From Croceivirga sp. (GTDB lineage: Bacteria > Bacteroidota > Bacteroidia > Flavobacteriales > Flavobacteriaceae), in the NCBI GenBank assembly GCA_028284935.1, contig JANQQQ010000008.1, positions 186,001-250,000 on the forward strand: a DNA stretch of 64,000 nucleotides. Direction: 5' to 3'. Each line of letters opens with the position of its first letter. The first letter of the stretch is position 1. The notes under the pieces are model-generated. The model made no database searches. It worked only from the letters and a program-made list of their open reading frames with translations, and was not told where the DNA came from. Of the stretch, positions 1 to 64,000 are shown one piece after another. The translations under genes and the position numbers were made by a program.

Positions 1-6
1 TTTGTG

Positions 7-669
7 ATGAACCTAGAAACAGAAAGAAAAATAAAGTACTGGTTGGCCCTTTCAGCCAAAATCCTTGTGGTATCTTTTTTGGCTTTAAAAATTTCTCAAA
101 TGGTTTTTGGGTGGCCAAACATTTCGCTCATAACAACTTCAGAAGAAACAAATAACACCTTACAATCTTCTAAGAAGGATTTGGGCTCTGAAGAAAAAGT
201 GGATAAAATAGATACTACTTCTGAAAATGACACAGAACATGCGCCTTCGACCGCTTACCAAAATGAGCTTATTCCAAATTCTGCCAGTATTTACATTTTT
301 AACAATCAAGACCTTGAAAACCAGTGGTCAAGGCAATTGGGGACAACATACTTCCAAGAATATGGGATTAGGGCACAACCTGGTTATGATAAGGCACAAC
401 TGTTAATGGGGGACTTGGGCTCCGCCGCAAATACGGAACTGGTCTGCGTGGGCACAGCTACCTATAGTTACTATGAAAATTCATTGGGTCAAATCAGTTG
501 TGAAGCATCATTGGAGTTTACCACCTATAATAAAATGACTGGGGAAGTATTGCAGGGGTTATCAAGTGCTATTTCAAAAACGGGCCCTGGAAGTACACGT
601 TCCAAGGCGAAGGAGCAGGCACTAAAACAAATACGTCAGGAACTGGCTACAACCTCCCCAACTTCCTAG
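7..669 (+). CDS. Membrane-anchored protein of unknown function
   Basis: I do not recognise this family. The protein has about 220 residues, with one hydrophobic segment near residues 10-35 that looks like a signal anchor, a polar acidic linker (about 45-80) and a C-terminal domain of about 130 residues ending in a basic helix with alternating Lys, Ala and Gln. The ATG at 7 follows an in-frame GTG at 4, and the frame is open to the window edge, so the true start could lie upstream. Its 3' end overlaps the end of the convergent CsgG/FlgO-like gene by 23 bp. That neighbour suggests, without proving, a cell-envelope role. Confidence 0.6.
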   Translation: MNLETERKIKYWLALSAKILVVSFLALKISQMVFGWPNISLITTSEETNNTLQSSKKDLGSEEKVDKIDTTSENDTEHAPSTAYQNELIPNSASIYIFNNQDLENQWSRQLGTTYFQEYGIRAQPGYDKAQLLMGDLGSAANTELVCVGTATYSYYENSLGQISCEASLEFTTYNKMTGEVLQGLSSAISKTGPGSTRSKAKEQALKQIRQELATTSPTS

Positions 670-1150
670 CAATATCAGGGGTCATGGGCAAATTTCCGGA
701 TATACCGGCTACCTGTAGGGCCGTTTCCGTATCCAAAACCTTTACCCTTAGTTTTATTCCGGTCCGCAATATGGTATAGGTGCCCACTACAATGGCATCT
801 GCAGCACTGAACTTCCCCAATTGTTTGGCTGTTTTTTCATCAATATAACCATCATCGGATAATTGATGTTCCTTAAGCACCGTTTTTAATTGGCTTCTAT
901 CAACCACCGAAAAAGTATTGGCGTAATACGCTAAATGGATGGAGAAGTCTTCAGTCAATAGAGCGCCAAGGGGATTCTCTTTTCCATCATCCGGGAGGAA
1001 GCTCCAAATGGCCACTTTATCTTTTTCCTTTTCATCCAGTTTCTCAGCCAAATCTGAAGCCATTTTTTCCAGTTTCCTGTCAAAGCTTTGTGAAGAAGCC
1101 GTAAGTGACAATAAGAAAAGAAATAGTAAAAGAGAGATATGATGCGGCAT
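647..1150 (-). CDS. CsgG/FlgO-like secreted protein
   Basis: The 167-residue product begins with a Sec-type signal peptide (hydrophobic core at about 6-18, then AlaSerSerGln). The rest resembles the FlgO/CsgG fold: a strand 'VAIWSF', a segment with LG..L..DFS, the hallmark 'FSVVDRSQL', a helix with TAKQLGK, then 'ADAIVVGTY' and a strand with 'LRVKVLDTETA'. Members of this family act in the periplasm or outer membrane, in curli export or flagellar outer-membrane assembly, but many Bacteroidota members are uncharacterised. No curli or flagellar genes are nearby, so only the fold is claimed. It is convergent with, and overlaps, the gene at 7-669. Confidence 0.7.
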   Translation of the reverse strand: MPHHISLLLFLFLLSLTASSQSFDRKLEKMASDLAEKLDEKEKDKVAIWSFLPDDGKENPLGALLTEDFSIHLAYYANTFSVVDRSQLKTVLKEHQLSDDGYIDEKTAKQLGKFSAADAIVVGTYTILRTGIKLRVKVLDTETALQVAGISGNLPMTPDIARKLGRL

Positions 1151-1310
1151 GGTATTTTACTTTTAATTCTATCTACAATTATACTTCATTTCAGCATTAT
1201 GAAATTTGCCATCAATAATAAAGTGTATTTGTGAAAGTGCTATCGAATCCGGTGAGATGATAACTTGCTTGTTTTAATATATGGTTTATTTTTTTTGAAC
1301 TTTCTGATGG

Positions 1311-1327
1311 AGTGATGTAAAATCACT
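1311..1327. promoter_or_regulatory. Small palindrome in the 1151-1394 intergenic region
   Basis: AGTGAT, five bases, then ATCACT forms a 6-bp dyad 67 bp upstream of the small membrane protein gene at 1395. The 244-bp intergenic stretch has no further coding potential and holds no box of the TGAY-N4-RTCA type. The dyad could be an operator or chance. Confidence 0.25.
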
Positions 1328-1394
1328 GTTAATCTTCCACTAAAACGTATTTGTGTTCATCAATTATATGTAAATTGTTAAACAAAATTAAACT

Positions 1395-1619
1395 ATGAAG
1401 ATTTCTGCAATGGGTGTAGTAGGGTTTACCACCATGGTGTTGGTCACTGTGACTATTATGGTGAGTATGAACTTTCCCTTTAATTGGGTGTTCTATATCA
1501 CCGTTTTTGGTCAGGCTTTAGTAGTGTATATGGTGTATAAGGTACTCACCGATGACTACGATACAACAAAAACCTTTGAAGACTTTTATGAGGACCATCC
1601 CATTGGCCGGGAAAACTAA
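1395..1619 (+). CDS. Small two-helix membrane protein, unknown function
   Basis: The 74-residue product has two predicted transmembrane helices (about residues 7-26 and 30-50) and a short acidic C-terminal tail. I do not recognise a named family. It sits six bases from the 3' end of the convergent universal stress gene and close to the Fnr/cbb3 region. A clear ATG start and coding-like codon use support a real gene. Its size and topology resemble small respiratory or assembly subunits, but that is only an impression. Confidence 0.6.
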   Translation: MKISAMGVVGFTTMVLVTVTIMVSMNFPFNWVFYITVFGQALVVYMVYKVLTDDYDTTKTFEDFYEDHPIGREN

Positions 1620-1624
1620 ATCTA

Positions 1625-2521
1625 TTACACGGCTTGCGCACTGTGTTCCTGGGGTTGCGTAAAGGCTTCCATACCCAACTCAGGAATGACCAGTAACGGA
1701 ATTTGTGTGTGAAAGGCCGTCCGTTTCACTATGGGTTCCCTTGTCATCTTTTCCATGTAGCTATGTTGGTAATGCAACATGGCCAGAAGATGGATGTCCA
1801 ATTCCTTGGAAAATACATCCAAGGTGTGGGAAACGGAATTCAATTCTGAAACCGTATGAATATAATGTTCCACATCGGCAAAGTATTTTCTCAGCATATT
1901 GAGGTTGAACTGTTGTAATTCGGTCAGTGCCTTAATTTCATATTGTACATGCACTATGCGTATCGTGGCCTTGAACGAATTGGCAAGATCAATCAAGGGC
2001 ATCAATTCCGATAAGGAATAAAACCGATTGAAATCCGTGGCAAAAGCAATTTCGGAAGGGGATTGATAATCAAAGTGTTGCGGAATGGCCAATACAGGAC
2101 ATTTTTTAGTACTCTTGATAATACGTACGGTATTACTGCCCATAAATACCTCCTCCATACCGGAGGCCCCTTTTGTTCCAGTAACGATCAAATCAATTCG
2201 ATAGTCATCCACAACATCTTTCACTTCATCAGCCAGCAAATTGAAGGAAGAAATGGTCTCAAAGGAATGCTTTGGATTGTTGAATGTAGTTTGAATGCGT
2301 TCCACGGTCTTCGTCAATCCGTTTTCCGAATTGGACCGAACCGCATCTTCAATACGCACGCCATTCACCATAGGCGCCATAAAACGACTACTGGGAATTA
2401 CCGGGGTATAGGTATTCAACAAGTAGAACTCACATTCTTGGTTTTGAAACAAATGCATGGCATAGCATATGGCGTTCCATGCATTATTTGAAAAGTCCGT
2501 GGGTATTAAAATCCGTTTCAT
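1625..2521 (-). CDS. Tandem universal stress protein (UspA family), copy 1
   Basis: The 298-residue protein carries two Usp domains. The first starts with 'KRILIPTDFS' and contains the ATP-binding signature G-x2-G-x9-G-S-N ('GTKGASG' through 'GSN') around residues 117-132. The second (about 155-280) lacks a clean signature. Usp proteins are cytoplasmic nucleotide-binding stress proteins. The gene is preceded by a TGAY-N4-RTCA box and a TAnnTTTA element at class II spacing, so Fnr-type activation at low oxygen is inferred. Two further Usp genes in the window (29791 and 36986) share this regulation. Confidence 0.88.
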   Translation of the reverse strand: MKRILIPTDFSNNAWNAICYAMHLFQNQECEFYLLNTYTPVIPSSRFMAPMVNGVRIEDAVRSNSENGLTKTVERIQTTFNNPKHSFETISSFNLLADEVKDVVDDYRIDLIVTGTKGASGMEEVFMGSNTVRIIKSTKKCPVLAIPQHFDYQSPSEIAFATDFNRFYSLSELMPLIDLANSFKATIRIVHVQYEIKALTELQQFNLNMLRKYFADVEHYIHTVSELNSVSHTLDVFSKELDIHLLAMLHYQHSYMEKMTREPIVKRTAFHTQIPLLVIPELGMEAFTQPQEHSAQAV

Positions 2522-2543
2522 CCCAATTTTTTTTAAGATGGGA

Positions 2544-2586
2544 TAAAATTAGGATTGTCATGATAGCAATACTATGACAATTATCA
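2544..2586 (-). promoter_or_regulatory. Fnr-type promoter of Usp copy 1
   Basis: The box TGACAATTATCA lies at 2575-2586 and the -7-like element TAATTTTA at 2551-2544 (minus strand). The box centre is 36.5 bp from the last base of the -7 element, the same as in the other promoters of this set. Predicted start is about 2539 (A), 18 bases before the ATG. Confidence 0.65.
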
Positions 2587-2606
2587 GTTTTGAAAAACTA
2601 AATGTG

Positions 2607-3299
2607 TTAAAATCCTTCTGCCAAATCCCTTAACTTGCGCTCATCAGAGATGGCTACTCGTTTTCCAGAAGTATGGATCAACCCCTTTTTCTTGAATTCG
2701 GATATAATCCGAATAGCGGATTCCGTGGCCGTACCTACCACATTGGCAATGTCTTCGCGGGAAAGTGTAAGGGCTAAAAAACCATCGGTGTCCTCACCAA
2801 AATTATTCTTTAAATAGAGAAACGCTTCTGCTATACGTTGCTTCACCGTTTTTTGGCTCATATTTACAATTACATCATCGGCCTCCTTTAGGTCGTGTGC
2901 CATATGTCGCAATACCTCCAAAGTGAAATTTGGATTTTTTTGAAGGGTAGTGGTAATACTTTCTTTCGGTATAAAACAAACTTCCATATCACTTACCGCG
3001 ACAGCCGAAAGATTGGCATGTTCTTCTGCAATGACGGAACGTTGTCCCATCACCTCGCCTTTGGTGGCCAATTTCACAATTTGGTCCTTGCCGTTAGGGC
3101 TTAATTTTGACATTTTGGAAACACCGTTTCTAACACAATACACTCCATTTAGCCTTTCGCCTTCCTCGAACAAAGGTTCCCCTTTTTTAACCGTTTTCAT
3201 GACTTTGGAATCGGAGACCTTTTTCAATTCCTCCTTATTCATTGCGCGAAGCGAGTTGAATTGTCGCACGATGCAATTTTCACATCTGCTATGATCCAT
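2607..3299 (-). CDS. Crp/Fnr-family regulator 1, Fnr-like
   Basis: The 230-residue protein has an N-terminal C6-x2-C9 pair, a cyclic-nucleotide-binding-like beta domain (about 25-120), a dimerisation helix (about 122-145) and a winged helix-turn-helix (about 150-225). Further cysteines are C55 and C108. The recognition helix reads T-E193-S-A-I-R197; Glu and Arg at this spacing match the residues by which Crp and Fnr read a TGA/TCA half-site. It is thus the best candidate for the factor that binds the TGAY-N4-RTCA boxes seen here. E. coli Fnr uses four cysteines for its 4Fe-4S cluster. Whether the cysteines seen here bind a cluster is unknown. Confidence 0.85.
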   Translation of the reverse strand: MDHSRCENCIVRQFNSLRAMNKEELKKVSDSKVMKTVKKGEPLFEEGERLNGVYCVRNGVSKMSKLSPNGKDQIVKLATKGEVMGQRSVIAEEHANLSAVAVSDMEVCFIPKESITTTLQKNPNFTLEVLRHMAHDLKEADDVIVNMSQKTVKQRIAEAFLYLKNNFGEDTDGFLALTLSREDIANVVGTATESAIRIISEFKKKGLIHTSGKRVAISDERKLRDLAEGF

Positions 3300-3320
3300 A
3301 ACTATAATTTACCTGACACT

Positions 3321-3366
3321 TAAAAATACAAGTTCTATCACAAACACTACCTAAAATTTTTTAGGT
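3321..3366 (-). promoter_or_regulatory. Promoter of Fnr-like regulator 1 with a different palindrome
   Basis: The palindrome ACCTAAAA-N2-TTTTAGGT (3349-3366) is centred at 3357.5, exactly 36.5 bp from the last base of TATTTTTA (3328-3321, minus strand). Predicted start is about 3316, 17 bases before the ATG. The spacing is that of the Fnr-type promoters, but the half-site is not TGAY. A second Crp/Fnr member with another specificity may bind it. As an alternative, it could be a terminator hairpin of the upstream gene, though no T-run follows. Confidence 0.4.
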
Positions 3367-3367
3367 T

Positions 3368-4051
3368 TTAAATCCCAATTCTTTCCAATCCTCCTCTGGA
3401 GAGAATGTAAATTTCACTTTTAATAGTATTGATAAGGCCAAAATTCTTGAAACTTTTAAGTAGATTGATGATGTACTCTTGGGAAGTCCCTAGTACCGCG
3501 GCCATATCTTCACGTTTCAGTCTTAGTAACAATTTTCCATCTTCGTCCATTCCGTATTTGTCAAGTAGATAAAGCAAGAGTTGGGCAAGTCGTTGTTTGA
3601 TACCCTTATGGACGCAGAAAACAATACGTGTATGATCATTGATATTGGCGTCCTCTACCAAGGCATCCAAAAAGTCTTGACAAAATCTGGGGTTGTCATT
3701 TAGATTTTCAATAATATCACCTTTGTCCAAGCAACATAGTTCCGTATCGGTTAGGGCTACCGCACTTACTTTCGCTCCATTATTGGTGAGGATGGAACGT
3801 TTTCCCATGACCTCGCCTTTTCCCAAAAAACGCAAAATATGCTCTTGTCCGTTATCGTCTACCTTACTGAACTTACAGGCCCCTTTTTGTATACAATATA
3901 ATTTGCTTAAAGACTGTTCTTCTTCAAAAATGATACTGCCTTTGGGAAGTCTTACGGACTCTGAGTGAAGGGCAAGCTTCTCTCTGGCCTCAACGGATAG
4001 GGATTCAAAATTTTTTAGTTGTTTGGATTGTATTTCATTGCAATTCCCCAT
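3368..4051 (-). CDS. Crp/Fnr-family regulator 2
   Basis: From the ATG at 4051 the protein has 227 residues: a sensor beta-roll (about 15-120), a long helix and a winged helix-turn-helix. An upstream in-frame ATG (4168) would overlap ccoI and the promoter, so I reject it. Only one N-terminal cysteine is present (C4), so a Fnr-type 4Fe-4S cluster is unlikely. The recognition helix reads Q-E-Y-I-I-N, with Glu but no Arg at the base-reading position, so its site probably differs from that of regulator 1. The ATG coincides with the predicted transcription start, so the mRNA is probably leaderless. Confidence 0.82.
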   Translation of the reverse strand: MGNCNEIQSKQLKNFESLSVEAREKLALHSESVRLPKGSIIFEEEQSLSKLYCIQKGACKFSKVDDNGQEHILRFLGKGEVMGKRSILTNNGAKVSAVALTDTELCCLDKGDIIENLNDNPRFCQDFLDALVEDANINDHTRIVFCVHKGIKQRLAQLLLYLLDKYGMDEDGKLLLRLKREDMAAVLGTSQEYIINLLKSFKNFGLINTIKSEIYILSRGGLERIGI

Positions 4052-4055
4052 GGAA

Positions 4056-4098
4056 CAAAGGTAGTTTGGGGCTAAATCATAAAAGATGACAAAAGTCA
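4056..4098 (-). promoter_or_regulatory. Fnr-type promoter of regulator 2, leaderless
   Basis: The box TGACAAAAGTCA (4087-4098) is a perfect palindrome. On the minus strand TACCTTTG lies at 4063-4056, giving the 36.5-bp spacing. The distance from box centre to the A of the ATG (4051) is exactly 41.5 bp, so +1 falls on the start codon. Confidence 0.65.
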
Positions 4099-4129
4099 TA
4101 TTTTCCCTCTTGGGGATGCGGCATTTTTG
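4087..4129 (+). promoter_or_regulatory. Fnr-type promoter of ccoI
   Basis: The same box at 4087-4098 serves the plus strand. CATTTTTG at 4122-4129 ends 36.5 bp from the box centre. Predicted start is 4134 (A), 13 bases before the ccoI ATG. One symmetrical site thus can drive two divergent promoters. Confidence 0.55.
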
Positions 4130-4146
4130 TGGTAGGTATAATGTAA

Positions 4147-6534
4147 ATGTGTATGTCCTCCTCAACATGTTACCATTGTGGTGACCCTTGCGAACGAACT
4201 ATAATACACTTTGATGATAAGGATTTCTGCTGCAATGGTTGCAAAACGGTCTATGAAATCTTTCAAAGCAGTGGGCTTGAAGAATACTATGATATAGAAG
4301 CTGCTGCTGGTGCAACTCCAAGGGAAATTGCCAATAAATTTGATTTTTTGGATAACTCGGACGTTGTTCAGAAACTCTTGGACTTTGATGAAGATGGTGT
4401 TCAAGTGGTTCAATTCCACATTCCCCATATGCATTGCAGTTCGTGCATTTGGGTGTTGGAAAACCTAAATAAATTGCATGGTTCCATAAAAACTTCCCAA
4501 GTCGATTTCCCAAAAAGGAAGGTAAGGGTCACTTTTGAAAATGAAAAACTCAATCTTAAGGAATTGGCCATCTTGCTGGCCAGGATAGGATATGAACCTT
4601 CCATCGCCTTGGAAGACTATTCAAAGGCCAAAAAGAAGGTTGACCGAAAGCTTATCTATAAATTGGGAGTGGCAGGTTTTTCGTTTGGCAATGTCATGTT
4701 ACTGTCCTTCCCTGAATATTTTGAGGTCCAGGAGTTTTGGCTCGATCAGTACAAACCTTTCTTCAGGTGGTTGATGTTTGCATTTTCACTTCCTGTCGTT
4801 TTTTATGCTTCGCAGGATTATTTTAAGGCGGCGTTTAAGGGGTTACGCTCAAAACTATTGAATATAGATGTACCCATTGCCCTTGGTATTTTGACCTTGT
4901 TCCTAAGAAGTACCGCTGATATTATTTTCGATTTTGGGTCCGGTTTTTTTGATAGCTTAACGGGATTGGTGTTCTTTTTATTGGTTGGGCGATTTTTTCA
5001 ACAGAAGACCTATGCCCATCTCTCCTTTGAGCGCGATTATAAATCGTATTTTCCGATAGGGGTCACTAGACTAAGGAACAATACAACGGAAGAAAACATA
5101 GAAATCTATAAAATAAAACAAGGGGATCGGCTTTTGGTGCGCAATCAAGAAATCATTCCTGTGGACAGTATTTTAATTAGTGGAAACGCTCAAATTGATT
5201 ATAGCTTTGTTACTGGTGAATCGGAGTCCGTTCCAAAAGCATCCGGAGATAAATTGTATGCCGGTGGCAAACAATTGGGTGGACTGCTTGAGGTAGAGGC
5301 CCTGAAATCGGTCTCGCAAAGTTATCTGACCCAATTGTGGAGCAATTCCGCCTTTTCCAAAAACAAGGCAAGTGAATTCCAAACATTAACGGATGCCATT
5401 GGAAAACGCTTTACCCTAGCCGTGTTGACCATCGCCATCGCAGCCACCTCTTTTTGGCTATGGTATGAGCCCTCAAAGGCATTGAACGTGTTTACAGCGG
5501 TATTGATTATCGCTTGCCCCTGTGCCATAGCCTTGGCTGCACCGTTCACCTTGGGGAATTTACTACGCATTTTTGGCCGAAACGGTTTTTACCTAAAGGA
5601 CACCAATACCATAGAACGGTTAGCAAAGGTGGATACCCTTGTATTTGACAAAACCGGGACCCTTACTTCAAATTCTGGGAACACCATTGTTTATGAGGGA
5701 CTGGAATTGACTGATGACGAAGCTTCGTTGCTAAAGAATACGTTGCGGGCTTCCAACCATCCACTTAGTAGGGAGCTGTACGGTATTTTGGAAGACCAGG
5801 AGATCATGACATTGGATGACTTTGTTGAAAAAATGGGAAAAGGGGTTCAGGGTACTTTTGCCGGGCATTCGATAAAGGTGGGTTCAGCCAACTTTGTGGG
5901 GAATCGTAACGCCCATGTACAGGAAACCTCGGTTCATATTAGTTCTGATGAGAAGTATAGGGGGCGTTTCGTTTTTAAAAGCAAGTATAGGGAAGGGTTG
6001 GTTTCACTTTTTAAACAACTGGTGAAGAACTTTTCCTTGGTCATTTTGTCCGGTGACAATGATGGTGAACGGGAAAAATTGGGAAAAATGTTCCCTTTCC
6101 AATTACCCATGTTCTTCAACCAAAAGCCGAAGGATAAATTGGAGTTTATCCAAAACGTGCAAAGGCACAGTAATGTATTAATGGTTGGAGACGGTCTAAA
6201 TGATGCTGGTGCCTTGGCCCAAAGTAATGTGGGAGTGGCTGTTTCAGAAGATGTGAACGTTTTTTCCCCAGCTTGTGATGCTATTTTGGATGCAAAAAAG
6301 CTTACTTTTTTGGATCGCTTTTTACAACTTTCCAAGCAATCCATAAACATTATTAAACTGAGCTTTTTGCTTTCCCTATGCTACAATGTAATCGGACTCT
6401 ATTTTGCTGTGACGGGTCAATTGATGCCCGTCATTGCGGCAATTTTAATGCCTTTGAGTTCCATAAGCATAGTAGTTTTTACCACCGTTGCAACGAATTA
6501 TATAAGTACAAAACTGAATACACCCAATACATGA
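4147..6534 (+). CDS. ccoI: Copper-translocating P-type ATPase CcoI/FixI
   Basis: This 795-residue ATPase exports copper across the inner membrane for cbb3 oxidase assembly. It begins with a cysteine-rich pre-domain (C-x2-C-x3-C at about 8-15 and CCNGC near 28-32), then a heavy-metal domain with C97-S-S-C100, eight predicted membrane helices, the CPC metal channel motif (near 456-458), the phosphorylation motif DKTGT (about 501) and GDGLND (near 681). The domain order is that of the FixI/CcoI group. The stop codon overlaps the next ATG by four bases (ATGA). It is transcribed divergently from Crp/Fnr regulator 2 from a shared Fnr-type box. Confidence 0.95.
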   Translation: MCMSSSTCYHCGDPCERTIIHFDDKDFCCNGCKTVYEIFQSSGLEEYYDIEAAAGATPREIANKFDFLDNSDVVQKLLDFDEDGVQVVQFHIPHMHCSSCIWVLENLNKLHGSIKTSQVDFPKRKVRVTFENEKLNLKELAILLARIGYEPSIALEDYSKAKKKVDRKLIYKLGVAGFSFGNVMLLSFPEYFEVQEFWLDQYKPFFRWLMFAFSLPVVFYASQDYFKAAFKGLRSKLLNIDVPIALGILTLFLRSTADIIFDFGSGFFDSLTGLVFFLLVGRFFQQKTYAHLSFERDYKSYFPIGVTRLRNNTTEENIEIYKIKQGDRLLVRNQEIIPVDSILISGNAQIDYSFVTGESESVPKASGDKLYAGGKQLGGLLEVEALKSVSQSYLTQLWSNSAFSKNKASEFQTLTDAIGKRFTLAVLTIAIAATSFWLWYEPSKALNVFTAVLIIACPCAIALAAPFTLGNLLRIFGRNGFYLKDTNTIERLAKVDTLVFDKTGTLTSNSGNTIVYEGLELTDDEASLLKNTLRASNHPLSRELYGILEDQEIMTLDDFVEKMGKGVQGTFAGHSIKVGSANFVGNRNAHVQETSVHISSDEKYRGRFVFKSKYREGLVSLFKQLVKNFSLVILSGDNDGEREKLGKMFPFQLPMFFNQKPKDKLEFIQNVQRHSNVLMVGDGLNDAGALAQSNVGVAVSEDVNVFSPACDAILDAKKLTFLDRFLQLSKQSINIIKLSFLLSLCYNVIGLYFAVTGQLMPVIAAILMPLSSISIVVFTTVATNYISTKLNTPNT

Positions 6535-6953
6535 GAATGAATATGAAGAACAAAACGATTTTATCCAGTACCATCGGCTTAGTGTATATCTGGTTCGGGA
6601 GTTTGAAATTTTTTCCAGGGACCAGTCCAGCTGAAGAATTAGCGAGAAATACCATCCATCAATTGACTTTTGGTGTAGTGACCGACCAAACTGCAGTTAC
6701 CCTTTTGGCCATTCTTGAAGTAGCCATAGGTGTCTTTTTACTTTCGGGCTTTTTTAGAAGACAGGTGGTCGCTGTGGCCTTGGCACATATGGTTTGCACC
6801 TTCACCCCATTACTGTTTTTTCCCAGTGATTCGTTTTCACAAGCTCCCTTGGTGCCCACTTTATTGGGGCAATACATCGGTAAGAACATCATCATTGTGG
6901 GTGCTTTGATAACCTTGGTGCGCAAGGAACAAGGTCGAAGATATTTCATATAA
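6531..6953 (+). CDS. DoxX-like four-helix membrane protein
   Basis: The 140-residue protein starts at the ATG that overlaps the ccoI stop; a longer frame opening at 6378 lies inside ccoI and is rejected. Four hydrophobic helices, a 'WFGSLKFF' motif in the first helix and 'ILEVAIGV' in the second resemble the DoxX/YkgB (DUF417) membrane family. Family members are often found with quinone-linked oxidoreductases; their biochemical role is poorly known. Co-transcription with ccoI suggests a function at the membrane under low oxygen. Confidence 0.7.
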   Translation: MRMNMKNKTILSSTIGLVYIWFGSLKFFPGTSPAEELARNTIHQLTFGVVTDQTAVTLLAILEVAIGVFLLSGFFRRQVVAVALAHMVCTFTPLLFFPSDSFSQAPLVPTLLGQYIGKNIIIVGALITLVRKEQGRRYFI

Positions 6954-6957
6954 AATC

Positions 6958-7000
6958 TGATAAATGTCATTTTTTCCAAGAAATCATCACCCTAGTTTTA
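6958..7000 (+). promoter_or_regulatory. Fnr-type promoter of the cco operon
   Basis: The box TGATAAATGTCA (6958-6969) is centred 36.5 bp from the last base of TAGTTTTA (6993-7000). Predicted start is about 7005, 15 bases before the ccoS ATG. Confidence 0.7.
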
Positions 7001-7019
7001 CACCCGAATTGAAATAGGT

Positions 7020-7211
7020 ATGAGCGTAATTTATGTGCTGTTGAGCATAAGTGTGTGTGTTGCCATCATCTTTTTTGCAGCCTTTATTTTCACGGTTAAG
7101 AGTGGTCAATATGACGATTCCTATACCCCATCGGTCCGTATGCTTTTTGAAGATGAATTGGTGAAAAAAACTTCGGAAAATAACAACCAAAATAAAAGTC
7201 AAACTGAATAA
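7020..7211 (+). CDS. ccoS: cbb3 oxidase assembly protein CcoS
   Basis: This 63-residue protein has one N-terminal transmembrane helix (about 4-25) and a short tail beginning with 'SGQYDDSYTPS'; the SGQ/DD-P-S pattern after the helix is the CcoS hallmark. CcoS is needed for cofactor insertion into CcoN in the cbb3 oxidases studied. It is the first gene of the oxidase operon and ends three bases before ccoN. Transcription probably starts at the Fnr-type promoter just upstream. Confidence 0.92.
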   Translation: MSVIYVLLSISVCVAIIFFAAFIFTVKSGQYDDSYTPSVRMLFEDELVKKTSENNNQNKSQTE

Positions 7212-7213
7212 TT

Positions 7214-9415
7214 ATGGAAGTACAGCAATTTCACTACGATAACAAAATCGTACAAAAGTTCCTCTACGCAACAATGCTTTGGGGAGTCGTGGGAATGGTT
7301 GTGGGCCTTTTATTGGCCTTTATGTTTTTGTTCCCTAACCTAACGGATGGTATTTCTTGGTTAAGTTTTGGGCGTCTTCGTCCATTACACACCAATGCTG
7401 TCATTTTTGCTTTTGTGGGTAACGCCATTTTTGCAGGGGTGTATTACTCCCTACAGCGTTTGCTCAAGGCAAGAATGTTCAGCGATGTATTGAGTAACAT
7501 TAATTTCTGGGGCTGGCAGTTAATCATCGTGTCCGCAGCAATTACGCTTCCCTTGGGTATTACAACATCAAAAGAGTATGCCGAACTGGAATGGCCAATA
7601 GATATTGCCATTGCATTGATTTGGGTGGTCTTTGGCTGGAACATGATTGGGACGATTCTTAAGAGAAGACAACGTCATTTGTATGTAGCGATTTGGTTCT
7701 ATTTGGCAACCTTTGTAACTGTTGCAGTGCTCCATATCTTCAACAGTTTGGAATTACCGGTGGCAGCGTTAAAAAGTTATTCAGTGTATGCCGGGGTGCA
7801 GGATGCTTTGGTGCAGTGGTGGTACGGACATAATGCTGTGGCATTTTTCTTGACCACCCCGTTCTTGGGCTTGATGTATTACTTTGTTCCAAAAGCGGCC
7901 AATCGTCCGGTCTACTCCTATCGCTTGTCCATTGTCCACTTTTGGTCTTTAATTTTCATTTATATATGGGCTGGACCGCACCACTTATTGTATTCCGCAC
8001 TTCCTGATTGGGCACAGAACCTCGGAGTGGTCTTCTCCGTAATGTTGATAGCGCCATCTTGGGGGGGTATGATCAATGGATTGTTGACACTTCGTGGTGT
8101 CTGGGATAAGGTGAGAAGTGATGCCACGTTGAAGTTTATGGTCGTTGCAATTACCGGCTATGGTATGGCTACGTTTGAAGGTCCTATGCTTTCGTTAAAA
8201 AATGTCAATGCCATCGCCCATTTTAGTGATTGGATTATCGCCCACGTTCATGTTGGGGCTTTGGCCTGGAATGGCTTCCTTACTTTTGGTATGATATATT
8301 ACTTGGTGCCAAAAATGTGGAAAACCACACTATATTCCAAAGGCTTGGCCAACTTCCATTTTTGGATAGGAACCTTAGGCATCATTTTATATGCCCTACC
8401 CATGTACGTTGCTGGTTTTACCCAGGCTTTGATGTGGAAAGACTTTAATCCAGATGGGACCTTGGTATATGGTAACTTCTTGGAAACCGTTCAACAGATC
8501 ATTCCAATGTATTGGATGCGAGCCATTGGAGGAACCCTCTTTATTGTAGGTATGCTTGTGATGGTATACAATGTTATTGTAACAATAAGAAAGGGTAGCG
8601 CGGTTGAGGATGAATTGGCAGAAGCAGCCGCATTGACAAGGGTAACAGGACGTAGAACTGCTGGAGAAACGTTCCATACTTGGTTGGAAAGAAGACCAGT
8701 ACAATTGACCATTTTGGCCACGGTGGCCATTTTGATAGGAGGTATAGTTCAAATTATTCCGACTATACTCGTTAAATCAAATATTCCTACGATAACCAGT
8801 GTAAAACCATATACGCCATTGGAGTTGGAAGGTCGTGACCTTTATATCCGTGAAGGCTGTGTTGGGTGCCACTCCCAAATGATACGGCCGTTCCGAAGCG
8901 AAGTGGAGCGGTATGGGGAATATGCAAAAGCGGGCGAATTTGTATATGATCACCCCTTCCTTTGGGGAAGTAAACGTACGGGTCCTGACCTGCTCCGCGT
9001 TGGGGGTAAATATTCTGACAACTGGCACTTGAACCATATGTACGATCCCCAAAGTACATCGGCAGGATCTATCATGCCGGCTTACCAATGGTTGGTGCGG
9101 AATGAGCATGATAGAAGTCAAATAGAGGCAAAAATGAATGCCATGGTGACCTTAGGTGTGCCTTATACGGATGAAGACATAACAAACGCCCAACAGTCCA
9201 TGGCAGAACAGGCACTTCAAATAGAGAAAAACCTTTACAGCGATCCGGAGTTTGTGAAATCGTATGAAGCAGATAAAAAATACGCCAAAGAAAACGGTTT
9301 GGAATTTGTAGAAATGCGAGATCGTGAGATTGTAAGTCTCATTGCCTACCTACAGCGTTTAGGTACGGACATTAAAGTAAAGGATAACGACGGTTTACTG
9401 TCAGAAAACAAATAA
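7214..9415 (+). CDS. ccoNO: Fused cbb3 cytochrome c oxidase subunits I and II
   Basis: The 733-residue protein joins CcoN (about 1-485) to CcoO (about 500-733). CcoN has about 13 membrane helices and the expected haem and copper ligands: 'HTNAV', 'WYGHNAV', the His pair in 'GPHHLL' and 'HVHVGAL'. CcoO begins with an anchoring helix and carries one c-type haem site, C549-x2-C552-H553, followed by 'SQMIRPF'. The enzyme reduces oxygen with high affinity and pumps protons. The N-O fusion is typical of Bacteroidota. The gene follows ccoS after three bases and precedes ccoQ after three bases. Confidence 0.96.
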   Translation: MEVQQFHYDNKIVQKFLYATMLWGVVGMVVGLLLAFMFLFPNLTDGISWLSFGRLRPLHTNAVIFAFVGNAIFAGVYYSLQRLLKARMFSDVLSNINFWGWQLIIVSAAITLPLGITTSKEYAELEWPIDIAIALIWVVFGWNMIGTILKRRQRHLYVAIWFYLATFVTVAVLHIFNSLELPVAALKSYSVYAGVQDALVQWWYGHNAVAFFLTTPFLGLMYYFVPKAANRPVYSYRLSIVHFWSLIFIYIWAGPHHLLYSALPDWAQNLGVVFSVMLIAPSWGGMINGLLTLRGVWDKVRSDATLKFMVVAITGYGMATFEGPMLSLKNVNAIAHFSDWIIAHVHVGALAWNGFLTFGMIYYLVPKMWKTTLYSKGLANFHFWIGTLGIILYALPMYVAGFTQALMWKDFNPDGTLVYGNFLETVQQIIPMYWMRAIGGTLFIVGMLVMVYNVIVTIRKGSAVEDELAEAAALTRVTGRRTAGETFHTWLERRPVQLTILATVAILIGGIVQIIPTILVKSNIPTITSVKPYTPLELEGRDLYIREGCVGCHSQMIRPFRSEVERYGEYAKAGEFVYDHPFLWGSKRTGPDLLRVGGKYSDNWHLNHMYDPQSTSAGSIMPAYQWLVRNEHDRSQIEAKMNAMVTLGVPYTDEDITNAQQSMAEQALQIEKNLYSDPEFVKSYEADKKYAKENGLEFVEMRDREIVSLIAYLQRLGTDIKVKDNDGLLSENK

Positions 9416-9418
9416 GCG

Positions 9419-9622
9419 ATGTTGAAGTTTGTAAAAAGCCATATGGAAAGTATCGATGGGATTGCTACCTATCCTATGATATCCCTTTTAATATTCTTTG
9501 TGTTCTTCACCTTACTTTTTTGGTGGGTGTTCACCGCAAGCAAATCCCATATTAAGGAAATGGGCGAACTGCCCTTGGATAACGATAATGACCAACCATT
9601 AAATAAAAACTATGATGTCTAG
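9419..9622 (+). CDS. ccoQ: cbb3 oxidase subunit CcoQ
   Basis: The 67-residue protein has one transmembrane helix (about 20-40) with a 'FWWVF' motif and a polar tail, as in CcoQ/FixQ. The subunit stabilises the oxidase complex and shields it from oxygen in species studied. Its 3' end overlaps the start of ccoP by 11 bases, which suggests translational coupling. Confidence 0.85.
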   Translation: MLKFVKSHMESIDGIATYPMISLLIFFVFFTLLFWWVFTASKSHIKEMGELPLDNDNDQPLNKNYDV

Positions 9623-10568
9623 AATTCCATGGTGGATACGGGTTCCACTACTATTTTTTATTGTGTTCGGCTTGATGGAATACTTCATTGATTCCGGTGA
9701 TAAACCGGCAATCATAGAATATCCGATCACCCAGTTTTTTATGTTGATGGTCCTTTTGATTTTGATAGCCATTGAGGTGATTTTGAAATCGGTTGAAAAT
9801 GTCATGTTTCAAACACTTTCGGCGGAGGCCCAGGAACGATACCTAGCGGCCAAAAACAAAAAGCCAGAGTACAAATGGATTAACGGTATTTATAAAAGGT
9901 TGACCAGAAGCCGTTCCATTGACCGTGAGCAAGAAATCATTCTGGATCATAACTACGATGGGATTCGAGAACTTGATAATGTATTGCCTCCATGGTGGGT
10001 CTATATGTTCTACGTGACCATCATCTTTGGATTGGTTTACTTGGTACGTTTCCATATTGTCGGGGATTATACCCAGGCCATTGAATATGAAAACGAAGTA
10101 GCAGAAGCCAAAATTGCTATCGAAGAGTATAAAAAGACGGCTAAAAACCTAGTTGATGTAAATACTGTTGAGGTATTGACCGATGCCTCTGATTTAGCAG
10201 CTGGTGAAAAGATTTTTACTGCAAACTGTGTGGTTTGCCATATGGCCGATGGAGGTGGTGGTATTGGTCCTAATTTGACCGACGAATACTGGATTCTTGG
10301 AGGGGGCATCAAAAATGTTTTCCGTACCATCTCCGAAGGCGGTAGGGACGGTAAGGGCATGGTAGCTTGGAAAAATAGTTTGAAACCTGTTGAAATGGCC
10401 CAAGTAGCCAGTTATTTGTTGCAGTTTCAAGGTACTACCGCTGCGAACCCTAAGGCTCCTGAAGGGGAAATTTGGGTAGATCCAGATGCTCCGGTGGCGC
10501 CGGAAGTTCCGGCTGAAGAGGTGCCTGCCGAACAGGCTCAGGATTCTTTAACTGTAGCGATGAACTGA
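9612..10568 (+). CDS. ccoP: cbb3 oxidase subunit CcoP with a single c-type haem
   Basis: The 318-residue protein has two N-terminal membrane helices (about 12-60), then a third helix near 130-150 preceding the FixP-like 'LPPWWVYMFY' motif, and a cytochrome c domain (about 190-285) with C206-x2-C209-H210. Only one CxxCH is present, whereas proteobacterial CcoP has two. The tail is rich in Pro, Ala and Glu. CcoP passes electrons from the bc1 complex or soluble cytochromes to CcoO. The start could be either of two adjacent ATGs (9612, 9615). Confidence 0.92.
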   Translation: MMSRIPWWIRVPLLFFIVFGLMEYFIDSGDKPAIIEYPITQFFMLMVLLILIAIEVILKSVENVMFQTLSAEAQERYLAAKNKKPEYKWINGIYKRLTRSRSIDREQEIILDHNYDGIRELDNVLPPWWVYMFYVTIIFGLVYLVRFHIVGDYTQAIEYENEVAEAKIAIEEYKKTAKNLVDVNTVEVLTDASDLAAGEKIFTANCVVCHMADGGGGIGPNLTDEYWILGGGIKNVFRTISEGGRDGKGMVAWKNSLKPVEMAQVASYLLQFQGTTAANPKAPEGEIWVDPDAPVAPEVPAEEVPAEQAQDSLTVAMN

Positions 10569-10570
10569 AC

Positions 10571-10609
10571 CAATGCCTCCCCAGCTAAGATTAAGATGAT
10601 GAGGCATTG
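10571..10609 (+). promoter_or_regulatory. Hairpin between ccoP and ccoG
   Basis: CAATGCCTC (10571-10579) pairs perfectly with GAGGCATTG (10601-10609) across a 21-base loop. No T-run follows, so it is more likely an RNA stability or processing element, or a leaky terminator, than a full stop. It splits the cco operon into an upstream structural part and a downstream assembly part. Confidence 0.4.
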
Positions 10610-10665
10610 AATTTGATTTCTTAAGGACGCGATTGTGGAAGGGGTTGGAAAGCACCTACTAGGCT

Positions 10666-12075
10666 ATGGAAGAAAATTTTAGGGATTCAATAGGAACGGT
10701 AACCGCAGAGGGAAAAAGGGCATGGGTATATCCCAAAAAGCCGGGTGGCCGGTTTTATGAGTATCGCAAGTATGTGAGCTATGGATTGTTGCTATTCCTT
10801 TTCGCTGCACCCTTTCTAAAAATCAATGGGAACCAGTTTTTGATGTTCAATGTCCTGGAAAGGCGATTCAATATTTTTGGCTTCCCATTCTGGCCCCAAG
10901 ATTTTCATCTCTTTGTAATCTCTATGATTATCGGGGTGATTTTTATCGCTCTTTTCACTGTGGCCTTCGGGAGGATATTTTGTGGTTGGATTTGCCCCCA
11001 GACCATTTTTATGGAGATGGTCTTCCGCCGAATTGAATATTGGATAGATGGTGATAGGGGTGCGCAAATGCGGTTGGACAAGGCCCCATGGACAGGCAAA
11101 AAGATTCGAAAAAGGGTATTGAAGTGGACCATTTTTTTCATTATTTCCTTTTTGATTGCCAACATCTTCCTAGCGTATTTAATCGGTAGTGATCAACTGT
11201 TGCAATATGTTGTGGAAGGCCCAATGGCCCATTTGGGTACCATGGTCCCCTTGTTGATTTTTACTGGGGTCTTCTATTTTGTCTTTGCATGGTTCAGGGA
11301 ACAAGTATGCATCATTGCCTGTCCCTATGGACGTTTGCAAGGAGTGCTTTTGGATGATAAATCCGTTGTGGTGGCCTATGACCACGTACGCGGTGAAGGA
11401 TCGGCCGGAAGGAAAAAATTTAGGAAAAATGAAGACAGGGATGCTTTGGGCCACGGCGACTGTATTGATTGCTTTCAGTGTGTGAACGTATGCCCCACTG
11501 GAATAGATATACGTAATGGGACGCAACTGGAGTGCGTAAATTGTACGGCCTGTATTGATGAGTGTGACCATATTATGGATAGCATCAATCGGCCAAGGGG
11601 CTTAATCAGGTATGCCAGCGAAAATGAGATTTCCCATAAAGAGAAGTTTCGTTTTACGGCTCGAATGAAGGGGTACGCTGGTGTTCTGACTATTTTGATT
11701 GGTGTTCTTGTAGGAATGTTGTTTTTGAGAAATGATCTTGAAGCCAATATTTTAAGGTTGCCAGGTCAGATATATGAGCGAAAGGCCAATAATATTATTA
11801 GTAATGTATATACCTATAAACTGGTGAATAAAACCGCACAGAATATTGATGAAGTGAGTTTTAAATTGTTATCACATAACGGTGAGATAAAAATGGTCTC
11901 AACTGAGACATTTCAAGTACCGGCGCAAGATTTGGCAGAAGGTACTTTGTTTATTGAAATCAATAACTCCGCATTGACAGGAGATAAAGATAAATTGGAA
12001 ATTGGTGTTTACAGCAATGGGGAATTAATAGAAACCACGATGACCCAATTTTTAGCGCCAAGAAGTTATAATTAA
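10666..12075 (+). CDS. ccoG: cbb3 assembly ferredoxin-like protein CcoG
   Basis: The 469-residue membrane protein has an N-terminal region with helices near 35-55, 80-105 and 155-180, a 'CGWICPQTIF' motif, and two ferredoxin-type cysteine clusters at about 266-303 (C-x2-C-x2-C-x3-CP and C-x2-C-x2-C-x3-C). The C-terminal 120 residues form an Ig-like domain. CcoG/RdxA is a copper reductase that helps deliver Cu to CcoN in proteobacteria. The gene stands 97 bp after ccoP and ten bases before ccoH. Confidence 0.94.
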   Translation: MEENFRDSIGTVTAEGKRAWVYPKKPGGRFYEYRKYVSYGLLLFLFAAPFLKINGNQFLMFNVLERRFNIFGFPFWPQDFHLFVISMIIGVIFIALFTVAFGRIFCGWICPQTIFMEMVFRRIEYWIDGDRGAQMRLDKAPWTGKKIRKRVLKWTIFFIISFLIANIFLAYLIGSDQLLQYVVEGPMAHLGTMVPLLIFTGVFYFVFAWFREQVCIIACPYGRLQGVLLDDKSVVVAYDHVRGEGSAGRKKFRKNEDRDALGHGDCIDCFQCVNVCPTGIDIRNGTQLECVNCTACIDECDHIMDSINRPRGLIRYASENEISHKEKFRFTARMKGYAGVLTILIGVLVGMLFLRNDLEANILRLPGQIYERKANNIISNVYTYKLVNKTAQNIDEVSFKLLSHNGEIKMVSTETFQVPAQDLAEGTLFIEINNSALTGDKDKLEIGVYSNGELIETTMTQFLAPRSYN

Positions 12076-12085
12076 AGAAAAAAAG

Positions 12086-12532
12086 ATGAGAATCAATTGG
12101 GGAACAGGAATTGTTTTGGCCTTTATAGGTTTTATTTCCTTCATCATGTATTTCGTAATTCAAATGAATATGGAAAATAGGGCCGATCACGAATTGGTTA
12201 CCAAAGACTATTACAAAAAAGAACTAGCCTATCAAAAAGAGATTGACGCTGAAAAAAATGCAGTTGTGCATAACGCCAAGCTCCAAATAACTAAAAGTGA
12301 AAAAGGCGTATTGATAGCCTTTCCAGAAAACTTTGAACCTAAAAAAATCACTGGTAAAGTGTCCCTATACCGACCGTCGAACAGGCATTTGGATGTTAAC
12401 TTTCCTATAAGTTTGTCCAATACACATTTGCTCATACCTGACAACCGCTTGGTAGACGGTCGATGGGACATTACCATTGAATGGAGTTATAATGGCAATA
12501 GTTTTTTGCACAAAGAAAAAATAAGGTACTGA
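12086..12532 (+). CDS. ccoH: FixH/CcoH family protein
   Basis: This 148-residue protein has one N-terminal helix (about 8-28) with the 'MRINWGTGIV' start typical of Bacteroidota FixH and a 'LVTKDYYKKELAYQ' segment shared by the family. The rest is a small beta domain on the outer side of the membrane. CcoH/FixH helps assemble cbb3 oxidase. It is ten bases downstream of ccoG. Confidence 0.9.
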   Translation: MRINWGTGIVLAFIGFISFIMYFVIQMNMENRADHELVTKDYYKKELAYQKEIDAEKNAVVHNAKLQITKSEKGVLIAFPENFEPKKITGKVSLYRPSNRHLDVNFPISLSNTHLLIPDNRLVDGRWDITIEWSYNGNSFLHKEKIRY

Positions 12533-12606
12533 TTATTGGAATTTTAAAAAACCTCTGTTGCAAAAAAGACGGGTTTGTTGAGCGTATGTATACTTAAGAA
12601 AGGAAT

Positions 12607-12640
12607 AATGCCAAAATGTTTAAACAGCGTTTAGGGCATT
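12607..12640 (+). promoter_or_regulatory. Hairpin in the leader of the SafE-like gene
   Basis: AATGCC (12607-12612) pairs with GGCATT (12635-12640), and inside it TAAAC pairs with GTTTA around a three-base loop. The structure ends 12 bases before the start codon and might affect initiation. No function is established. Confidence 0.25.
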
Positions 12641-12652
12641 GAATACTAAAAT

Positions 12653-13363
12653 ATGGTGTTTTCAGCATTGATTTTGGGTTTTTTAGGCAGTCTACACTGT
12701 TTAGGTATGTGCGGCCCAATCGCCTTTATGCTGCCTTTGGATAGGAATGACCATTGGAACAAGGGCCTTCAACTATCAATTTATCATTTGGGCCGACTTT
12801 TATCATATACCTTATTGGGGCTTTCCTTTGGTTTTGTCGGTAAGGGACTTCAGTTATTCGGTGTTCAACAAAAATTATCTATTGGAATAGGCATCTTGAT
12901 GATTCTATTGGTGTTGGTTCCTTCCAAGTATTCTGCAAAAATATCCCTTACAAAACCTATCTATATCTTGATGGGAAAAGTGAAGTCAAAATTGGGTAAA
13001 GCACTAAAAAAACGGACACCGGATACGTTTTTGACCATTGGATTTTTGAATGGATTCTTACCCTGTGGGTTGGTCTATGTAGCGCTGTTCGGGGCCATAG
13101 CCATGGGAAGCCCTTTGCAGGGAAGTTTCTACATGTTTTTATTTGGGGTGGGTACGATTCCATTAATGACATCAGTCGTTTACGCCAGTGGCTTTTTCGG
13201 CCAAAGGATAAAAGCCCAAATACGAAGATTGGTCCCTGTTTTTGTGGTGATCATAGGGGTTTTATTTATCGTGAGGGGAATGGGATTGGGAATTCCTTAT
13301 GTTTCACCTAAAGCAGTGACTCCAAAAATGGTATCGGCAGATGTGGAGTGCCATGAGCCGTAA
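12653..13363 (+). CDS. SafE/TauE-like membrane protein of the cco operon
   Basis: The 236-residue protein has about six transmembrane helices and the signature 'LHCLGMCGP' at residues 14-22, followed by a second conserved 'NGFLPCGLVY'. These cysteines are typical of the sulfite exporter SafE group that accompanies cbb3 genes. Members of this group near cco genes are linked to copper or thiol transport for oxidase assembly, but the substrate is not known. It ends the cco gene cluster and is separated from ccoH by 120 bp. Confidence 0.8.
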   Translation: MVFSALILGFLGSLHCLGMCGPIAFMLPLDRNDHWNKGLQLSIYHLGRLLSYTLLGLSFGFVGKGLQLFGVQQKLSIGIGILMILLVLVPSKYSAKISLTKPIYILMGKVKSKLGKALKKRTPDTFLTIGFLNGFLPCGLVYVALFGAIAMGSPLQGSFYMFLFGVGTIPLMTSVVYASGFFGQRIKAQIRRLVPVFVVIIGVLFIVRGMGLGIPYVSPKAVTPKMVSADVECHEP

Positions 13364-13404
13364 CGTTCTTTTTTAACTAAAAAACTTATTGTTCTTACTG
13401 CCAA

Positions 13405-13435
13405 AACCTAAATGAGCAAGGTATGGATTTAGGTT
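13405..13435. repeat. Inverted repeat before the CoA-transferase gene
   Basis: AACCTAAAT (13405-13413) and ATTTAGGTT (13427-13435) form a perfect 9-bp inverted repeat with a 13-base spacer, 33 bp before the ATG. It could be an operator or a leader hairpin. No T-run follows. Confidence 0.35.
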
Positions 13436-13467
13436 AGGTTTCGAACGAATTTAAACTATATAAAACT

Positions 13468-14742
13468 ATGCAAATCACCACAGCTGAAGAAGTTGTAAAA
13501 CTGGTAAAATCGGGAGATCGCGTGTTCTTTCAAGGGGCCGCCATGACCCCAAACGAATTGATTGATGCTTTGTGTGAAAGACATCAGGAATTGGAAAATG
13601 TTGAAATTGTTTCCATCCACACCGAGGGCGATGCCAAATACACCCAAGAACCCTACAATAAAACATTTCATTTGAACTCATGTTTTGTAGGAGGAAATGT
13701 CCGAAAGAGCGTAAATACCCCTAGGGCCGATTATGTCCCCGTTTTTTTAAGTGAAATCCATCGATTGTTCTACGATGGCTACTTACCAATAGATGTTGTT
13801 TTTGTCCAGGTTTCCCCTCCGGACAAACATGGGTTTTGCTCTCTTGGGGTCTCCGTTGATGTGGCGTTACCTGCAGTGCGATCGGGTAAGACTATAGTTG
13901 CACAAATTAACCCTTCAGTACCGCGGACCCATGGAACAGGCATTGTTCACGTTGATGAAATAACATTGGCCTGTGAAGTGGACAGGCCCATACATGAACA
14001 CGCTCCGGCCAAGATATTTGAAATAGAGCAGCAAATTGGTAAAAATGTTGCCAATCTGATTGAGGATGGTGCCACCTTACAGATGGGTATTGGGAACATC
14101 CCTGATGCCGTATTGTCCAATTTAGGCAATCATAAAGACTTGGGAATCCATACCGAAATGTTTTCTGACGGCGTACTTCCTCTTTTAGAGAGTGGGGTGA
14201 TTACAGGAAAGGAAAAGGCGGTAAAAAGAGGGAAGATAGTGAGCTGTTTTGCGGTGGGTTCAAGAAAGTTGTACGACTTTATCGATGACAATCCCATTTG
14301 TGATTTCAGGGATGCCGGTTATACCAATGATACGGCAAGAATTCGAAGAAACCCAAAAGTGACTGCCATCAATAGCGCCATAGAGATTGATTTAACGGGA
14401 CAGGTTTGTGCGGATACTATCGGTAGTTACCAGTTTTCCGGGGTTGGTGGACAAATGGATTTTATCCGTGGAGCGGCACTTTCAAAAGGGGGCAAACCTA
14501 TTTTTGCCATCTCATCGGCAACCAAAAAGGGAGTGTCAAAAATTGTTCCTTTCCTTAAGCCCGGAGCAGGGGTAACCACAACTCGAGCCCATGTACATTT
14601 TGTTGCTACGGAACATGGTGTGGTCAACCTTTTTGGGAAAAATCTAAAACAACGGGCCAAGGCTATGATATCCATAGCCCATCCGGATAATCAGGAAATG
14701 TTGGAAAAGGCGGCCTTTGAGCGCTTTAACGGTAGTTTTTAG
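13468..14742 (+). CDS. Acetyl-CoA hydrolase/CoA-transferase family protein
   Basis: The 424-residue protein has the two-domain fold of class I CoA-transferases. The catalytic glutamate is E230 in 'GIHTEMFSDG', the glycine-rich loop is 'FSGVGGQMDF', and an N-terminal 'GDRVFFQGAAMTP' segment matches the family. It probably transfers CoA between acetate, succinate, propionate or 4-hydroxybutyrate; the exact acceptor cannot be told from sequence. The stop codon is four bases before the ATG of the pyruvate kinase-like gene, so both are likely co-transcribed and act in carboxylate metabolism. Confidence 0.9.
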   Translation: MQITTAEEVVKLVKSGDRVFFQGAAMTPNELIDALCERHQELENVEIVSIHTEGDAKYTQEPYNKTFHLNSCFVGGNVRKSVNTPRADYVPVFLSEIHRLFYDGYLPIDVVFVQVSPPDKHGFCSLGVSVDVALPAVRSGKTIVAQINPSVPRTHGTGIVHVDEITLACEVDRPIHEHAPAKIFEIEQQIGKNVANLIEDGATLQMGIGNIPDAVLSNLGNHKDLGIHTEMFSDGVLPLLESGVITGKEKAVKRGKIVSCFAVGSRKLYDFIDDNPICDFRDAGYTNDTARIRRNPKVTAINSAIEIDLTGQVCADTIGSYQFSGVGGQMDFIRGAALSKGGKPIFAISSATKKGVSKIVPFLKPGAGVTTTRAHVHFVATEHGVVNLFGKNLKQRAKAMISIAHPDNQEMLEKAAFERFNGSF

Positions 14743-14746
14743 ATTT

Positions 14747-16300
14747 ATGGTTAGTACCAAAGGGATGGACGTTCAGAGATTAATTGAGGAATTGGGATGC
14801 GTGAAGCGTGCCATTACTTATGGACAATCGAAAAATGTTTTGCCAGAAGCTGGACTCCACAAAGAGTACGAGCGGAGTGCGGAAAATCTATTCCATTATC
14901 TTGTTTTGAGAAGCTTTGATTTACGTCCTTTTCAACATGCGTTATCACAATTTGGACTTTCCGCATTGGGGACTGCAGAAGGTTACGTCTTACAAAATCT
15001 TAGAAACGTTATCCATCATTTAAAAAGGATGGCAGGAAACCCCATTGAAGCTAACATGGGTAAAAAATCATTGGGGTACAAAGAAAGTAGGGATATGCTT
15101 GAAAAGCACACTAAAAATCTTTTCGGCTCCCTTCGGTCGGTGGCTAAGACAAAGATTATGGTCACATTGCCCACAGAAGCCGCATTTGATGAAGGCATTG
15201 TTCTCAAAATGGCCCAAAATGGAATGGACATCGTTCGCATCAATCTTGGTCATGATGATAAATTGGTATGGCACGCTATGGTTATGAACGTCCAAAACGT
15301 TTCTAGAAGGTTAGGGCGTCCTATCAAAATCTATATGGATTTGGCAGGTCCAAAAATTAGAATAGGGTCCATTTCGTATCAAAACGGAAAAGGGAAGGAG
15401 CGAAACAGACTTCGTGTTCAGGAAGGCGAACACCTGTTATTGACCAAAAACGGAGCCAAGACGGTCAAATCCAAATTCAATAAAAATGGGGAACAGGTTC
15501 AAATGGCCAAAATTGGCGTTTCGTTACCGCAGATTATAGATGACGTAGCTGTAGGTGACCCTGTGTTGTTTGATGATGGAATGGTTGCGGGTAAGATTCT
15601 GGCCAAAAATACAAACAGCTGCGAAGTAAAAATTGAAAAGTGTTTTAAGCCAAAATTAGGTTCCGAAAAAGGCATTAACCTGCCGCGGACCCGACTCCAC
15701 CTTCCCGCCTTGACGCCCGAAGATATTCAAGTATTGTCCTTTGCCTGTAAGCATGCCGATATTCTTGGCTATTCCTTTGTGCGAAGCGAAGACGATGTTG
15801 AGATTCTGTATAAGGAATTGGATGCGTTGGGTGCCAAGGATATTGGGGTGGTTTTTAAGATTGAAAACCAAGAAGCATTTGAGAATTTTCCTGGAATTCT
15901 ATTGAAAGGGATGAAAAGAAATAAAATTGGGGTAATGATTGCCAGGGGTGATTTGGCCGTTGAATTGGGTTTTGAACGGATTTCCGAAGTACAGCGTGAA
16001 CTTCTTTGGATATGTGAGGCAGCACATGTACCTGTCATTTGGGCCACTCAGGTATTGGAAACGTTGGCCAAAAAAGGAATTCCTACACGAGCTGAAATCA
16101 GCGATGCTGCCCAGGGTGCAAGAGCTGAGTGCGTAATGTTAAACAAGGGACCTCACATACAGGAAGCTATTCGTACCCTTCGCAATATTTTGGATAAAAT
16201 GGATGGACATATGTCCAAAAAGAAAGACGCACTGTGTGCATTGAACATAGCTAAAAATTATATGAAATGGCAAGACCAAGAAGTAAGTCAGAGCTATTAG
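14747..16300 (+). CDS. Atypical pyruvate kinase-like protein
   Basis: The 517-residue protein starts at ATG 14747; an upstream start would lie in the previous gene. Residues 1-130 form a helical extension not found in classical enzymes. The remainder is the pyruvate kinase barrel with 'TKIMVTLP', 'RINLGH', 'MDLAGPKIR', 'KIENQEAFENF', 'ARGDLAVELG' and 'PTRAEISDAAQG'. The usual Ser of RxNxSH is Gly, and the Glu of GPEIR is Lys, which in known enzymes marks potassium independence. The allosteric C-terminal domain is absent. Phosphoenolpyruvate-to-pyruvate activity is plausible, but a different phosphotransfer is possible. Confidence 0.82.
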   Translation: MVSTKGMDVQRLIEELGCVKRAITYGQSKNVLPEAGLHKEYERSAENLFHYLVLRSFDLRPFQHALSQFGLSALGTAEGYVLQNLRNVIHHLKRMAGNPIEANMGKKSLGYKESRDMLEKHTKNLFGSLRSVAKTKIMVTLPTEAAFDEGIVLKMAQNGMDIVRINLGHDDKLVWHAMVMNVQNVSRRLGRPIKIYMDLAGPKIRIGSISYQNGKGKERNRLRVQEGEHLLLTKNGAKTVKSKFNKNGEQVQMAKIGVSLPQIIDDVAVGDPVLFDDGMVAGKILAKNTNSCEVKIEKCFKPKLGSEKGINLPRTRLHLPALTPEDIQVLSFACKHADILGYSFVRSEDDVEILYKELDALGAKDIGVVFKIENQEAFENFPGILLKGMKRNKIGVMIARGDLAVELGFERISEVQRELLWICEAAHVPVIWATQVLETLAKKGIPTRAEISDAAQGARAECVMLNKGPHIQEAIRTLRNILDKMDGHMSKKKDALCALNIAKNYMKWQDQEVSQSY

Positions 16301-16782
16301 AAGCGGCAACATTCAATTATGAAAAACTGCTAAATTTTGTTGACAATCTCCCTAAGGAAGAACAAGAGCGGGATTTTCCCAAAGCAGCGTTGAATAGAAA
16401 CATCAAAGACGTCATAGCCCATTTGCATGCATGGCATTTAATGCTTTTGGACTGGTATACTATAGGAATGTCCGGAAAAAAACCGGATATGCCTGCAAAG
16501 GGCTATACTTGGAAAACCCTGCCTGATTTAAATCGAGAGATTCAAAAGCGATATGCCAAGGTGTCCCTTGATGATGCCAAAGGGCTATTTCGACAATCGT
16601 TTAAGACCGTCCTAAAGATTATCGAAATACATACCGATGAAGAGCTTTTCACAAAAAAGAAATACCATTGGACGGGTTCTACCTCTTTTGGAGCTTATTT
16701 AATTTCAGCAACATCAAGCCACTATGATTGGGCATTTAAATTGATTAAAACTTCGATAAAAGCAGCATCTTTTCATGTTTAG
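16267..16782 (+). CDS. ClbS/DfsB-like (DinB fold) protein
   Basis: This 171-residue helical protein begins 'MARPRSKSELL' and contains 'NIKDVIAHLHAWH' and a C-terminal 'ATSSHYDWA', which are typical of the ClbS/DfsB (DUF1706) family. Family members fold as a four-helix bundle; the best-known one, ClbS, protects cells from colibactin, while most genomic members are of unknown role. It overlaps the pyruvate kinase-like gene by 34 bp and the next gene by eight bp, so all three appear to be one unit. Confidence 0.82.
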   Translation: MARPRSKSELLEAATFNYEKLLNFVDNLPKEEQERDFPKAALNRNIKDVIAHLHAWHLMLLDWYTIGMSGKKPDMPAKGYTWKTLPDLNREIQKRYAKVSLDDAKGLFRQSFKTVLKIIEIHTDEELFTKKKYHWTGSTSFGAYLISATSSHYDWAFKLIKTSIKAASFHV

Positions 16783-17893
16783 TGGAAAGGTATTGGTATT
16801 GGGGGGCTATGGCGGTGTTGGAAAATCACTTTGTTTTAATATTCTAAAATACACCAATTGTTCGCTTTACATTGGGGCCAGAAATTTGTTGAAAGCCGAT
16901 GAACAGGCCAAAACATTAAGGGATGGATTTCCATCGGCGGCAATAGAGCCTTGCTTCGCAGACGCCAAGGACTATAATAGCTTGGTGAATGCGTTCAAAA
17001 ATGTGGACATAGTAATTGTGACGGCAACCGTGCCTAACCATATGAATGTTGTGGCCAAAGCAGCGATAAAATGTAAGGTGCACTTAGTGGATACATTGGT
17101 GAGAGGGGATGTTGCTGAGCTTCTAGAAAGGAATAAAGCGAAATTTCAGGAAAATCGAAGGTTTTGCATAACACAATCGGGTTTTCATCCAGGACTAATT
17201 GCGCCAATGATTCGGTTTCTTAAAGACCGTTTTGATGTGTATAATGAGGCAAGTGTTGGTTTGGCGATGGATCCGGCTTTTAACAACCCGAAATCAACGT
17301 ATGAAATCATCCATGAAATTGTTCAAGGCAAACCAAGGATTTTTAAAAATGGAAGCTGGGAAAAAGCTACCTATAAAGATGCCCTAAGCTTTAATTTTGA
17401 TGTCTTTGGAGAGAAAACATGCTTTCCTTTAGTGATGAAGGAAATATATGGTCTGGAAAAAGAATTGAGCTTGAAGACATTGGGAGTGTACGCCGCAGGA
17501 TTCAATTATTTTATTGACAAGTTTGTATTTGCACTTGCCATTATTCTTGGAAAACTAAGTAGTACTTTCAGTGAACGTCTCTGCGGATGGTTGATGTTTC
17601 AGAGTAGTAAGAAAAGGACTGAAAATTATGCTCGGGCAGAGATGAAACTCATTGCCAAGGGCAGAATTGGGAAACAGATAAAGACAATTATAATGTCAAT
17701 ATATAGCAATAACAGTTTTGATCTAACCTCACTTTCCGTCTTAGGCTGTATAAAGCAAGCGATGAAAAGACCCAATTTTCATGGCATCCACTTAATGGCC
17801 AATGTAGTCGATGAGGATATCTTATTCAATGATTTAAAAAACTTAGGTATTCGAATTTCGGTAAGGCACAAAAAGGAGGAGGCTATTTTGTAG
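16775..17893 (+). CDS. Saccharopine-dehydrogenase-like NAD(P)-binding protein
   Basis: The 372-residue protein starts with a Rossmann motif 'GGYGGVGKS' (about 8-16) and an 'IGARN' strand, as in the saccharopine dehydrogenase family. A 'TQSGFHPG' segment near 130 matches the family's second conserved stretch. Members act on saccharopine or, in bacteria, on diverse substrates; the product cannot be assigned. The last codons form the 5' half of a hairpin that also serves as a terminator for the convergent CBS gene. Confidence 0.75.
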   Translation: MFSGKVLVLGGYGGVGKSLCFNILKYTNCSLYIGARNLLKADEQAKTLRDGFPSAAIEPCFADAKDYNSLVNAFKNVDIVIVTATVPNHMNVVAKAAIKCKVHLVDTLVRGDVAELLERNKAKFQENRRFCITQSGFHPGLIAPMIRFLKDRFDVYNEASVGLAMDPAFNNPKSTYEIIHEIVQGKPRIFKNGSWEKATYKDALSFNFDVFGEKTCFPLVMKEIYGLEKELSLKTLGVYAAGFNYFIDKFVFALAIILGKLSSTFSERLCGWLMFQSSKKRTENYARAEMKLIAKGRIGKQIKTIIMSIYSNNSFDLTSLSVLGCIKQAMKRPNFHGIHLMANVVDEDILFNDLKNLGIRISVRHKKEEAIL

Positions 17894-17901
17894 CCTCCTC
17901 C
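17870..17901 (-). terminator. Terminator of the CBS gene inside the previous gene's 3' end
   Basis: A perfect 10-bp stem (17875-17884 with 17892-17901, seven-base loop) is followed on the minus strand by five T (17874-17870). The stem lies partly in the last codons of the plus-strand gene. It may stop both convergent genes, though the plus side has no T-run. Confidence 0.7.
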
Positions 17902-17960
17902 AATTCACCAAATCAAAGTTCAAACCAACCACTCACATCATAAAAGTGGTAATGAATACT

Positions 17961-18380
17961 TTAATACATTTCCAATAGGTAACGAATCAGATCCGTTGTG
18001 GTAACGATACCCACTAATTTTCCTTCCTCCACAACCGGAAGTGCGTGAAATTCTTTTTGCGCCAAGAATTGTGCGACTTCCTTTACCGTGGCCGTAGGTG
18101 GCACACTCACCACATCCTTGACCATTACTTGTTCAATGCTGAACATATTATAAACCATGGTATCCACTTCGTACTCATCTTCATCTATGGCATCGGCAAA
18201 ACTGATACGCATCAAATCGGTATAGCTTAAAATGCCTAAAATGATATCTCCGCTTACCACGGGAATATGTCGTATACGGTACTTTTTAAACGTTTCCTCG
18301 GCGGTGACCAAATCATCTTGAGTGGTCAACGTGACCACGTTGGTCGTCATTATCTGGGATATAGGGACTCGTTTCTTCAT
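17961..18380 (-). CDS. Tandem CBS-domain protein
   Basis: The 139-residue protein is made of two CBS domains: 'ISQIMTTNVVTLT' to 'GILSYTDLMR' and 'IEQVMVKDVVSVP' to 'GIVTTTDLIRYL'. Such stand-alone pairs bind adenine nucleotides and act as energy or redox sensors on a partner. The gene is preceded by its own Fnr-type promoter and follows a separate terminator, so it is probably a single-gene unit. Its partner is unknown. Confidence 0.88.
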   Translation of the reverse strand: MKKRVPISQIMTTNVVTLTTQDDLVTAEETFKKYRIRHIPVVSGDIILGILSYTDLMRISFADAIDEDEYEVDTMVYNMFSIEQVMVKDVVSVPPTATVKEVAQFLAQKEFHALPVVEEGKLVGIVTTTDLIRYLLEMY

Positions 18381-18405
18381 GATAATCGGCTTTTAATTTC
18401 TTATA

Positions 18406-18448
18406 TGAAGTTACGGTTACTTACTTGGGATTAACATGATAAAAGTCA
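18406..18448 (-). promoter_or_regulatory. Fnr-type promoter of the CBS gene
   Basis: The box TGATAAAAGTCA (18437-18448) is centred 36.5 bp from the last base of TAACTTCA (18413-18406, minus strand). Predicted start is about 18401, 21 bases before the ATG. The box lies between this gene and the 3' end of nosY. Confidence 0.58.
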
Positions 18449-18477
18449 GTCTTTTAGGAATATTTGGCGCCTCTCCT

Positions 18478-19260
18478 TTAGAAATCTTTTCGGCTCGATT
18501 TGTACTTTAAAAGAAAAATGGGAATCGCGTTCCAAAGGACCAACACCAACATGGAAGCCCAAAACCCTATTTGCGTGCCAAAGAACTTTTTGAATACCGC
18601 CCCTGTATAACCAAGGAGTGCAGAAATATCAAGCTTTAATAGAATCAACGTTCTGGAAAGATCAATAGGATTGAGTGCTGTGGCAATCATGGAAAATGTA
18701 TCCAGTGGGTATTCTTCAAAAATGATCAGGGACAATAGAAATATACCGTCATATATAACTGCCATAAAAAGCCATAACAATACGGCATACCCGAAACCTT
18801 TTATTTTGTTTTCGTTGTGGATAGCAATATTGAAAGCTAGGGCAGTAAAAATGAGGGTCAAAAAAATACCAACCACCAGAAGTAGGGCAAAATCAAATAT
18901 CGCGTTGCTTTTTAACAATCCGTATGCAGCAAACGGAATGCCCAGGCCAAGGGCCAAGCTTAATGAAAGGGAACCGGCGACACCAAAATATTGACCTAAG
19001 AAAATATGGGAACGTTTAATTGGTTGTGCCAAAAGCAGCTCGGTAAACTCTTTGGAATTATAATAGTACATGGTTCCGAATATGGTCCCAATCAATGGGA
19101 CCAGTACAATGATAATGTTCATTAGGGTGATCACCGCTTTGGAAAGGTCATTGTTCAAAAACAAAAGGACAAATCCGAGGGCGAGATAAAAGAAAAAATA
19201 GATGTAACTCCAACGGCTGCGAATTAAATCATAAAAACTGTACTTAAGAACCTTACCCAT
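18478..19260 (-). CDS. nosY: ABC transporter permease NosY
   Basis: The 260-residue protein has about six membrane helices and the ABC-2-type permease segment 'YYYNSKEFTELLLAQPIKRS'. With NosF and NosD it forms a transporter needed to mature the copper-sulfur centre CuZ of nitrous oxide reductase; it is thought to move a sulfur species. The start overlaps the end of nosF by eight bases. It is the last gene of the nos operon. Confidence 0.9.
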   Translation of the reverse strand: MGKVLKYSFYDLIRSRWSYIYFFFYLALGFVLLFLNNDLSKAVITLMNIIIVLVPLIGTIFGTMYYYNSKEFTELLLAQPIKRSHIFLGQYFGVAGSLSLSLALGLGIPFAAYGLLKSNAIFDFALLLVVGIFLTLIFTALAFNIAIHNENKIKGFGYAVLLWLFMAVIYDGIFLLSLIIFEEYPLDTFSMIATALNPIDLSRTLILLKLDISALLGYTGAVFKKFFGTQIGFWASMLVLVLWNAIPIFLLKYKSSRKDF

Positions 19261-19963
19261 ACCCTTCAGTTTTGGTTAATGCCGCAATCGCATGCTCTAC
19301 ATTGGTTTGTTGGGTTTTGGCCATTAAGGCCTTTAAAGTGCCTTTGAAGTAGATTTTTCCTTCCAAAAGATAAATGACCTCGTCGGCCACTTCTTCCACA
19401 AACTGCATAACGTGCGAGGTAATGAGCAAGGTTTTGCCATTCTCCTTTTCTTTTTTTATCAATTCCTTGAGTTGAATAAGCGCATTGGGATCCAATCCAG
19501 TATTGGGTTCATCCAGAATGAGAAGTTGGCTATTGAACATAAAGGCCAGTACTAAATTGACTTTTTGTTTAGTGCCACCGGAGAGATTGGACAGTTTTTT
19601 GTTACAATAAGGTTGGAGCTTAAATAGTTCAATCAAAGTATCGGCATTACCCTTATCATTTCGAAGGTCCTTAATCATGTCAATAAGCTCATTGACCTTT
19701 AGATTACCTGGAAAATTTGCAATTTGGGGTAAATAGTCGATTTGTTTGCGGTATTTCCAACCTTTTTTTATGGGCTCCCCAAGCACCTCAATGGAACCCT
19801 TATCAGGAATGACCATTCCTAAAACGCTTTTGATCAGCGTAGTCTTACCTGATCCATTTGGTCCTAGAATGGCGTAAATTTTACCATGTTCGATATTGAG
19901 ATCAATACCCTTTAAAACCTCATTTTTTCCAAATTTTTTATGTAAATCGGAAATGTTGATCAT
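19253..19963 (-). CDS. nosF: ABC transporter ATPase NosF
   Basis: The 236-residue ATPase shows Walker A 'GPNGSGKT' (34-41), the signature 'LSGGTKQK', and Walker B followed by 'DEPNTGLD'. It powers NosDFY. The gene overlaps nosD by four bases and nosY by eight, a clear sign of co-translation. Confidence 0.93.
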   Translation of the reverse strand: MINISDLHKKFGKNEVLKGIDLNIEHGKIYAILGPNGSGKTTLIKSVLGMVIPDKGSIEVLGEPIKKGWKYRKQIDYLPQIANFPGNLKVNELIDMIKDLRNDKGNADTLIELFKLQPYCNKKLSNLSGGTKQKVNLVLAFMFNSQLLILDEPNTGLDPNALIQLKELIKKEKENGKTLLITSHVMQFVEEVADEVIYLLEGKIYFKGTLKALMAKTQQTNVEHAIAALTKTEGYG

Positions 19964-21198
19964 AAGCGTTTTTTCATCAAGGGTTGGGCATCTTTTAGAT
20001 TGTCGGGGGTAAATACCGGAGATACTTTTTCAGAAAAATCAATGATGTCCATAAACAACGAACGCAGCAAAATAATGGTCTCCGGGGTTTTGTTCGCAAT
20101 ATAGGAAAACAACTTTACCGGGCGATAGGGAACATCGCCAATACCATCTTTGTCCAAATCATAGCCCGTGTAATTACTCCAGTAATTTGACCTAAACTCG
20201 TTGTCGTTCAATTTGCTGTTATAGGAGACATCGAAGGAGTTGTGCATAAAATTGTTGCCTGTAAACAAATTGGTGTAACAGGCACCGATGACGCGTATGG
20301 CCCAGCCGTTTTTGATAAAATCGTTGTCCTGGTATGTAATTCTATTTGATCCTTCTATGCTAATGGCAACGGTATTTTCCGAAAAGGTGTTGTTCTGTAT
20401 TTCGGCATCATTGATTTCCTTTAATAACAAGCCATAGGCGGAAGTGCCCCAATTCTTTTTAAAGGTATTATTGATCATGTCAATATTTCGGGAGAACATG
20501 ACGGCTACGCCCGCACCATTTTCCTCAAAGGTGTTTTGTGTATAGACATCATTATCTGAAAACATGAAATGTAGCCCGTAACGGAGGTTTTTGGTGCTGG
20601 TATTTTTTGTGATGGTAATATTGTCCGAAAATTCCAGATAGATACCATCCCTTGTGCCCTGAACATGGTTATGACTTACGTCGACATAATGGGAGTACCA
20701 TAGTTGTATGCCATTACCCGAATTGTACTCGTCTTTGGCTTCGCCAATAATCTTATTGTGGTATACCTTACCATGGGATGACTTTTCCAGGTAAATGCCA
20801 AAAAACAACTTTTCCAGTACCACGTTTTGAATGGTGAAGTTTTCACTTTTGGTTACCCGAATTGCCGCAAAATCAGTAGTATAACTCACCCCGACGTTGA
20901 TGATGAAAAGGCCATCAATGGTGACATGGTCAGAGGTAATCTTTATGATTTCGCCCTTTTTCTGGCCATCAATAATGGGGTAGTTGTGGCCTTTTAGGGT
21001 CAAAGGCTTATCCACATAAATATTGTACTCATAATAGGTTCCCTTTTTGACCAATACCGTATCATATTCCTTGGCGACTGCAACACCTTTTTTAATTGAG
21101 TTGATGGTGCACGATGGGCACACCTCAACAATTCCTGCAATTGCATTACCAAAAATTAGGAAAAGCAATACTACCGGAAAGAATGTGTTTCGCTCCAT
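19960..21198 (-). CDS. nosD: Periplasmic copper/sulfur chaperone-like NosD
   Basis: From the ATG at 21198 the protein has 412 residues: a signal peptide, a 'CPSC' pair, then a right-handed beta-helix of repeating N-x-F/I ladders ('YLEKSSHG', 'IYLEFSDN', 'LHFMFSDN'). NosD is the periplasmic partner of NosFY and interacts with NosL. The longer frame opening at 21243 would enter the cupin gene and is not used. Start and stop of the two genes overlap by one base. Confidence 0.92.
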   Translation of the reverse strand: MERNTFFPVVLLFLIFGNAIAGIVEVCPSCTINSIKKGVAVAKEYDTVLVKKGTYYEYNIYVDKPLTLKGHNYPIIDGQKKGEIIKITSDHVTIDGLFIINVGVSYTTDFAAIRVTKSENFTIQNVVLEKLFFGIYLEKSSHGKVYHNKIIGEAKDEYNSGNGIQLWYSHYVDVSHNHVQGTRDGIYLEFSDNITITKNTSTKNLRYGLHFMFSDNDVYTQNTFEENGAGVAVMFSRNIDMINNTFKKNWGTSAYGLLLKEINDAEIQNNTFSENTVAISIEGSNRITYQDNDFIKNGWAIRVIGACYTNLFTGNNFMHNSFDVSYNSKLNDNEFRSNYWSNYTGYDLDKDGIGDVPYRPVKLFSYIANKTPETIILLRSLFMDIIDFSEKVSPVFTPDNLKDAQPLMKKRL

Positions 21199-21497
21199 CA
21201 ACGAATAATAAGAAATTTGGAATCTTCCAAAGCTTCTACCCAATGTTCGGTATGTTTTGGAAAACTGAACTCCTGTTGTTGCATCAGATGGATGGAATGG
21301 TCCTCAATGTAAAAAACAAGCTGTCCTTGTAACACAATGAGGTGAGCATCCTCATTGGATTCGTGGGACGGAAAAATGGCATTCTTCTCCAAACTGATGC
21401 TCAGCACTTCATATTTTTGGTTTTTTACCAATGTTTGTATTTGCAACCCATCAAAAGCTTGATTGGCGATGGTATTGTCAATGGTTGTGGTGTACAT
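21198..21497 (-). CDS. Small cupin-like protein in the nos operon
   Basis: This 99-residue protein has a cupin barrel pattern: 'FPSHESNEDAHLIVLQGQLVFYIED' gives a conserved His/Glu region (the stretch is split over about residues 43-67), followed by a second motif with 'FSFPKHTEHWVEA'. It overlaps nosL by 20 bases and meets nosD. Single-domain cupins in nos clusters are of unknown role; metal or small-molecule binding is plausible. Confidence 0.72.
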   Translation of the reverse strand: MYTTTIDNTIANQAFDGLQIQTLVKNQKYEVLSISLEKNAIFPSHESNEDAHLIVLQGQLVFYIEDHSIHLMQQQEFSFPKHTEHWVEALEDSKFLIIR

Positions 21498-21945
21498 GAT
21501 TGTGACTTAATTGGGACCTTTTCTGAAATGCCCTTCGTAATTCTTCCCACGTGAATAATTCACCGCCATGTTCCTTCAAAGCTATTTGCGCTTCTTCCAA
21601 GGTTTGAAAGGCTGTTAAATAGGCTCCCATTGGACTTGGAATGCCCTTACTTATCAAAAAAGTGCAATTTTGGACTTCCGTCAGGGCTTCGGGTTGATGG
21701 TACGTATTGGTTAAAAGTAGCCCTATCTCTTGTTCTTCAACTTGCCTAAGATAGTTGATCATGCATTCCAAGGCATCAAAATTGAAAACCTTTCCTTTCG
21801 CCGTTACCAATTGTGCCGCATGTTGTTTATCGACTACAGTCATGCTGCAAAATTTACACGAAGTTTCCCCATAAACTATGGGTTCAGGGGCAACCTTACA
21901 TGAAAGCAGTAGTAACAAGAGATAGGTCCAACCTTTTTTCATCAT
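21478..21945 (-). CDS. nosL: Copper chaperone lipoprotein NosL
   Basis: The 155-residue protein has a lipoprotein signal with C16 and the NosL metal motif C30-x2-C33-x-M35. A second conserved stretch, 'FNFDALECM', follows. NosL is an outer- or inner-membrane lipoprotein that brings Cu(I) to NosD/apo-NosZ. A second ATG follows directly and could be the real start. It overlaps the cupin gene. Confidence 0.93.
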   Translation of the reverse strand: MMKKGWTYLLLLLLSCKVAPEPIVYGETSCKFCSMTVVDKQHAAQLVTAKGKVFNFDALECMINYLRQVEEQEIGLLLTNTYHQPEALTEVQNCTFLISKGIPSPMGAYLTAFQTLEEAQIALKEHGGELFTWEELRRAFQKRSQLSHNHVHHNH

Positions 21946-21948
21946 ATA

Positions 21949-22629
21949 CTAGTTTGTGGCCAACGTACCGTTAGTGATTGACTTCACCTTTTTACCACGT
22001 GTTTTCCATCCCATAAATCCCGCCATAAGGGTCAAAAACATCCCCACCATCATAAGGTAGGCTCCCAACCTGGGGTAGGAATAGGCATCAAAATTGAGCA
22101 TTTTCTCGTGCCCCAGCAATGGAGGCTTGTAACTCATGGGCGTACCATCTGGGTTTTGCAATTTCATAATTGCCTTGGGATCTAGATTAGTACCATAGTC
22201 AATAAGCCATGCATTAAAATCATACATCCCCAAAACACCCAAAATGGTCATCACCGCCAACCAACCAAAAAACCAATAATATGCCAGTTTATCAAAATAA
22301 CCTAAAAGGCCTATCAGCACTCCAATAGCGGCCATACTGCCCACTACAATGGGAAAAACGGTAAATTCCCACATGTCTTCAGGTTTGGGCAATGTTTTCA
22401 TACCAATGTAATGGTTAAGATTATCTATATTCTGAATGTCGAACTCACTTTGTCCCTGAAGACCGTTAATATGAATATTAAGGCCCAAGGGCTCAGGATA
22501 TTGAGGAGCTCCGAGTTCAATGTTCCACAAAGGAAAAAAGAAGAGTCCCAGCAACAAGATGGAACCCATGATCATTAAAACACTTGCTTTTTTCACGTAA
22601 TTCTTTTTTAAGGTTGTAAAGCGGGCCAA
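21949..22629 (-). CDS. Four-helix membrane protein linked to nosZ
   Basis: The 226-residue protein has about four transmembrane helices (near 14-33, 85-105, 113-133 and 188-210) and an outer-facing segment with 'LGLNIHINGLQGQSEFDIQNIDN' spread over residues 48-70. I do not recognise a named family. It sits between nosZ and nosL, 34 bp downstream of nosZ and three bp before nosL. Its place recalls the membrane protein NosB of epsilonproteobacterial clusters, but homology is not shown. Confidence 0.7.
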   Translation of the reverse strand: MARFTTLKKNYVKKASVLMIMGSILLLGLFFFPLWNIELGAPQYPEPLGLNIHINGLQGQSEFDIQNIDNLNHYIGMKTLPKPEDMWEFTVFPIVVGSMAAIGVLIGLLGYFDKLAYYWFFGWLAVMTILGVLGMYDFNAWLIDYGTNLDPKAIMKLQNPDGTPMSYKPPLLGHEKMLNFDAYSYPRLGAYLMMVGMFLTLMAGFMGWKTRGKKVKSITNGTLATN

Positions 22630-22663
22630 GATTATCTGGCCCGCTTATGTATTGGTGAGGGTG

Positions 22664-24622
22664 TTATTCACCTAATGACCAGGACAATTCAATATTTGAA
22701 TTGGCCGGAGAAACCCGCACATAACCTTGCATTTCTTGGTGCAGTGCAGAACAGAAATCCGTACAGTAGAATGGCCACACCCCTACTTGTTTGGGCTCCC
22801 AAACCGAAGTCTTGGTCTGCCCAGGCATGATCAGCAGCTCTGAAGTGTTCTGACCCAGAATGGAGAATCCATGGGGCACGTCAAAATCCTGTTCGTGGTT
22901 CGTAATATGGAAGTACACTTTATCGCCCACCTTAATTCCCTCAATGTTATCAGGGGTAAAGTGACTACGAATGGTACCCATATACACGTGGACCTCTTTT
23001 CCGTTACGTTCTACCCTGGCTTCAGATGGATTGTTGATACCATACGGGTGCTTATTTTCATCCAATCGATAAATCTTCTTGGATTTGGAAGCCAATAGTT
23101 CGGCTGGACAACCTGCGGCATAGTGCGGCTCACCATGGGTTGGGAAGTCATAGATTAACTCCATTTTTTCACCCGAAATATCATATATCTGAGCGGAATG
23201 TTCCATCTCTGGACCTGTTGGCAAATAGCGATCCTTGGTAATCTTGTTCATCGCTACGACATATTTGCCAAAAGGCTTGCGGGAGTTACCTCCAGGAATC
23301 ATCAAGTGTCCTACGGAGTAGAAGGTAGGTTTACGATCAACTACATCCCAAGTTTCCAATCGCCACTTTACTACTTCAGAAGAGATAAAGAAGGTGGTAT
23401 AGGCATTGCCATTGGCATCAAACTCTGTATGCAATGGGCCAAGGCCTCCACTTTTAACGATACCGGCCATGACGTCATCAAAGCTCAGAATAGGAATACC
23501 ATACGCCTCTCCATCAAATTTTTCACCTTCAATGGCAGCCAGCATTTTGGTAAAGGAATGTACGGTCAAGTCTGCTGAAAGCTTTCCGGAACCAATAATG
23601 TATTCCCCACTTGGATCAACATCACAACCATGTGGTGATTTTGGTGTAGGCAAGAAAAATACCGCACCTTCTATCTCGGTTGGATCTACCGTGACCACCT
23701 CTTTTTTCATAGTGGTTGTGCCCGTATGGGTCTCATGACTGTATACATTATGGGCATAGTTGGTGGCCATTTTGGTACCCCCGCCATTGTTTACATAGTC
23801 CTCAATTTTCTTCCAGTTGATCGCAGCAATAAAGTCTTTGTCATTTTGCGAGGAATTTACTTCCATCAAGGTGTTGGCCTCTTCGGTATTGTAGGTGCTG
23901 AAGAAATGCCATCCGTGTGATTTGCCGCGACCAGGGTGTGAAAGGTCGTAATTGAAGCCAGGCATCAAAACTTGGAATTTCAAATCCAAACGACCTGTTT
24001 CGGGTGCCACGCTGATAAAGCTCAACGCCCCTTTAAAGTTTCCTTTATATTCATTGATCGGCATGTCTCGTTGGGGCACGGGCACGGCAAATCGGGTTCC
24101 GGCAATGACATACTCCGTGTTTTCCGTAATAAAGGCCGAACTGTGGTTACCGCCACTATTGGGGATTTCAATGATTTCCTCGGTTTCAAAGGTTTCCAGA
24201 CTAATTCTGGCAATCCGGGGAGTATTGTTACCATTGACGAAAATCCATCGGCCATCCAATTCACCATTGGTTTGGGAAATGTCGGGGTGGTGCAAATCAT
24301 CCCAAGGAATAAAGCCATGTGAAGTATTCAACATGGGTTTGGTCTCTTCAGAATATCCGTAGCCCGAAGTTGGAAATTGGGAGAATACTGGAATTTCCTT
24401 GAACATTCGCCCAGAAGGAAGGCCATAAACCGTTAAGTTACCGCTATATCCACCCGATAGGAAGGCATAAAATTCATCTTGTTCGCCCGGTGCCACATAC
24501 ACCTTTTCTGCGGCGGATGATGCCAAGGCACCATTGGTATTTGGGCCAGCAGCTCGATTGCATCCCATGTAAACTAGGGTTAGGCCCAAAAGACCGCCAA
24601 TTAGATAATAGATTTTTTTCAT
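22664..24622 (-). CDS. nosZ: Nitrous oxide reductase NosZ, Sec-type (clade II)
   Basis: The 652-residue enzyme reduces N2O to N2 outside the inner membrane. It begins with a lipoprotein-type signal ('LVYMG' then C21) and lacks a twin-arginine motif, as in atypical (clade II) enzymes. The beta-propeller carries several His motifs for CuZ ('HPDIS', 'SHPGRGKSHGWHFF', 'NYAHNVYSHE', 'GEPHYAAG'). The cupredoxin domain carries CuA: C620-x3-C624-x3-H628-x2-M631. Fasciclin and cytochrome c genes precede it. No nirK, nirS or norB is in the window, so N2O may come from outside. Confidence 0.97.
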   Translation of the reverse strand: MKKIYYLIGGLLGLTLVYMGCNRAAGPNTNGALASSAAEKVYVAPGEQDEFYAFLSGGYSGNLTVYGLPSGRMFKEIPVFSQFPTSGYGYSEETKPMLNTSHGFIPWDDLHHPDISQTNGELDGRWIFVNGNNTPRIARISLETFETEEIIEIPNSGGNHSSAFITENTEYVIAGTRFAVPVPQRDMPINEYKGNFKGALSFISVAPETGRLDLKFQVLMPGFNYDLSHPGRGKSHGWHFFSTYNTEEANTLMEVNSSQNDKDFIAAINWKKIEDYVNNGGGTKMATNYAHNVYSHETHTGTTTMKKEVVTVDPTEIEGAVFFLPTPKSPHGCDVDPSGEYIIGSGKLSADLTVHSFTKMLAAIEGEKFDGEAYGIPILSFDDVMAGIVKSGGLGPLHTEFDANGNAYTTFFISSEVVKWRLETWDVVDRKPTFYSVGHLMIPGGNSRKPFGKYVVAMNKITKDRYLPTGPEMEHSAQIYDISGEKMELIYDFPTHGEPHYAAGCPAELLASKSKKIYRLDENKHPYGINNPSEARVERNGKEVHVYMGTIRSHFTPDNIEGIKVGDKVYFHITNHEQDFDVPHGFSILGQNTSELLIMPGQTKTSVWEPKQVGVWPFYCTDFCSALHQEMQGYVRVSPANSNIELSWSLGE

Positions 24623-24652
24623 GTTTTGTTGTTTTATAAGTATTCAGCTATT

Positions 24653-25237
24653 CTATTCTTCCGGTGGAAGAATGACCTTATCCACCACATGTACGATACC
24701 GTTACCGGCATTGACACTGCCCAAAATCTTTGCTCCGCCCACGTAGACATCGTCACCTTTAACCTCCACGGTGGTATTTTGATCATTGGCCTGCCCCAGT
24801 TTTTTAAACTTTTTCAAAAACTCCTTATCGTATTTGCCGGGGGTAACGTGGTGCTTCAGGATGTTCTGTAGTGCGGCCTTATTTTCGGGCTTTAGCAAGT
24901 TCTCTACCGTACCCTCGGGTAGGGCAGCAAAGGCATCATTGGTAGGGGCAAATACCATTAATGGACCAGCGTTGACCAATGCGTTTTCCAGATCGGCCGC
25001 TTGAACCGCAGCTACCAAGGTGGAATGATCAGGTGAGCCGATTGCAATTTGAAGCACGTTTGGAGTGGACTCATCATTTTCAATAAAGGCCTGACCGGAT
25101 TCTTTGTTGGCCTCCGTATCATTTGTTACTTCCGAGGTGGAAGCCTTCTCCGTTTTGTTCGTGGAATTACAACCCACCACTAAAAACAATAGCAGCAGTG
25201 GATACACCAAAGTTTTAAGTTGGACACTAGTTTTCAT
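24653..25237 (-). CDS. Fasciclin-domain lipoprotein
   Basis: From the ATG at 25237 the protein has 194 residues: a lipoprotein signal ending at C23, an acidic linker and one fasciclin domain (about 60-190) with the H1 motif 'AVQAADLENALVNAGPLMVFAPTND' in residues about 76-100 and a final 'GNGIVHVVDKVILPP'. Fasciclin domains mediate adhesion or extracytoplasmic assembly. Co-transcription with nosZ suggests a role in holding or maturing the N2O reductase system; this is inference. A start at 25270 would lie within the cytochrome gene. Confidence 0.88.
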   Translation of the reverse strand: MKTSVQLKTLVYPLLLLFLVVGCNSTNKTEKASTSEVTNDTEANKESGQAFIENDESTPNVLQIAIGSPDHSTLVAAVQAADLENALVNAGPLMVFAPTNDAFAALPEGTVENLLKPENKAALQNILKHHVTPGKYDKEFLKKFKKLGQANDQNTTVEVKGDDVYVGGAKILGSVNAGNGIVHVVDKVILPPEE

Positions 25238-25247
25238 ATATATTGGT

Positions 25248-25754
25248 TTAAAGTGTTCTAAAGAATTCAAGAAGGGAACGGGTCTGTTCGACTGTTAAAT
25301 TTTGGTTCGCCATCGCTGCTCCGTTAAATTCTACCAGAAGGTCTTTTGCGCAACGATCTTCTTCAACCATAAGCTGGGGATCTAAAATCATGTTCATGAC
25401 CCATTCAGGGCTACGTCGTTCCAAAATGCCCTCCATTTTAGGACCGATGAAACGTCTATCAGTTTTATGACAGGCGGTGCAGTTTGTCTTAAAGAGTTCA
25501 CCACCGGAAGTCGCCATTTCTTGGTCAATCTCAGGATCTAAGGTAATGTTCTTGATTTGCCCTACTCCTTTGTTGTCCAAGGTGATGCGTTGTGAAGCGG
25601 GCACCTCATTGGTCGACTCTGGTGTTTCGACGGCCTGTTCAGTAGATTTTTTGCGTTCTACACTAAAACCATCCTCCTTTTTTTCAGTTTTCCCTCCACA
25701 TCCTACAATCAGAAGGGCAAGTAAGCATGCAGAAATTGTGAATTTGATTTTCAT
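25248..25754 (-). CDS. Lipoprotein c-type cytochrome, first gene of the nos operon
   Basis: The 168-residue protein has a lipoprotein signal ('LLIVG' then C19), a charged linker and a class I cytochrome domain with C92-x2-C95-H96. A Met-containing C-terminal part with 'GAAMANQNLT' can give the sixth ligand. As the first gene of the operon it probably hands electrons to NosZ from the quinol side. It is preceded by a perfect Fnr-type promoter and a 20-bp palindrome. Confidence 0.88.
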   Translation of the reverse strand: MKIKFTISACLLALLIVGCGGKTEKKEDGFSVERKKSTEQAVETPESTNEVPASQRITLDNKGVGQIKNITLDPEIDQEMATSGGELFKTNCTACHKTDRRFIGPKMEGILERRSPEWVMNMILDPQLMVEEDRCAKDLLVEFNGAAMANQNLTVEQTRSLLEFFRTL

Positions 25755-25777
25755 GGGCCGAATTTTTAAGAATTGCC

Positions 25778-25820
25778 CAAAAATAGGGGGGGATGGTTGT
25801 GGAAAAAATGATTTTTATCA
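25778..25820 (-). promoter_or_regulatory. Fnr-type promoter of the nos operon
   Basis: The box TGATTTTTATCA (25809-25820) is centred 36.5 bp from the last base of TATTTTTG (25785-25778, minus strand), a full match to TAnnTTTG. Predicted start is about 25773 (A), 19 bases before the ATG. Confidence 0.72.
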
Positions 25821-25851
25821 TATAAAAGATAAAAATGTCTTTTAATATTTA
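25809..25851 (+). promoter_or_regulatory. Possible promoter of the Rrf2 gene
   Basis: The same box viewed on the plus strand has AATATTTA at 25844-25851 at the standard distance, a weak match. Predicted start near 25856 leaves an 18-base leader to the ATG at 25874. The 20-bp palindrome would then cover the promoter, as for autorepression. Confidence 0.35.
25824..25843. promoter_or_regulatory. 20-bp palindrome, putative Rrf2 operator (nos side)
   Basis: AAAAGATAAAAATGTCTTTT is a near-perfect dyad (AAAAGAYA and its complement) centred at 25833.5, 60.5 bp upstream of the predicted nos start. The identical 20 bases occur at 29293-29312 before the copper receptor operon. It is adjacent to the gene of an Rrf2 regulator, and half-sites starting AAGAT are known for NsrR. 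Confidence 0.6.
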
Positions 25852-25873
25852 TTTTTAGAAAAAGAGATTGTCA

Positions 25874-26305
25874 ATGTTATCGAAGTCTGCAAAATATGCA
25901 CTTAAAGGTGTACTTTATTTGGCCATGAATACCAATGAGCAGAAAAGGGTAATGGCCAAGGACATCAGTGGTCCTATAAACGTACCTCCCTCTTATATAG
26001 CCAAGTTATTACAGCAACTGGGGAGACATGGGGTTGTTTCATCCATAAAGGGGCCACATGGCGGATTTTTCCTTACGGAGGAAAACAAAAAGACCCCTTT
26101 GATCAAAATCATTGATCTATTGGATGGAGAATACCGTTTGAAATCATGTATGCTCAGTTTGAAAGATTGCAACGAGTTGAACCCTTGTCCACTTCATAGA
26201 TTGGTGGGCAACGTAAAATCAGACTTCATCAGGAGCTTGGAGCAAACTACCATTGCTGAATTGGTACAGGATATCAAAGATGGAAAGTCCTTTTTGCCCT
26301 TATGA
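25874..26305 (+). CDS. Rrf2-family regulator with three cysteines
   Basis: From the ATG at 25874 (a TTG at 25868 is less likely) the protein has 143 residues. It has an N-terminal winged helix with 'VPPSYIAKLLQQLGRHGVV' across residues 37-55 and a later 'GPHGGFFL' wing, then cysteines C92-x6-C99-x5-C105. IscR and NsrR carry three cysteines in this place that hold an Fe-S cluster. The regulator may thus sense nitric oxide, iron-sulfur status or oxygen. It is divergent from the nos operon and next to the 20-bp palindrome it probably binds. Confidence 0.88.
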   Translation: MLSKSAKYALKGVLYLAMNTNEQKRVMAKDISGPINVPPSYIAKLLQQLGRHGVVSSIKGPHGGFFLTEENKKTPLIKIIDLLDGEYRLKSCMLSLKDCNELNPCPLHRLVGNVKSDFIRSLEQTTIAELVQDIKDGKSFLPL

Positions 26306-26340
26306 ACCAATTGTCCAATCTAAAATCAAAGACTGGTATA

Positions 26341-26370
26341 AAAAAGCCGCCCAATACTGGACAGCTTTTT
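26341..26370. terminator. Possible bidirectional terminator
   Basis: AAAAAGC (26341-26347) pairs with GCTTTTT (26364-26370) between the convergent Rrf2 and receptor genes. The loop is 16 bases, so the stem is weak. The rest of 26306-26524 shows no gene. Confidence 0.35.
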
Positions 26371-26524
26371 AAAACCAAATATGAAAATCCAATCAAAACT
26401 GCATTTCAAAATAGAGGCTACTGGCCTGGTTTTCTTCGGTGACATCCTTACCTTTTAAAACCCCACCCGAAGCGTTTTAATCTTAAGATTGATTCCCCAA
26501 TACCTTGTTATGGTCAATGAGCTT

Positions 26525-28792
26525 TTAAAAAACAAAACTAATTGAAGCAAACGCATTACGACCTGGGGCAAAAATAGGGATGTTATTTCCTCTTACCGAA
26601 CGGTTCAAATGTTCATAATAGTTTTCATCGAAGAGATTGTTGACTCCTGCTGTTATTCTGGCTTCTTTGGTCAAGTTATAACCTAATTGTATGTTAAGCA
26701 ATGAGAATGCCGGGGTTTCTGTTTCTCCAAACTCTGTGGATATTCTTGACTGTTGCATGACATGTCTAAAAGTCACTTGGGGTTGCAGCTTCCCATCCAA
26801 ATAATCACCGATTAACGTGTATCTAAAGTCCAATGGGGCAATCTCGGGCAAGGGCTCATCTCGCTCCAAATCTTGGGCGTAGGTATAGGCCATGCCTACT
26901 TGTTGTTGAAGGCCCACCAACAATTTCTGTGTCCAGTTCAGTTCAATACCGGTTTTAAATGCATCCTCAATATTGACGAACTGCCTTACTCCCGGACTAT
27001 TGGGCAACCTAGGTGAAAGGTCCTCATCAATAAAGGACGAGATAAAATCTTGAAGATAACCTGCAAAAACATCTACGTCTATATTGGCTTGCGCAGTGCT
27101 CCATTGAAATGTCAAATCTAACTGGTTGTTGATTTCTGGGTCAAGGCTAGGATTTCCTAAAAGTTCAAAGGGATCCTGCCCAACCGGAAAATAATTGATA
27201 AAACGCTCGGTAAGACCGGCACTGCGTTGCGCCCTGCCCAACCAGAGTCCCAATACCACTTCTTCTCCAACGTTAGTAGTGGCACCCAAACTAAAACTGG
27301 GATTAAATTGTGAAACGCGGGTTTCACCATTGGCCTGGACAAATTCGTCTGCGGGATCATTGACATCGGCAGTATTCAATTCCATTCGAGTTGAGAAAAC
27401 GAACCGTGTCTTTTCTAGATTAAAATGGTATTCGGCAAAAACACTACCCTTTGAAATAAAACCTTCTTGCCATGCGTTGTCCTCGAAAGTACGTCCAGCA
27501 TTAGGTCCCATCAAAAATTCACGTACTCTTATCCCCTCTGCACCCTCGCGCCTAAAGTCAGCTCCGGCGAAAAGATTGGATTTTTCAAAATTCCAAATAC
27601 CCTCTGTACGTCCGCCATAATTAAATGTTTTAGCGTTCGTACTTGCATTTAACATTCGTGGGTCAAGGGGCTTTAAAAGATTATCCATTAAATGATCTAC
27701 AAAGGAGGCGAAAACCGTAGTATTCCATGAGCTTAAGTTCTTGTTTTCAAACGTTATATCATGGCGTGCGTTGAAAAGCCAAGTGTCATCTTCCCTTAAA
27801 TCCATGGGTAGTGCCGGAAAATCAGCATCTCTTGCGACATTGTAAATTGCAGATACCCTCAATTGGTTGTTGTCAGCAAAGTTTAGGCCGATATTGGTGC
27901 CAAAACTACCGCGATTGAAATCTGCGGCAATCGTTTGTCCGTTTCCTGCAGTATAGTCATTGCCTTGCGACCAAGACCCTAATAACGCAATATCATGGTT
28001 CTCACCGCTAAAACCCAATTTTCCTTCATTTCGAAACACAGCTCCATTGCCCTCGTAGCCGCTCGAAACCCTACCATATAGTTCAGGATTTTCGGTAAAG
28101 CGCAACTTGGCAGGAACAAAGTTGATAGTGGCTCCAAACCCTGTACCAAAACGAAGTGCATGAGGTCCTTTTAATACTTCAATTCTGTCAATTGTATTAG
28201 GTGACATTTGACTTGTAGGTGGATCCATACGATTGGGACAGGCCGCCGTAGCACCTTGGGCACCGTTGAGTACAATATTTAACTGATCGTACTTGAAACC
28301 CCTAAAAACAGGGTCAAAACCATAGTTGCCACCTTTTCTGATGGAATTTAGTGCCGGGTTCTGATTTAGTATATCGGCACCATCGTGTGCAAGCTGATCT
28401 TGATAGTCAAGTCTTACCTTTTCATTAGGTTTCTCGTTGGGGCGAAGGGCCAAAACGGTAACCGGATAAAGATTGACTGTTATGCTTTGTCTGTAATACA
28501 CCTTTTCTTGAATCATCTTTAAAACCACATTTTCATCCAAAATCCATTTGCCATAATTAATGTGTGATAAATACATCGAAGTGCCCTCTTCGAAAACAAA
28601 GTCAAAATTTCCATTGTCATCGGTGGTTCCATATTGTTGGCCATATTCAAAAGTAGCACCTGTTATGGGCATGGAGTTATCTTTGTCCAACAGTCTTATT
28701 ATTTCCGTTTCTTGGGCAAAGGAACCTAAGAGTCCAAAGCCGTACATCAAAGTAAGAAACAATCCTTTTCTAATTTTTTGTAGATATTTCAT
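26525..28792 (-). CDS. TonB-dependent receptor with OprC/NosA-like copper site
   Basis: The 755-residue outer-membrane receptor has a signal peptide (about 1-26), a carboxypeptidase-like N-terminal beta domain (27-110), a plug (about 125-235) and a 22-strand barrel ending in Phe ('ASISFVF'). The plug holds C185-P-N-R-M189 and an outer loop holds H367-L-M369. In the copper receptor OprC the Cu ligands are a CxxxM in the plug and an HxM about 180 residues later; the same pair and spacing occur here. It is thus a candidate copper importer that supplies NosZ. The gene is co-directional with a Cys-rich small protein and shares its promoter architecture with the nos operon. Confidence 0.88.
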   Translation of the reverse strand: MKYLQKIRKGLFLTLMYGFGLLGSFAQETEIIRLLDKDNSMPITGATFEYGQQYGTTDDNGNFDFVFEEGTSMYLSHINYGKWILDENVVLKMIQEKVYYRQSITVNLYPVTVLALRPNEKPNEKVRLDYQDQLAHDGADILNQNPALNSIRKGGNYGFDPVFRGFKYDQLNIVLNGAQGATAACPNRMDPPTSQMSPNTIDRIEVLKGPHALRFGTGFGATINFVPAKLRFTENPELYGRVSSGYEGNGAVFRNEGKLGFSGENHDIALLGSWSQGNDYTAGNGQTIAADFNRGSFGTNIGLNFADNNQLRVSAIYNVARDADFPALPMDLREDDTWLFNARHDITFENKNLSSWNTTVFASFVDHLMDNLLKPLDPRMLNASTNAKTFNYGGRTEGIWNFEKSNLFAGADFRREGAEGIRVREFLMGPNAGRTFEDNAWQEGFISKGSVFAEYHFNLEKTRFVFSTRMELNTADVNDPADEFVQANGETRVSQFNPSFSLGATTNVGEEVVLGLWLGRAQRSAGLTERFINYFPVGQDPFELLGNPSLDPEINNQLDLTFQWSTAQANIDVDVFAGYLQDFISSFIDEDLSPRLPNSPGVRQFVNIEDAFKTGIELNWTQKLLVGLQQQVGMAYTYAQDLERDEPLPEIAPLDFRYTLIGDYLDGKLQPQVTFRHVMQQSRISTEFGETETPAFSLLNIQLGYNLTKEARITAGVNNLFDENYYEHLNRSVRGNNIPIFAPGRNAFASISFVF

Positions 28793-28818
28793 AAGTGTTT
28801 ATTAAATAATTCAACCTT

Positions 28819-28849
28819 GGATACTCCACGGTAAGAGATGGAGTTATCC
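28819..28849 (-). repeat. Hairpin between the small Cys protein and the receptor
   Basis: GGATACTCC and GGAGTTATCC (28819-28849) can pair with one bulged base in the 79-bp gap of this two-gene unit. No T-run follows. It may tune the ratio of the two products. Confidence 0.25.
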
Positions 28850-28871
28850 TTCTAATTCTTCAAGAGGTGGA

Positions 28872-29243
28872 TTAGACCTCTGGGGGTTGAACTATTTCAA
28901 AAACAAAAAGAAAAGTGGTCATATCCAAGTAGGAATCGTCCACGACCTGCGATTGATTCAATTGACGGGATAATTGGTGGGCGGTAGCGGTTGCAGAAGT
29001 GTTTAAAATCAGTGGAATTTCCAATATTCGCCCTTCAGCAAAGGGATTTTCATGGTTTTCCGTTGATTTCTCTGCAAACATTTTAGTTAAATAACATTTG
29101 CCATCACATTGTAATTGGGGTTTATCCCGGTTTTCACAGAGATTTGTTACAATGTAGTCGTAATTGATGATGTATACAGCAAGAGGCCAAAGGGGTTTTA
29201 CCAGCATCACTAGAATTAATGGTATGGCCAACAATTGCTTCAT
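28872..29243 (-). CDS. Small Cys-containing membrane or secreted protein
   Basis: The 123-residue protein has an N-terminal hydrophobic segment (about 1-28) and a cysteine motif 'LCENRDKPQLQCDGKC' (C at about 36, 46 and 50). The tail ends with a second hydrophobic patch. I do not recognise a named family. It is co-directional with and 79 bp upstream of the copper-type receptor, so a copper-binding or relay function is plausible. The ATG is also the predicted +1 of transcription, so the message is probably leaderless. Confidence 0.65.
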   Translation of the reverse strand: MKQLLAIPLILVMLVKPLWPLAVYIINYDYIVTNLCENRDKPQLQCDGKCYLTKMFAEKSTENHENPFAEGRILEIPLILNTSATATAHQLSRQLNQSQVVDDSYLDMTTFLFVFEIVQPPEV

Positions 29244-29247
29244 GGGT

Positions 29248-29290
29248 CAAAAGTAATGGCTGAATACAAGGGAAAACCTGATTTTTGTCA
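29248..29290 (-). promoter_or_regulatory. Fnr-type promoter of the copper receptor operon, leaderless
   Basis: The box TGATTTTTGTCA (29279-29290) is centred 36.5 bp from the last base of TACTTTTG (29255-29248, minus strand), a full -7 match. The centre is exactly 41.5 bp from the A of the ATG at 29243. Confidence 0.72.
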
Positions 29291-29292
29291 TA

Positions 29293-29312
29293 AAAAGATA
29301 AAAATGTCTTTT
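29293..29312. promoter_or_regulatory. 20-bp palindrome, putative Rrf2 operator (receptor side)
   Basis: It is identical over 20 bases to 25824-25843 and lies 59.5 bp upstream of the predicted start of the receptor operon. The flank through the Fnr-type box also matches the nos promoter with one base gap and two substitutions. It sits just beyond the stop codon of the flavin-type gene. Confidence 0.6.
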
Positions 29313-29313
29313 A

Positions 29314-29787
29314 TTAAAGGATTACATCGGAACTTGCTTTTTTGGCTTTACCAAACATATCGTTAATGATGATTCGGTACACTGTGGGGATTCCTCTATT
29401 TTCTTGGGTATTCGAAAATTCTTTTATGAACCTGGGTACCTCTTCTTTTTTCTGCTGCAATAGCTCACGAACGCCATCAGCAAAGCGATGCAAATATAAT
29501 TTTGCATCGCTCCCTTCCAGTTCTTCAAATCGACCCTGAACCAATACGGATTTCCAATTTTGCAAGGATTCAATTTCATCTACTTGAAGTGTCACCTTGT
29601 TGTACAGCCTCATGGCATGTAACTTATGACCATTGGAAGAGTAGCTGATGAGGCATTTTGAATCTGCATCGTGACAAAAAGTGATTGGTATGATATACGG
29701 TGTTTGGCCAAAAATATAACCAAGTCGCCCAATGTGATTATTGCCAAGAACCTTCAAGCATTCATCTATTTCAAGATTCTTAAGCAT
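29314..29787 (-). CDS. Pyridoxamine 5'-phosphate oxidase-like flavin protein
   Basis: This 157-residue protein has the split-barrel pattern of the PNPOx-like family: 'LGNNHIGRLGYIF', then 'YIIPITFCHD', 'LISYSSNGHKL' and 'WKSVLVQGRFEEL'. These proteins bind FMN or F420 and can reduce nitro compounds, quinones or others. It is three bp behind a Usp gene and in an operon with hemN, driven by an Fnr-type promoter. A role in the low-oxygen redox balance is inferred. Confidence 0.85.
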   Translation of the reverse strand: MLKNLEIDECLKVLGNNHIGRLGYIFGQTPYIIPITFCHDADSKCLISYSSNGHKLHAMRLYNKVTLQVDEIESLQNWKSVLVQGRFEELEGSDAKLYLHRFADGVRELLQQKKEEVPRFIKEFSNTQENRGIPTVYRIIINDMFGKAKKASSDVIL

Positions 29788-29790
29788 CGT

Positions 29791-30612
29791 TTAAATCTTA
29801 AAAGTGACCACTGGAATTTTACTGTGATTTGCAATGTCCTCGCCAATGCTTCCCATAAAGAAATGGGATAGTCCCTTTCTTCCATGGGTAGGTATGCCAA
29901 TAAGGTCTGCAGCCTTGGATTCGGCATAGTTCAGAACACCTTTTTCCACATTATAATCGTTGTAAATGTCCACTTCTAAGCCTAGCATGGCAATCTTCAA
30001 AAACTTTGAAATACGTTGATACGCATCCTTTGTACTCAAAAAGGCATCTGCCGGGGTGTTTATGTAGACCATTTTTAGGTCAGCTCCCAAAAGTTTTGCA
30101 AAGTCAATTGCTTTTTTGGCTGCTGGAATGCTCTCTTCCTTGAAGTCACAGGCAAAGACAAAACGCTCCGCCTTGAAATCATCTATATCGCCCTTTACAA
30201 CCAAGACGGGAATTTCGGAATCTCGAACCACCCTTTCGGTATTGGAACCAATAAAGAGTTCTTGAAGACCATCGGTGCCATGGGATCCCATGATAATCAA
30301 TTCGGCTCCATGCTCCTTGGCCACATCATCAATTTCGCTAAAAACCTTATAGTGCTTGATTACGGGAGTAATGGTGATGTCTTTCAAATAGGGTTTGTCT
30401 AGGAATTTTTTAAAACGTTCTTCGGTAACTTTGATCAAATGCACAATGTGGACTTGGGGTATATATTCCGTATTGGACATAATTCCCGTGGCAAGCTCAA
30501 GCATATGCATCACAACAAGTTCTGCTTTGTTCTTTTTTGCCAAAGTGGCTGCTACTTTTAAGGCGATTTCAGATTGTTCTGAAAAATCTATGGGTACGAT
30601 AATACTTTTCAT
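29791..30612 (-). CDS. Tandem universal stress protein, copy 2
   Basis: The 273-residue protein has two Usp domains. Both keep the nucleotide signature: 'GSHGTDGLQELFIGSN' near residues 105-120 and 'THGRKGLSHFFMGS' near 240-255. It probably binds ATP and is a stress protein. It lies 17 bp downstream of hemN and three bp upstream of the flavin-type gene; all three appear to be read from the Fnr-type promoter at 32007-32049. Confidence 0.9.
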   Translation of the reverse strand: MKSIIVPIDFSEQSEIALKVAATLAKKNKAELVVMHMLELATGIMSNTEYIPQVHIVHLIKVTEERFKKFLDKPYLKDITITPVIKHYKVFSEIDDVAKEHGAELIIMGSHGTDGLQELFIGSNTERVVRDSEIPVLVVKGDIDDFKAERFVFACDFKEESIPAAKKAIDFAKLLGADLKMVYINTPADAFLSTKDAYQRISKFLKIAMLGLEVDIYNDYNVEKGVLNYAESKAADLIGIPTHGRKGLSHFFMGSIGEDIANHSKIPVVTFKI

Positions 30613-30629
30613 AATGATTAAGATTTAGG

Positions 30630-31988
30630 TTATACGGTCATGGAAAACAACTTCGTTTCTGGTTGTTTTCGATGTAATTTCAAATCGAAAGCCATGCTGA
30701 TGTTTCTAATAAATGGCCTTCCCTTTTCTGTAACTTTAATACTGTTAGAAGTGGTTTGGACCAGACCATCGGCCTCCAGTTCACTTAGTTGTTCTATAAT
30801 ATGTTGAAAATCCAAATGCTGGGTCTGTCCTGATTCCCAAGAGGTCTCAAACTGGCACATGAGGTTGAGAATGTGTTTGCGGACCAATTCATCTTCGTTG
30901 TTTAAAAAATGTCCGCGATAAACGGGAATAATATCATAGGCTACCAGATGTTGATATTCTTCTATGCCTTTTACATTTTGGGCAAAGGCATGCCAACTGT
31001 CACTGATACTGGAGACTCCAAGACCGATCATAAGCTGTGTCTTGGAGGGAGTATACCCCATAAAATTCCGGTGCAGGGTTCCTTTCTTCGCGGCTTGGTA
31101 AAGACTATCCGAACCAACGGCAAAGTGATCCATGCCTATATCTTTATATCCCATGGCGCTTAGCCATTGTTTCCCCGTTTCGTACTGCAACTTTTTCTCC
31201 TCAGCATTTGGGAGATCCTCATCCCGGTAACCGCGTTGACCATTTCCCTTCCGCCATGGTACATGGGCATAACTATAAAAGGCAATACGGTCCGGTCGTA
31301 AATCGTTGGTACGGACCAAAGTGTTTTTTACATCGTCGATGGATTGAAAAGGAAGGCCATAGATGATATCATGGCCAACAGAGGTGTACCCAATTTCCCT
31401 TGCGGTTTCGGTGACGTATTTTACCTTTTCAAAGGGTTGGATGCGATGGATGGCCCGCTGTACTTTATGGTTGTAGTCCTGTACACCAAAACAGACCCTT
31501 CTGAACCCCAAATCATAGAGGGCCTGCAAATGTGCTCTCGTGGTATTGTTGGGATGGCCTTCAAAACTGAGTTCTGCATCCGGTGCATGGTCTGCTAAAA
31601 GAAATATTCCTTTGATGAGCCGAGTTAAATTCTCCGGTGAAAAAAAAGTGGGTGTCCCTCCGCCTAAATGAAGTTCTTTGATCAGGGGTTTTGTCCCAAG
31701 GAGTTCCCGGTAAAGGCTCCACTCCTTTAGTACTGCCTTAACATAAGGCGCTTCCAATTCGTGTCTTTTGGTGATGCGCTTGTGACAACCACAAAAAGTA
31801 CACATGCTTTCGCAAAATGGGAGATGTATGTAGATACTGATACCCTGTTCCTTGGATGCCTCATAACTTTCCGTTACCGAAACTTTCCATTTTTTTGTTG
31901 AAAAGGAATCAACGTCCCAGTACGGTACGGTTGGATAGCTAGTGTATCGGGGCCCAGGAACATTGTACTTATCGGTGAGATTGCACAT
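30630..31988 (-). CDS. hemN: Oxygen-independent coproporphyrinogen III oxidase HemN
   Basis: The 452-residue radical-SAM enzyme makes protoporphyrinogen IX without oxygen. It has the HemN-type N-terminus 'PGPRYTSYPT' (11-20), the cluster motif C59-x3-C63-x2-C66-x-C68, the 'LGGGTPTF' SAM-binding motif and a C-terminal HemN domain. Under low oxygen it replaces the oxygen-requiring enzyme and feeds haem to cbb3 and NosZ cytochromes. It is first in a three-gene unit with a Usp and a flavin-type protein, behind an Fnr-type promoter with a full -7 match. Confidence 0.95.
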   Translation of the reverse strand: MCNLTDKYNVPGPRYTSYPTVPYWDVDSFSTKKWKVSVTESYEASKEQGISIYIHLPFCESMCTFCGCHKRITKRHELEAPYVKAVLKEWSLYRELLGTKPLIKELHLGGGTPTFFSPENLTRLIKGIFLLADHAPDAELSFEGHPNNTTRAHLQALYDLGFRRVCFGVQDYNHKVQRAIHRIQPFEKVKYVTETAREIGYTSVGHDIIYGLPFQSIDDVKNTLVRTNDLRPDRIAFYSYAHVPWRKGNGQRGYRDEDLPNAEEKKLQYETGKQWLSAMGYKDIGMDHFAVGSDSLYQAAKKGTLHRNFMGYTPSKTQLMIGLGVSSISDSWHAFAQNVKGIEEYQHLVAYDIIPVYRGHFLNNEDELVRKHILNLMCQFETSWESGQTQHLDFQHIIEQLSELEADGLVQTTSNSIKVTEKGRPFIRNISMAFDLKLHRKQPETKLFSMTV

Positions 31989-32006
31989 ACCATTTCAATA
32001 TAGGGC

Positions 32007-32049
32007 CAAAATTATCGGGCTTTTACCAGAAAAAATATGATAAATGTCA
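32007..32049 (-). promoter_or_regulatory. Fnr-type promoter of the hemN operon
   Basis: The box TGATAAATGTCA (32038-32049) is centred 36.5 bp from the last base of TAATTTTG (32014-32007, minus strand). Predicted start is about 32002, 14 bases before the ATG. The box sequence is identical to that of the cco operon. Confidence 0.72.
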
Positions 32050-32077
32050 TTTCGAGCGCTCCTAAGGGACCGTAGGC

Positions 32078-32120
32078 TGATAATTGTCATATTTTCCAAG
32101 TCAATGGATTGCTAGATTTG
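32078..32120 (+). promoter_or_regulatory. Fnr-type promoter of the GCS2-CBS gene
   Basis: The box TGATAATTGTCA (32078-32089) is centred 36.5 bp from the last base of TAGATTTG (32113-32120). Predicted start is about 32125. This rules out the TTG at 32109 as start codon and favours ATG 32142. Confidence 0.68.
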
Positions 32121-32141
32121 TTATCGTCGAAAGCTGTCCTT

Positions 32142-33989
32142 ATGGGTGAAATGATAAAAAAAACAGCGCAGGACGTTGTTGAGCGAATGGCATTTGTGCA
32201 ACATTTGATTGACGATGTTAAGGCACTTGAGTTCCTTTTGGAAAAAGGCCTTTTTGAAGATGATATTGTCCGCATAGGAGCGGAGCAGGAACTTTGTTTA
32301 ATAGATAAGGATTATAGGCCCTATGGGGTCAACCTCAAACTGTTGGAAGCCATTAATGAAGATCACTTCACTACGGAACTTGCCAGTTACAATATTGAAA
32401 TCAATCTTGACCCCTTTGAATTAAAAGGGGACTGTTTTTCAAGGGTTGAACACCAATTAAGGGACCTACTTCAATTAGCTGCCAAAAACGCATCAACCTT
32501 AGATGCGAAAATTTTACTGGCCGGTATTTTGCCAACAATAAGCAAGAAAGAAGTTGGGCTGGATTACTTAACACCCATACCTCGATATTTTGCACTGAAC
32601 GAAATGCTGAGGACCTATAAAGGAGGGGATTTCAATTTGAAAATCAGGGGGGTGGATGAGCTTTTTTTAAAACATGACTCCGTAATGTTCGAAGCGTGCA
32701 ACACCAGTTTTCAATTACACCTTCAGATACCTTCACACGATTTTGTACAAAGTTATAATTGGGCCCAGGCTATTGCGGGCCCCGTGCTTTCGGTCTGCTG
32801 CAATTCCCCTATGCTTATGGGTAGGGAATTATGGAAGGAAACCCGTATTGCCCTTTTTCAACAGAGTTTGGATACACGAAAAACGGCATCCGCACTTCGC
32901 AATCAGACGCCTAGGGTTGGTTTTGGTGACCAATGGGAAAAGGGAAGTGTTGCTGAAATTTTTAAACAGGACATTTCCAAGCATCGCATATTACTGACCA
33001 AGCCCATTAAGGAAAATTCATTGGAAAAGTTGAACAATGGAGAGATTCCAAAATTGCCTGCCCTTTGTTTGCATAACGGTACTGTCTATCGTTGGAATCG
33101 AGCGTGCTATGGTGTGGGCGGGGGTAAACCCCATCTTAGAATTGAGAACCGTTATATACCCTCAGGGCCGTCCGTATTGGATGAGATGGCCAATTTTGCC
33201 TTTTGGATAGGGTTGATGAAGGGACGCCCCAAACAGTTTGACGACATGTCCTCGCAAATGGATTTTAAGGAGGCAAAGACCAATTTTATAAAAGCCGCGC
33301 GTTCAGGAAAGGAAACACTGTTTTCGTGGTGTGGGGAATCCTACAGTTCCAAAAAATTGATATTGAACAAACTATTGCCCATTGCCTATAAGGGACTACA
33401 CAGGTGTGGTATTGATGACGAAGATGTTGAACGCCTATTGGGAATTATTGAGGCGCGAACCAAAGGCCGTACCGGGGAACAATGGCAGGTAGCCAATTTA
33501 AGAACACTCAAGACACGATATAAAACGGATAAATCCTTGGTTTTGTTGACCAAAAAAATGGTTGAAAACCAAGCCAACCACCTTCCTATCCATGAATGGG
33601 AAGACATTCATTTGGAAAAGGTTAAGCGTAAACCACAATTGGTAAAGGAACTGATGACCACGCACCTGATTAAATTGAATGAAGATGACTATTTAAGTAT
33701 GGCCAAGGCCATTATGGAATGGAACGGAATTCATCATATCCCCGTTGAGGACGACAATGGGGAATTGACCGGGTTACTTACTTGGAGTTATCTCAATTCT
33801 TTGGAGAACCAATATAGTTTTGAAAGCACTTTGGTAGCCGAGGTTATGATAAAAGAGGTAAAGACCATTTCGCCAGAATCTGAAGTTTCCATAGCTTTAG
33901 AGGCCATGAAAAAAGATGAAATAGGTTGTCTTCCCGTGGTAATTGACAATACTATGGTAGGAATTCTTAGTAAAACGGATTTTTCTTAA
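32142..33989 (+). CDS. GCS2-type carboxylate-amine ligase fused to CBS domains
   Basis: From ATG 32142 the protein has 615 residues. Residues about 20-400 match the GCS2 glutamate-cysteine ligase-like fold ('IGAEQELCLID', 'ASYNIEINLDP', 'FQLHLQIP', 'HLRIENRYIPSGPS'). The C-terminal part (about 500-615) holds two CBS motifs ('ELMTTHLIKL' to 'GLLTWSYL' and 'MIKEVKTISP' to 'GILSKTDFS'). GCS2 enzymes join an amine to a carboxylate using ATP; the substrates of this CBS-fused group are not known to me. The stop overlaps the downstream deacylase start by one base. Fnr-type control is inferred. Confidence 0.82.
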   Translation: MGEMIKKTAQDVVERMAFVQHLIDDVKALEFLLEKGLFEDDIVRIGAEQELCLIDKDYRPYGVNLKLLEAINEDHFTTELASYNIEINLDPFELKGDCFSRVEHQLRDLLQLAAKNASTLDAKILLAGILPTISKKEVGLDYLTPIPRYFALNEMLRTYKGGDFNLKIRGVDELFLKHDSVMFEACNTSFQLHLQIPSHDFVQSYNWAQAIAGPVLSVCCNSPMLMGRELWKETRIALFQQSLDTRKTASALRNQTPRVGFGDQWEKGSVAEIFKQDISKHRILLTKPIKENSLEKLNNGEIPKLPALCLHNGTVYRWNRACYGVGGGKPHLRIENRYIPSGPSVLDEMANFAFWIGLMKGRPKQFDDMSSQMDFKEAKTNFIKAARSGKETLFSWCGESYSSKKLILNKLLPIAYKGLHRCGIDDEDVERLLGIIEARTKGRTGEQWQVANLRTLKTRYKTDKSLVLLTKKMVENQANHLPIHEWEDIHLEKVKRKPQLVKELMTTHLIKLNEDDYLSMAKAIMEWNGIHHIPVEDDNGELTGLLTWSYLNSLENQYSFESTLVAEVMIKEVKTISPESEVSIALEAMKKDEIGCLPVVIDNTMVGILSKTDFS

Positions 33990-35182
33990 TGCCCCCTCTT
34001 TTTAAAACAACAAATGAAACTTCTAAAGAAGTTTATAGGATTATTGGTCATCTCAAAGGGAATTCACCTGGCCCCACCCTCATATTTTTTGGAGGTATAC
34101 ATGGCAATGAACCCGCGGGAATAAAAGCACTTCAGAATGTTTTTTCAGCGCTGGACCATGCCTCGGACTCGCTTCAAGGAGAGTTTTTTGGCATCATCGG
34201 TAATTTGTCAGCTTTGGCAAAAGGAGTTCGTTTTATTAACGAGGATTTGAATAGAATTTGGCTGCCCCATAGCATGGGAAGCCTTTCTTCCCCAAAAGCT
34301 GAAAGGAGTATTGAGAGGGAAGAAATGCATCAGTTGAACGAACTGATCCGTGAAATTCTGGAAACTTCCTCCCCGCCATTCTATTTTATCGATTTGCATA
34401 CAACATCAGGGGAAACGGAACCTTTTATTGTAATGAACGATAGCCTATTGAATCGAAGGTTTACCCAGAACTATCCCTTGCCCTGCATTCTGGGCATTGA
34501 GGAGTATCTAACCGGCGCACTTCTAAGCTATATCAATGAGTTGGGATATGTGGCCTTCGGCTTTGAAAGTGGCCAACACGATGAAAAGGACGCCATAACC
34601 AACGCAGAATATTTTATTTGGTATACGCTTGGACTTACAGGATTTTATCCCATGGAAAAAAAGCGCCTAAATGCTCATAAAGAGAAATTAAATACCTCAC
34701 ACACCCCTAAGCGCTTTTTTGAAATCTACCATCAACATCTCATCATTGGGGATGAAGAATTTAAAATGCTTCCAGGATTTGTGAATTTTCAAACAGTACC
34801 CAAAGGAATGGAAATATCAATTTCAAATGGAAGCTACATTGTAACAACGAAGAAACGCCAACTTTTTATGCCGTTATATCAAGATAAGGGCTATGAAGGT
34901 TTTTATTTCATTCGCAGTGTACCGTATTTCTTTTTATGGCTATCCAAATATCTTAGGAAGCTGAGAGCAGATGGTTTTTTGGCTATTTTGCCCGGAATTA
35001 ATTGGGCAACTTCAAAAAAGGATGCACTCTATGTAAACAAAAAGGTAGCCCGTTTTTTCGCCAAATCAATTTTTCACTTATTGGGTTATCGTACCCGCGA
35101 GATGGATGATGCCCATTTTGTCTTGAAAAACAGGGAGCGAAATTCAAAAGCACCTGATTATAAAAAAGCCCCATGGTATTAG
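33989..35182 (+). CDS. AstE/aspartoacylase-like zinc deacylase
   Basis: The 397-residue protein has the M14-like zinc site H38-G-N-E41 and the third ligand H137 in 'IDLHTTSG', plus 'NEDLNRIW' (about 84-91) for substrate carboxylate binding. It resembles succinylglutamate desuccinylase/aspartoacylase enzymes, which remove an acyl group from an amino acid. The start overlaps the stop of the GCS2-CBS gene by one base, so the pair likely makes and trims the same amide. No arginine-succinyl pathway genes are nearby, so true AstE function is unlikely. Confidence 0.8.
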   Translation: MPPLFKTTNETSKEVYRIIGHLKGNSPGPTLIFFGGIHGNEPAGIKALQNVFSALDHASDSLQGEFFGIIGNLSALAKGVRFINEDLNRIWLPHSMGSLSSPKAERSIEREEMHQLNELIREILETSSPPFYFIDLHTTSGETEPFIVMNDSLLNRRFTQNYPLPCILGIEEYLTGALLSYINELGYVAFGFESGQHDEKDAITNAEYFIWYTLGLTGFYPMEKKRLNAHKEKLNTSHTPKRFFEIYHQHLIIGDEEFKMLPGFVNFQTVPKGMEISISNGSYIVTTKKRQLFMPLYQDKGYEGFYFIRSVPYFFLWLSKYLRKLRADGFLAILPGINWATSKKDALYVNKKVARFFAKSIFHLLGYRTREMDDAHFVLKNRERNSKAPDYKKAPWY

Positions 35183-35185
35183 AAT

Positions 35186-35218
35186 AAAAAGGCCCCGAAG
35201 CTTTTCAACTCCGGGGCC
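35186..35218 (-). terminator. Intrinsic terminator of tonB
   Basis: GGCCCCG (35191-35197) pairs with CGGGGCC (35212-35218); on the minus strand the stem is followed by five T (35190-35186). It ends the tonB transcript and lies just past the stop of the deacylase gene. Confidence 0.82.
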
Positions 35219-35242
35219 AAAACGAATGTTATGGAAACCCAG

Positions 35243-35968
35243 CTATTGCATCATAAAATTGATTGGGATACTATAGCCAACTTTTGCTGGACGCCCGCGC
35301 TGCATTCCCGGCTTCATTTGCGGAAGGGATGCTATAATTCGTACGGCCTCCTCTTCCAAAAGGCGGTCCGGTCCACGTTTTCTAATGTTCTTAACCATAC
35401 CATCGGCACCGATTTCAAACTGTAGGAATACCCTACCGCTTATGCCCATTTCAAGTGCGGTGGCAGGATAGTTGAAGTTTTTCTGAATGTGTTCCTGTAT
35501 CTTTTGATTGAAGCAAGCCTTGCGCTCGGCTTCAGTCTCCAAAGTTTCACATCCAGGGAAAACAGGTACTTTTTCAATAACGGCAAATGGGACGGAGATT
35601 TCCTCTTCCTCTTCACCAACGGCGACATCATCGACACTGACAATTACGTCTTCAACGAACTTATCCTGACTACTCTCCGTACTTTCAATGATGGTTTCCT
35701 CTACTTCTTCCATATCCTCAACTACTTCGATAACATCGGGAGCGGCGGGAGGAGGAGGAGGAGGTGTAGTCCTTATGGTTTGGGTAATAGGTACCTCTTC
35801 ATCCATGGTATCCGTTACATTCAATACATTGACATATTCCTTATCGGACTCATAGGTCTTATGCTCCAATAAGCGCCAAGTGGTAAACAACACGATAGTC
35901 AACCCAATAACAAAGTATAGGCCACTATTTCTACTTAAATCGGCTTGTGGGTTTTTCTTGAGTTCCAT
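35243..35968 (-). CDS. tonB: Energy transducer TonB
   Basis: The 241-residue protein has one N-terminal membrane helix (about 16-34), a Pro-rich stretch ('PPPPPPAAP', about 69-78), an acidic spacer and a C-terminal TonB domain (about 160-241) with 'ISGRVFLQFEIGADG' and a final 'YSIPINF'. It couples the proton motive force to outer-membrane receptors. It has an Fnr-type promoter, so it may serve the copper-type receptor at low oxygen. No exbB/exbD lie next to it; an exb cluster is at 56876. Confidence 0.92.
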   Translation of the reverse strand: MELKKNPQADLSRNSGLYFVIGLTIVLFTTWRLLEHKTYESDKEYVNVLNVTDTMDEEVPITQTIRTTPPPPPPAAPDVIEVVEDMEEVEETIIESTESSQDKFVEDVIVSVDDVAVGEEEEEISVPFAVIEKVPVFPGCETLETEAERKACFNQKIQEHIQKNFNYPATALEMGISGRVFLQFEIGADGMVKNIRKRGPDRLLEEEAVRIIASLPQMKPGMQRGRPAKVGYSIPINFMMQ

Positions 35969-35992
35969 GACATTTTACTTATAATTCTTTGT

Positions 35993-36035
35993 TAAAAGTA
36001 AAATTCATAGCACGTAAAAAACATGATATTTATCA
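35993..36035 (-). promoter_or_regulatory. Fnr-type promoter of tonB
   Basis: The box TGATATTTATCA (36024-36035) is centred 36.5 bp from the last base of TACTTTTA (36000-35993, minus strand). Predicted start is about 35988 (A), 20 bases before the ATG. Confidence 0.65.
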
Positions 36036-36055
36036 AGTTTTTAATTTTAACACAA

Positions 36056-36799
36056 CTATTTTGAGAATTTGTCAATTCTTCTAGAGGTGATATCCTGTAG
36101 ATTTCTTTGAAAAATAGCGGTCTTTAAATGTAAGGCAACCCGTATTCGATCATAGTTGTCCTTCCTTACGTGGGTTTTAAAATACCCTACTTCCATGGAA
36201 AGGTCATTGCTGATTTTACTGCCCAAACCTAGAAAGAACCTATTTTGGTCAATATGCAGCTCATCAAAATTGAAGAAGGGTTCATCGGTACACTTAATAA
36301 ATAGGGTATTGCCCAATTTTTGCCTGAATTCCAAACGATAACGGAACCTGACATTGAATATATGTGCTTCGGGTTTACTTATCCACCTATTTTCCAATCG
36401 CAGTCGATGTTTGAAAAAGGATCCGGTTGCTATGGAAGCTTCTTCATAGAGCCAAAATTGCGTTGTCAGGGTTTCAAATTCATGATGATACAAGGGCTGG
36501 GAATCCACATAAGCCACCCCTAACGTCAACTTAAGTTTGGGTTTGACCTTATATGATATTCCCGTTCTGGCAAAACCAAATTCGGTTTGTTCGGCCCAAT
36601 TTTCATAGCTGAGGATTCCCACTATTGGAATACTCCAGCGTTCTGAAAGTTGATTGTCCATGGAGAAAACCATCCAGCTTCCGATATCATTTTTAGTGTT
36701 CTCTTGACTTTGAAGATTCAAGGAAATCAGAAAAAAAAGGAGTAGGTAAAAAACCCTTGGAAGCGGATTTGAATATTGGTTGCAGAAAAAATTTCCCAT
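36056..36799 (-). CDS. DUF2490 outer-membrane protein
   Basis: The 247-residue protein has a signal peptide (about 12-32) and then beta-strand-rich sequence starting 'GSWMVFSMDNQLSERW', the mark of DUF2490. Further strands 'HRLRLENRW' and 'RFRYRLEFRQKL' suit a small barrel. The function is unknown. A TGAY-N4-RTCA box lies 53 bp upstream, but the -7 element for this gene is poor (GAACTTGC at the expected place). Confidence 0.82.
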   Translation of the reverse strand: MGNFFCNQYSNPLPRVFYLLLFFLISLNLQSQENTKNDIGSWMVFSMDNQLSERWSIPIVGILSYENWAEQTEFGFARTGISYKVKPKLKLTLGVAYVDSQPLYHHEFETLTTQFWLYEEASIATGSFFKHRLRLENRWISKPEAHIFNVRFRYRLEFRQKLGNTLFIKCTDEPFFNFDELHIDQNRFFLGLGSKISNDLSMEVGYFKTHVRKDNYDRIRVALHLKTAIFQRNLQDITSRRIDKFSK

Positions 36800-36851
36800 A
36801 CCATGATATGAAATATGGGCGCAAGTTCTCCCTTAAACAATAGGCAAAGAA

Positions 36852-36863
36852 TGACATTGGTCA
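36852..36863. promoter_or_regulatory. Extra Fnr-type box between DUF2490 and Usp copy 3
   Basis: TGACATTGGTCA is centred at 36857.5, 56 bp upstream of the box next to the Usp gene. It may act on DUF2490 at class II spacing with a weak -7, or as a second site for the Usp gene. Confidence 0.45.
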
Positions 36864-36907
36864 TAGTTGTAATGAAACTTTAAAATCAGGGTAAAAAAAT
36901 GCAAACC

Positions 36908-36950
36908 TGACATCCATCATGTTTTAGGATGGGTACGGCTTATACTTTTG
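36908..36950 (+). promoter_or_regulatory. Fnr-type promoter of Usp copy 3
   Basis: The box TGACATCCATCA (36908-36919) is centred 36.5 bp from the last base of TACTTTTG (36943-36950), a full -7 match. Predicted start is about 36955 (G), 31 bases before the ATG. Confidence 0.7.
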
Positions 36951-36985
36951 AATTGAAATTGAATTACGAATAAAATTTCATAGGT

Positions 36986-37777
36986 ATGAGCAGCATAAAA
37001 AAAATTTTAGTCCCGTTTGACTTCACGGAGCCCGCTATAGCGGCCTTGGATTATACCCTGAGTTTTGTGGGTTGGGAAACCCCAATAGAGGTCGTAGCAC
37101 TTTATGTGAGCGGAAGTGACGTCAGTAATGCCGAGCGAAAGGAAGCCAAAGAGAACTTTGCCAAAATTGCAAATTCACTTAACAGAAGAACCCATTTTCA
37201 TCCAGAGTTGGTGATTTCGGTAGGTGATTTGACCCGTAGTATACTTGATTCAAAAAAAACGCTTGATGCTGATTTGATCATTATGGGAACTTTAGGGGAC
37301 TCCAGCGTTGAAGAGCATATTACCAACACTTCCGATTTGGTGCTCTCCGCAGATAGTCCCATAATTACCGTTCCCTATGGGAGCGAGGTCAAAATCCCAA
37401 AAGACATTGCACTTGTCCTTGGAAAAGAGGAAATAGAACGACCCAAGGTCTTGGGATTGTTGTTGGATATTGCACGATCCTTTAATGCCAAAGTACATGT
37501 ATTGACCATATATAAGGAGTCGATATACGGAGAAAAAGTGTTGGTGGAAACCAATGAAGATACCTTGGAATACTATCTGGAGCACTTTTATGCGGAACAC
37601 AGTTTTGAAAAGAATCAAGATATAGAAAAGGGAATTCTGGATTATATCGAAGAAAAGAACATCGATTTATTGGCCATTCTGCCACGTAACCACGTTCAAA
37701 AAACCAAACCATCCGAAGGTCGTTTGACAAAACTGCTTACGTTACATTCCAGCGTGCCAGTACTTACTTTGGATTAA
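36986..37777 (+). CDS. Tandem universal stress protein, copy 3
   Basis: The 263-residue protein starts 'MSSIKKILVPFDFTEPA' and has two Usp domains. The nucleotide signature in the first ('MGTLGDSSVEEHITNTSD') has lost Gly residues, so ATP binding may be weak. It is 18 bp upstream of the SLC13 permease, likely co-transcribed. Two Fnr-type boxes precede it. Confidence 0.85.
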   Translation: MSSIKKILVPFDFTEPAIAALDYTLSFVGWETPIEVVALYVSGSDVSNAERKEAKENFAKIANSLNRRTHFHPELVISVGDLTRSILDSKKTLDADLIIMGTLGDSSVEEHITNTSDLVLSADSPIITVPYGSEVKIPKDIALVLGKEEIERPKVLGLLLDIARSFNAKVHVLTIYKESIYGEKVLVETNEDTLEYYLEHFYAEHSFEKNQDIEKGILDYIEEKNIDLLAILPRNHVQKTKPSEGRLTKLLTLHSSVPVLTLD

Positions 37778-37795
37778 TACAGTTAAGCTGTCTAG

Positions 37796-39634
37796 ATGAT
37801 TACACTTTTAATCATTCTTATTATTACCATTGTTCTCTTTATTTGGGGAAAATTTCCACCGGATGTTGTTGCATTAATTGCCATGGTTACCCTTTTCCTA
37901 ACGGGAATCTTAACAGTAGAAGAAGCGTTAAGCGGATTCAGTAATGCAACGGTCATCATGATTGCAGCCCTTTTTATCATTGGAGAAGGACTCTCAAGAA
38001 CGGGTTGGACGGCTTTGGCAGGGCAACGTTTTGTTAGTTGGGCAAAAAAGAGTGTCCCTAGATTATTGGTTATCGTGACTTTGGGAGCAAGCGTGCTTTC
38101 CGGTTTTGTTAGTAATACGGGTACGGTGGCAGCACTGCTCCCTGTTACTGTATCAGCCGCTTGGAGTGCTGGCACCTTGCCCTCAAAGTTATTAATGCCC
38201 GTTGCCTTTGGTTCCAATACCGGTGGATTGTTGACTTTGACGGGAACGCCCCCCAACATTATTGCGAGCAACACTTTGGTTCAAAACAATTTGGAAGGGT
38301 TCAGTTTTTTTGAATTTGCATTGATCGGTATTCCCTTGCTCGTTATTACAATTCTCTATTTTAGGTATGTAGGATACCGATTGATGCCATCGAATAGCAC
38401 GCAGGACAGGCCAGCCGATATTAACGCCGAAATGCACAAGTGGATTCAGAGCTATAGTATTGGTGATAATTTGTACCGCCTCCGTATTAGGTCCATGTCA
38501 CCATTGATCAATACGAAAATTGGGGACTGGAATTTTGAAGAAGGGCACCACGTTTCCATCATGCGGTTAAAGCGAAGACACCCTAGCCCATTACAACAAA
38601 AGGTACCACTTTTTGTGGAATTGCCCGAACCTGAAACCGAGATGCGCTATCATGACATCATCACAGTAAAAGGTAAGGCTTCAGATGTTGATAAACTGGT
38701 GTTAAAGTTCTCTTTGGGTGTAATACCAACACCAGCTGAGATGGATACGTTAAGGGATGAGCTCATCAACCAGGAGGTTGGGATGGCAGAGATGTTTATT
38801 GCCCCAAATTCCGTTTTTGTGGGGCGTCAAATCAATTTGGGACACTACTTGAAGCAAACCAATGTTCAATTGCTTGCGGCGTCTAGAAATAACCGACCCT
38901 TAACCGGTAAAATTAGGATTGAAGCCGGTGATGCTTTTGTAATTAGGGGTACTTGGGAAAACATTGAAACACTCAAATCCCTATATGAGAATGTCGTAAT
39001 TTCTGGAAGTCCGGAAGCCATGTCCAAAAATGTAGCCCAATTGACACCACGAAGTTATGTCGCCATGGGGACCTTGATTCTGATGATTTTGCTCTTGGTG
39101 TTCAAAGTGCTACCAGGAGCGATGGCCGCCCTAATATGTGCCGGTATTATGATGTTGACCCGTTGTGTACCCATTTCAAAGGCCTACAAAGGCATTAGTT
39201 GGACCAGCGTGGTCATGATTGCGGCCATGATTCCAATGGGCTTGGCCCTTCAAAAAACAGGGGTGGCCCAAATGGCTGCAGAAGGTTTGGTGGATGCCTT
39301 GGGGAGCGTGCATCCTACTGCATTATTGGCTGGCATTTTTTTGTTGACCACAGCATTCAGCCAGACCATCAATAACTCGGCAACGGCAGTGCTTATGGCA
39401 CCGATAGCCCTGATAGCTGCAAATTCGTTGGGCGTTTCGCCCAAACCCTATATGATTACAGTGGCGGTAAGTGCATCAACTGCATTTCTGACCCCTGTTG
39501 GAACAACAACTAACGCCATGGTCTTGACCGCTGGCGGGTATTCCTTTTTGGACTACGTAAAGGTGGGAGGACCCCTGTTGCTACTGTTTTTTATTGCAAC
39601 ACTCTTTTTAGTACCACTGATATGGTCATTTTAA
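37796..39634 (+). CDS. SLC13/DASS-type permease with TrkA-C domains
   Basis: The 612-residue protein has about 11-12 helices split by a soluble region (about 210-400) with two TrkA-C-like domains. Two inverted SNT-type motifs are seen, '[11 protein letters not shown]' and '[11 protein letters not shown]', the substrate and sodium sites of the divalent anion/Na symporters. Sulfate, a dicarboxylate or another anion is likely. The start follows the Usp gene by 18 bp, so Fnr-type control may extend to it. Confidence 0.88.
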
Positions 39635-39686
39635 GAATTATGGATGTAAGAATTTAACTTATGAAAACTTTATTAAAACAAAAATT

Positions 39687-41531
39687 ATGGATGTGAAAGA
39701 CAAATTGGATGTGAAACATAGTGCCCTCAAGAAATGGGTTTCTGAGGTAGCGGCAAAATGTCAACCAGATGAAATTTATTGGTGTGATGGTTCACAAGAA
39801 GAGTATGACCGACTTGCTCAGAAACTTGTGGATAAAGGTACTTTTACACGTCTCAATCCAGAGAAAAGACCAAATAGCTTTGCTTGTTTCTCCGATCCTA
39901 GTGATGTAGCCAGGGTTGAGGATAAAACTTTTATCTGCAGCAGAAGAAAAGAGGATGCTGGACCAACGAACAACTGGATGGCACCTAAAGAAATGAAAGC
40001 TACTTTAGACCCATTGTTTGAAGGTTGTATGAAGGGACGTACAATGTACGTGATTCCCTTTTGTATGGGACCATTAGGTTCTCCCATTTCCCAGATAGGG
40101 GTTGAAATTACAGACTCAGAGTATGTAGTGGTAAACATGCGTATTATGACTCGTATGGGAGTTGATGCCCTTGACCAAATGGGAACTGATGGTGAATTTA
40201 TCAAGTGTTTGCATACAGTGGGCGCTCCTCTTGAGGAAGGACAAGAAGATGCATTATGGCCATGTAACCCAACAGTGAAGTATATTGTACACTATCCAGA
40301 GGAAAGAAGCATTGTCTCTTACGGTTCTGGTTACGGAGGTAATGCATTATTGGGTAAAAAATGTTTTGCACTTCGTATAGCTTCCGTAATGGCACGAGAT
40401 GAAGGATGGTTGGCAGAACACATGCTAATTATGGGTGCAAAAAGTCCGGAGGGGGAAAAGACATATGTAGCAGCGGCTTTCCCAAGCGCATGTGGTAAAA
40501 CCAACTTCGCGATGCTTATTCCTCCTAAAGGTACGGACGGATGGGAAATCACTACAGTAGGTGATGATATCGCTTGGATCAAACCAGGTCCTGACGGTAG
40601 ATTGTATGCTATCAATCCGGAAGCTGGCTATTTTGGTGTGGCACCAGGCACTAACTATAAAACCAATCCCAATGCAATGGAAACCATCAAGGAGAATAGT
40701 ATCTTCACCAATGTGGGGATCACTCCTGACGGTGATGTATGGTGGGAAGGTATAGGCACTGAAATGCCGGAAGGAACGATCAACTGGCATGGAAACGTAC
40801 ACGAAGCTGGCTCTGAAGAGAAAGTAGCGCACCCTAATGCACGTTTTACTTGCCCTGCAAGCCAATGCCCGAGTATTGATGAACAATGGGAGGATCCACA
40901 AGGTGTGCCGATAAGTGCATTCATAGTGGGTGGTAGAAGAAGTAGTACTGTTCCATTGGTTTATCAGGCCGCAAACTGGAACTCTGGTGTATATGCCGCT
41001 TCAACAATCGGTTCTGAAATGACAGCTGCTGCTTTTGGCCAAGTAGGTAAAGTAAGAAGGGACCCATTCGCCATGTTGCCATTCTGTGGATACCACATGG
41101 CAGACTATTTCAATCACTGGTTACAATTTGGTAGATCCCTACATAACCCTCCGCGAATGTTCGTAGTAAACTGGTTCAGAAAAGACCAAGATGGGAATTT
41201 TCAATGGCCAGGATTTGGGCAAAATATGAGGGTTCTTGAATGGATTATTGGTAGGGTAAGAGGTAAAGCAGGTGCGGTGGAAAGCCCAATTGGTTGGATG
41301 CCTACTTACAATGATATCAACTGGGAAGGTCTTGATTTCTCAATTGAGCAATTTGATGAAATCATGGACATTGACCGTGAGCAATGGAAACATGAAGTGT
41401 TAGGACATGAAGAACTTTTTGAAAAGATGTATGACAAACTTCCAAAAGAGTTTACCTTTATGAGAGAGTTATTACTTTCTAGTCTATGGAGATCTCCTGA
41501 AAAATGGGAGCTAGCACCAGAAAGAATATAA
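39687..41531 (+). CDS. pckG: GTP-dependent phosphoenolpyruvate carboxykinase
   Basis: The 614-residue enzyme converts oxaloacetate and GTP to phosphoenolpyruvate, CO2 and GDP. It shows the PEPCK P-loop '[12 protein letters not shown]', the metal-binding 'GDDIAWIK' and '[12 protein letters not shown]'. Length fits the GTP class. It starts gluconeogenesis from TCA acids and can work in reverse during mixed-acid metabolism. No Fnr-type box is seen upstream. The 155 bases from the Usp/SLC13 unit and the 77-bp gap to pfkA contain no further gene. Confidence 0.96.
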
Positions 41532-41608
41532 TTTGACAAAATCATAAAAGGTGGTCCGCTAATTAGTGAAAACCACGAGATTGGTAATTACGTTTAATTT
41601 TTAAGTTA

Positions 41609-42910
41609 ATGTTCCAAATAGAGAATTTGGGAGAGGCTAGGTTTAAATCCCCCCTGCAGTTAAGTACTGTGCGGGGGGATAATATTTTCAATTTTGTTGA
41701 TGATAACGACCAATTGGTCTATGACCTCTCTTTAGAAACCTACAATTCCTGTATTGCCAACAATCAAAAACCCCATTGCTTGGAAAAAGCAGGTCCTAGA
41801 CAAAAGTTACATTTTAATCCTGCCCAGACGACAGCGGCAATTGTAACCTGTGGCGGACTTTGTCCTGGTATAAACAATGTAATTCGAGGGGTGGTAATGG
41901 CATTACATTATTTCTACGGGGTGAAAAGCATATTGGGCGTACCGTACGGCTATGAAGGGTTAAATCCTAAAATGGGCCATGGCTTTGTTGAATTGACCCC
42001 TGATAAAGTAAAGGACATCCATCAGTTTGGAGGTACCATTTTGGGTTCTTCACGGGGGGCGCAAGATGTAGGTGTCATGGTCGATACATTGGTAGAAAAC
42101 CATATTGACATTTTATTTACCATAGGTGGTGACGGCACCCTAAGAGGTTGCAATGAAATTGGTGAAGAAATTCAAAGGAGGGGATTGGATATTTCTGTGG
42201 TAGGAATTCCTAAAACCATTGATAACGATATTGACATTATAGATAAGTCCTTTGGTTTTGAGACTTCTTTTGATATTGCCAGTCCTATACTAAGGGATGC
42301 CCATAACGAAGCCAAAGGAGCCTACAACGGGGTTTCCATTGTAAAATTGATGGGGCGTGACAGTGGTTTTATCGCTGCTTCTGCCGCTTTGGCGCAACCA
42401 GTTGTGAACTTCGTATTGATTCCTGAACTGGATTTTGACCTATATGGCGAAAACGGATTCTTGGAGTCACTCAAAAAACGATTGGAATCCAAACGGCATG
42501 CGGTCATTGTCGTAGCGGAAGGAGCAGGTCAACATCTATTTACCAAGGAAGAAATCAAGACCGATGCTTCCGGCAATGTCCAACATGATGACATAGGCAT
42601 TTTTCTTAAGGATAAAATCAAGGACTATTTCAAGGGTATATTCCCCATTACCGTAAAGTACATCGATCCCAGTTATATTGTTAGAAGTGCGGCAGCCAAT
42701 TCTGGAGATAGCGTGTTCTGTAGTGGATTGGCCTACATGGCTGTGCATGGAGCGATGGCTGGAAAAACGAAATTTGTTGTAGGGAGGGTCAATAACAAGA
42801 TGGTGTATCTACCTATATCGGCAGTGACCCATAAACGAAAGAAAATCGATTTGGAAAGTGAATTTTGGTTTGCCGTGCTGCAAAGTACTGGCCAGCCCTT
42901 CGTAATGTAG
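41609..42910 (+). CDS. pfkA: ATP-type 6-phosphofructokinase, plant-like group
   Basis: The 433-residue enzyme has 'TCGGLCPGINNVIRG', 'GGDGTLRG' (near 173-180) and 'PKTIDND' (near 205). The Gly in GGDGT favours ATP over pyrophosphate, and the Lys in PKTIDND is seen in the longer ATP enzymes of plants and some bacteria. It phosphorylates fructose 6-phosphate. The pair with pckG on the same strand groups opposing glycolytic and gluconeogenic enzymes. Confidence 0.9.
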   Translation: MFQIENLGEARFKSPLQLSTVRGDNIFNFVDDNDQLVYDLSLETYNSCIANNQKPHCLEKAGPRQKLHFNPAQTTAAIVTCGGLCPGINNVIRGVVMALHYFYGVKSILGVPYGYEGLNPKMGHGFVELTPDKVKDIHQFGGTILGSSRGAQDVGVMVDTLVENHIDILFTIGGDGTLRGCNEIGEEIQRRGLDISVVGIPKTIDNDIDIIDKSFGFETSFDIASPILRDAHNEAKGAYNGVSIVKLMGRDSGFIAASAALAQPVVNFVLIPELDFDLYGENGFLESLKKRLESKRHAVIVVAEGAGQHLFTKEEIKTDASGNVQHDDIGIFLKDKIKDYFKGIFPITVKYIDPSYIVRSAAANSGDSVFCSGLAYMAVHGAMAGKTKFVVGRVNNKMVYLPISAVTHKRKKIDLESEFWFAVLQSTGQPFVM

Positions 42911-42939
42911 TAGCCAGCCAGTTTAAATTATAAGCTTTA

Positions 42940-43089
42940 TTAGAATTGTATGCCAAGGGCATCAAAAATGCCAAACCAATCTCCGATCATGCAAAGTGGA
43001 ATGGCAACTAAGATAGCTATAAGGGCATAAACCATTATCTTAAGAAATAACTCCAAAAAGCTTGTACCTATAGTAGAGTTCTGTTCCAT
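42940..43089 (-). CDS. Small single-helix membrane peptide (49 residues)
   Basis: An ATG at 43089 opens a 49-codon frame ending with TAA at 42940. The product starts 'MEQNSTIGTSFLELFLK', has one strong hydrophobic helix (about 17-37) and ends 'DALGIQF'. It is the only coding sequence in the 42911-43206 gap. It follows the sugar porter and waaA on the same strand and may be their partner. I do not recognise a family. Confidence 0.6.
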   Translation of the reverse strand: MEQNSTIGTSFLELFLKIMVYALIAILVAIPLCMIGDWFGIFDALGIQF

Positions 43090-43206
43090 AAGCTGTTGTA
43101 TTTTCTACAAGATAACGATTTCTTAGGTGGAAATCGACAAAAACACCTCCTTAATTCGACTAATGGAGACCTTTGTCCATTGTATGGCACTTTGGCAAAG
43201 ACGAAC

Positions 43207-44553
43207 CTATTTGGAAATTCCTAATTTTTTTGCCAAGTCCTCCAACGAAATTCCTTTGGTTTCCGGCATCATAAACACTACCCAAAGTAATTGAAGAACC
43301 ATCATTCCAGCAAAAAAGAAGAAGATTGGGTAAGGATTTTCCTTGAACATTTCAAGAAAAATAGGGGCCAGCAACGTGATTAACGCGGCAAATACCCAGT
43401 GTGTCCCTGTACCCCATGATTGGCCGGCGGCCCGAACCTTGTTAGGAAATATTTCAGATATAAAGACCCAGATAACAGCACCTTGACCAACAGCATGGGA
43501 TGCAATAAAAACCAAGATAAAAATAAGCAGTAGTACCGAGCTTGCCCCTGAGTAAAAGCACCAACCCACCATGCCCAAGCTAATGATATAACCTAAAGAA
43601 CCAATAAGCATTAATTGACGCCTTCCCAACTTATCAATCAAAGCGATTCCAACGAATGTGAAAACCAGGTTGATTACACCTATGGAAATTGAACTAAACA
43701 GGGATTCACTTGTGGCAAGCCCTGCTTTTTCAAGAATTCTCGGTGCGTAATAGAGAATAAAGTTGATTCCGGAAAGCTGGTTGAAGAATGCGAGGAAAAA
43801 AGCGAGCAATATCGGTTTGTTGTATTTTCCTGAAAATAACTTTTCCTTTTGTGATGTTATGGCATCTGAGAGGGCCTTTTTCAGGGAGGCCATCCTTGTT
43901 ACGGCTTCTTCTTTGTTCGCCCCAAGTTGTATAAGTGAGGCCTTGATTAAAGTTTCTTCCCCATTTCGAAGGAGTAACCACCGTGGGCTATTGGGGATTT
44001 TTATGACCAATATGGTGTAAAGCAGTGCGGGGATGCCCTCAACGCCCAGCATCCAACGCCAAGCAGTTTGTTCATCGACAAAAGAGCCAATTAAATAATT
44101 GGAGATGAACGCGATGAGTATTCCAAAGACCAGATTGAACTGGTACATGGCGGTCAGTCTACCTCGGTTCGATGGAGAGGAAATTTCTGAGATATAAATA
44201 GGTGCTGCAACTGAGGAAGCTCCGACCCCGACGCCTCCTATAAACCTGAAAAACGAAAAGACATAGGGATCTGGTGATAACCCAGAGCCCACAGCGGAAA
44301 CAAAATACAAGAGGCCAATCCAGAACAGTGTTTTTTTTCGCCCTAGCTTATCGCATGGAATCCCTCCAAAAATGGAACCGAGTACAGTACCCCAAAGGGC
44401 CATACTCATAATAAACAAACCATGAAAAGAAGGGGAAGTATTCCATAATTTCTGTATTGGGAGATCGGCACCACTGATGACGATGGTGTCAAAACCAAAT
44501 AAAAAGCCGGCAAGGGCGGCCGTAAGGGAAATTCTAAGAATACGTTTGTCCAT
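43207..44553 (-). CDS. Sugar porter family MFS transporter
   Basis: The 448-residue protein has 12 helices and the sugar porter motifs 'GRKKTLF', 'SPRWLL', 'GRRQLM' and 'PETKG'. It is a proton- or facilitated-type hexose/pentose importer such as XylE; the sugar cannot be told. It lies 31 bp after waaA. Confidence 0.92.
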   Translation of the reverse strand: MDKRILRISLTAALAGFLFGFDTIVISGADLPIQKLWNTSPSFHGLFIMSMALWGTVLGSIFGGIPCDKLGRKKTLFWIGLLYFVSAVGSGLSPDPYVFSFFRFIGGVGVGASSVAAPIYISEISSPSNRGRLTAMYQFNLVFGILIAFISNYLIGSFVDEQTAWRWMLGVEGIPALLYTILVIKIPNSPRWLLLRNGEETLIKASLIQLGANKEEAVTRMASLKKALSDAITSQKEKLFSGKYNKPILLAFFLAFFNQLSGINFILYYAPRILEKAGLATSESLFSSISIGVINLVFTFVGIALIDKLGRRQLMLIGSLGYIISLGMVGWCFYSGASSVLLLIFILVFIASHAVGQGAVIWVFISEIFPNKVRAAGQSWGTGTHWVFAALITLLAPIFLEMFKENPYPIFFFFAGMMVLQLLWVVFMMPETKGISLEDLAKKLGISK

Positions 44554-44584
44554 GGTTGCTGATTTTTGCTAAATCTACTAAAAT

Positions 44585-45820
44585 TTAAAGGAGCGGTTTC
44601 AGGTGGTTCAATACGCTTTGTGTCGCCCCTGTTTTCTGCTGTATGTAGTCCCCATTGTTTTGACCCGTTCGTTGGGCGAGGGCTTCATCTGCAAGTAAGT
44701 TTTTTATGGTAGTTTCAAACGCTTCCTTGCTGCTCACGGACAGGATTCCGCTTTTGTTAACGAGCTCAATGGCCTCATTGAAGTTTTCATATTTTGGTCC
44801 TATGATCACAGGAATACCAAATACCGCAGGCTCTAAGGTGTTGTGAAGACCGGTGGCAAAGCCACCACCAACGTAGGCAAAATCGGCATAGCTATAAATT
44901 TTTGTCAATAAACCTATGGTGTCAACAATGAGTACTTCGGAGTCAAAAAGGGTATCTTTTGTGATTTCAGAGTAGACTACAGTTTTTTTTGACATTGAAG
45001 CTTTCAGGTCTTCAATGTTCCCAACTTTGATGTTGTGCGGAGCGATGACAAATTTGATCCCTTCATTGGATTGATTGATAAAATCCAGTAGTATTTTTTC
45101 ATCTTCGGGCCAAGTACTTCCTGCCACAAAACATTTGGATGTCCCTTTGAAACGATCCATAAACTCCAAAGCGTTATCCTGCTGAAGAATTTCGGACACC
45201 CTATCAAATCGTGTATCGCCACTAACGGTCACATTTTCAAATCCTATGGAACCCAAAAGGTTTTTGGAGTTCCCTTCTTGAACAAAAAAGTGTGAAAAGG
45301 AATAAAGCGTTTTTTTCATGAACCCACCGTACCACTTGAAGAAGATCTGACTTTTATTGAAGATGCCGGAGACCAGTACCGTGGGTGTATTTCTTGTTCT
45401 AAGTTCATAGAGGTAGTTGGGCCATATTTCGTATTTGATAAATATGGCAATTTTAGGTTGGATGACATTCAAAAATCGTCTTGCATTCCTTTGGGTATCC
45501 AAAGGAAGATACACTACCAAATCGGCAGGGGTTTTGTCCCTTTTTACCTCAAAACCGGAAGGGGAGAAAAAAGTGAGTAAAAACCGATATTCCGGATAGC
45601 TTTTTTTCAGTTTTTCCAGAAGGGGAAGACCTTGCTCGTATTCACCCAAGGAAGCCACATGCATCCAAATGACATTATGCCAGGTAGAAGAGACCGCTTT
45701 CAATGAAGTAAAGGTCTTTTTTCTTCCGTTGACAAAAAGCTTGATTTTTGGATTGAACTTGGCTATCAAACGAAGGTGGTGCCATGTTAATTGAACCAAA
45801 AAAGAATATATAGCCCTCAC
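44585..45820 (-). CDS. waaA: KDO transferase (lipid A)
   Basis: From a GTG at 45820 the protein has 411 residues. It has an N-terminal membrane helix, a GT30-type acceptor domain ('WMHVASLGEYEQG', 'YLPLDTQRN') and a GT-B donor domain with 'VAGSTWPEDE', 'YVGGGFATGLHNTLEPA' and 'GPKYENFNEA'. It adds KDO to lipid A. The longer frame to 45898 has no better start and would extend over the promoter of the divergent aminotransferase gene. Confidence 0.9.
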   Translation of the reverse strand: MRAIYSFLVQLTWHHLRLIAKFNPKIKLFVNGRKKTFTSLKAVSSTWHNVIWMHVASLGEYEQGLPLLEKLKKSYPEYRFLLTFFSPSGFEVKRDKTPADLVVYLPLDTQRNARRFLNVIQPKIAIFIKYEIWPNYLYELRTRNTPTVLVSGIFNKSQIFFKWYGGFMKKTLYSFSHFFVQEGNSKNLLGSIGFENVTVSGDTRFDRVSEILQQDNALEFMDRFKGTSKCFVAGSTWPEDEKILLDFINQSNEGIKFVIAPHNIKVGNIEDLKASMSKKTVVYSEITKDTLFDSEVLIVDTIGLLTKIYSYADFAYVGGGFATGLHNTLEPAVFGIPVIIGPKYENFNEAIELVNKSGILSVSSKEAFETTIKNLLADEALAQRTGQNNGDYIQQKTGATQSVLNHLKPLL

Positions 45821-45883
45821 AAATTGCTTTTGTGCTAAGTTACATTTCTCGGGGAAAAACCAAATTCCACTTTGCTTATTTCT

Positions 45884-45891
45884 TACTTTTG
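45884..45891 (+). promoter_or_regulatory. TAnnTTTG element before the aminotransferase gene
   Basis: TACTTTTG matches the Bacteroidota -7 element and lies 19 bases before the ATG at 45910. No clear -33 element is seen at the expected distance. Confidence 0.4.
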
Positions 45892-45909
45892 GACCCACAG
45901 CAATACGGC

Positions 45910-47064
45910 ATGAAAAAAATACAAATGGTTGACCTTCAAGGTCAGTTCCAAGGGATAAAAGAAGAGGTAAATCAGTCCTTTGAAATCGTACTTGAATCTG
46001 CGGCGTTCATCAATGGTCCAGATGTGAGGGAATTCCAAAAAGAGCTTGAGGAATATCTTAGTGTTAAACACGTAATACCTTGTGCCAATGGTACGGATGC
46101 CCTACAAATCTGTATGATGGGCTTGGGACTGAAACCTGGAGATGAGGTCATTACAGCTGATTTTACTTTTGCTGCAACCGTAGAGGTCATTGCCCTATTG
46201 GGATTGACTCCAGTACTTGTGGATGTTGAGGAAGACACCTTCAATATCGATCCAAAAGCCATTGAAAAAGCCATTACGCCAAGAACCAAGGCCATTGTTC
46301 CTGTGCACCTTTTTGGTCAATGTGCCAATATGGATGTTATTATGGATTTGGCAGAAAAGCACAACCTATTCGTCATAGAGGATAATGCGCAAGCCATTGG
46401 TGCCGATCATACATGTAACGACGGAACAAAAAAGAAAGCGGGAACCATAGGCCACGTTGGTGCAACTTCATTTTTCCCTTCAAAGAATTTGGGTTGTTAT
46501 GGGGATGGTGGGGCAATTTTCACCAACAATGATGAGTTGGCACACACTTTAAGAGGAATAGTAAATCACGGGATGTATGAGCGTTACCATCATGATGTAG
46601 TGGGCGTCAATTCACGATTGGATTCACTTCAGGCTGTGGTCTTACGAGCTAAACTTCCTAGACTGGATGAGTATAATTCAAAAAGGAGGGAAGCAGCCAA
46701 AAAATACAATAAAGCATTTTCCAATCAAACGAATATCAAAGTCCCCATAACGGTCAATGGCTGTGATGGTATTTGTGATACCTGTGATTGTCATGTGTTC
46801 CACCAATATACCCTCAGGATTTTGAGCGAAAAAAGAGACAAATTGGTGCAACATCTTAATGAAAATGGCGTTCCATGTGGTGTGTACTATCCCATTCCTT
46901 TGCATCAACAAAAGGCCTATGCTGATGGTAGATATGATGAATCTGGTTTTACAGTTACCAACAAATTGGTCAAGGAGGTAATTTCACTACCTATGCACAC
47001 GGAATTGGATGACGAACAAATCAGCTTTATTACCAAGTTGGTTATTGATTTTGTAAACAAATAA
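45910..47064 (+). CDS. DegT/DnrJ/EryC1/StrS sugar aminotransferase
   Basis: From ATG 45910 the protein has 384 residues. The PLP lysine is K192 in 'FFPSKNLG', and 'CANGTDALQICM' and 'HLFGQCANMD' fit the family. It likely makes an amino sugar for surface glycans. A cysteine-rich insertion (C285-x3-C289-x2-C292-x-C294) precedes 'HVFHQYTL'; its role is unknown. galE follows after one base. Confidence 0.9.
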   Translation: MKKIQMVDLQGQFQGIKEEVNQSFEIVLESAAFINGPDVREFQKELEEYLSVKHVIPCANGTDALQICMMGLGLKPGDEVITADFTFAATVEVIALLGLTPVLVDVEEDTFNIDPKAIEKAITPRTKAIVPVHLFGQCANMDVIMDLAEKHNLFVIEDNAQAIGADHTCNDGTKKKAGTIGHVGATSFFPSKNLGCYGDGGAIFTNNDELAHTLRGIVNHGMYERYHHDVVGVNSRLDSLQAVVLRAKLPRLDEYNSKRREAAKKYNKAFSNQTNIKVPITVNGCDGICDTCDCHVFHQYTLRILSEKRDKLVQHLNENGVPCGVYYPIPLHQQKAYADGRYDESGFTVTNKLVKEVISLPMHTELDDEQISFITKLVIDFVNK

Positions 47065-47065
47065 C

Positions 47066-48106
47066 ATGAGTAAAAAAATACTGGTCACCGGTGGTCTTGG
47101 ATTTATAGGCTCACATACCGTGGTGGAACTTCAAAATGAAGGTTTTGAGGTTGTAATTATTGATAACTGTTCCAATTCTTCGGAGGATGTTTTGGACGGT
47201 ATTGCTGCAGTGACAGGGCAAAGGCCCCATTTTGAAAAATTTGATCTTAGGGAAAAGGCAGAGGTTCAGCAGTTCTTTTCCAAACATGAAGATGTCATTG
47301 GAGCCATTCATTTTGCTGCATCCAAAGCAGTGGGGGAAAGTGTAGAAAACCCATTACTGTACTATGAAAACAATTTAGGCGTATTGATCTATATCCTTCA
47401 AGAATTAACAAAAAAGGGAAGCGCCAACTTTATCTTCAGTTCTTCGTGCACGGTGTATGGACAGGCCGATCAAATGCCGATTACTGAAGATGCTCCGGTA
47501 AAACCAGCAGAATCCCCTTATGGGAATACAAAGCAGGTAGGTGAGGAAATTATCAAAGATGTTTGCAAGGTAAATCCACAATTGGCGTCTATCGCACTAC
47601 GATATTTTAATCCTATTGGGGCCCACCCTAGTAATGAAATTGGGGAACTACCCTTGGGTGTCCCGCAGAACCTTGTGCCCTTTATCACACAAACCGGAGT
47701 AGGATTGCGCGAGCAGTTGTCCGTTTTTGGGGACGATTATCCTACCCCGGATGGTACATGCATTCGTGACTATATTCATGTAGTTGATGTCGCGAAAGCC
47801 CACGTAGCGGCCTTGCAACGATTATTGGATGGAAAAAATGATGAAAATTTTGAAGTCTTTAACCTTGGAACGGGCACTGGAAGTTCTGTAATGGAAGTTA
47901 TTCAGAGCTTTGAAAGGGTTTCGGGAGAAAAATTGAACTATCGTGTTGCTCCTAGAAGGGCTGGAGATGTGATTCAAGCTTATGCCGATACCCAAAAGGC
48001 CAATGATGTGCTAGGATGGAAAGCGCATTCCAGCTTGGATGATGCCGTGGGTTCCGCATGGAATTGGGAAAAGAAGATAAGGAATCATGAAAAGGCTTCC
48101 ATTTAG
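47066..48106 (+). CDS. galE: UDP-glucose 4-epimerase GalE
   Basis: The 346-residue protein has the Rossmann motif 'GGLGFIGSH' (8-16), a Ser/Tyr/Lys catalytic set ('SSSCTVYG' and 'SPYGNTK') and 'FNPIGAHPSNEIGE'. It interconverts UDP-glucose and UDP-galactose. It is in an apparent operon with the DegT aminotransferase. Confidence 0.95.
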   Translation: MSKKILVTGGLGFIGSHTVVELQNEGFEVVIIDNCSNSSEDVLDGIAAVTGQRPHFEKFDLREKAEVQQFFSKHEDVIGAIHFAASKAVGESVENPLLYYENNLGVLIYILQELTKKGSANFIFSSSCTVYGQADQMPITEDAPVKPAESPYGNTKQVGEEIIKDVCKVNPQLASIALRYFNPIGAHPSNEIGELPLGVPQNLVPFITQTGVGLREQLSVFGDDYPTPDGTCIRDYIHVVDVAKAHVAALQRLLDGKNDENFEVFNLGTGTGSSVMEVIQSFERVSGEKLNYRVAPRRAGDVIQAYADTQKANDVLGWKAHSSLDDAVGSAWNWEKKIRNHEKASI

Positions 48107-48134
48107 GAAACATCCTCAAACGGATTGGAAATAT

Positions 48135-48159
48135 AAGAGGGCAATCGCCCTCTTTTTTT
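48135..48159 (+). terminator. Intrinsic terminator after galE
   Basis: AAGAGGGC (48135-48142) and GCCCTCTT (48147-48154) form an eight-bp stem with a four-base loop followed by a T-run to 48159. Confidence 0.9.
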
Positions 48160-48230
48160 ATCCAAAGTGTCTAAGTCCGAAGAATTAAGGTTTTGGTACG
48201 AAATAAGGGGAAGTACGTAAACGGTTTATA

Positions 48231-48734
48231 CTAGAAAAAGACCCGGATAAATGGTATCAAAGGATCTACATTGAGACTCCTTTCTTCATCATATAAAACA
48301 TCATATCTAATCCCTACCGTCACATTGCCCGTACGATAGCCCACCCCAAAAAATAAAGAGGTTAGCCAGTAATTATCCTCAAAGTTTCCCCCATCCAGGG
48401 ATTCTTCAAAATTTATTCGCCACTGTTCCAATTCTGCAGAAACTTGTATACCCGGTATGGGATTAAAAAGGTTGATAAGACTACCCCCATAGCCTAAAAA
48501 GTTTCGGTCACCAAATTGGGTATAGTTAAATTGGAGTCCAAGTCCTGTGGAAAAATACGGATTAACATCGTAAATGGCGTTCGGGGCAATTTGAAGGTTA
48601 AAGCTGTTATTGCCAAATCCTAAACCTAAACCTCCCCCGTAGCGCACCTTGCCCCAAAAGGGGTGTAGGTCATTTTGTTGACCATAACATAGGAAAGAGG
48701 TCAATAGAATCAAGAATGTAAGGCTTCTGATCAT
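48231..48734 (-). CDS. Small outer-membrane beta-barrel protein
   Basis: The 167-residue protein has a signal peptide (about 1-18, ending 'CYGQ') and Gly/aromatic-rich strands ('GGGLGLGFG', 'GLGLQFNY', 'FFGVGYRTG') ending in Phe. Homologues next to sucA in Flavobacteriia are often named alpha-ketoglutarate decarboxylase by position, a name the sequence does not support. Function unknown. A TACTTTG element (48773-48767, minus strand) may be its -7. Confidence 0.72.
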   Translation of the reverse strand: MIRSLTFLILLTSFLCYGQQNDLHPFWGKVRYGGGLGLGFGNNSFNLQIAPNAIYDVNPYFSTGLGLQFNYTQFGDRNFLGYGGSLINLFNPIPGIQVSAELEQWRINFEESLDGGNFEDNYWLTSLFFGVGYRTGNVTVGIRYDVLYDEERSLNVDPLIPFIRVFF

Positions 48735-48795
48735 TTACCGTTTAAATTATCATTTAGTATCCATACCAAAGTAAGGGTAAATTATTAGTTTGTCG

Positions 48796-48803
48796 TACTT
48801 TTG
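48796..48803 (+). promoter_or_regulatory. TAnnTTTG element before sucA
   Basis: TACTTTTG is a full match to the Bacteroidota -7 element. The predicted start is near 48810, about 30 bases before the ATG at 48841. It supports the shorter SucA start. Confidence 0.45.
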
Positions 48804-48840
48804 GGATAATTTTGATAAAAGATTCGAAAGCACTATCCAT

Positions 48841-51642
48841 ATGGATAAATATTCCTTTTTAAACGCTGCCCACACCTCTTTTTTTGCCGAAATGTATGAC
48901 AGGTACCTCTCCAGCCCTGATAGTGTGGAACCAAGCTGGCGCGCATTTTTTCAAGGATTCGACTTTGGTTTGGAAAGCCAATTGGATGAACTGGATATCC
49001 AACCTTCTGCCAACGGTGCAACGGCTGTGGTCAATGGTACGCAAGTGGTTATTCCCCAAAGTCTTCAAAAGGAATTCCAGGTCATTAAATTAATCAATGG
49101 ATATCGTTCACGTGGACACCTATTTACAAAAACAAACCCTGTAAGGGAGCGTCGCAAATATGCGCCGACCCTTGATATTGCGGAGTTTGGATTGGAGGAA
49201 GGTGATTTGGATACTGTTTTTGATGCTGGAAACATCATCGGGATCGGTGCAAGCCCACTGAAGAAAATAATTGAGCACCTTGAGCGTATTTATTGTGACG
49301 CCATTGGTGTTGAATATATGTACATCCGCACTCCTGATAGGATTCAGTGGATTCAGGATTGGCTTAATGTGAACGACAACCATCCCCAGTTTTCTCCTGA
49401 GGAAAAGAAAAACATTTTAAGAAAACTGAACGAAGCCGTTTCATTTGAAAGCTTTTTACATACAAAATATGTAGGGCAAAAACGGTTTTCCTTGGAAGGG
49501 GGCGAATCCTTAATTCCTGCTTTGGACGTCATCATAGAAAAAGCTGCAGATGCAGGAGTAAAGCAATTTGTAATGGGGATGGCCCATAGGGGTCGACTTA
49601 ATGTATTGACCAATATTTTTGGCAAATCCCCAAAGGACATTTTTAGCGAGTTCGACGGCAAAGACTATGAAGAGGCCATTTTTGATGGTGATGTCAAATA
49701 TCATTTAGGCTGGACTTCCATGAGGGAAACGGATTCGGGTAAAATGGTCAATATGAATATTGCCCCTAATCCTTCGCATTTGGAAACGGTAAATTCCATT
49801 GTGGAGGGGATTGCAAGGGCAAAACAAGATAGTTCCCATCAGGAGAACATATCTGAGGTACTCCCAATTTTGGTGCATGGTGATGCCGCTTTTGCCGGTC
49901 AGGGTGTGGTTTATGAAACCGTTCAAATGGCCAAATTGGACGGGTATACCACGGGTGGAACCATTCATATTGTAGTCAACAACCAAATTGGATTTACCAC
50001 CAACTATCTTGATGCACGTTCCTCAACCTATTGCACGGATGTAGGTAAGGTTACCCTTTCCCCTGTATTGCATATTAATGCAGATGATGCCGAAGCCGTT
50101 GTTCATGCAGCCACTTTTGCATTGGAATATAGAATGCGTTACCAACGGGATGTTTTCCTGGATTTATTGGGCTACAGAAAATATGGGCATAACGAGGGAG
50201 ATGAGCCAAAGTTCACGCAACCACTTCTTTATAAATCCATTTCCAAGCATCCCAATCCAAGGGATATCTATGCTGAACGTCTGTTGAATGAGGGGATTAT
50301 TGATAAGGACTATGTAAAGGATCTTGAAGTTGAATACAAAAAGGCCTTGGAAGAAGACCTTTTGGATTCCCGAAAGATTGAAAAGACGCGAATAACTGCT
50401 TTTATGCAGGATGAATGGGAAGGTTTTTCAAGGGTTGCGGAAAGTAAAATGCTTTCCCCTATAGATACTTCTTATGACATTGATAAATTGAATGCCGTTG
50501 CAGAAAAAATAACCGTGCTTCCGGAAGGAAAGAAGTTCTTGCGAAAATTGGAGCGTCTCGTTCAAGGGCGTCATAAAATGTATTTTGATGACAATTCCTT
50601 GGATTGGGCCATGGGAGAACTATTGGCTTATGGGTCATTGATAGAAGAGGGATTTGATGTGAGAATGACAGGGCAAGATGTAGAACGGGGAACCTTTTCC
50701 CATAGACATGCGGTCATTAAGACCGAAATGCATGAGGAGGAAGTTGCCCTCCTGAATGAAATGGCTGAACATCAGAATGGGAAGTTCCACATTTACAATT
50801 CACTCCTATCCGAATATGCTGTTATGGGCTTCGATTATGGTTACGCCATGGCAAGTCCGAATACCTTGACCATTTGGGAAGCTCAGTTTGGGGATTTCAG
50901 TAATGGCGCACAAATTGTGATTGACCAATACCTCTCCGCGGCCGAGGATAAATGGAAACTCCAAAATGGGCTGGTACTTTTGTTGCCCCATGGTTATGAG
51001 GGCCAGGGAGCGGAACATTCTTCTGCTAGAATGGAACGTTATCTCCAACTTTGCGCAAAGGACAATATGTACGTGGCTGATGTAACAACACCGGCCAATC
51101 TTTTTCATATGTTGAGAAGGCAGATGAAGGCAGAATTTAGAAAACCTTTGGTGGTGTTTACGCCAAAGAGTCTTTTACGACACCCCAAAGTGGTTTCGAC
51201 CAAGGAGGAATTGGCCAACGGAAGCTTTCAGGAAGTAATTGACGATACTGAGGTAAAGGCCTCGGAAGTTAACAGTTTGGTATTCTGTACGGGTAAATTT
51301 TACTATGACCTTGTGGCCAAGCGGGAGGAATTGAAAAGAAACGATGTGGCTTTGGTGCGTTTGGAACAACTTTTCCCATTGCCAGTTAAGCAGATGGAGG
51401 ATATTATAAAAAAATATCATAAATCGGAAGAAGTGGTTTGGGCCCAAGAGGAACCCAGAAATATGGGGGCCTGGGGTCATCTTTTGATGCATTTTGAACA
51501 GGCAAAAGAATTTAGGGTGGCTTCCCGGAGGTTCTACGGTGCACCTGCTGCCGGTAGTGCCGTACGTTCCCAAAGACGACACAATGAGGTCATTGACTTC
51601 GTTTTTGACAAGACAAAGGATAATTTTATTAGAAGAAAATAA
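48841..51642 (+). CDS. sucA: 2-Oxoglutarate dehydrogenase E1
   Basis: From ATG 48841 the protein has 933 residues. It begins with the E2-binding N-terminus ('YDRYLSSPDSVEPSW', then 'WRAFFQGF') and holds the thiamine-diphosphate domain with 'MAHRGRLNVL', 'GDAAFAGQG' and 'YRKYGHNEGDEP', and the transketolase part with 'FSHRHAV' and 'LPHGYEGQG'. It decarboxylates 2-oxoglutarate. A TTG at 48790 gives a longer frame that includes the -7 element, so it is rejected. Confidence 0.96.
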   Translation: MDKYSFLNAAHTSFFAEMYDRYLSSPDSVEPSWRAFFQGFDFGLESQLDELDIQPSANGATAVVNGTQVVIPQSLQKEFQVIKLINGYRSRGHLFTKTNPVRERRKYAPTLDIAEFGLEEGDLDTVFDAGNIIGIGASPLKKIIEHLERIYCDAIGVEYMYIRTPDRIQWIQDWLNVNDNHPQFSPEEKKNILRKLNEAVSFESFLHTKYVGQKRFSLEGGESLIPALDVIIEKAADAGVKQFVMGMAHRGRLNVLTNIFGKSPKDIFSEFDGKDYEEAIFDGDVKYHLGWTSMRETDSGKMVNMNIAPNPSHLETVNSIVEGIARAKQDSSHQENISEVLPILVHGDAAFAGQGVVYETVQMAKLDGYTTGGTIHIVVNNQIGFTTNYLDARSSTYCTDVGKVTLSPVLHINADDAEAVVHAATFALEYRMRYQRDVFLDLLGYRKYGHNEGDEPKFTQPLLYKSISKHPNPRDIYAERLLNEGIIDKDYVKDLEVEYKKALEEDLLDSRKIEKTRITAFMQDEWEGFSRVAESKMLSPIDTSYDIDKLNAVAEKITVLPEGKKFLRKLERLVQGRHKMYFDDNSLDWAMGELLAYGSLIEEGFDVRMTGQDVERGTFSHRHAVIKTEMHEEEVALLNEMAEHQNGKFHIYNSLLSEYAVMGFDYGYAMASPNTLTIWEAQFGDFSNGAQIVIDQYLSAAEDKWKLQNGLVLLLPHGYEGQGAEHSSARMERYLQLCAKDNMYVADVTTPANLFHMLRRQMKAEFRKPLVVFTPKSLLRHPKVVSTKEELANGSFQEVIDDTEVKASEVNSLVFCTGKFYYDLVAKREELKRNDVALVRLEQLFPLPVKQMEDIIKKYHKSEEVVWAQEEPRNMGAWGHLLMHFEQAKEFRVASRRFYGAPAAGSAVRSQRRHNEVIDFVFDKTKDNFIRRK

Positions 51643-51654
51643 ATCAAGCACAAC

Positions 51655-52869
51655 ATGATATTAGAAATGAAAGTCCCCTCCCCGGGCGAATCCATAACCG
51701 AAGTAGAAATTGCGGAGTGGTTGGTAGAAGATGGCGATTATGTTGAAAAAGATCAAGCGATTGCTGAGGTTGATTCCGATAAGGCCACCTTGGAGCTGCC
51801 TGCCGAAGAAAGCGGCACAATTACCTTAAAGGCTGAGGTTGGTGATGCCGTTGCAGTCGGTGAAGTGGTGTGCTTAATCGATACGAGTTCGGAAAAACCG
51901 GCTGGTGGGGCTGAATCAAAAGCTGAAGAAAAGAAAGAAGAACCAAAAAAGGAAGAGGCCCCGAAGCCTGAGACTCCCAAAAAGGAGTCCTATGCAACCG
52001 GGACACCTTCACCGGCAGCCAAAAAAATATTGGACGAGAAGGGCATTTCAGCCTCTGAGGTCAGTGGTACTGGAAGGGGTGGTCGTATCACAAAGGATGA
52101 TGCCGTAAATGCGGTACCTTCCATGGGAACACCTACCGGTGGAAGTAGGGGAGAATCCCGCTCCAAACTTTCCATGTTACGACGTAAGGTAGCAGAGCGT
52201 TTGGTTTCAGCCAAGAATGAAACGGCCATGCTCACCACTTTCAACGAAGTGGATATGTCCCCGATTTTTGAATTGAGAAAGAAGTACAAGGAAGAATTTA
52301 AAGAAAAGCATGGGGTAGGCCTAGGTTTTATGTCCTTCTTTACCTTGGCATGTGTTCGAGCCCTAAAAGAGTTTCCAGCGGTCAATTCCATGATTGATGG
52401 GAAAGAAATGATTTCTTACGATTTCTGTGATATCAGTATCGCAGTGTCCGGGCCTAAGGGATTAATGGTTCCTGTGATTCGAAATGCGGAGAACCTTACG
52501 TTTAGGGGTGTGGAGTCTGAAGTAAAACGTTTGGCCATTCGAGCAAGGGATGGTCAAATTACTGTCGATGAAATGACAGGAGGTACGTTTACCATATCCA
52601 ACGGAGGGGTATTCGGTTCCATGTTATCCACCCCTATCATCAATCCACCGCAAAGTGCAATCCTGGGAATGCATAATATTGTGGAACGCCCAATAGTCAG
52701 GGACGGCCAAATTGTTGTCGCCCCAGTCATGTATGTCGCATTATCCTACGACCACAGAATTATTGATGGACGTGAATCCGTAGGCTTTTTGGTAGCGGTA
52801 AAGGAAGCGTTGGAAAGTCCTGAAGAGTTGTTGATGGGCAATGATGTGAAAAAAGCACTGGAACTGTAA
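51655..52869 (+). CDS. sucB: Dihydrolipoyl succinyltransferase E2
   Basis: The 404-residue protein has a lipoyl domain with the modified lysine K43 in 'DSDKATLEL', a Lys/Glu/Pro linker, an E3-binding domain with 'GRGGRITKDDA', and a catalytic domain with 'YDHRIIDGRE'. It takes the succinyl group to CoA. It follows sucA by 12 bases. The lpd gene is elsewhere. Confidence 0.95.
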   Translation: MILEMKVPSPGESITEVEIAEWLVEDGDYVEKDQAIAEVDSDKATLELPAEESGTITLKAEVGDAVAVGEVVCLIDTSSEKPAGGAESKAEEKKEEPKKEEAPKPETPKKESYATGTPSPAAKKILDEKGISASEVSGTGRGGRITKDDAVNAVPSMGTPTGGSRGESRSKLSMLRRKVAERLVSAKNETAMLTTFNEVDMSPIFELRKKYKEEFKEKHGVGLGFMSFFTLACVRALKEFPAVNSMIDGKEMISYDFCDISIAVSGPKGLMVPVIRNAENLTFRGVESEVKRLAIRARDGQITVDEMTGGTFTISNGGVFGSMLSTPIINPPQSAILGMHNIVERPIVRDGQIVVAPVMYVALSYDHRIIDGRESVGFLVAVKEALESPEELLMGNDVKKALEL

Positions 52870-52928
52870 AAAAGCAGTTACATTATAAGAGCACCTTTGA
52901 AGCCCCTTTTTATTTTAGGCTTTGTTTG

Positions 52929-54284
52929 TTAATCGCAACCCAAATCAATTTTTGATTGCTTATCTGCATTGGGAAAACAGGTGCTTCCCATAGGGGTTAC
53001 AGCGGGGACATATCGAGCTAGATTTGCGTCGTACAGGGAATTCTCTATGAATCTGGTCAATTGGTCTATTTCCATGACGCTAAGGTTCAAGGGTGCAAAT
53101 TTATCCGATAGGCTACCCAAAGGAACCTCAGAATTTTCCGCAATGGCATTGTTTTTATATTCAATTACCGACCTTACTGTTGAAAAGCTACCCCCATGAC
53201 CTAAAAACTCCACATCCTTAAGATTATAAAGTGTTGGTGTTTTGAATTTATAATCATCCGCTGTATTGTTTGTAAATCCACCACGCCCTCGAGCGGTGAC
53301 ATTGTCAACGGTTCCGATAACATCATTTCCTGTAAGGTCATTCATTCCCAAGGCATGAAAGTCCATGCCGTTAAGACCTGGACCTGAATGACATTCATAA
53401 CATTTTCCCTTTCCAAAGAATAACTGTGCCCCCTTTAATTCTTCCTCCGACATTTTCCCTTTTTCTCCTCTTAAAAACTGTTGAAACGGAGCTTCATTGG
53501 AAAGGACAGTTCGTTCAAAAGCGGCAACTGCAAGACTAGCATTCACAAGTGAGTATCTTTCGGATTCATCGATATCGGGAAAGGCAGCATCGAAGAGTTC
53601 TTTGTAAGGTCCTTGGCCAACTATTTCAGGACCAACATTTAAGCGGTGAACTCCCATGCCTGCAACGGCTTGAATTTCAAGACCCTGAAAGCCAAGATTG
53701 TTGTTTGCCTTTGGCGTTCCCTCCGACCAATTTGCCTCTGTGCCCTCATTTGTGCCTGTTGCTCCGAATTGTCCATTCCAAAGCATCACATCTTGGTAGG
53801 CAGTATTCAGAATCGTTGGTGACCGTATGGGCTGAACATCAATAGAATCAACAGCATATTCCAAATTTGCAATACGAGCTTCCCCGATAGAGCCAAAGCC
53901 CCATCCTCCTTCACCGATGCCCTGTTTCATTCCGCTTTGAAAACCAGCGGTGGCATGGTGACAACTGGCACAGGAATAGGTTCGAAGTCCAGTATCAATC
54001 TTTGCATCAATACCAAGCTCCGTTTCATGAAACAGAAACTTTCCCAAGTTGACCTTTTCTCGACTGATTAAGTTTTTGGGGTCGTTCGGAATTTTGGTGT
54101 ACTCATCGCTATCGGGAAGTATTAGTGCATCAAGGGAACCAACTAGTAAGGTAAGATGATTCCTGACTTCATTTTCTAAATCTGTAACTTGACTATATTC
54201 AAAATCTGAATCGGATTCACAACTAACTAACAGTAAGCCAACTAATATTGATAAAACGCAGTTTTTTACCCTTTTTTGAACCAT
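52929..54284 (-). CDS. Diheme cytochrome c peroxidase (MauG-like) lipoprotein
   Basis: The 451-residue protein has a lipoprotein signal with C22 and two haem c sites: C105-x2-C108-H109 and a second CYECH near residue 299. The stretch between them with 'QPIRSPTILN' is typical of the CCP/MauG family. Members reduce H2O2 or oxidise substrates in the periplasm. The short gap from sucB contains no gene; a weak hairpin with T-rich loop is present. Confidence 0.88.
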   Translation of the reverse strand: MVQKRVKNCVLSILVGLLLVSCESDSDFEYSQVTDLENEVRNHLTLLVGSLDALILPDSDEYTKIPNDPKNLISREKVNLGKFLFHETELGIDAKIDTGLRTYSCASCHHATAGFQSGMKQGIGEGGWGFGSIGEARIANLEYAVDSIDVQPIRSPTILNTAYQDVMLWNGQFGATGTNEGTEANWSEGTPKANNNLGFQGLEIQAVAGMGVHRLNVGPEIVGQGPYKELFDAAFPDIDESERYSLVNASLAVAAFERTVLSNEAPFQQFLRGEKGKMSEEELKGAQLFFGKGKCYECHSGPGLNGMDFHALGMNDLTGNDVIGTVDNVTARGRGGFTNNTADDYKFKTPTLYNLKDVEFLGHGGSFSTVRSVIEYKNNAIAENSEVPLGSLSDKFAPLNLSVMEIDQLTRFIENSLYDANLARYVPAVTPMGSTCFPNADKQSKIDLGCD

Positions 54285-54371
54285 GGATCCTTAGCCTTAT
54301 GTTCCAAAATTTGGATAAAGATTCCCCTTCCCCTTGATAATTAGCTGAAAAACATAAAATCTCGATAAAAG

Positions 54372-54812
54372 TTACTTCTTTAAATAAATTTCTTTTTTGC
54401 CATAATCAATGACGGCTTTTCCCTTTTTTAGAAGGTCGGCTCCAATAATACCGTCTATGGGATTAGCATCGTGATTGATCAACGCCTGATTTACGTGGAC
54501 AAGGTCGAAGAGTACAATTTTTTGTCTGTGCTTTTTCCATTGACCAAGTTCAACAATGTTGTTTTTGGAAATTAAGGTCTCCATTTCGGTGGCCCCCGCT
54601 CCGGCCGCCTTTATTTCAGAGGTCTCAAAATTAAGGTGAAAGTTGTCAATTTTATCCGTTCCAATACATGTGTTGGAAGCTCCGGTGTCCAAAATAAATT
54701 GACCCTCGACTCCATTAATGGTAGCTTTTAATTCAAAATGATTGGTAACGGTCAACTTTAATTTTACCTGAATATAGTCCTTGGAAGTAAGAAAGGATTT
54801 GAGTGTGGCCAT
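54372..54812 (-). CDS. Retropepsin-like aspartic protease
   Basis: This 146-residue protein has the retropepsin motif 'FILDTGASNTCI' (about 40-51) and a later 'IDGIIGADLLKKG', a fold seen in single-domain aspartyl proteases that dimerise. There is no signal peptide. The substrate is unknown. It is divergent from the TatD-family gene. Confidence 0.85.
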   Translation of the reverse strand: MATLKSFLTSKDYIQVKLKLTVTNHFELKATINGVEGQFILDTGASNTCIGTDKIDNFHLNFETSEIKAAGAGATEMETLISKNNIVELGQWKKHRQKIVLFDLVHVNQALINHDANPIDGIIGADLLKKGKAVIDYGKKEIYLKK

Positions 54813-54849
54813 TCCAGAAATTTGCCAAAGATAAACCTATTTTTGCGTC

Positions 54850-55617
54850 ATGATTTTGACGGATACCCATACCCACCTTTACAGCGAAGCTTTCGATGAA
54901 GACCAAGATGCCATGATGACCAGGGCTTTGGAACTGGGTATTGAACGTTTTTTTGTTCCTGCAATAGATTCCACCTATGCTCAGCGCATGTATAATCTGG
55001 AAAAAAGGTATCCGGACAATGTGTTCTTGATGATGGGGCTGCACCCCAGCCAGGTAAAAGAGAATTATGAGACTGAGTTAGCGTTTGTGGAAGAGCAGTT
55101 TGCGGAGCGTAAGTTTTATGCCGTTGGAGAAATCGGAATTGATTTGTATTGGGACAAAACGTTCTTCAAACAACAACAGGAGGCCTTTGTTAGACAAATT
55201 CGATTGGCTAAAAAATACGGATTGCCCATAGTAATTCATTGTAGGGAATCCTTTGACGAGATTTTTGAACTATTGGAACAGGAAAAAGGAAACGATCTTT
55301 ATGGCATATTCCACTGCTTTACCGGGACCCTTGAACAGGCTGAAAAAGCAATTGGTTATCATATGAAATTGGGTATTGGGGGAGTGGTTACGTTTAAAAA
55401 TGGTAAGATTGACCAGTTTTTACATCAAATAGATTTGAAACATATAGTTCTTGAGACCGATGCTCCCTATTTGGCTCCTGTTCCTTTTCGAGGCAAACGA
55501 AACGAAAGTTCATACCTTTTAAATATATTGGAAAAGCTTTCAGTGGTATATGGGGTTCCGAAAGAAGAAATTGCAAGGGTTACCACGGAAAACTCAAAAC
55601 AGGTATTTGGAATATGA
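54850..55617 (+). CDS. TatD-family metal-dependent hydrolase
   Basis: The 255-residue protein has the metal-site motifs 'DTHTHLY', 'GEIGIDLYWD', 'VIHCRE', 'HCFTGT' and 'LETDAPYLAP'. The family contains DNases and D-amino acyl hydrolases. The stop overlaps the next start (ATGATGG), so it is co-translated with the asparaginase. Confidence 0.93.
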   Translation: MILTDTHTHLYSEAFDEDQDAMMTRALELGIERFFVPAIDSTYAQRMYNLEKRYPDNVFLMMGLHPSQVKENYETELAFVEEQFAERKFYAVGEIGIDLYWDKTFFKQQQEAFVRQIRLAKKYGLPIVIHCRESFDEIFELLEQEKGNDLYGIFHCFTGTLEQAEKAIGYHMKLGIGGVVTFKNGKIDQFLHQIDLKHIVLETDAPYLAPVPFRGKRNESSYLLNILEKLSVVYGVPKEEIARVTTENSKQVFGI

Positions 55618-56648
55618 TGGAACGGGCTAAGATCCTATTGATTTATACCGGAGGTACCATTGGCATGGTCAAACACTATAAGACGGGCTCACTGACTGCC
55701 TTTGATTTTACTACCCTTCAAAAAAATATCCCGGAACTATTTCAATTGGACTGTGATATCACTACGGTATCTTTCAAATATCCTATTGATTCCAGTAACA
55801 TGAATCCCAAATACTGGGAGAAGATAGCTGTGTTGATTGGTAACAACTATTCAAAGTTTGATGGTTTTGTGGTACTTCACGGAAGTGATACCATGAGCTA
55901 TACCGCCTCAGCTCTAAGCTTTATGCTAGAAAACTTGGCAAAGCCAATTATTTTCACAGGTTCCCAATTGCCTATTGGTGATTTACGGACAGATGCCAAA
56001 GAGAATTTGATCACAGCCATCCAAATCGCATCATTAAAGGAAAAGGGCCGCCCAGTGGTAAGGGAAGTAGGTCTTTATTTTGAGTATAAATTATATAGGG
56101 GCAACCGTACGACCAAAATCAACGCAGAGCATTTTCAGGCCTTTCGCTCCATGAACTACCCAACCTTGTTGGAGTCCGGTGTCAATCTTAAGATAAACCA
56201 TCCATATCTACTTGATCCCGGTGATGTTGAGGACCTAGTGGTCCACACCAAAATGGTCCCTAACGTAGGCGTACTCAAATTATTTCCCGGAATAACCAGG
56301 GAGTTCATTGAAACCGTGCTGGGCACAAAAAGTCTAAAAGCCTTGGTCTTGGAAACCTACGGCGCTGGGAATGCTTTTACTGACGATTGGTTCTTAAACC
56401 TATTGAAGGAAGCCATTCAAAGGGGGTTGCATATCATCAATGTAACACAGTGTGTAGGTGGGGAAGTGGCTATGGGTCAATACAAAACAAGTGAAAGCCT
56501 TAGAAGGATACAACTAATTAACGGAAAGGATATTACAACGGAATCGGCTATAACCAAGGCCATGTACCTGTTGGGTAAGGGGGTTACGTCACAGGATTTT
56601 CGTACTTTTTTTGAGACCCCACTTCATGGTGAAATGCACCAAAATTAA
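55614..56648 (+). CDS. ansA: Type I L-asparaginase
   Basis: The 344-residue enzyme has the two catalytic threonine motifs: 'YTGGTIGMV' near residue 10 and 'HGSDTMSYTA' near 88. No signal peptide is seen, as expected for the cytoplasmic type I. It hydrolyses asparagine to aspartate and ammonia. TatD precedes it and a tRNA gene follows. Confidence 0.94.
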   Translation: MMERAKILLIYTGGTIGMVKHYKTGSLTAFDFTTLQKNIPELFQLDCDITTVSFKYPIDSSNMNPKYWEKIAVLIGNNYSKFDGFVVLHGSDTMSYTASALSFMLENLAKPIIFTGSQLPIGDLRTDAKENLITAIQIASLKEKGRPVVREVGLYFEYKLYRGNRTTKINAEHFQAFRSMNYPTLLESGVNLKINHPYLLDPGDVEDLVVHTKMVPNVGVLKLFPGITREFIETVLGTKSLKALVLETYGAGNAFTDDWFLNLLKEAIQRGLHIINVTQCVGGEVAMGQYKTSESLRRIQLINGKDITTESAITKAMYLLGKGVTSQDFRTFFETPLHGEMHQN

Positions 56649-56710
56649 CGCCCCAAATTTCTTTAACTAATTATTTTTTTGTTTATTGGGCGACCGAACT
56701 ATTAAGAAAT

Positions 56711-56798
56711 AGAGAGGTGGCCGAGTGGTCGAAGGCGCACGCCTGGAAAGTGTGTATACACCAAAAGTGTATCGAGGGTTCGAATCCCTTCCTCTCTG
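56711..56798 (+). tRNA. tRNA-Ser (anticodon GGA)
   Basis: The acceptor AGAGAGG (56711-56717) pairs with CCTCTCT (56791-56797). The anticodon loop reads CTGGAAA, the T loop TTCGAAT is present, and the long variable arm (GTGTAT..AAAAGTGTATC) is that of a serine tRNA. CCA is not encoded. It lies between asparaginase and the exbB cluster. Confidence 0.95.
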
Positions 56799-56875
56799 CT
56801 AGGTTTAAAATTTTTTAATTTCGAAATTTTTATATCTTTAACATTATTAACTAACTAAATTTAAGTTTGAACACG

Positions 56876-57604
56876 ATGAAAAAAATATCCCTTACTCTGG
56901 CTACTGCCGGAATGTTTATTTTAGGTACTACATCCGCCTCTGCAGCCTTATTACAAGATGGGGCCGAAGCAAGCAAAGGTTTTACCCAAATATTGAAAGA
57001 GCAGTTCATTCAAGGTGGACCAACGTTTATGGGTATTGTATTGTTATGTTTGATTTTGGGCCTTGCGGTGGCCATTGAGCGAATCATCTACCTTAATATG
57101 GCAAGTACAAATTCTGCCAAGTTGAAGCAACAAGTGGAAGACGCATTGTCATCCGGTGGTGTTGAAGCGGCTAAAGAAGTATGCAGAAATACAAAAGGAC
57201 CTGTTGCCTCTATTTTTTACCAAGGATTAGACCGAGTTGGTGAAGGTCTGGAATCTGCTGAAAAAGCGGTCGTAGCCTATGGTGGTGTTCAAATGGGTCA
57301 ATTGGAGAAAAATGTTTCATGGTTGTCATTATTTATTGCCATTGCACCAATGCTTGGGTTCATGGGTACGGTAATTGGTATGATTGCTGCATTCCAGAAG
57401 ATTGCTGCTGTGGGTAATTTGAGTGCATCGTTGATTGCAGGCGATATCCAAGTGGCGTTATTGACGACGGTATTTGGTTTGATTACAGCGATTATCCTTC
57501 AAATTTTCTACAACTACATTATTGCTAAAATCGATAGTATTGTAAATGATATGGAAGACTCTTCAATCTCTTTGATTGATATGTTGGCTGCCCATAAGAA
57601 GTAA
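56876..57604 (+). CDS. exbB: MotA/TolQ/ExbB proton channel protein
   Basis: From ATG 56876 the protein has 242 residues. The N-terminal 28 residues look like a signal or first helix ('MKKISLTLATAG' ends 'SASA'), then three helices (about 45-70, 145-170, 185-210) with the conserved 'LGFMGTVIGMI' and 'TAIILQIFYN'. It forms the proton channel that powers ExbD-type stators. A TATCTTTA element (56833-56840) is a possible -7. Confidence 0.9.
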   Translation: MKKISLTLATAGMFILGTTSASAALLQDGAEASKGFTQILKEQFIQGGPTFMGIVLLCLILGLAVAIERIIYLNMASTNSAKLKQQVEDALSSGGVEAAKEVCRNTKGPVASIFYQGLDRVGEGLESAEKAVVAYGGVQMGQLEKNVSWLSLFIAIAPMLGFMGTVIGMIAAFQKIAAVGNLSASLIAGDIQVALLTTVFGLITAIILQIFYNYIIAKIDSIVNDMEDSSISLIDMLAAHKK

Positions 57605-57630
57605 TTGATAACAATTAAAACTATCGCATC

Positions 57631-58077
57631 ATGCATAAAATATTAAAGATTGTATTAATTGTTATTGGAGTCTTGGCAGCGGGATTGTCGTTTTTTGGGA
57701 TGCCCTCAGGAGACGATCCAGCGGCGATGGATAGCGGAGCAATAGACCTTATGTTCCTGTTAATGTGGGTGCTTTTGATAGCAGCTGCCGTTTTGGCATT
57801 GTTTTTTGGATTAAAAAAGATGATGACCACTAAAGGAGGTCTTAAAAAAGCATTATTCTCCCTTGGAGCGTTGGCCGTACTTTTTATTATTGGATATGCG
57901 TTGTCCAGTGGTGAAGAGGCTGAGGCTGTTGTCCAAACATTTGCAGGTAGGGATATTGAACCCGAAGTTGGAACCGTAAAGAACATCGGCATGTTATTGA
58001 ATGTGTTCTTTGGGATGACTATTGTTGCCGTAGCGTTAATGATATGGCCTGGTATTAAGAAACTAATTGGACGTTAA
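57631..58077 (+). CDS. Four-helix membrane protein of the exb cluster
   Basis: The 148-residue protein has about four hydrophobic helices. It contains 'FLLMWVLLIAAAVLALFFGL' within residues 47-67 and a polar C-terminus. I do not recognise a family. It is 26 bp after exbB and 10 bp before exbD, so it belongs to the same unit; Flavobacteriia often keep it there. Confidence 0.72.
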   Translation: MHKILKIVLIVIGVLAAGLSFFGMPSGDDPAAMDSGAIDLMFLLMWVLLIAAAVLALFFGLKKMMTTKGGLKKALFSLGALAVLFIIGYALSSGEEAEAVVQTFAGRDIEPEVGTVKNIGMLLNVFFGMTIVAVALMIWPGIKKLIGR

Positions 58078-58087
58078 AATTTAGATT

Positions 58088-58696
58088 ATGCCTAGAAGAA
58101 AAGGAGCACCGGAGGTGAACGCCGGTTCCATGGCAGACATTGCATTCCTTCTACTTATCTTTTTCTTGGTAACCACTACTATTGAAACAGATGCCGGATT
58201 GGACAGAATGTTGCCACCTGCCGAACCGCCAGAGGATGTTGATGTTGTAATTAAACAGAAGAATATTTTTACTGTGAATATCAACAAAAGTGGTCAGTTA
58301 TTGGTTGAAGAGGAAATTATGAGTATCCAAAATCTAAGAAAAGCGGCTATCGCTTTTTTGGATAATGGCGGTGATGGTAGCTGTAACTATTGTAAGGGAA
58401 GAAGGGATGCCAGTTCATCCGATAATCCCGAGAAGGCAATTATTTCTTTGAAAAATGATAGAGAAACCAAGTATGCGACCTACATTACGGTGCAGAATGA
58501 GCTCGTTGGCGCCTACAATGATTTAAGAAATAGGGAGGCACAGCGATTGTTTGGTCGTGATTTTACCGAAATGGAAGGTAAGTTCCTTAACCCAGAAACA
58601 CCTTCGGCTGAGAGGGATGACCTCAAACCTAAAGTAAAGAGGATTCAAGAGCTGTTCCCACAGAAATTGTCAGAAGCTGAGACGTCAACCAATTAA
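58088..58696 (+). CDS. exbD: ExbD-family protein with CxxC insertion, copy 1
   Basis: The 202-residue protein has one N-terminal helix with 'GSMADIAFLLLIFFLV', the ExbD signature with the proton-binding Asp, and a periplasmic domain with an insertion carrying C99-x2-C102. It resembles the gene at 59381 along its full length. Confidence 0.9.
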   Translation: MPRRKGAPEVNAGSMADIAFLLLIFFLVTTTIETDAGLDRMLPPAEPPEDVDVVIKQKNIFTVNINKSGQLLVEEEIMSIQNLRKAAIAFLDNGGDGSCNYCKGRRDASSSDNPEKAIISLKNDRETKYATYITVQNELVGAYNDLRNREAQRLFGRDFTEMEGKFLNPETPSAERDDLKPKVKRIQELFPQKLSEAETSTN

Positions 58697-58708
58697 AATT
58701 TAAAGGAG

Positions 58709-59191
58709 ATGGCAAAATTTGCTAAGAAAAAAGATGGGGATTTACCTGCGGTGTCAACTGCTTCCCTTCCTGATATTGTTTTTATGTTATTGTTCTTCTT
58801 TATGACAGTAACGACGATGAAGGATAGCTCGCTTTTGGTACAAAATACTTTGCCCAATGCAAGTGAGGTCAAAAAATTGGAGAAGAAAGACCGTGTTATT
58901 TACATCTATGTTGGTAAACCTACCAGGGAATATCAAAGTGTTTATGGAACGGAGCCTAAGATTCAGTTGAATGATAAGTTTGCGAGTGTGGGAGAAGTTG
59001 GGTCCTATATTTTGGCCGAGCGTGCTAAAAAGCCACAAGAACTGCAAAACGTTTTGACAACTGCACTCAAGGTGGACAAGGACGCTAACATGGGTCTTAT
59101 TTCGGACATTAAACAAGAATTAAGACAGGTAAATGCCTTAAAGGTAAATTATACCACGTATGAAGGTGATGCATTTAACAACCTTCAATAA
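58709..59191 (+). CDS. exbD: ExbD-family protein, copy 2
   Basis: The 160-residue protein has 'STASLPDIVFMLLFFFM' as the ExbD helix and a compact periplasmic domain with 'DKDANMGLISDIKQELR'. It follows copy 1 by 12 bases. The pair may form a heterodimer on ExbB. Confidence 0.9.
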   Translation: MAKFAKKKDGDLPAVSTASLPDIVFMLLFFFMTVTTMKDSSLLVQNTLPNASEVKKLEKKDRVIYIYVGKPTREYQSVYGTEPKIQLNDKFASVGEVGSYILAERAKKPQELQNVLTTALKVDKDANMGLISDIKQELRQVNALKVNYTTYEGDAFNNLQ

Positions 59192-59217
59192 ATAAAATTA
59201 GAATACGCAATTGTTGT

Positions 59218-59249
59218 AGGCCTCAGTGATTTGACTGAGGCCTTTTTTT
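59218..59249 (+). terminator. Intrinsic terminator of the first exb unit
   Basis: AGGCCTCAG (59218-59226) and CTGAGGCCT (59235-59243) form a nine-bp stem with an eight-base loop and then a T-run to 59249. Confidence 0.9.
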
Positions 59250-59317
59250 GTGCTACCATTTTCTGTTGTATCCCTCCTTTCTTTGTATTTCACTCATTCA
59301 GTAGTTCCATTCCCTCA

Positions 59318-59345
59318 TTTGTACTTTTTGTTTCTTTTTACTTTG
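59318..59345 (+). promoter_or_regulatory. Promoter of the second exbD pair
   Basis: TTTG (59318-59321), 17 bases, then TACTTTG (59339-59345) resembles the -33/-7 pair of Bacteroidota. The ATG at 59381 follows 36 bases later. The terminator upstream shows the second pair needs its own promoter. Confidence 0.45.
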
Positions 59346-59380
59346 ATGTAATTGAGGTCTACAAGTACAATACCTTACTT

Positions 59381-59998
59381 ATGAGAACTAAAAAAACTGT
59401 GCCCGAAGTCAATGCGGGCTCCATGGCGGACATCGCATTTTTATTGTTGATTTTCTTTTTGGTTACTGCATCCATTGAAAACGACACTGGTTTAAAAAGA
59501 ATGCTTCCTCAGGAAAATGCAAAGACCACAATAAATATTAAAAAAAGGAACCTTTTTGAAATTTCCATCAACCCACAAAACGATTTGATGGTAGAGGATC
59601 AGATCATCAAATTAAAAGAGTTACGTGATATGACCATAACCTTTCTGGATAATGGTGGTATGGCCCAAGGTCAAATGGGGTTCTGTGGGTATTGTCAAGG
59701 AGAACGAAGCGCACATCTTTCTGAAAACCCAGAACAAGCCATTGTATCCCTTACAACGAGTAGAAATAGTGATTACGCTTTTTATGTGTCCGTTCAGAAC
59801 GAAATCATAGGGGCCTATAACGTTCTGAGGAATAGGGAAGGACAGCGGTTGTTTAACATGGATTACGAATCCTTGGTTTCAAATTACAATAAAGTGGATG
59901 CTACTACGTCGGAAAAGTCAGTTCTCAAAAGGAAGATAGTGACATTGCGCGCCATGTACCCACAAAAGATTGTAGAACCGGAAACTATTTATCATTAA
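59381..59998 (+). CDS. exbD: ExbD-family protein with CxxC insertion, copy 3
   Basis: From ATG 59381 the protein has 205 residues. It repeats 'VNAGSMADIAFLLLIFFLV' and has the insertion C102-x2-C105. It is a paralogue of the protein at 58088. The frame upstream to 59231 lies in the terminator and is rejected. Confidence 0.9.
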   Translation: MRTKKTVPEVNAGSMADIAFLLLIFFLVTASIENDTGLKRMLPQENAKTTINIKKRNLFEISINPQNDLMVEDQIIKLKELRDMTITFLDNGGMAQGQMGFCGYCQGERSAHLSENPEQAIVSLTTSRNSDYAFYVSVQNEIIGAYNVLRNREGQRLFNMDYESLVSNYNKVDATTSEKSVLKRKIVTLRAMYPQKIVEPETIYH

Positions 59999-60009
59999 AA
60001 TCAAAAATT

Positions 60010-60498
60010 ATGCATTTTAAAAAGAGTAATCCGGCAAAGCTTCCTACAATTTCCACTACCTCATTACCAGATATTGTGTTTATACTGCTTTTCTTTTTCA
60101 TGACCGTTACAACAATAAAAAACCAAGATCTATTGGTTGATAATAAGTTACCACTGGCCAATGAGACGGAAGAGTTGACGAAGACAGATCGTGTGATAGA
60201 GATTTATGTCGGTCGTCCCAAACAAGAGCATGGTCCCACCAAGGATGCAATGGTACAAGTACAGATTGATGATAGGCTGGTTGAAATAAATGAAGTGGGA
60301 CATCAGACCATTATAGCACTTCATAAAATGCCAGAACACTTGAGAAAGATGGCCATAGTTTCTATCAAGGCAGATAGTAAGGTAAAAATGGGTGTTATTG
60401 TTGATATCAAAAAACAATTAAGGGCAATTAACCTATTAAAGATTAACTATTCTACTATTGAGGGTGATGTCTTTCGAAATCTTAGAAATAGATTTTGA
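60010..60498 (+). CDS. exbD: ExbD-family protein, copy 4
   Basis: The 162-residue protein has 'STTSLPDIVFILLFFFM' and a domain with 'DSKVKMGVIVDIKKQLR', a paralogue of the protein at 58709. It follows copy 3 by 11 bases. The order CxxC-type then short type is repeated in both pairs, so a tandem duplication of a two-gene unit is inferred. Confidence 0.9.
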   Translation: MHFKKSNPAKLPTISTTSLPDIVFILLFFFMTVTTIKNQDLLVDNKLPLANETEELTKTDRVIEIYVGRPKQEHGPTKDAMVQVQIDDRLVEINEVGHQTIIALHKMPEHLRKMAIVSIKADSKVKMGVIVDIKKQLRAINLLKINYSTIEGDVFRNLRNRF

Positions 60499-60549
60499 TT
60501 GGAATAATTACTTTGCCCTTTAACAAAGAGTTTTTCATTATTTTGTTGC

Positions 60550-61260
60550 ATGGCAAAAACTCTATCAGTAGCTCTTTTACTTTTTCTTATTGGTCAATCT
60601 GTTGTTTGCCAAGAGACGACTACCACGGAAAACGATTTTGATGACGACTATCTTGAGGATCAACTCTATTTTGGAATTGGGTACAATTTTCTACTGGACA
60701 AACCGGATGAGGTAATCCAAAGAAATCTGTCCTACAATCTTCAACTGGGCCTTATCAAGGATATTCCATTGAACAAAAGAAGGAATTTTGGTTTGGGAAT
60801 TGGTGTGGGCTATGCGGCCAATTCCTATTACACCAATATGTTGGTCATTGAGTCTCAACAAGGGATTGAGTACCGATTGGCCAATTCGGAAGAAAGCTTT
60901 GATCGTAGCAAGTTTGAAACCCATGCATTGGAGTTTCCATTTGAAATACGTTGGCGCACCTCCAATCCTGTGGATTACAAGTTTTGGAGAATTCATGCCG
61001 GTTTCAAAGTGGAATATCTGTTTTCCAAAAGGTCTAAATTGATTGCGGAAGATGTAACCCAATTTTCCGGGAATACCACTTTCTCCAATCCCAATATCGA
61101 GCAATGGCAGTATGGGGTCATGCTCAATTTTGGCTATAACACATGGAACTTGCACCTCTATTGGGCGTTAAGTGATTTCTTGGATGGGAATGCCCGCTTT
61201 GAAAATCAAATGTTGACCGTTACTCCTTTACGCATTGGTGTCATTTTCTACATTTTATAA
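60550..61260 (+). CDS. porT: PorT/SprT-like outer-membrane protein
   Basis: The 236-residue protein has a signal peptide (about 1-20), then an outer-membrane beta-barrel with 'LYFGIGYNFLLDKP', 'LQLGLIKDIPLN' and 'IGVGYAANSYYTNML'. PorT/SprT is part of the type IX secretion and gliding system of Bacteroidota. It lies 52 bp after the ExbD pair. No other T9SS genes are in the window. Confidence 0.78.
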   Translation: MAKTLSVALLLFLIGQSVVCQETTTTENDFDDDYLEDQLYFGIGYNFLLDKPDEVIQRNLSYNLQLGLIKDIPLNKRRNFGLGIGVGYAANSYYTNMLVIESQQGIEYRLANSEESFDRSKFETHALEFPFEIRWRTSNPVDYKFWRIHAGFKVEYLFSKRSKLIAEDVTQFSGNTTFSNPNIEQWQYGVMLNFGYNTWNLHLYWALSDFLDGNARFENQMLTVTPLRIGVIFYIL

Positions 61261-61860
61261 CCAATACTTAAAAACAAATAATTGGGAGCAGAAGCCAATT
61301 AAAAATCCAATCAGTAGCTCAACTTTGGAATGGGCTTTCATGAACAGTCTTGATGTAGCTACTATTCCGGTCATTAGTGTGAATAATGCTATGGCAAACG
61401 TAATGTTGACTTCAAAATGGATACTCAGTCCAATCAAATAAATCAAAATACTTCCCATGCCCATAAGGTGGATACTTGCCTTTATTCTGGTAAATACCAA
61501 AAGTAGTACGGTAAAGGTGGCAATCAATAGACCAACAAAAAAGTAGTACAGCTCATTAATGTAGTTCAATGGTATCACTTTGTACAGAATCATCAAGTAA
61601 ATGATCATACTAAAATATAGGGGATATTTGCGCTCCCCTAGTTTGGGGGCAAATATGGAAGAGATGAGGCCGAGATTTTTTAATATAAGAAATAGGATAA
61701 TGGGAATGATAATGGTCAAAATGAATATGGGAAGGATGTTACCGCTTTGAAGCTGAAGGGAATTCAGTCGTGGAGTTACCAAAAAATAGGAAAGTGTTCC
61801 GCCGATTGGTATAAACAAGGGGTGGAAAACGTAGGATACACCTTTTAGGAGATAACGCAT
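61255..61860 (-). CDS. PAP2-like membrane protein
   Basis: The 201-residue protein has about six helices. 'KASIHLMGMG' near residues 128-137 and 'SRLFMKAHSKVEL' near 168-180 recall the PSGH and SRxxxxxHxxxD motifs of PAP2 phosphatases, but the catalytic residues are partly replaced. It is one base from rpoN and converges with porT. The function is unknown. Confidence 0.6.
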   Translation of the reverse strand: MRYLLKGVSYVFHPLFIPIGGTLSYFLVTPRLNSLQLQSGNILPIFILTIIIPIILFLILKNLGLISSIFAPKLGERKYPLYFSMIIYLMILYKVIPLNYINELYYFFVGLLIATFTVLLLVFTRIKASIHLMGMGSILIYLIGLSIHFEVNITFAIALFTLMTGIVATSRLFMKAHSKVELLIGFLIGFCSQLFVFKYWL

Positions 61861-63317
61861 CAGATTTGTTTTCGAAGGCGGGCTACTGGAAGTCCTAACT
61901 GTTCCCTGTATTTGGCCACCGTTCTTCTGGCTATGGGATAGCCCCTTTCCTTAAGTATTTTGGCTAGTTTGTCATCGGTCAAAGGTTTTTTCTTGTCCTC
62001 TTCCTTAATAACGGTTTCCAAAATCTTTTTTATTTCTTTTGTGGAAACATCTTCGCCTTGCTCATTTTTCATGGATTCTGAAAAGAATTCCTTGATGAGT
62101 TTTGTACCATAAGGAGTGTCCACATACTTACTATTGGCCACTCTCGAGACCGTAGAAACGTCCATATCAATTTGGTCAGCAATATCTTTGAGTATCATGG
62201 GTCTCAACTTTCGTTCATCCCCTGTTAAGAAGTATTCTCTTTGATAATGCATAATAGCGTTCATCGTAACGAAAAGCGTCTGCTGTCGCTGCTTAATGGC
62301 ATCAATAAACCACTTGGCAGCGTCCAGTTTTTGTTTGATGAACAGTACGGTATCCTTCTGGGATTTACTTTTATCCTTGGCACTTTTATATCCCTTGAGC
62401 ATATTGGAATATTCCTTGGAAACATGGAGTTCTGGTGCATTCCTGCCATTAAGTGTAAGTTCCAGTTCCCCGTCAACTATTTTGATGGAAAAGTCGGGCA
62501 CAACATGTTCCACAATTCGGTTGTTACCTGCAAAAGAACCGCCTGGTTTGGGGTTGAGTTTTTCAATTTCTGCAATGGCCTCCTTAAGCTCACCTTCGGT
62601 GATGTCATGCTTCGCTTGTAATTTACTATAGTGTTTCTTGGTAAACTGGTCAAACGATTTTTCAATAATAGCTAAGGCCAATACTACGCAAGAAGTAGGC
62701 TCTTTTCTTCTAAGTTGTATCGCCAAACATTCGTCCAACGAACGTGCCGCCACCCCAGGGGGATCCAATTCTTGTACGGTTTTCAATACAGCTTCAATCT
62801 TTTTCTCGTCCGTATAGATATTCTGGGTAAAAGCCAGGTCATCCATAATATCCGTAACGGGTCTGCGTATATAACCGCTTTCATCCACGCTGCCAACCAA
62901 AAACTCTGCAATGGCCCATTCTTCATCATTGAGATAAATAGTGCTCAGCTGATTGATTAAATATTGATTAAATGATATTCCTGCGGCGTAGGGAACGCTT
63001 TTCTCATCTTCATCCGCACTGTAATTGCTGATCTGGGTCCGATAATCAGGAATCTCGTCATCACTAAGATATTCATCAATATTGATGTCATCCGTTGAAA
63101 TGGTTTCACTGTCCTGATGCTCATCATATACATCTTCATAGGTATCCTCCAAAGAAGTGGATTCTTCCTTGCCACTTTCCAAAGCAGGATTTTCCTCCAA
63201 TTCTTGTTTCAAGCGTTGCTCAAACGCCTGTGTGGGCAATTGAATCAATTTCATTAATTGAATTTGCTGGGGAGAAAGCTTTTGGGAAAGTTTAAACTGT
63301 AAGTGTTGTTTGAGCAT
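61860..63317 (-). CDS. rpoN: RNA polymerase sigma-54 factor RpoN
   Basis: The 485-residue factor has the Gln-rich region I ('LKQHLQFKLSQKLSPQQIQLMKL' split over residues 2-24), an acidic region II, the core-binding domain and a C-terminal RpoN box 'ARRTVAKYRE' (about 463-472). It directs transcription from -24/-12 promoters that need an activator. No such promoter or enhancer-binding protein was seen in the window. Confidence 0.96.
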   Translation of the reverse strand: MLKQHLQFKLSQKLSPQQIQLMKLIQLPTQAFEQRLKQELEENPALESGKEESTSLEDTYEDVYDEHQDSETISTDDINIDEYLSDDEIPDYRTQISNYSADEDEKSVPYAAGISFNQYLINQLSTIYLNDEEWAIAEFLVGSVDESGYIRRPVTDIMDDLAFTQNIYTDEKKIEAVLKTVQELDPPGVAARSLDECLAIQLRRKEPTSCVVLALAIIEKSFDQFTKKHYSKLQAKHDITEGELKEAIAEIEKLNPKPGGSFAGNNRIVEHVVPDFSIKIVDGELELTLNGRNAPELHVSKEYSNMLKGYKSAKDKSKSQKDTVLFIKQKLDAAKWFIDAIKQRQQTLFVTMNAIMHYQREYFLTGDERKLRPMILKDIADQIDMDVSTVSRVANSKYVDTPYGTKLIKEFFSESMKNEQGEDVSTKEIKKILETVIKEEDKKKPLTDDKLAKILKERGYPIARRTVAKYREQLGLPVARLRKQI

Positions 63318-63358
63318 TATACAGCAGGTTCCAATATTCTAAAGTTAAAGAATCGAAA

Positions 63359-64000
63359 TTAAAATTCAGCATTTTGCGGTGTACGGGGAAAAGGAATAAC
63401 ATCCCGTATATTTCCCATACCGGTGGCAAACAAAACCAGGCGTTCAAAACCAAGGCCAAATCCACTGTGTATCGCTGTGCCAAATTTCCGTAAATCCAGG
63501 TACCACCATAATTCTTCCTCGGGGATGCCCAGATCTGCCATTTTTTGTTGTAGTACTTCAAGGCGTTCCTCACGTTGGGAGCCACCTACAATCTCACCAA
63601 TTCCTGGAAACAATACGTCCATAGCACGTACCGTTTTTCCGTCTTCATTCAAACGCATGTAAAATGCCTTTATAGTAGCGGGATAGTCAAAAAGGATCAC
63701 GGGGCATTTAAAGTGTTTTTCAACAAGAAAACGTTCGTGCTCACTTTGAAGGTCGGCGCCCCATTCATCAATTAGGTACTCAAACTTTTTCTTTTTGTTG
63801 GGTTTTGAGTTTCTTAGGATATCAATGGCTTCTGTATAGGTGACCCGCTTAAAGTTGTTGTCCACCACAAAGTGAAGTTTTTCAATAAGGGACATGTCGC
63901 TTCTTTCTACTTGTGGCTTGGTCTTTTCTTCGTCCAACAATCGCTTTTCCAAAAACTTCAAGTCGTCTTTACAATTTTCAAGCACGTAGCGAAGTACACC
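63359..64000 (-). CDS. asnS: Asparaginyl-tRNA synthetase, 3' part
   Basis: The frame is open to the window end, so only the C-terminal 213 or so residues are present. Motif 3 '[12 protein letters not shown]' and the end '[13 protein letters not shown]' are the class II AsnRS signature. An apparent ATG-like start at 63985 is internal. It charges tRNA-Asn. rpoN lies 41 bp downstream. Confidence 0.95.

Follow-up and report, generated by a model that had tools for sequence, protein, structure and literature searches.

The NsrR regulons of Proteobacteria, Bacillus and Streptomyces comprise dnrN/RIC and norB, in some taxa nirK, and, by prediction, the nos genes of P. profundum (PMC1274295). In E. 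coli, the FNR-driven nrf promoter is damped by NsrR from upstream (Browning 2010, cited in PMC12285233). Pseudomonas makes the receptors NosA and OprC anaerobically; NosA has been linked to NosZ, both receptors are repressed by copper, and the copper ligands of OprC are C143, M147, H323 and M325 (PMC8610252). Rrf2 genes beside clade II nos clusters have been reported (PMC6264515), and in Melioribacter the Rrf2 beside nos was suggested to control it (PMC3534657): this is the same rrf2-nos neighbourhood as the one described here, and the relevant passages of the two sources give no DNA site, composite promoter or receptor coupling. The portion of a paper on clade II Flavobacterium drawn on here does not name Rrf2 (PMC9697520). 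The Rrf2-nos neighbourhood is already in print; in the open literature, subscription papers being mostly outside its scope, we found no account of the box, of the composite promoter or of a coupling of nos to a copper receptor in Flavobacteriia, and none of nos gene control in Flavobacteriaceae.

The window, a 64,000-nucleotide stretch of a Croceivirga sp. genome (contig JANQQQ010000008.1, positions 186,001 to 250,000), carries both a nos operon and the operon of a TonB-dependent receptor. As in the NsrR regulons, whose targets are dnrN/RIC, norB, nirK in some taxa and the nos genes of P. profundum (PMC1274295), the regulator found here is of the Rrf2 family, and its putative targets in relatives are genes of the same kinds. 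Unlike in those regulons, the regulator scores under the NCBIfam NsrR cut-off; the NsrR box (gATGyAT-N5-ATrCATc; PMC1274295) and the palindrome of our systems (AAARGAYA-N4-TRTCYTTT), compared by eye, differ; and PMC1274295, in the portion that deals with NsrR regulons, mentions neither a copper receptor nor Flavobacteriia. With E. coli nrf, as described in the cited portion of PMC12285233, the locus shares an anaerobic FNR-driven promoter with an upstream Rrf2-family element (putative here); it departs from nrf in its genes, its box and its -7 element, and in a nearly fixed spacing over about 100 promoters, with two operons involved. Like OprC/NosA, the receptor has copper ligands; unlike the copper-repressed OprC and NosA (PMC8610252), it has FNR and Rrf2 boxes in its promoter and a small GKCYL gene at the head of its operon. 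The features concerned are these (coordinates in the window; positions relative to transcription starts are predicted from the -7 boxes):

2607..3299, minus strand: Crp/Fnr regulator with an N-terminal CxxC, candidate reader of the FNR box
18478..22629, minus strand: rest of the nos cluster (membrane protein, NosL, cupin-like small ORF, NosD, NosF-like ATPase, NosY-like permease)
22664..24622, minus strand: nosZ, Sec-dependent (clade II); TIGR04246 923.2 bits, cut-off 625
24653..25270, minus strand: fasciclin-domain protein, start uncertain
25248..25754, minus strand: cytochrome c lipoprotein, first gene of the nos operon
25778..25785, minus strand: -7 box TATTTTTG of nos, 23 bp past the FNR box, predicted 19-nt leader (consensus as given in part of PMC9723704)
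25809..25820, minus strand: FNR-type box TGATAAAAATCA of nos, predicted centre -41.5
25824..25843, unstranded: palindrome, putative Rrf2 box of the nos promoter, predicted -70 to -51; relative to rrf2's own promoter, predicted -38 to -19
25850..25857, plus strand: likely -7 box TATTTTTA of the rrf2 gene, one off consensus
25874..26305, plus strand: rrf2, Rrf2-family regulator with C-x6-C-x5-C-x2-H; ATG at 25874, TTG at 25868 also possible
26525..28792, minus strand: OprC-like TonB-dependent receptor, ligands C185, M189, H367, M369
28872..29243, minus strand: small GKCYL protein, 123 aa, first gene of the receptor operon
29248..29255, minus strand: -7 box TACTTTTG of the receptor operon, 23 bp past the FNR box and 4 nt before the ATG
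29279..29290, minus strand: FNR-type box TGACAAAAATCA of the receptor operon, predicted centre -41.5
29293..29312, unstranded: palindrome of the receptor operon, predicted -69 to -50

The 20-mer AAAAGATAAAAATGTCTTTT, an imperfect palindrome of the form AAAAGA-y-A-N4-T-r-TCTTTT, is identical at 25824-25843 and 29293-29312, as a sequence-only reading of this DNA had stated, and exactly these two copies exist in the 4.23-Mb genome (38 contigs). Within the window they are the sole matches at up to 3 mismatches (shuffle mean 0.03), and none of 100 window shuffles gave two palindrome matches. A search for chance copies in the rest of the genome returned no further match at up to 2 mismatches and five at 3 mismatches; the reversed-sequence control gave five in total at up to 3 mismatches. 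Both copies lie upstream of minus-strand operons, cytochrome-fasciclin-nosZ and small-gene/receptor, and the first also precedes the plus-strand rrf2 gene.

Toward both operons the order of elements is the same: the palindrome, 3 bp (nos) or 2 bp (receptor), an FNR-type box TGAYnnnnRTCA, 23 bp, and TAnTTTTG. The sequence-only reading had rightly described blocks of about 33 bp, alike with one gap (palindrome and FNR box stand 3 bp apart in one, 2 bp in the other) and two substitutions, and an FNR-type box next to each palindrome. Its distances to the predicted starts, 60.5 and 59.5 bp, were a mix-up: the former runs from the FNR-box centre to the nos start, the latter from the palindrome centre to the start of the receptor operon. 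Like for like, the distances are 60.5 (nos) and 41.5 (receptor) for the FNR box and 79.5 and 59.5 for the palindrome. With the -7 boxes taken as reference the two FNR boxes line up, each at a distance of 23 bp. The flavobacterial sigma-A -7 box is TAnnTTTG, at -12 to -5, according to the part of PMC9723704 that describes it, so the FNR box is predicted to centre at -41.5 in both promoters, a class II FNR/CRP-dependent position, and the palindrome at about -60. As the receptor-operon -7 box ends 4 nt before the ATG, we predict a leaderless mRNA starting at that ATG; the same source puts leaderless mRNAs at 5.5% in F. psychrophilum. Among relatives, 19 of 21 cases (duplicates included) have 4-5 nt between the end of this -7 box and the start codon.

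Class-II-like FNR promoters without a palindrome also occur in the window, at 32049 (minus), 32078, 36908 and 4098 (minus) with a spacing of 19-24 bp allowed, and the palindrome is therefore a specific addition at nos and receptor. The segment 31960-32140 holds a divergent pair of promoters of this kind, without the palindrome, between hemN (31988, minus) and a CBS-domain gene (32109, plus). The window has two Crp/Fnr genes, beside cbb3 oxidase genes. One of them (3368-4100, minus) has an FNR box of its own, a -7 box 23 bp further on and an ATG (4051) 4 nt after that; it is probably self-controlled and leaderless, and its longest-ORF start (4168) is likely wrong.

Within the nos cluster, NosL and NosD were assigned by model match and the other members read from ORF translations without a model. 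The receptor finds its best PDB match in OprC (7.5e-40); its best NCBIfam match is TIGR01778, the TonB-dependent copper receptor, at 232.9 bits and under the cut-off of 472.45. C143, M147, H323 and M325 of OprC align with C185, M189, H367 and M369 of the receptor, and all 20 receptors compared retain the CxxxM and HxM motifs, even those of a subfamily that shares only 23-27% identity with the window's receptor. The earlier assignment of a copper receptor to the shared promoter thus agrees with an OprC-like protein whose ligands are kept throughout. The small GKCYL protein gave no match in Pfam, NCBIfam or PHROGs; it is membrane-anchored, with an invariant C..C.GKCYL motif and relatives in 176 of 299 family genomes, and is a candidate copper protein.

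For comparison across relatives, we fetched the best 80 of 285 nosZ loci and 30 Rrf2 loci. A cytochrome c match was present in 108 loci, counting the window and leaving out the own-genome copy L098; removal of 2 contig ends and 4 duplicates left 102 distinct nos promoters. A -7 box was counted if it lay exactly at +23 and matched five or more of the six defined letters of TAnnTTTG, and a palindrome if it lay directly upstream and matched at least 15 of 20 letters, four positions being free. The FNR box is found in 102, the -7 box at +23 in 101 and the palindrome in 100 of these promoters, with a gap between palindrome and FNR box of 3 bp in 91, 4 bp in 7 and 2 bp in 2. Receptor-operon promoters were located in the same fetched loci via the small first gene: the 20 distinct ones, nearly all within 10 kb of nosZ, have the FNR box and the -7 box in every case and the palindrome in 19, the exception being L030. 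The block that had been proposed for a search before nosZ in other Flavobacteriia is therefore present at both operons across relatives. In G201, rrf2 adjoins the receptor operon and both operons keep the elements, the nos palindrome at 15/20; a single transcript for receptor and nos was rejected there, each having its own FNR box, -7 box and palindrome.

These data bear on the reading in which the FNR box alone controls both operons, the palindromes being a recent promoter copy without a function of their own. The identity of the two 20-mers in the window and the FNR promoters that do without a palindrome would suit it; against it speak the conservation of the palindrome across the 102 nos promoters, its retention before two receptor subfamilies (one sharing about 80%, the other 23-27% identity with the window's receptor), and the sequence differences between the two palindromes of most relatives, where both persist all the same. 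We regard this reading as highly improbable. With the relatives included, the finding stands more firmly than a single genome could show: N2O reduction and copper import share a conserved composite promoter, made up of an FNR box and an apparently NsrR-like element.

The composite does not extend to all receptors of this type. In a wider family sample of 30 small-gene loci, of which 24 were parsed, 7 (the window included) have a clear composite, all in genomes with nosZ, and two more are borderline; receptor-type loci hence do not universally carry it. Searched as a pattern with up to 2 mismatches, the composite yields 54 places, spread over 51 of the 299 family genomes, and its reversed control yields 1; nosZ, present in 143 of the 299, is present in 47 of these 51 (Fisher p 3.8e-13). 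Nos promoters account for 44 of the places; the other 10 are two receptor operons, a NosL gene, nirK, norCB, a Crp/Fnr gene, three sites by an alginate-export-type porin (two of them also with ABC ATPase genes) and one within a long ORF of G287 (L158), which we set aside as probably due to chance. The pattern misses the window's own receptor promoter because the 2-bp gap breaks it.

The palindrome by itself is uninformative as a count: its exact degenerate form occurs in 52 of 299 genomes versus 45 of 299 for the reversed control, which is chance level, and only the neighbouring genes and the composite are informative. We examined the neighbours of 57 sites (60 places minus the window's two and one of two in G104) and of 30 control sites out of 49 control places, judged with the same gene panel, which had been drawn up after the true sites had been viewed. 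Upstream of N-oxide, receptor or Rrf2 genes lie 23 of the 57 (nos 7, norCB 5, RIC 5, receptor 3, Rrf2-B 2, nirK 1), with 18 inside ORFs and 16 elsewhere; for the controls the figures are 0, 22 and 8. Genes of NO detoxification and NO reduction thus stand under the same box in relatives. Sampled identities include NirK over its cut-off (L199), RIC over its cut-off (L183, L189), RIC domains (L184, L191), NorB by its nearest solved relative, 3o0r (the L147 copy), and a qNorB beside Rrf2-B (L188). In G269 there are exactly three palindrome sites: nos, RIC and receptor.

At norCB (5 of 5) and nirK (1 of 1) the FNR-box spacing is kept (23 bp, once 22), and the palindrome starts between -2 and +8, over the predicted transcription start (L190, L195, L202, L203, L207 and L199, near 1501). 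The palindrome covers about -47 to -26 at the two Rrf2-B genes and at two of the RIC genes, and is near the start at two other RIC genes; the -7 boxes at norCB, nirK, RIC and Rrf2-B were picked by pattern, some being one letter off. Each of these is a repressor position. The same boxes hence occur in two layouts, near +1 at norCB and nirK versus -60 at nos and receptor. Judging by its neighbours, the palindrome looks like a flavobacterial Rrf2 (NsrR-like) box, and NO appears the likeliest second signal, gaining support from the sites at norCB, nirK and RIC genes in relatives. In the window's own genome, with the palindrome at two sites only, no NO gene stands under the box; searches there for cNorB (run without a positive control) and for ScdA_N/RIC gave no match, and the NO therefore need not be the organism's own product.

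Two further neighbourhoods were seen. In L193, L208, L248, L253 and L259 (near 1501) an efflux gene of the CusA/CzcA type, to all appearance identical in the five genomes, has a palindrome of the same class 116-117 bp before it; this may be a mobile metal-resistance unit under a different regulator. In L130, L131, L143 and L182 (near 1501) a composite or palindrome lies upstream of the alginate-export-type porin, with ABC ATPase genes beside it in L130, L131 and L182, of the nitrate type in L182; nitrate uptake may join the regulon in some genera.

The protein encoded beside the first palindrome belongs to the Rrf2 family (PF02082, 94.5 bits, cut-off 30; TIGR00738, 101.3, cut-off 73.3). Assignments as NsrR (NCBIfam NF008240, 41.1 bits, below the cut-off of 182) and as IscR (NCBIfam TIGR02010, 65.5 bits, below 207.55) were rejected. 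The three cysteines noticed in the sequence-only reading belong to a C-x6-C-x5-C-x2-H motif that is invariant in 80 of 80 relatives (duplicates included; four loci without a good adjacent Rrf2 left out). Three cysteines and a histidine are the ligand set of IscR.

The palindrome is present in all 93 nos promoters with a divergent Rrf2, and 7 of the 9 without an adjacent Rrf2 keep it too (L043, L055, L059, L067, L071, L093 and L096, the last at 16/20); it is absent at L091 and L094. A rule that the palindrome is lost where Rrf2 is lost was discarded, being true in only 2 of 9. Divergent Rrf2 remnants (truncated or with stops) lie beside the cytochrome c gene in L071 and L174, with the palindrome kept. 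Six of the nine genomes were searched: five (L043, L059, L067, L093, L096) hold both the palindrome and Rrf2-B, in copies 53-100% identical to that of L059, while in L091, where the palindrome is gone, no close Rrf2-A or Rrf2-B was found. These seven palindromes, the five Rrf2-B genomes and the two Rrf2-B genes that carry the palindrome themselves could mean that the adjacent Rrf2 does not read it and that its reader is Rrf2-B or some other factor. We consider this improbable in view of the 93 of 93 and of the window's genome, where the only Rrf2 besides the adjacent one shares about 28% identity with it and gave no Rrf2-B match; that both Rrf2 types share one box is more likely. We read the pattern, in small numbers, as probably reflecting one box common to both types.

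The best explanation, to which we give a probability of about 0.65, is that FNR at -41.5 activates both operons and the divergently encoded Rrf2 at about -60 restrains them until NO appears. Both operons, nos and copper receptor, would be transcribed from one kind of composite promoter: an FNR-type activator in the class II position, with the CxxC-bearing Crp/Fnr protein as candidate, would turn on both at low oxygen, and the putative Fe-S-type Rrf2, binding the palindrome at both promoters, would most likely hold down FNR-dependent transcription until its cluster is hit by NO (or lost). With the palindrome lying over the -33 region of its own promoter, Rrf2 would repress its own gene too.

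The same factors could act with the other sign, Rrf2 co-activating nos and receptor from -60 by touching FNR or polymerase and repressing norCB, nirK and its own gene. A 3-bp gap in 91 of 100 nos promoters is tight for a mere block and fits activation by contact, which counts against the best explanation, and -60 is a palindrome position peculiar to nos and receptor, the one at norCB and nirK being about +1. IscR, which acts both ways, offers a precedent. Yet tight spacing fits anti-activation equally, the window's receptor promoter has a 2-bp gap, and, by the account of Browning 2010 cited in PMC12285233, nrf, an FNR-driven promoter of E. coli, is repressed by NsrR acting from upstream; we therefore hold co-activation to be the less likely sign, though a serious one. 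Tentatively, and with reservations of similar weight, the layouts might be joined in an N-oxide regulon that flavobacteria control through a box of their own; position would set two modes for one kind of Fe-S Rrf2 protein: repressor near +1 (nirK, norCB) and contact partner of FNR at -60 (nosZ, copper import). If this were true, the N2O-to-N2 step and its copper supply would be switched apart from the earlier steps.

Under restraint by Rrf2, the preferred explanation, the copper importer, an outer-membrane protein, and the copper enzyme would be made at the same time in anoxia with nitrogen oxides around: loss of oxygen and the arrival of nitrogen oxides probably turn on both at once. With nosZ in 143 of 299 sampled genomes, Flavobacteriaceae are a large potential sink for the greenhouse gas N2O. 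The promoter code (Rrf2 box, FNR box, -7 box and nearly fixed spacing) makes their nos control predictable from sequence, and it places copper import in the same programme, a point that matters for the question of when N2O removal is limited by copper.
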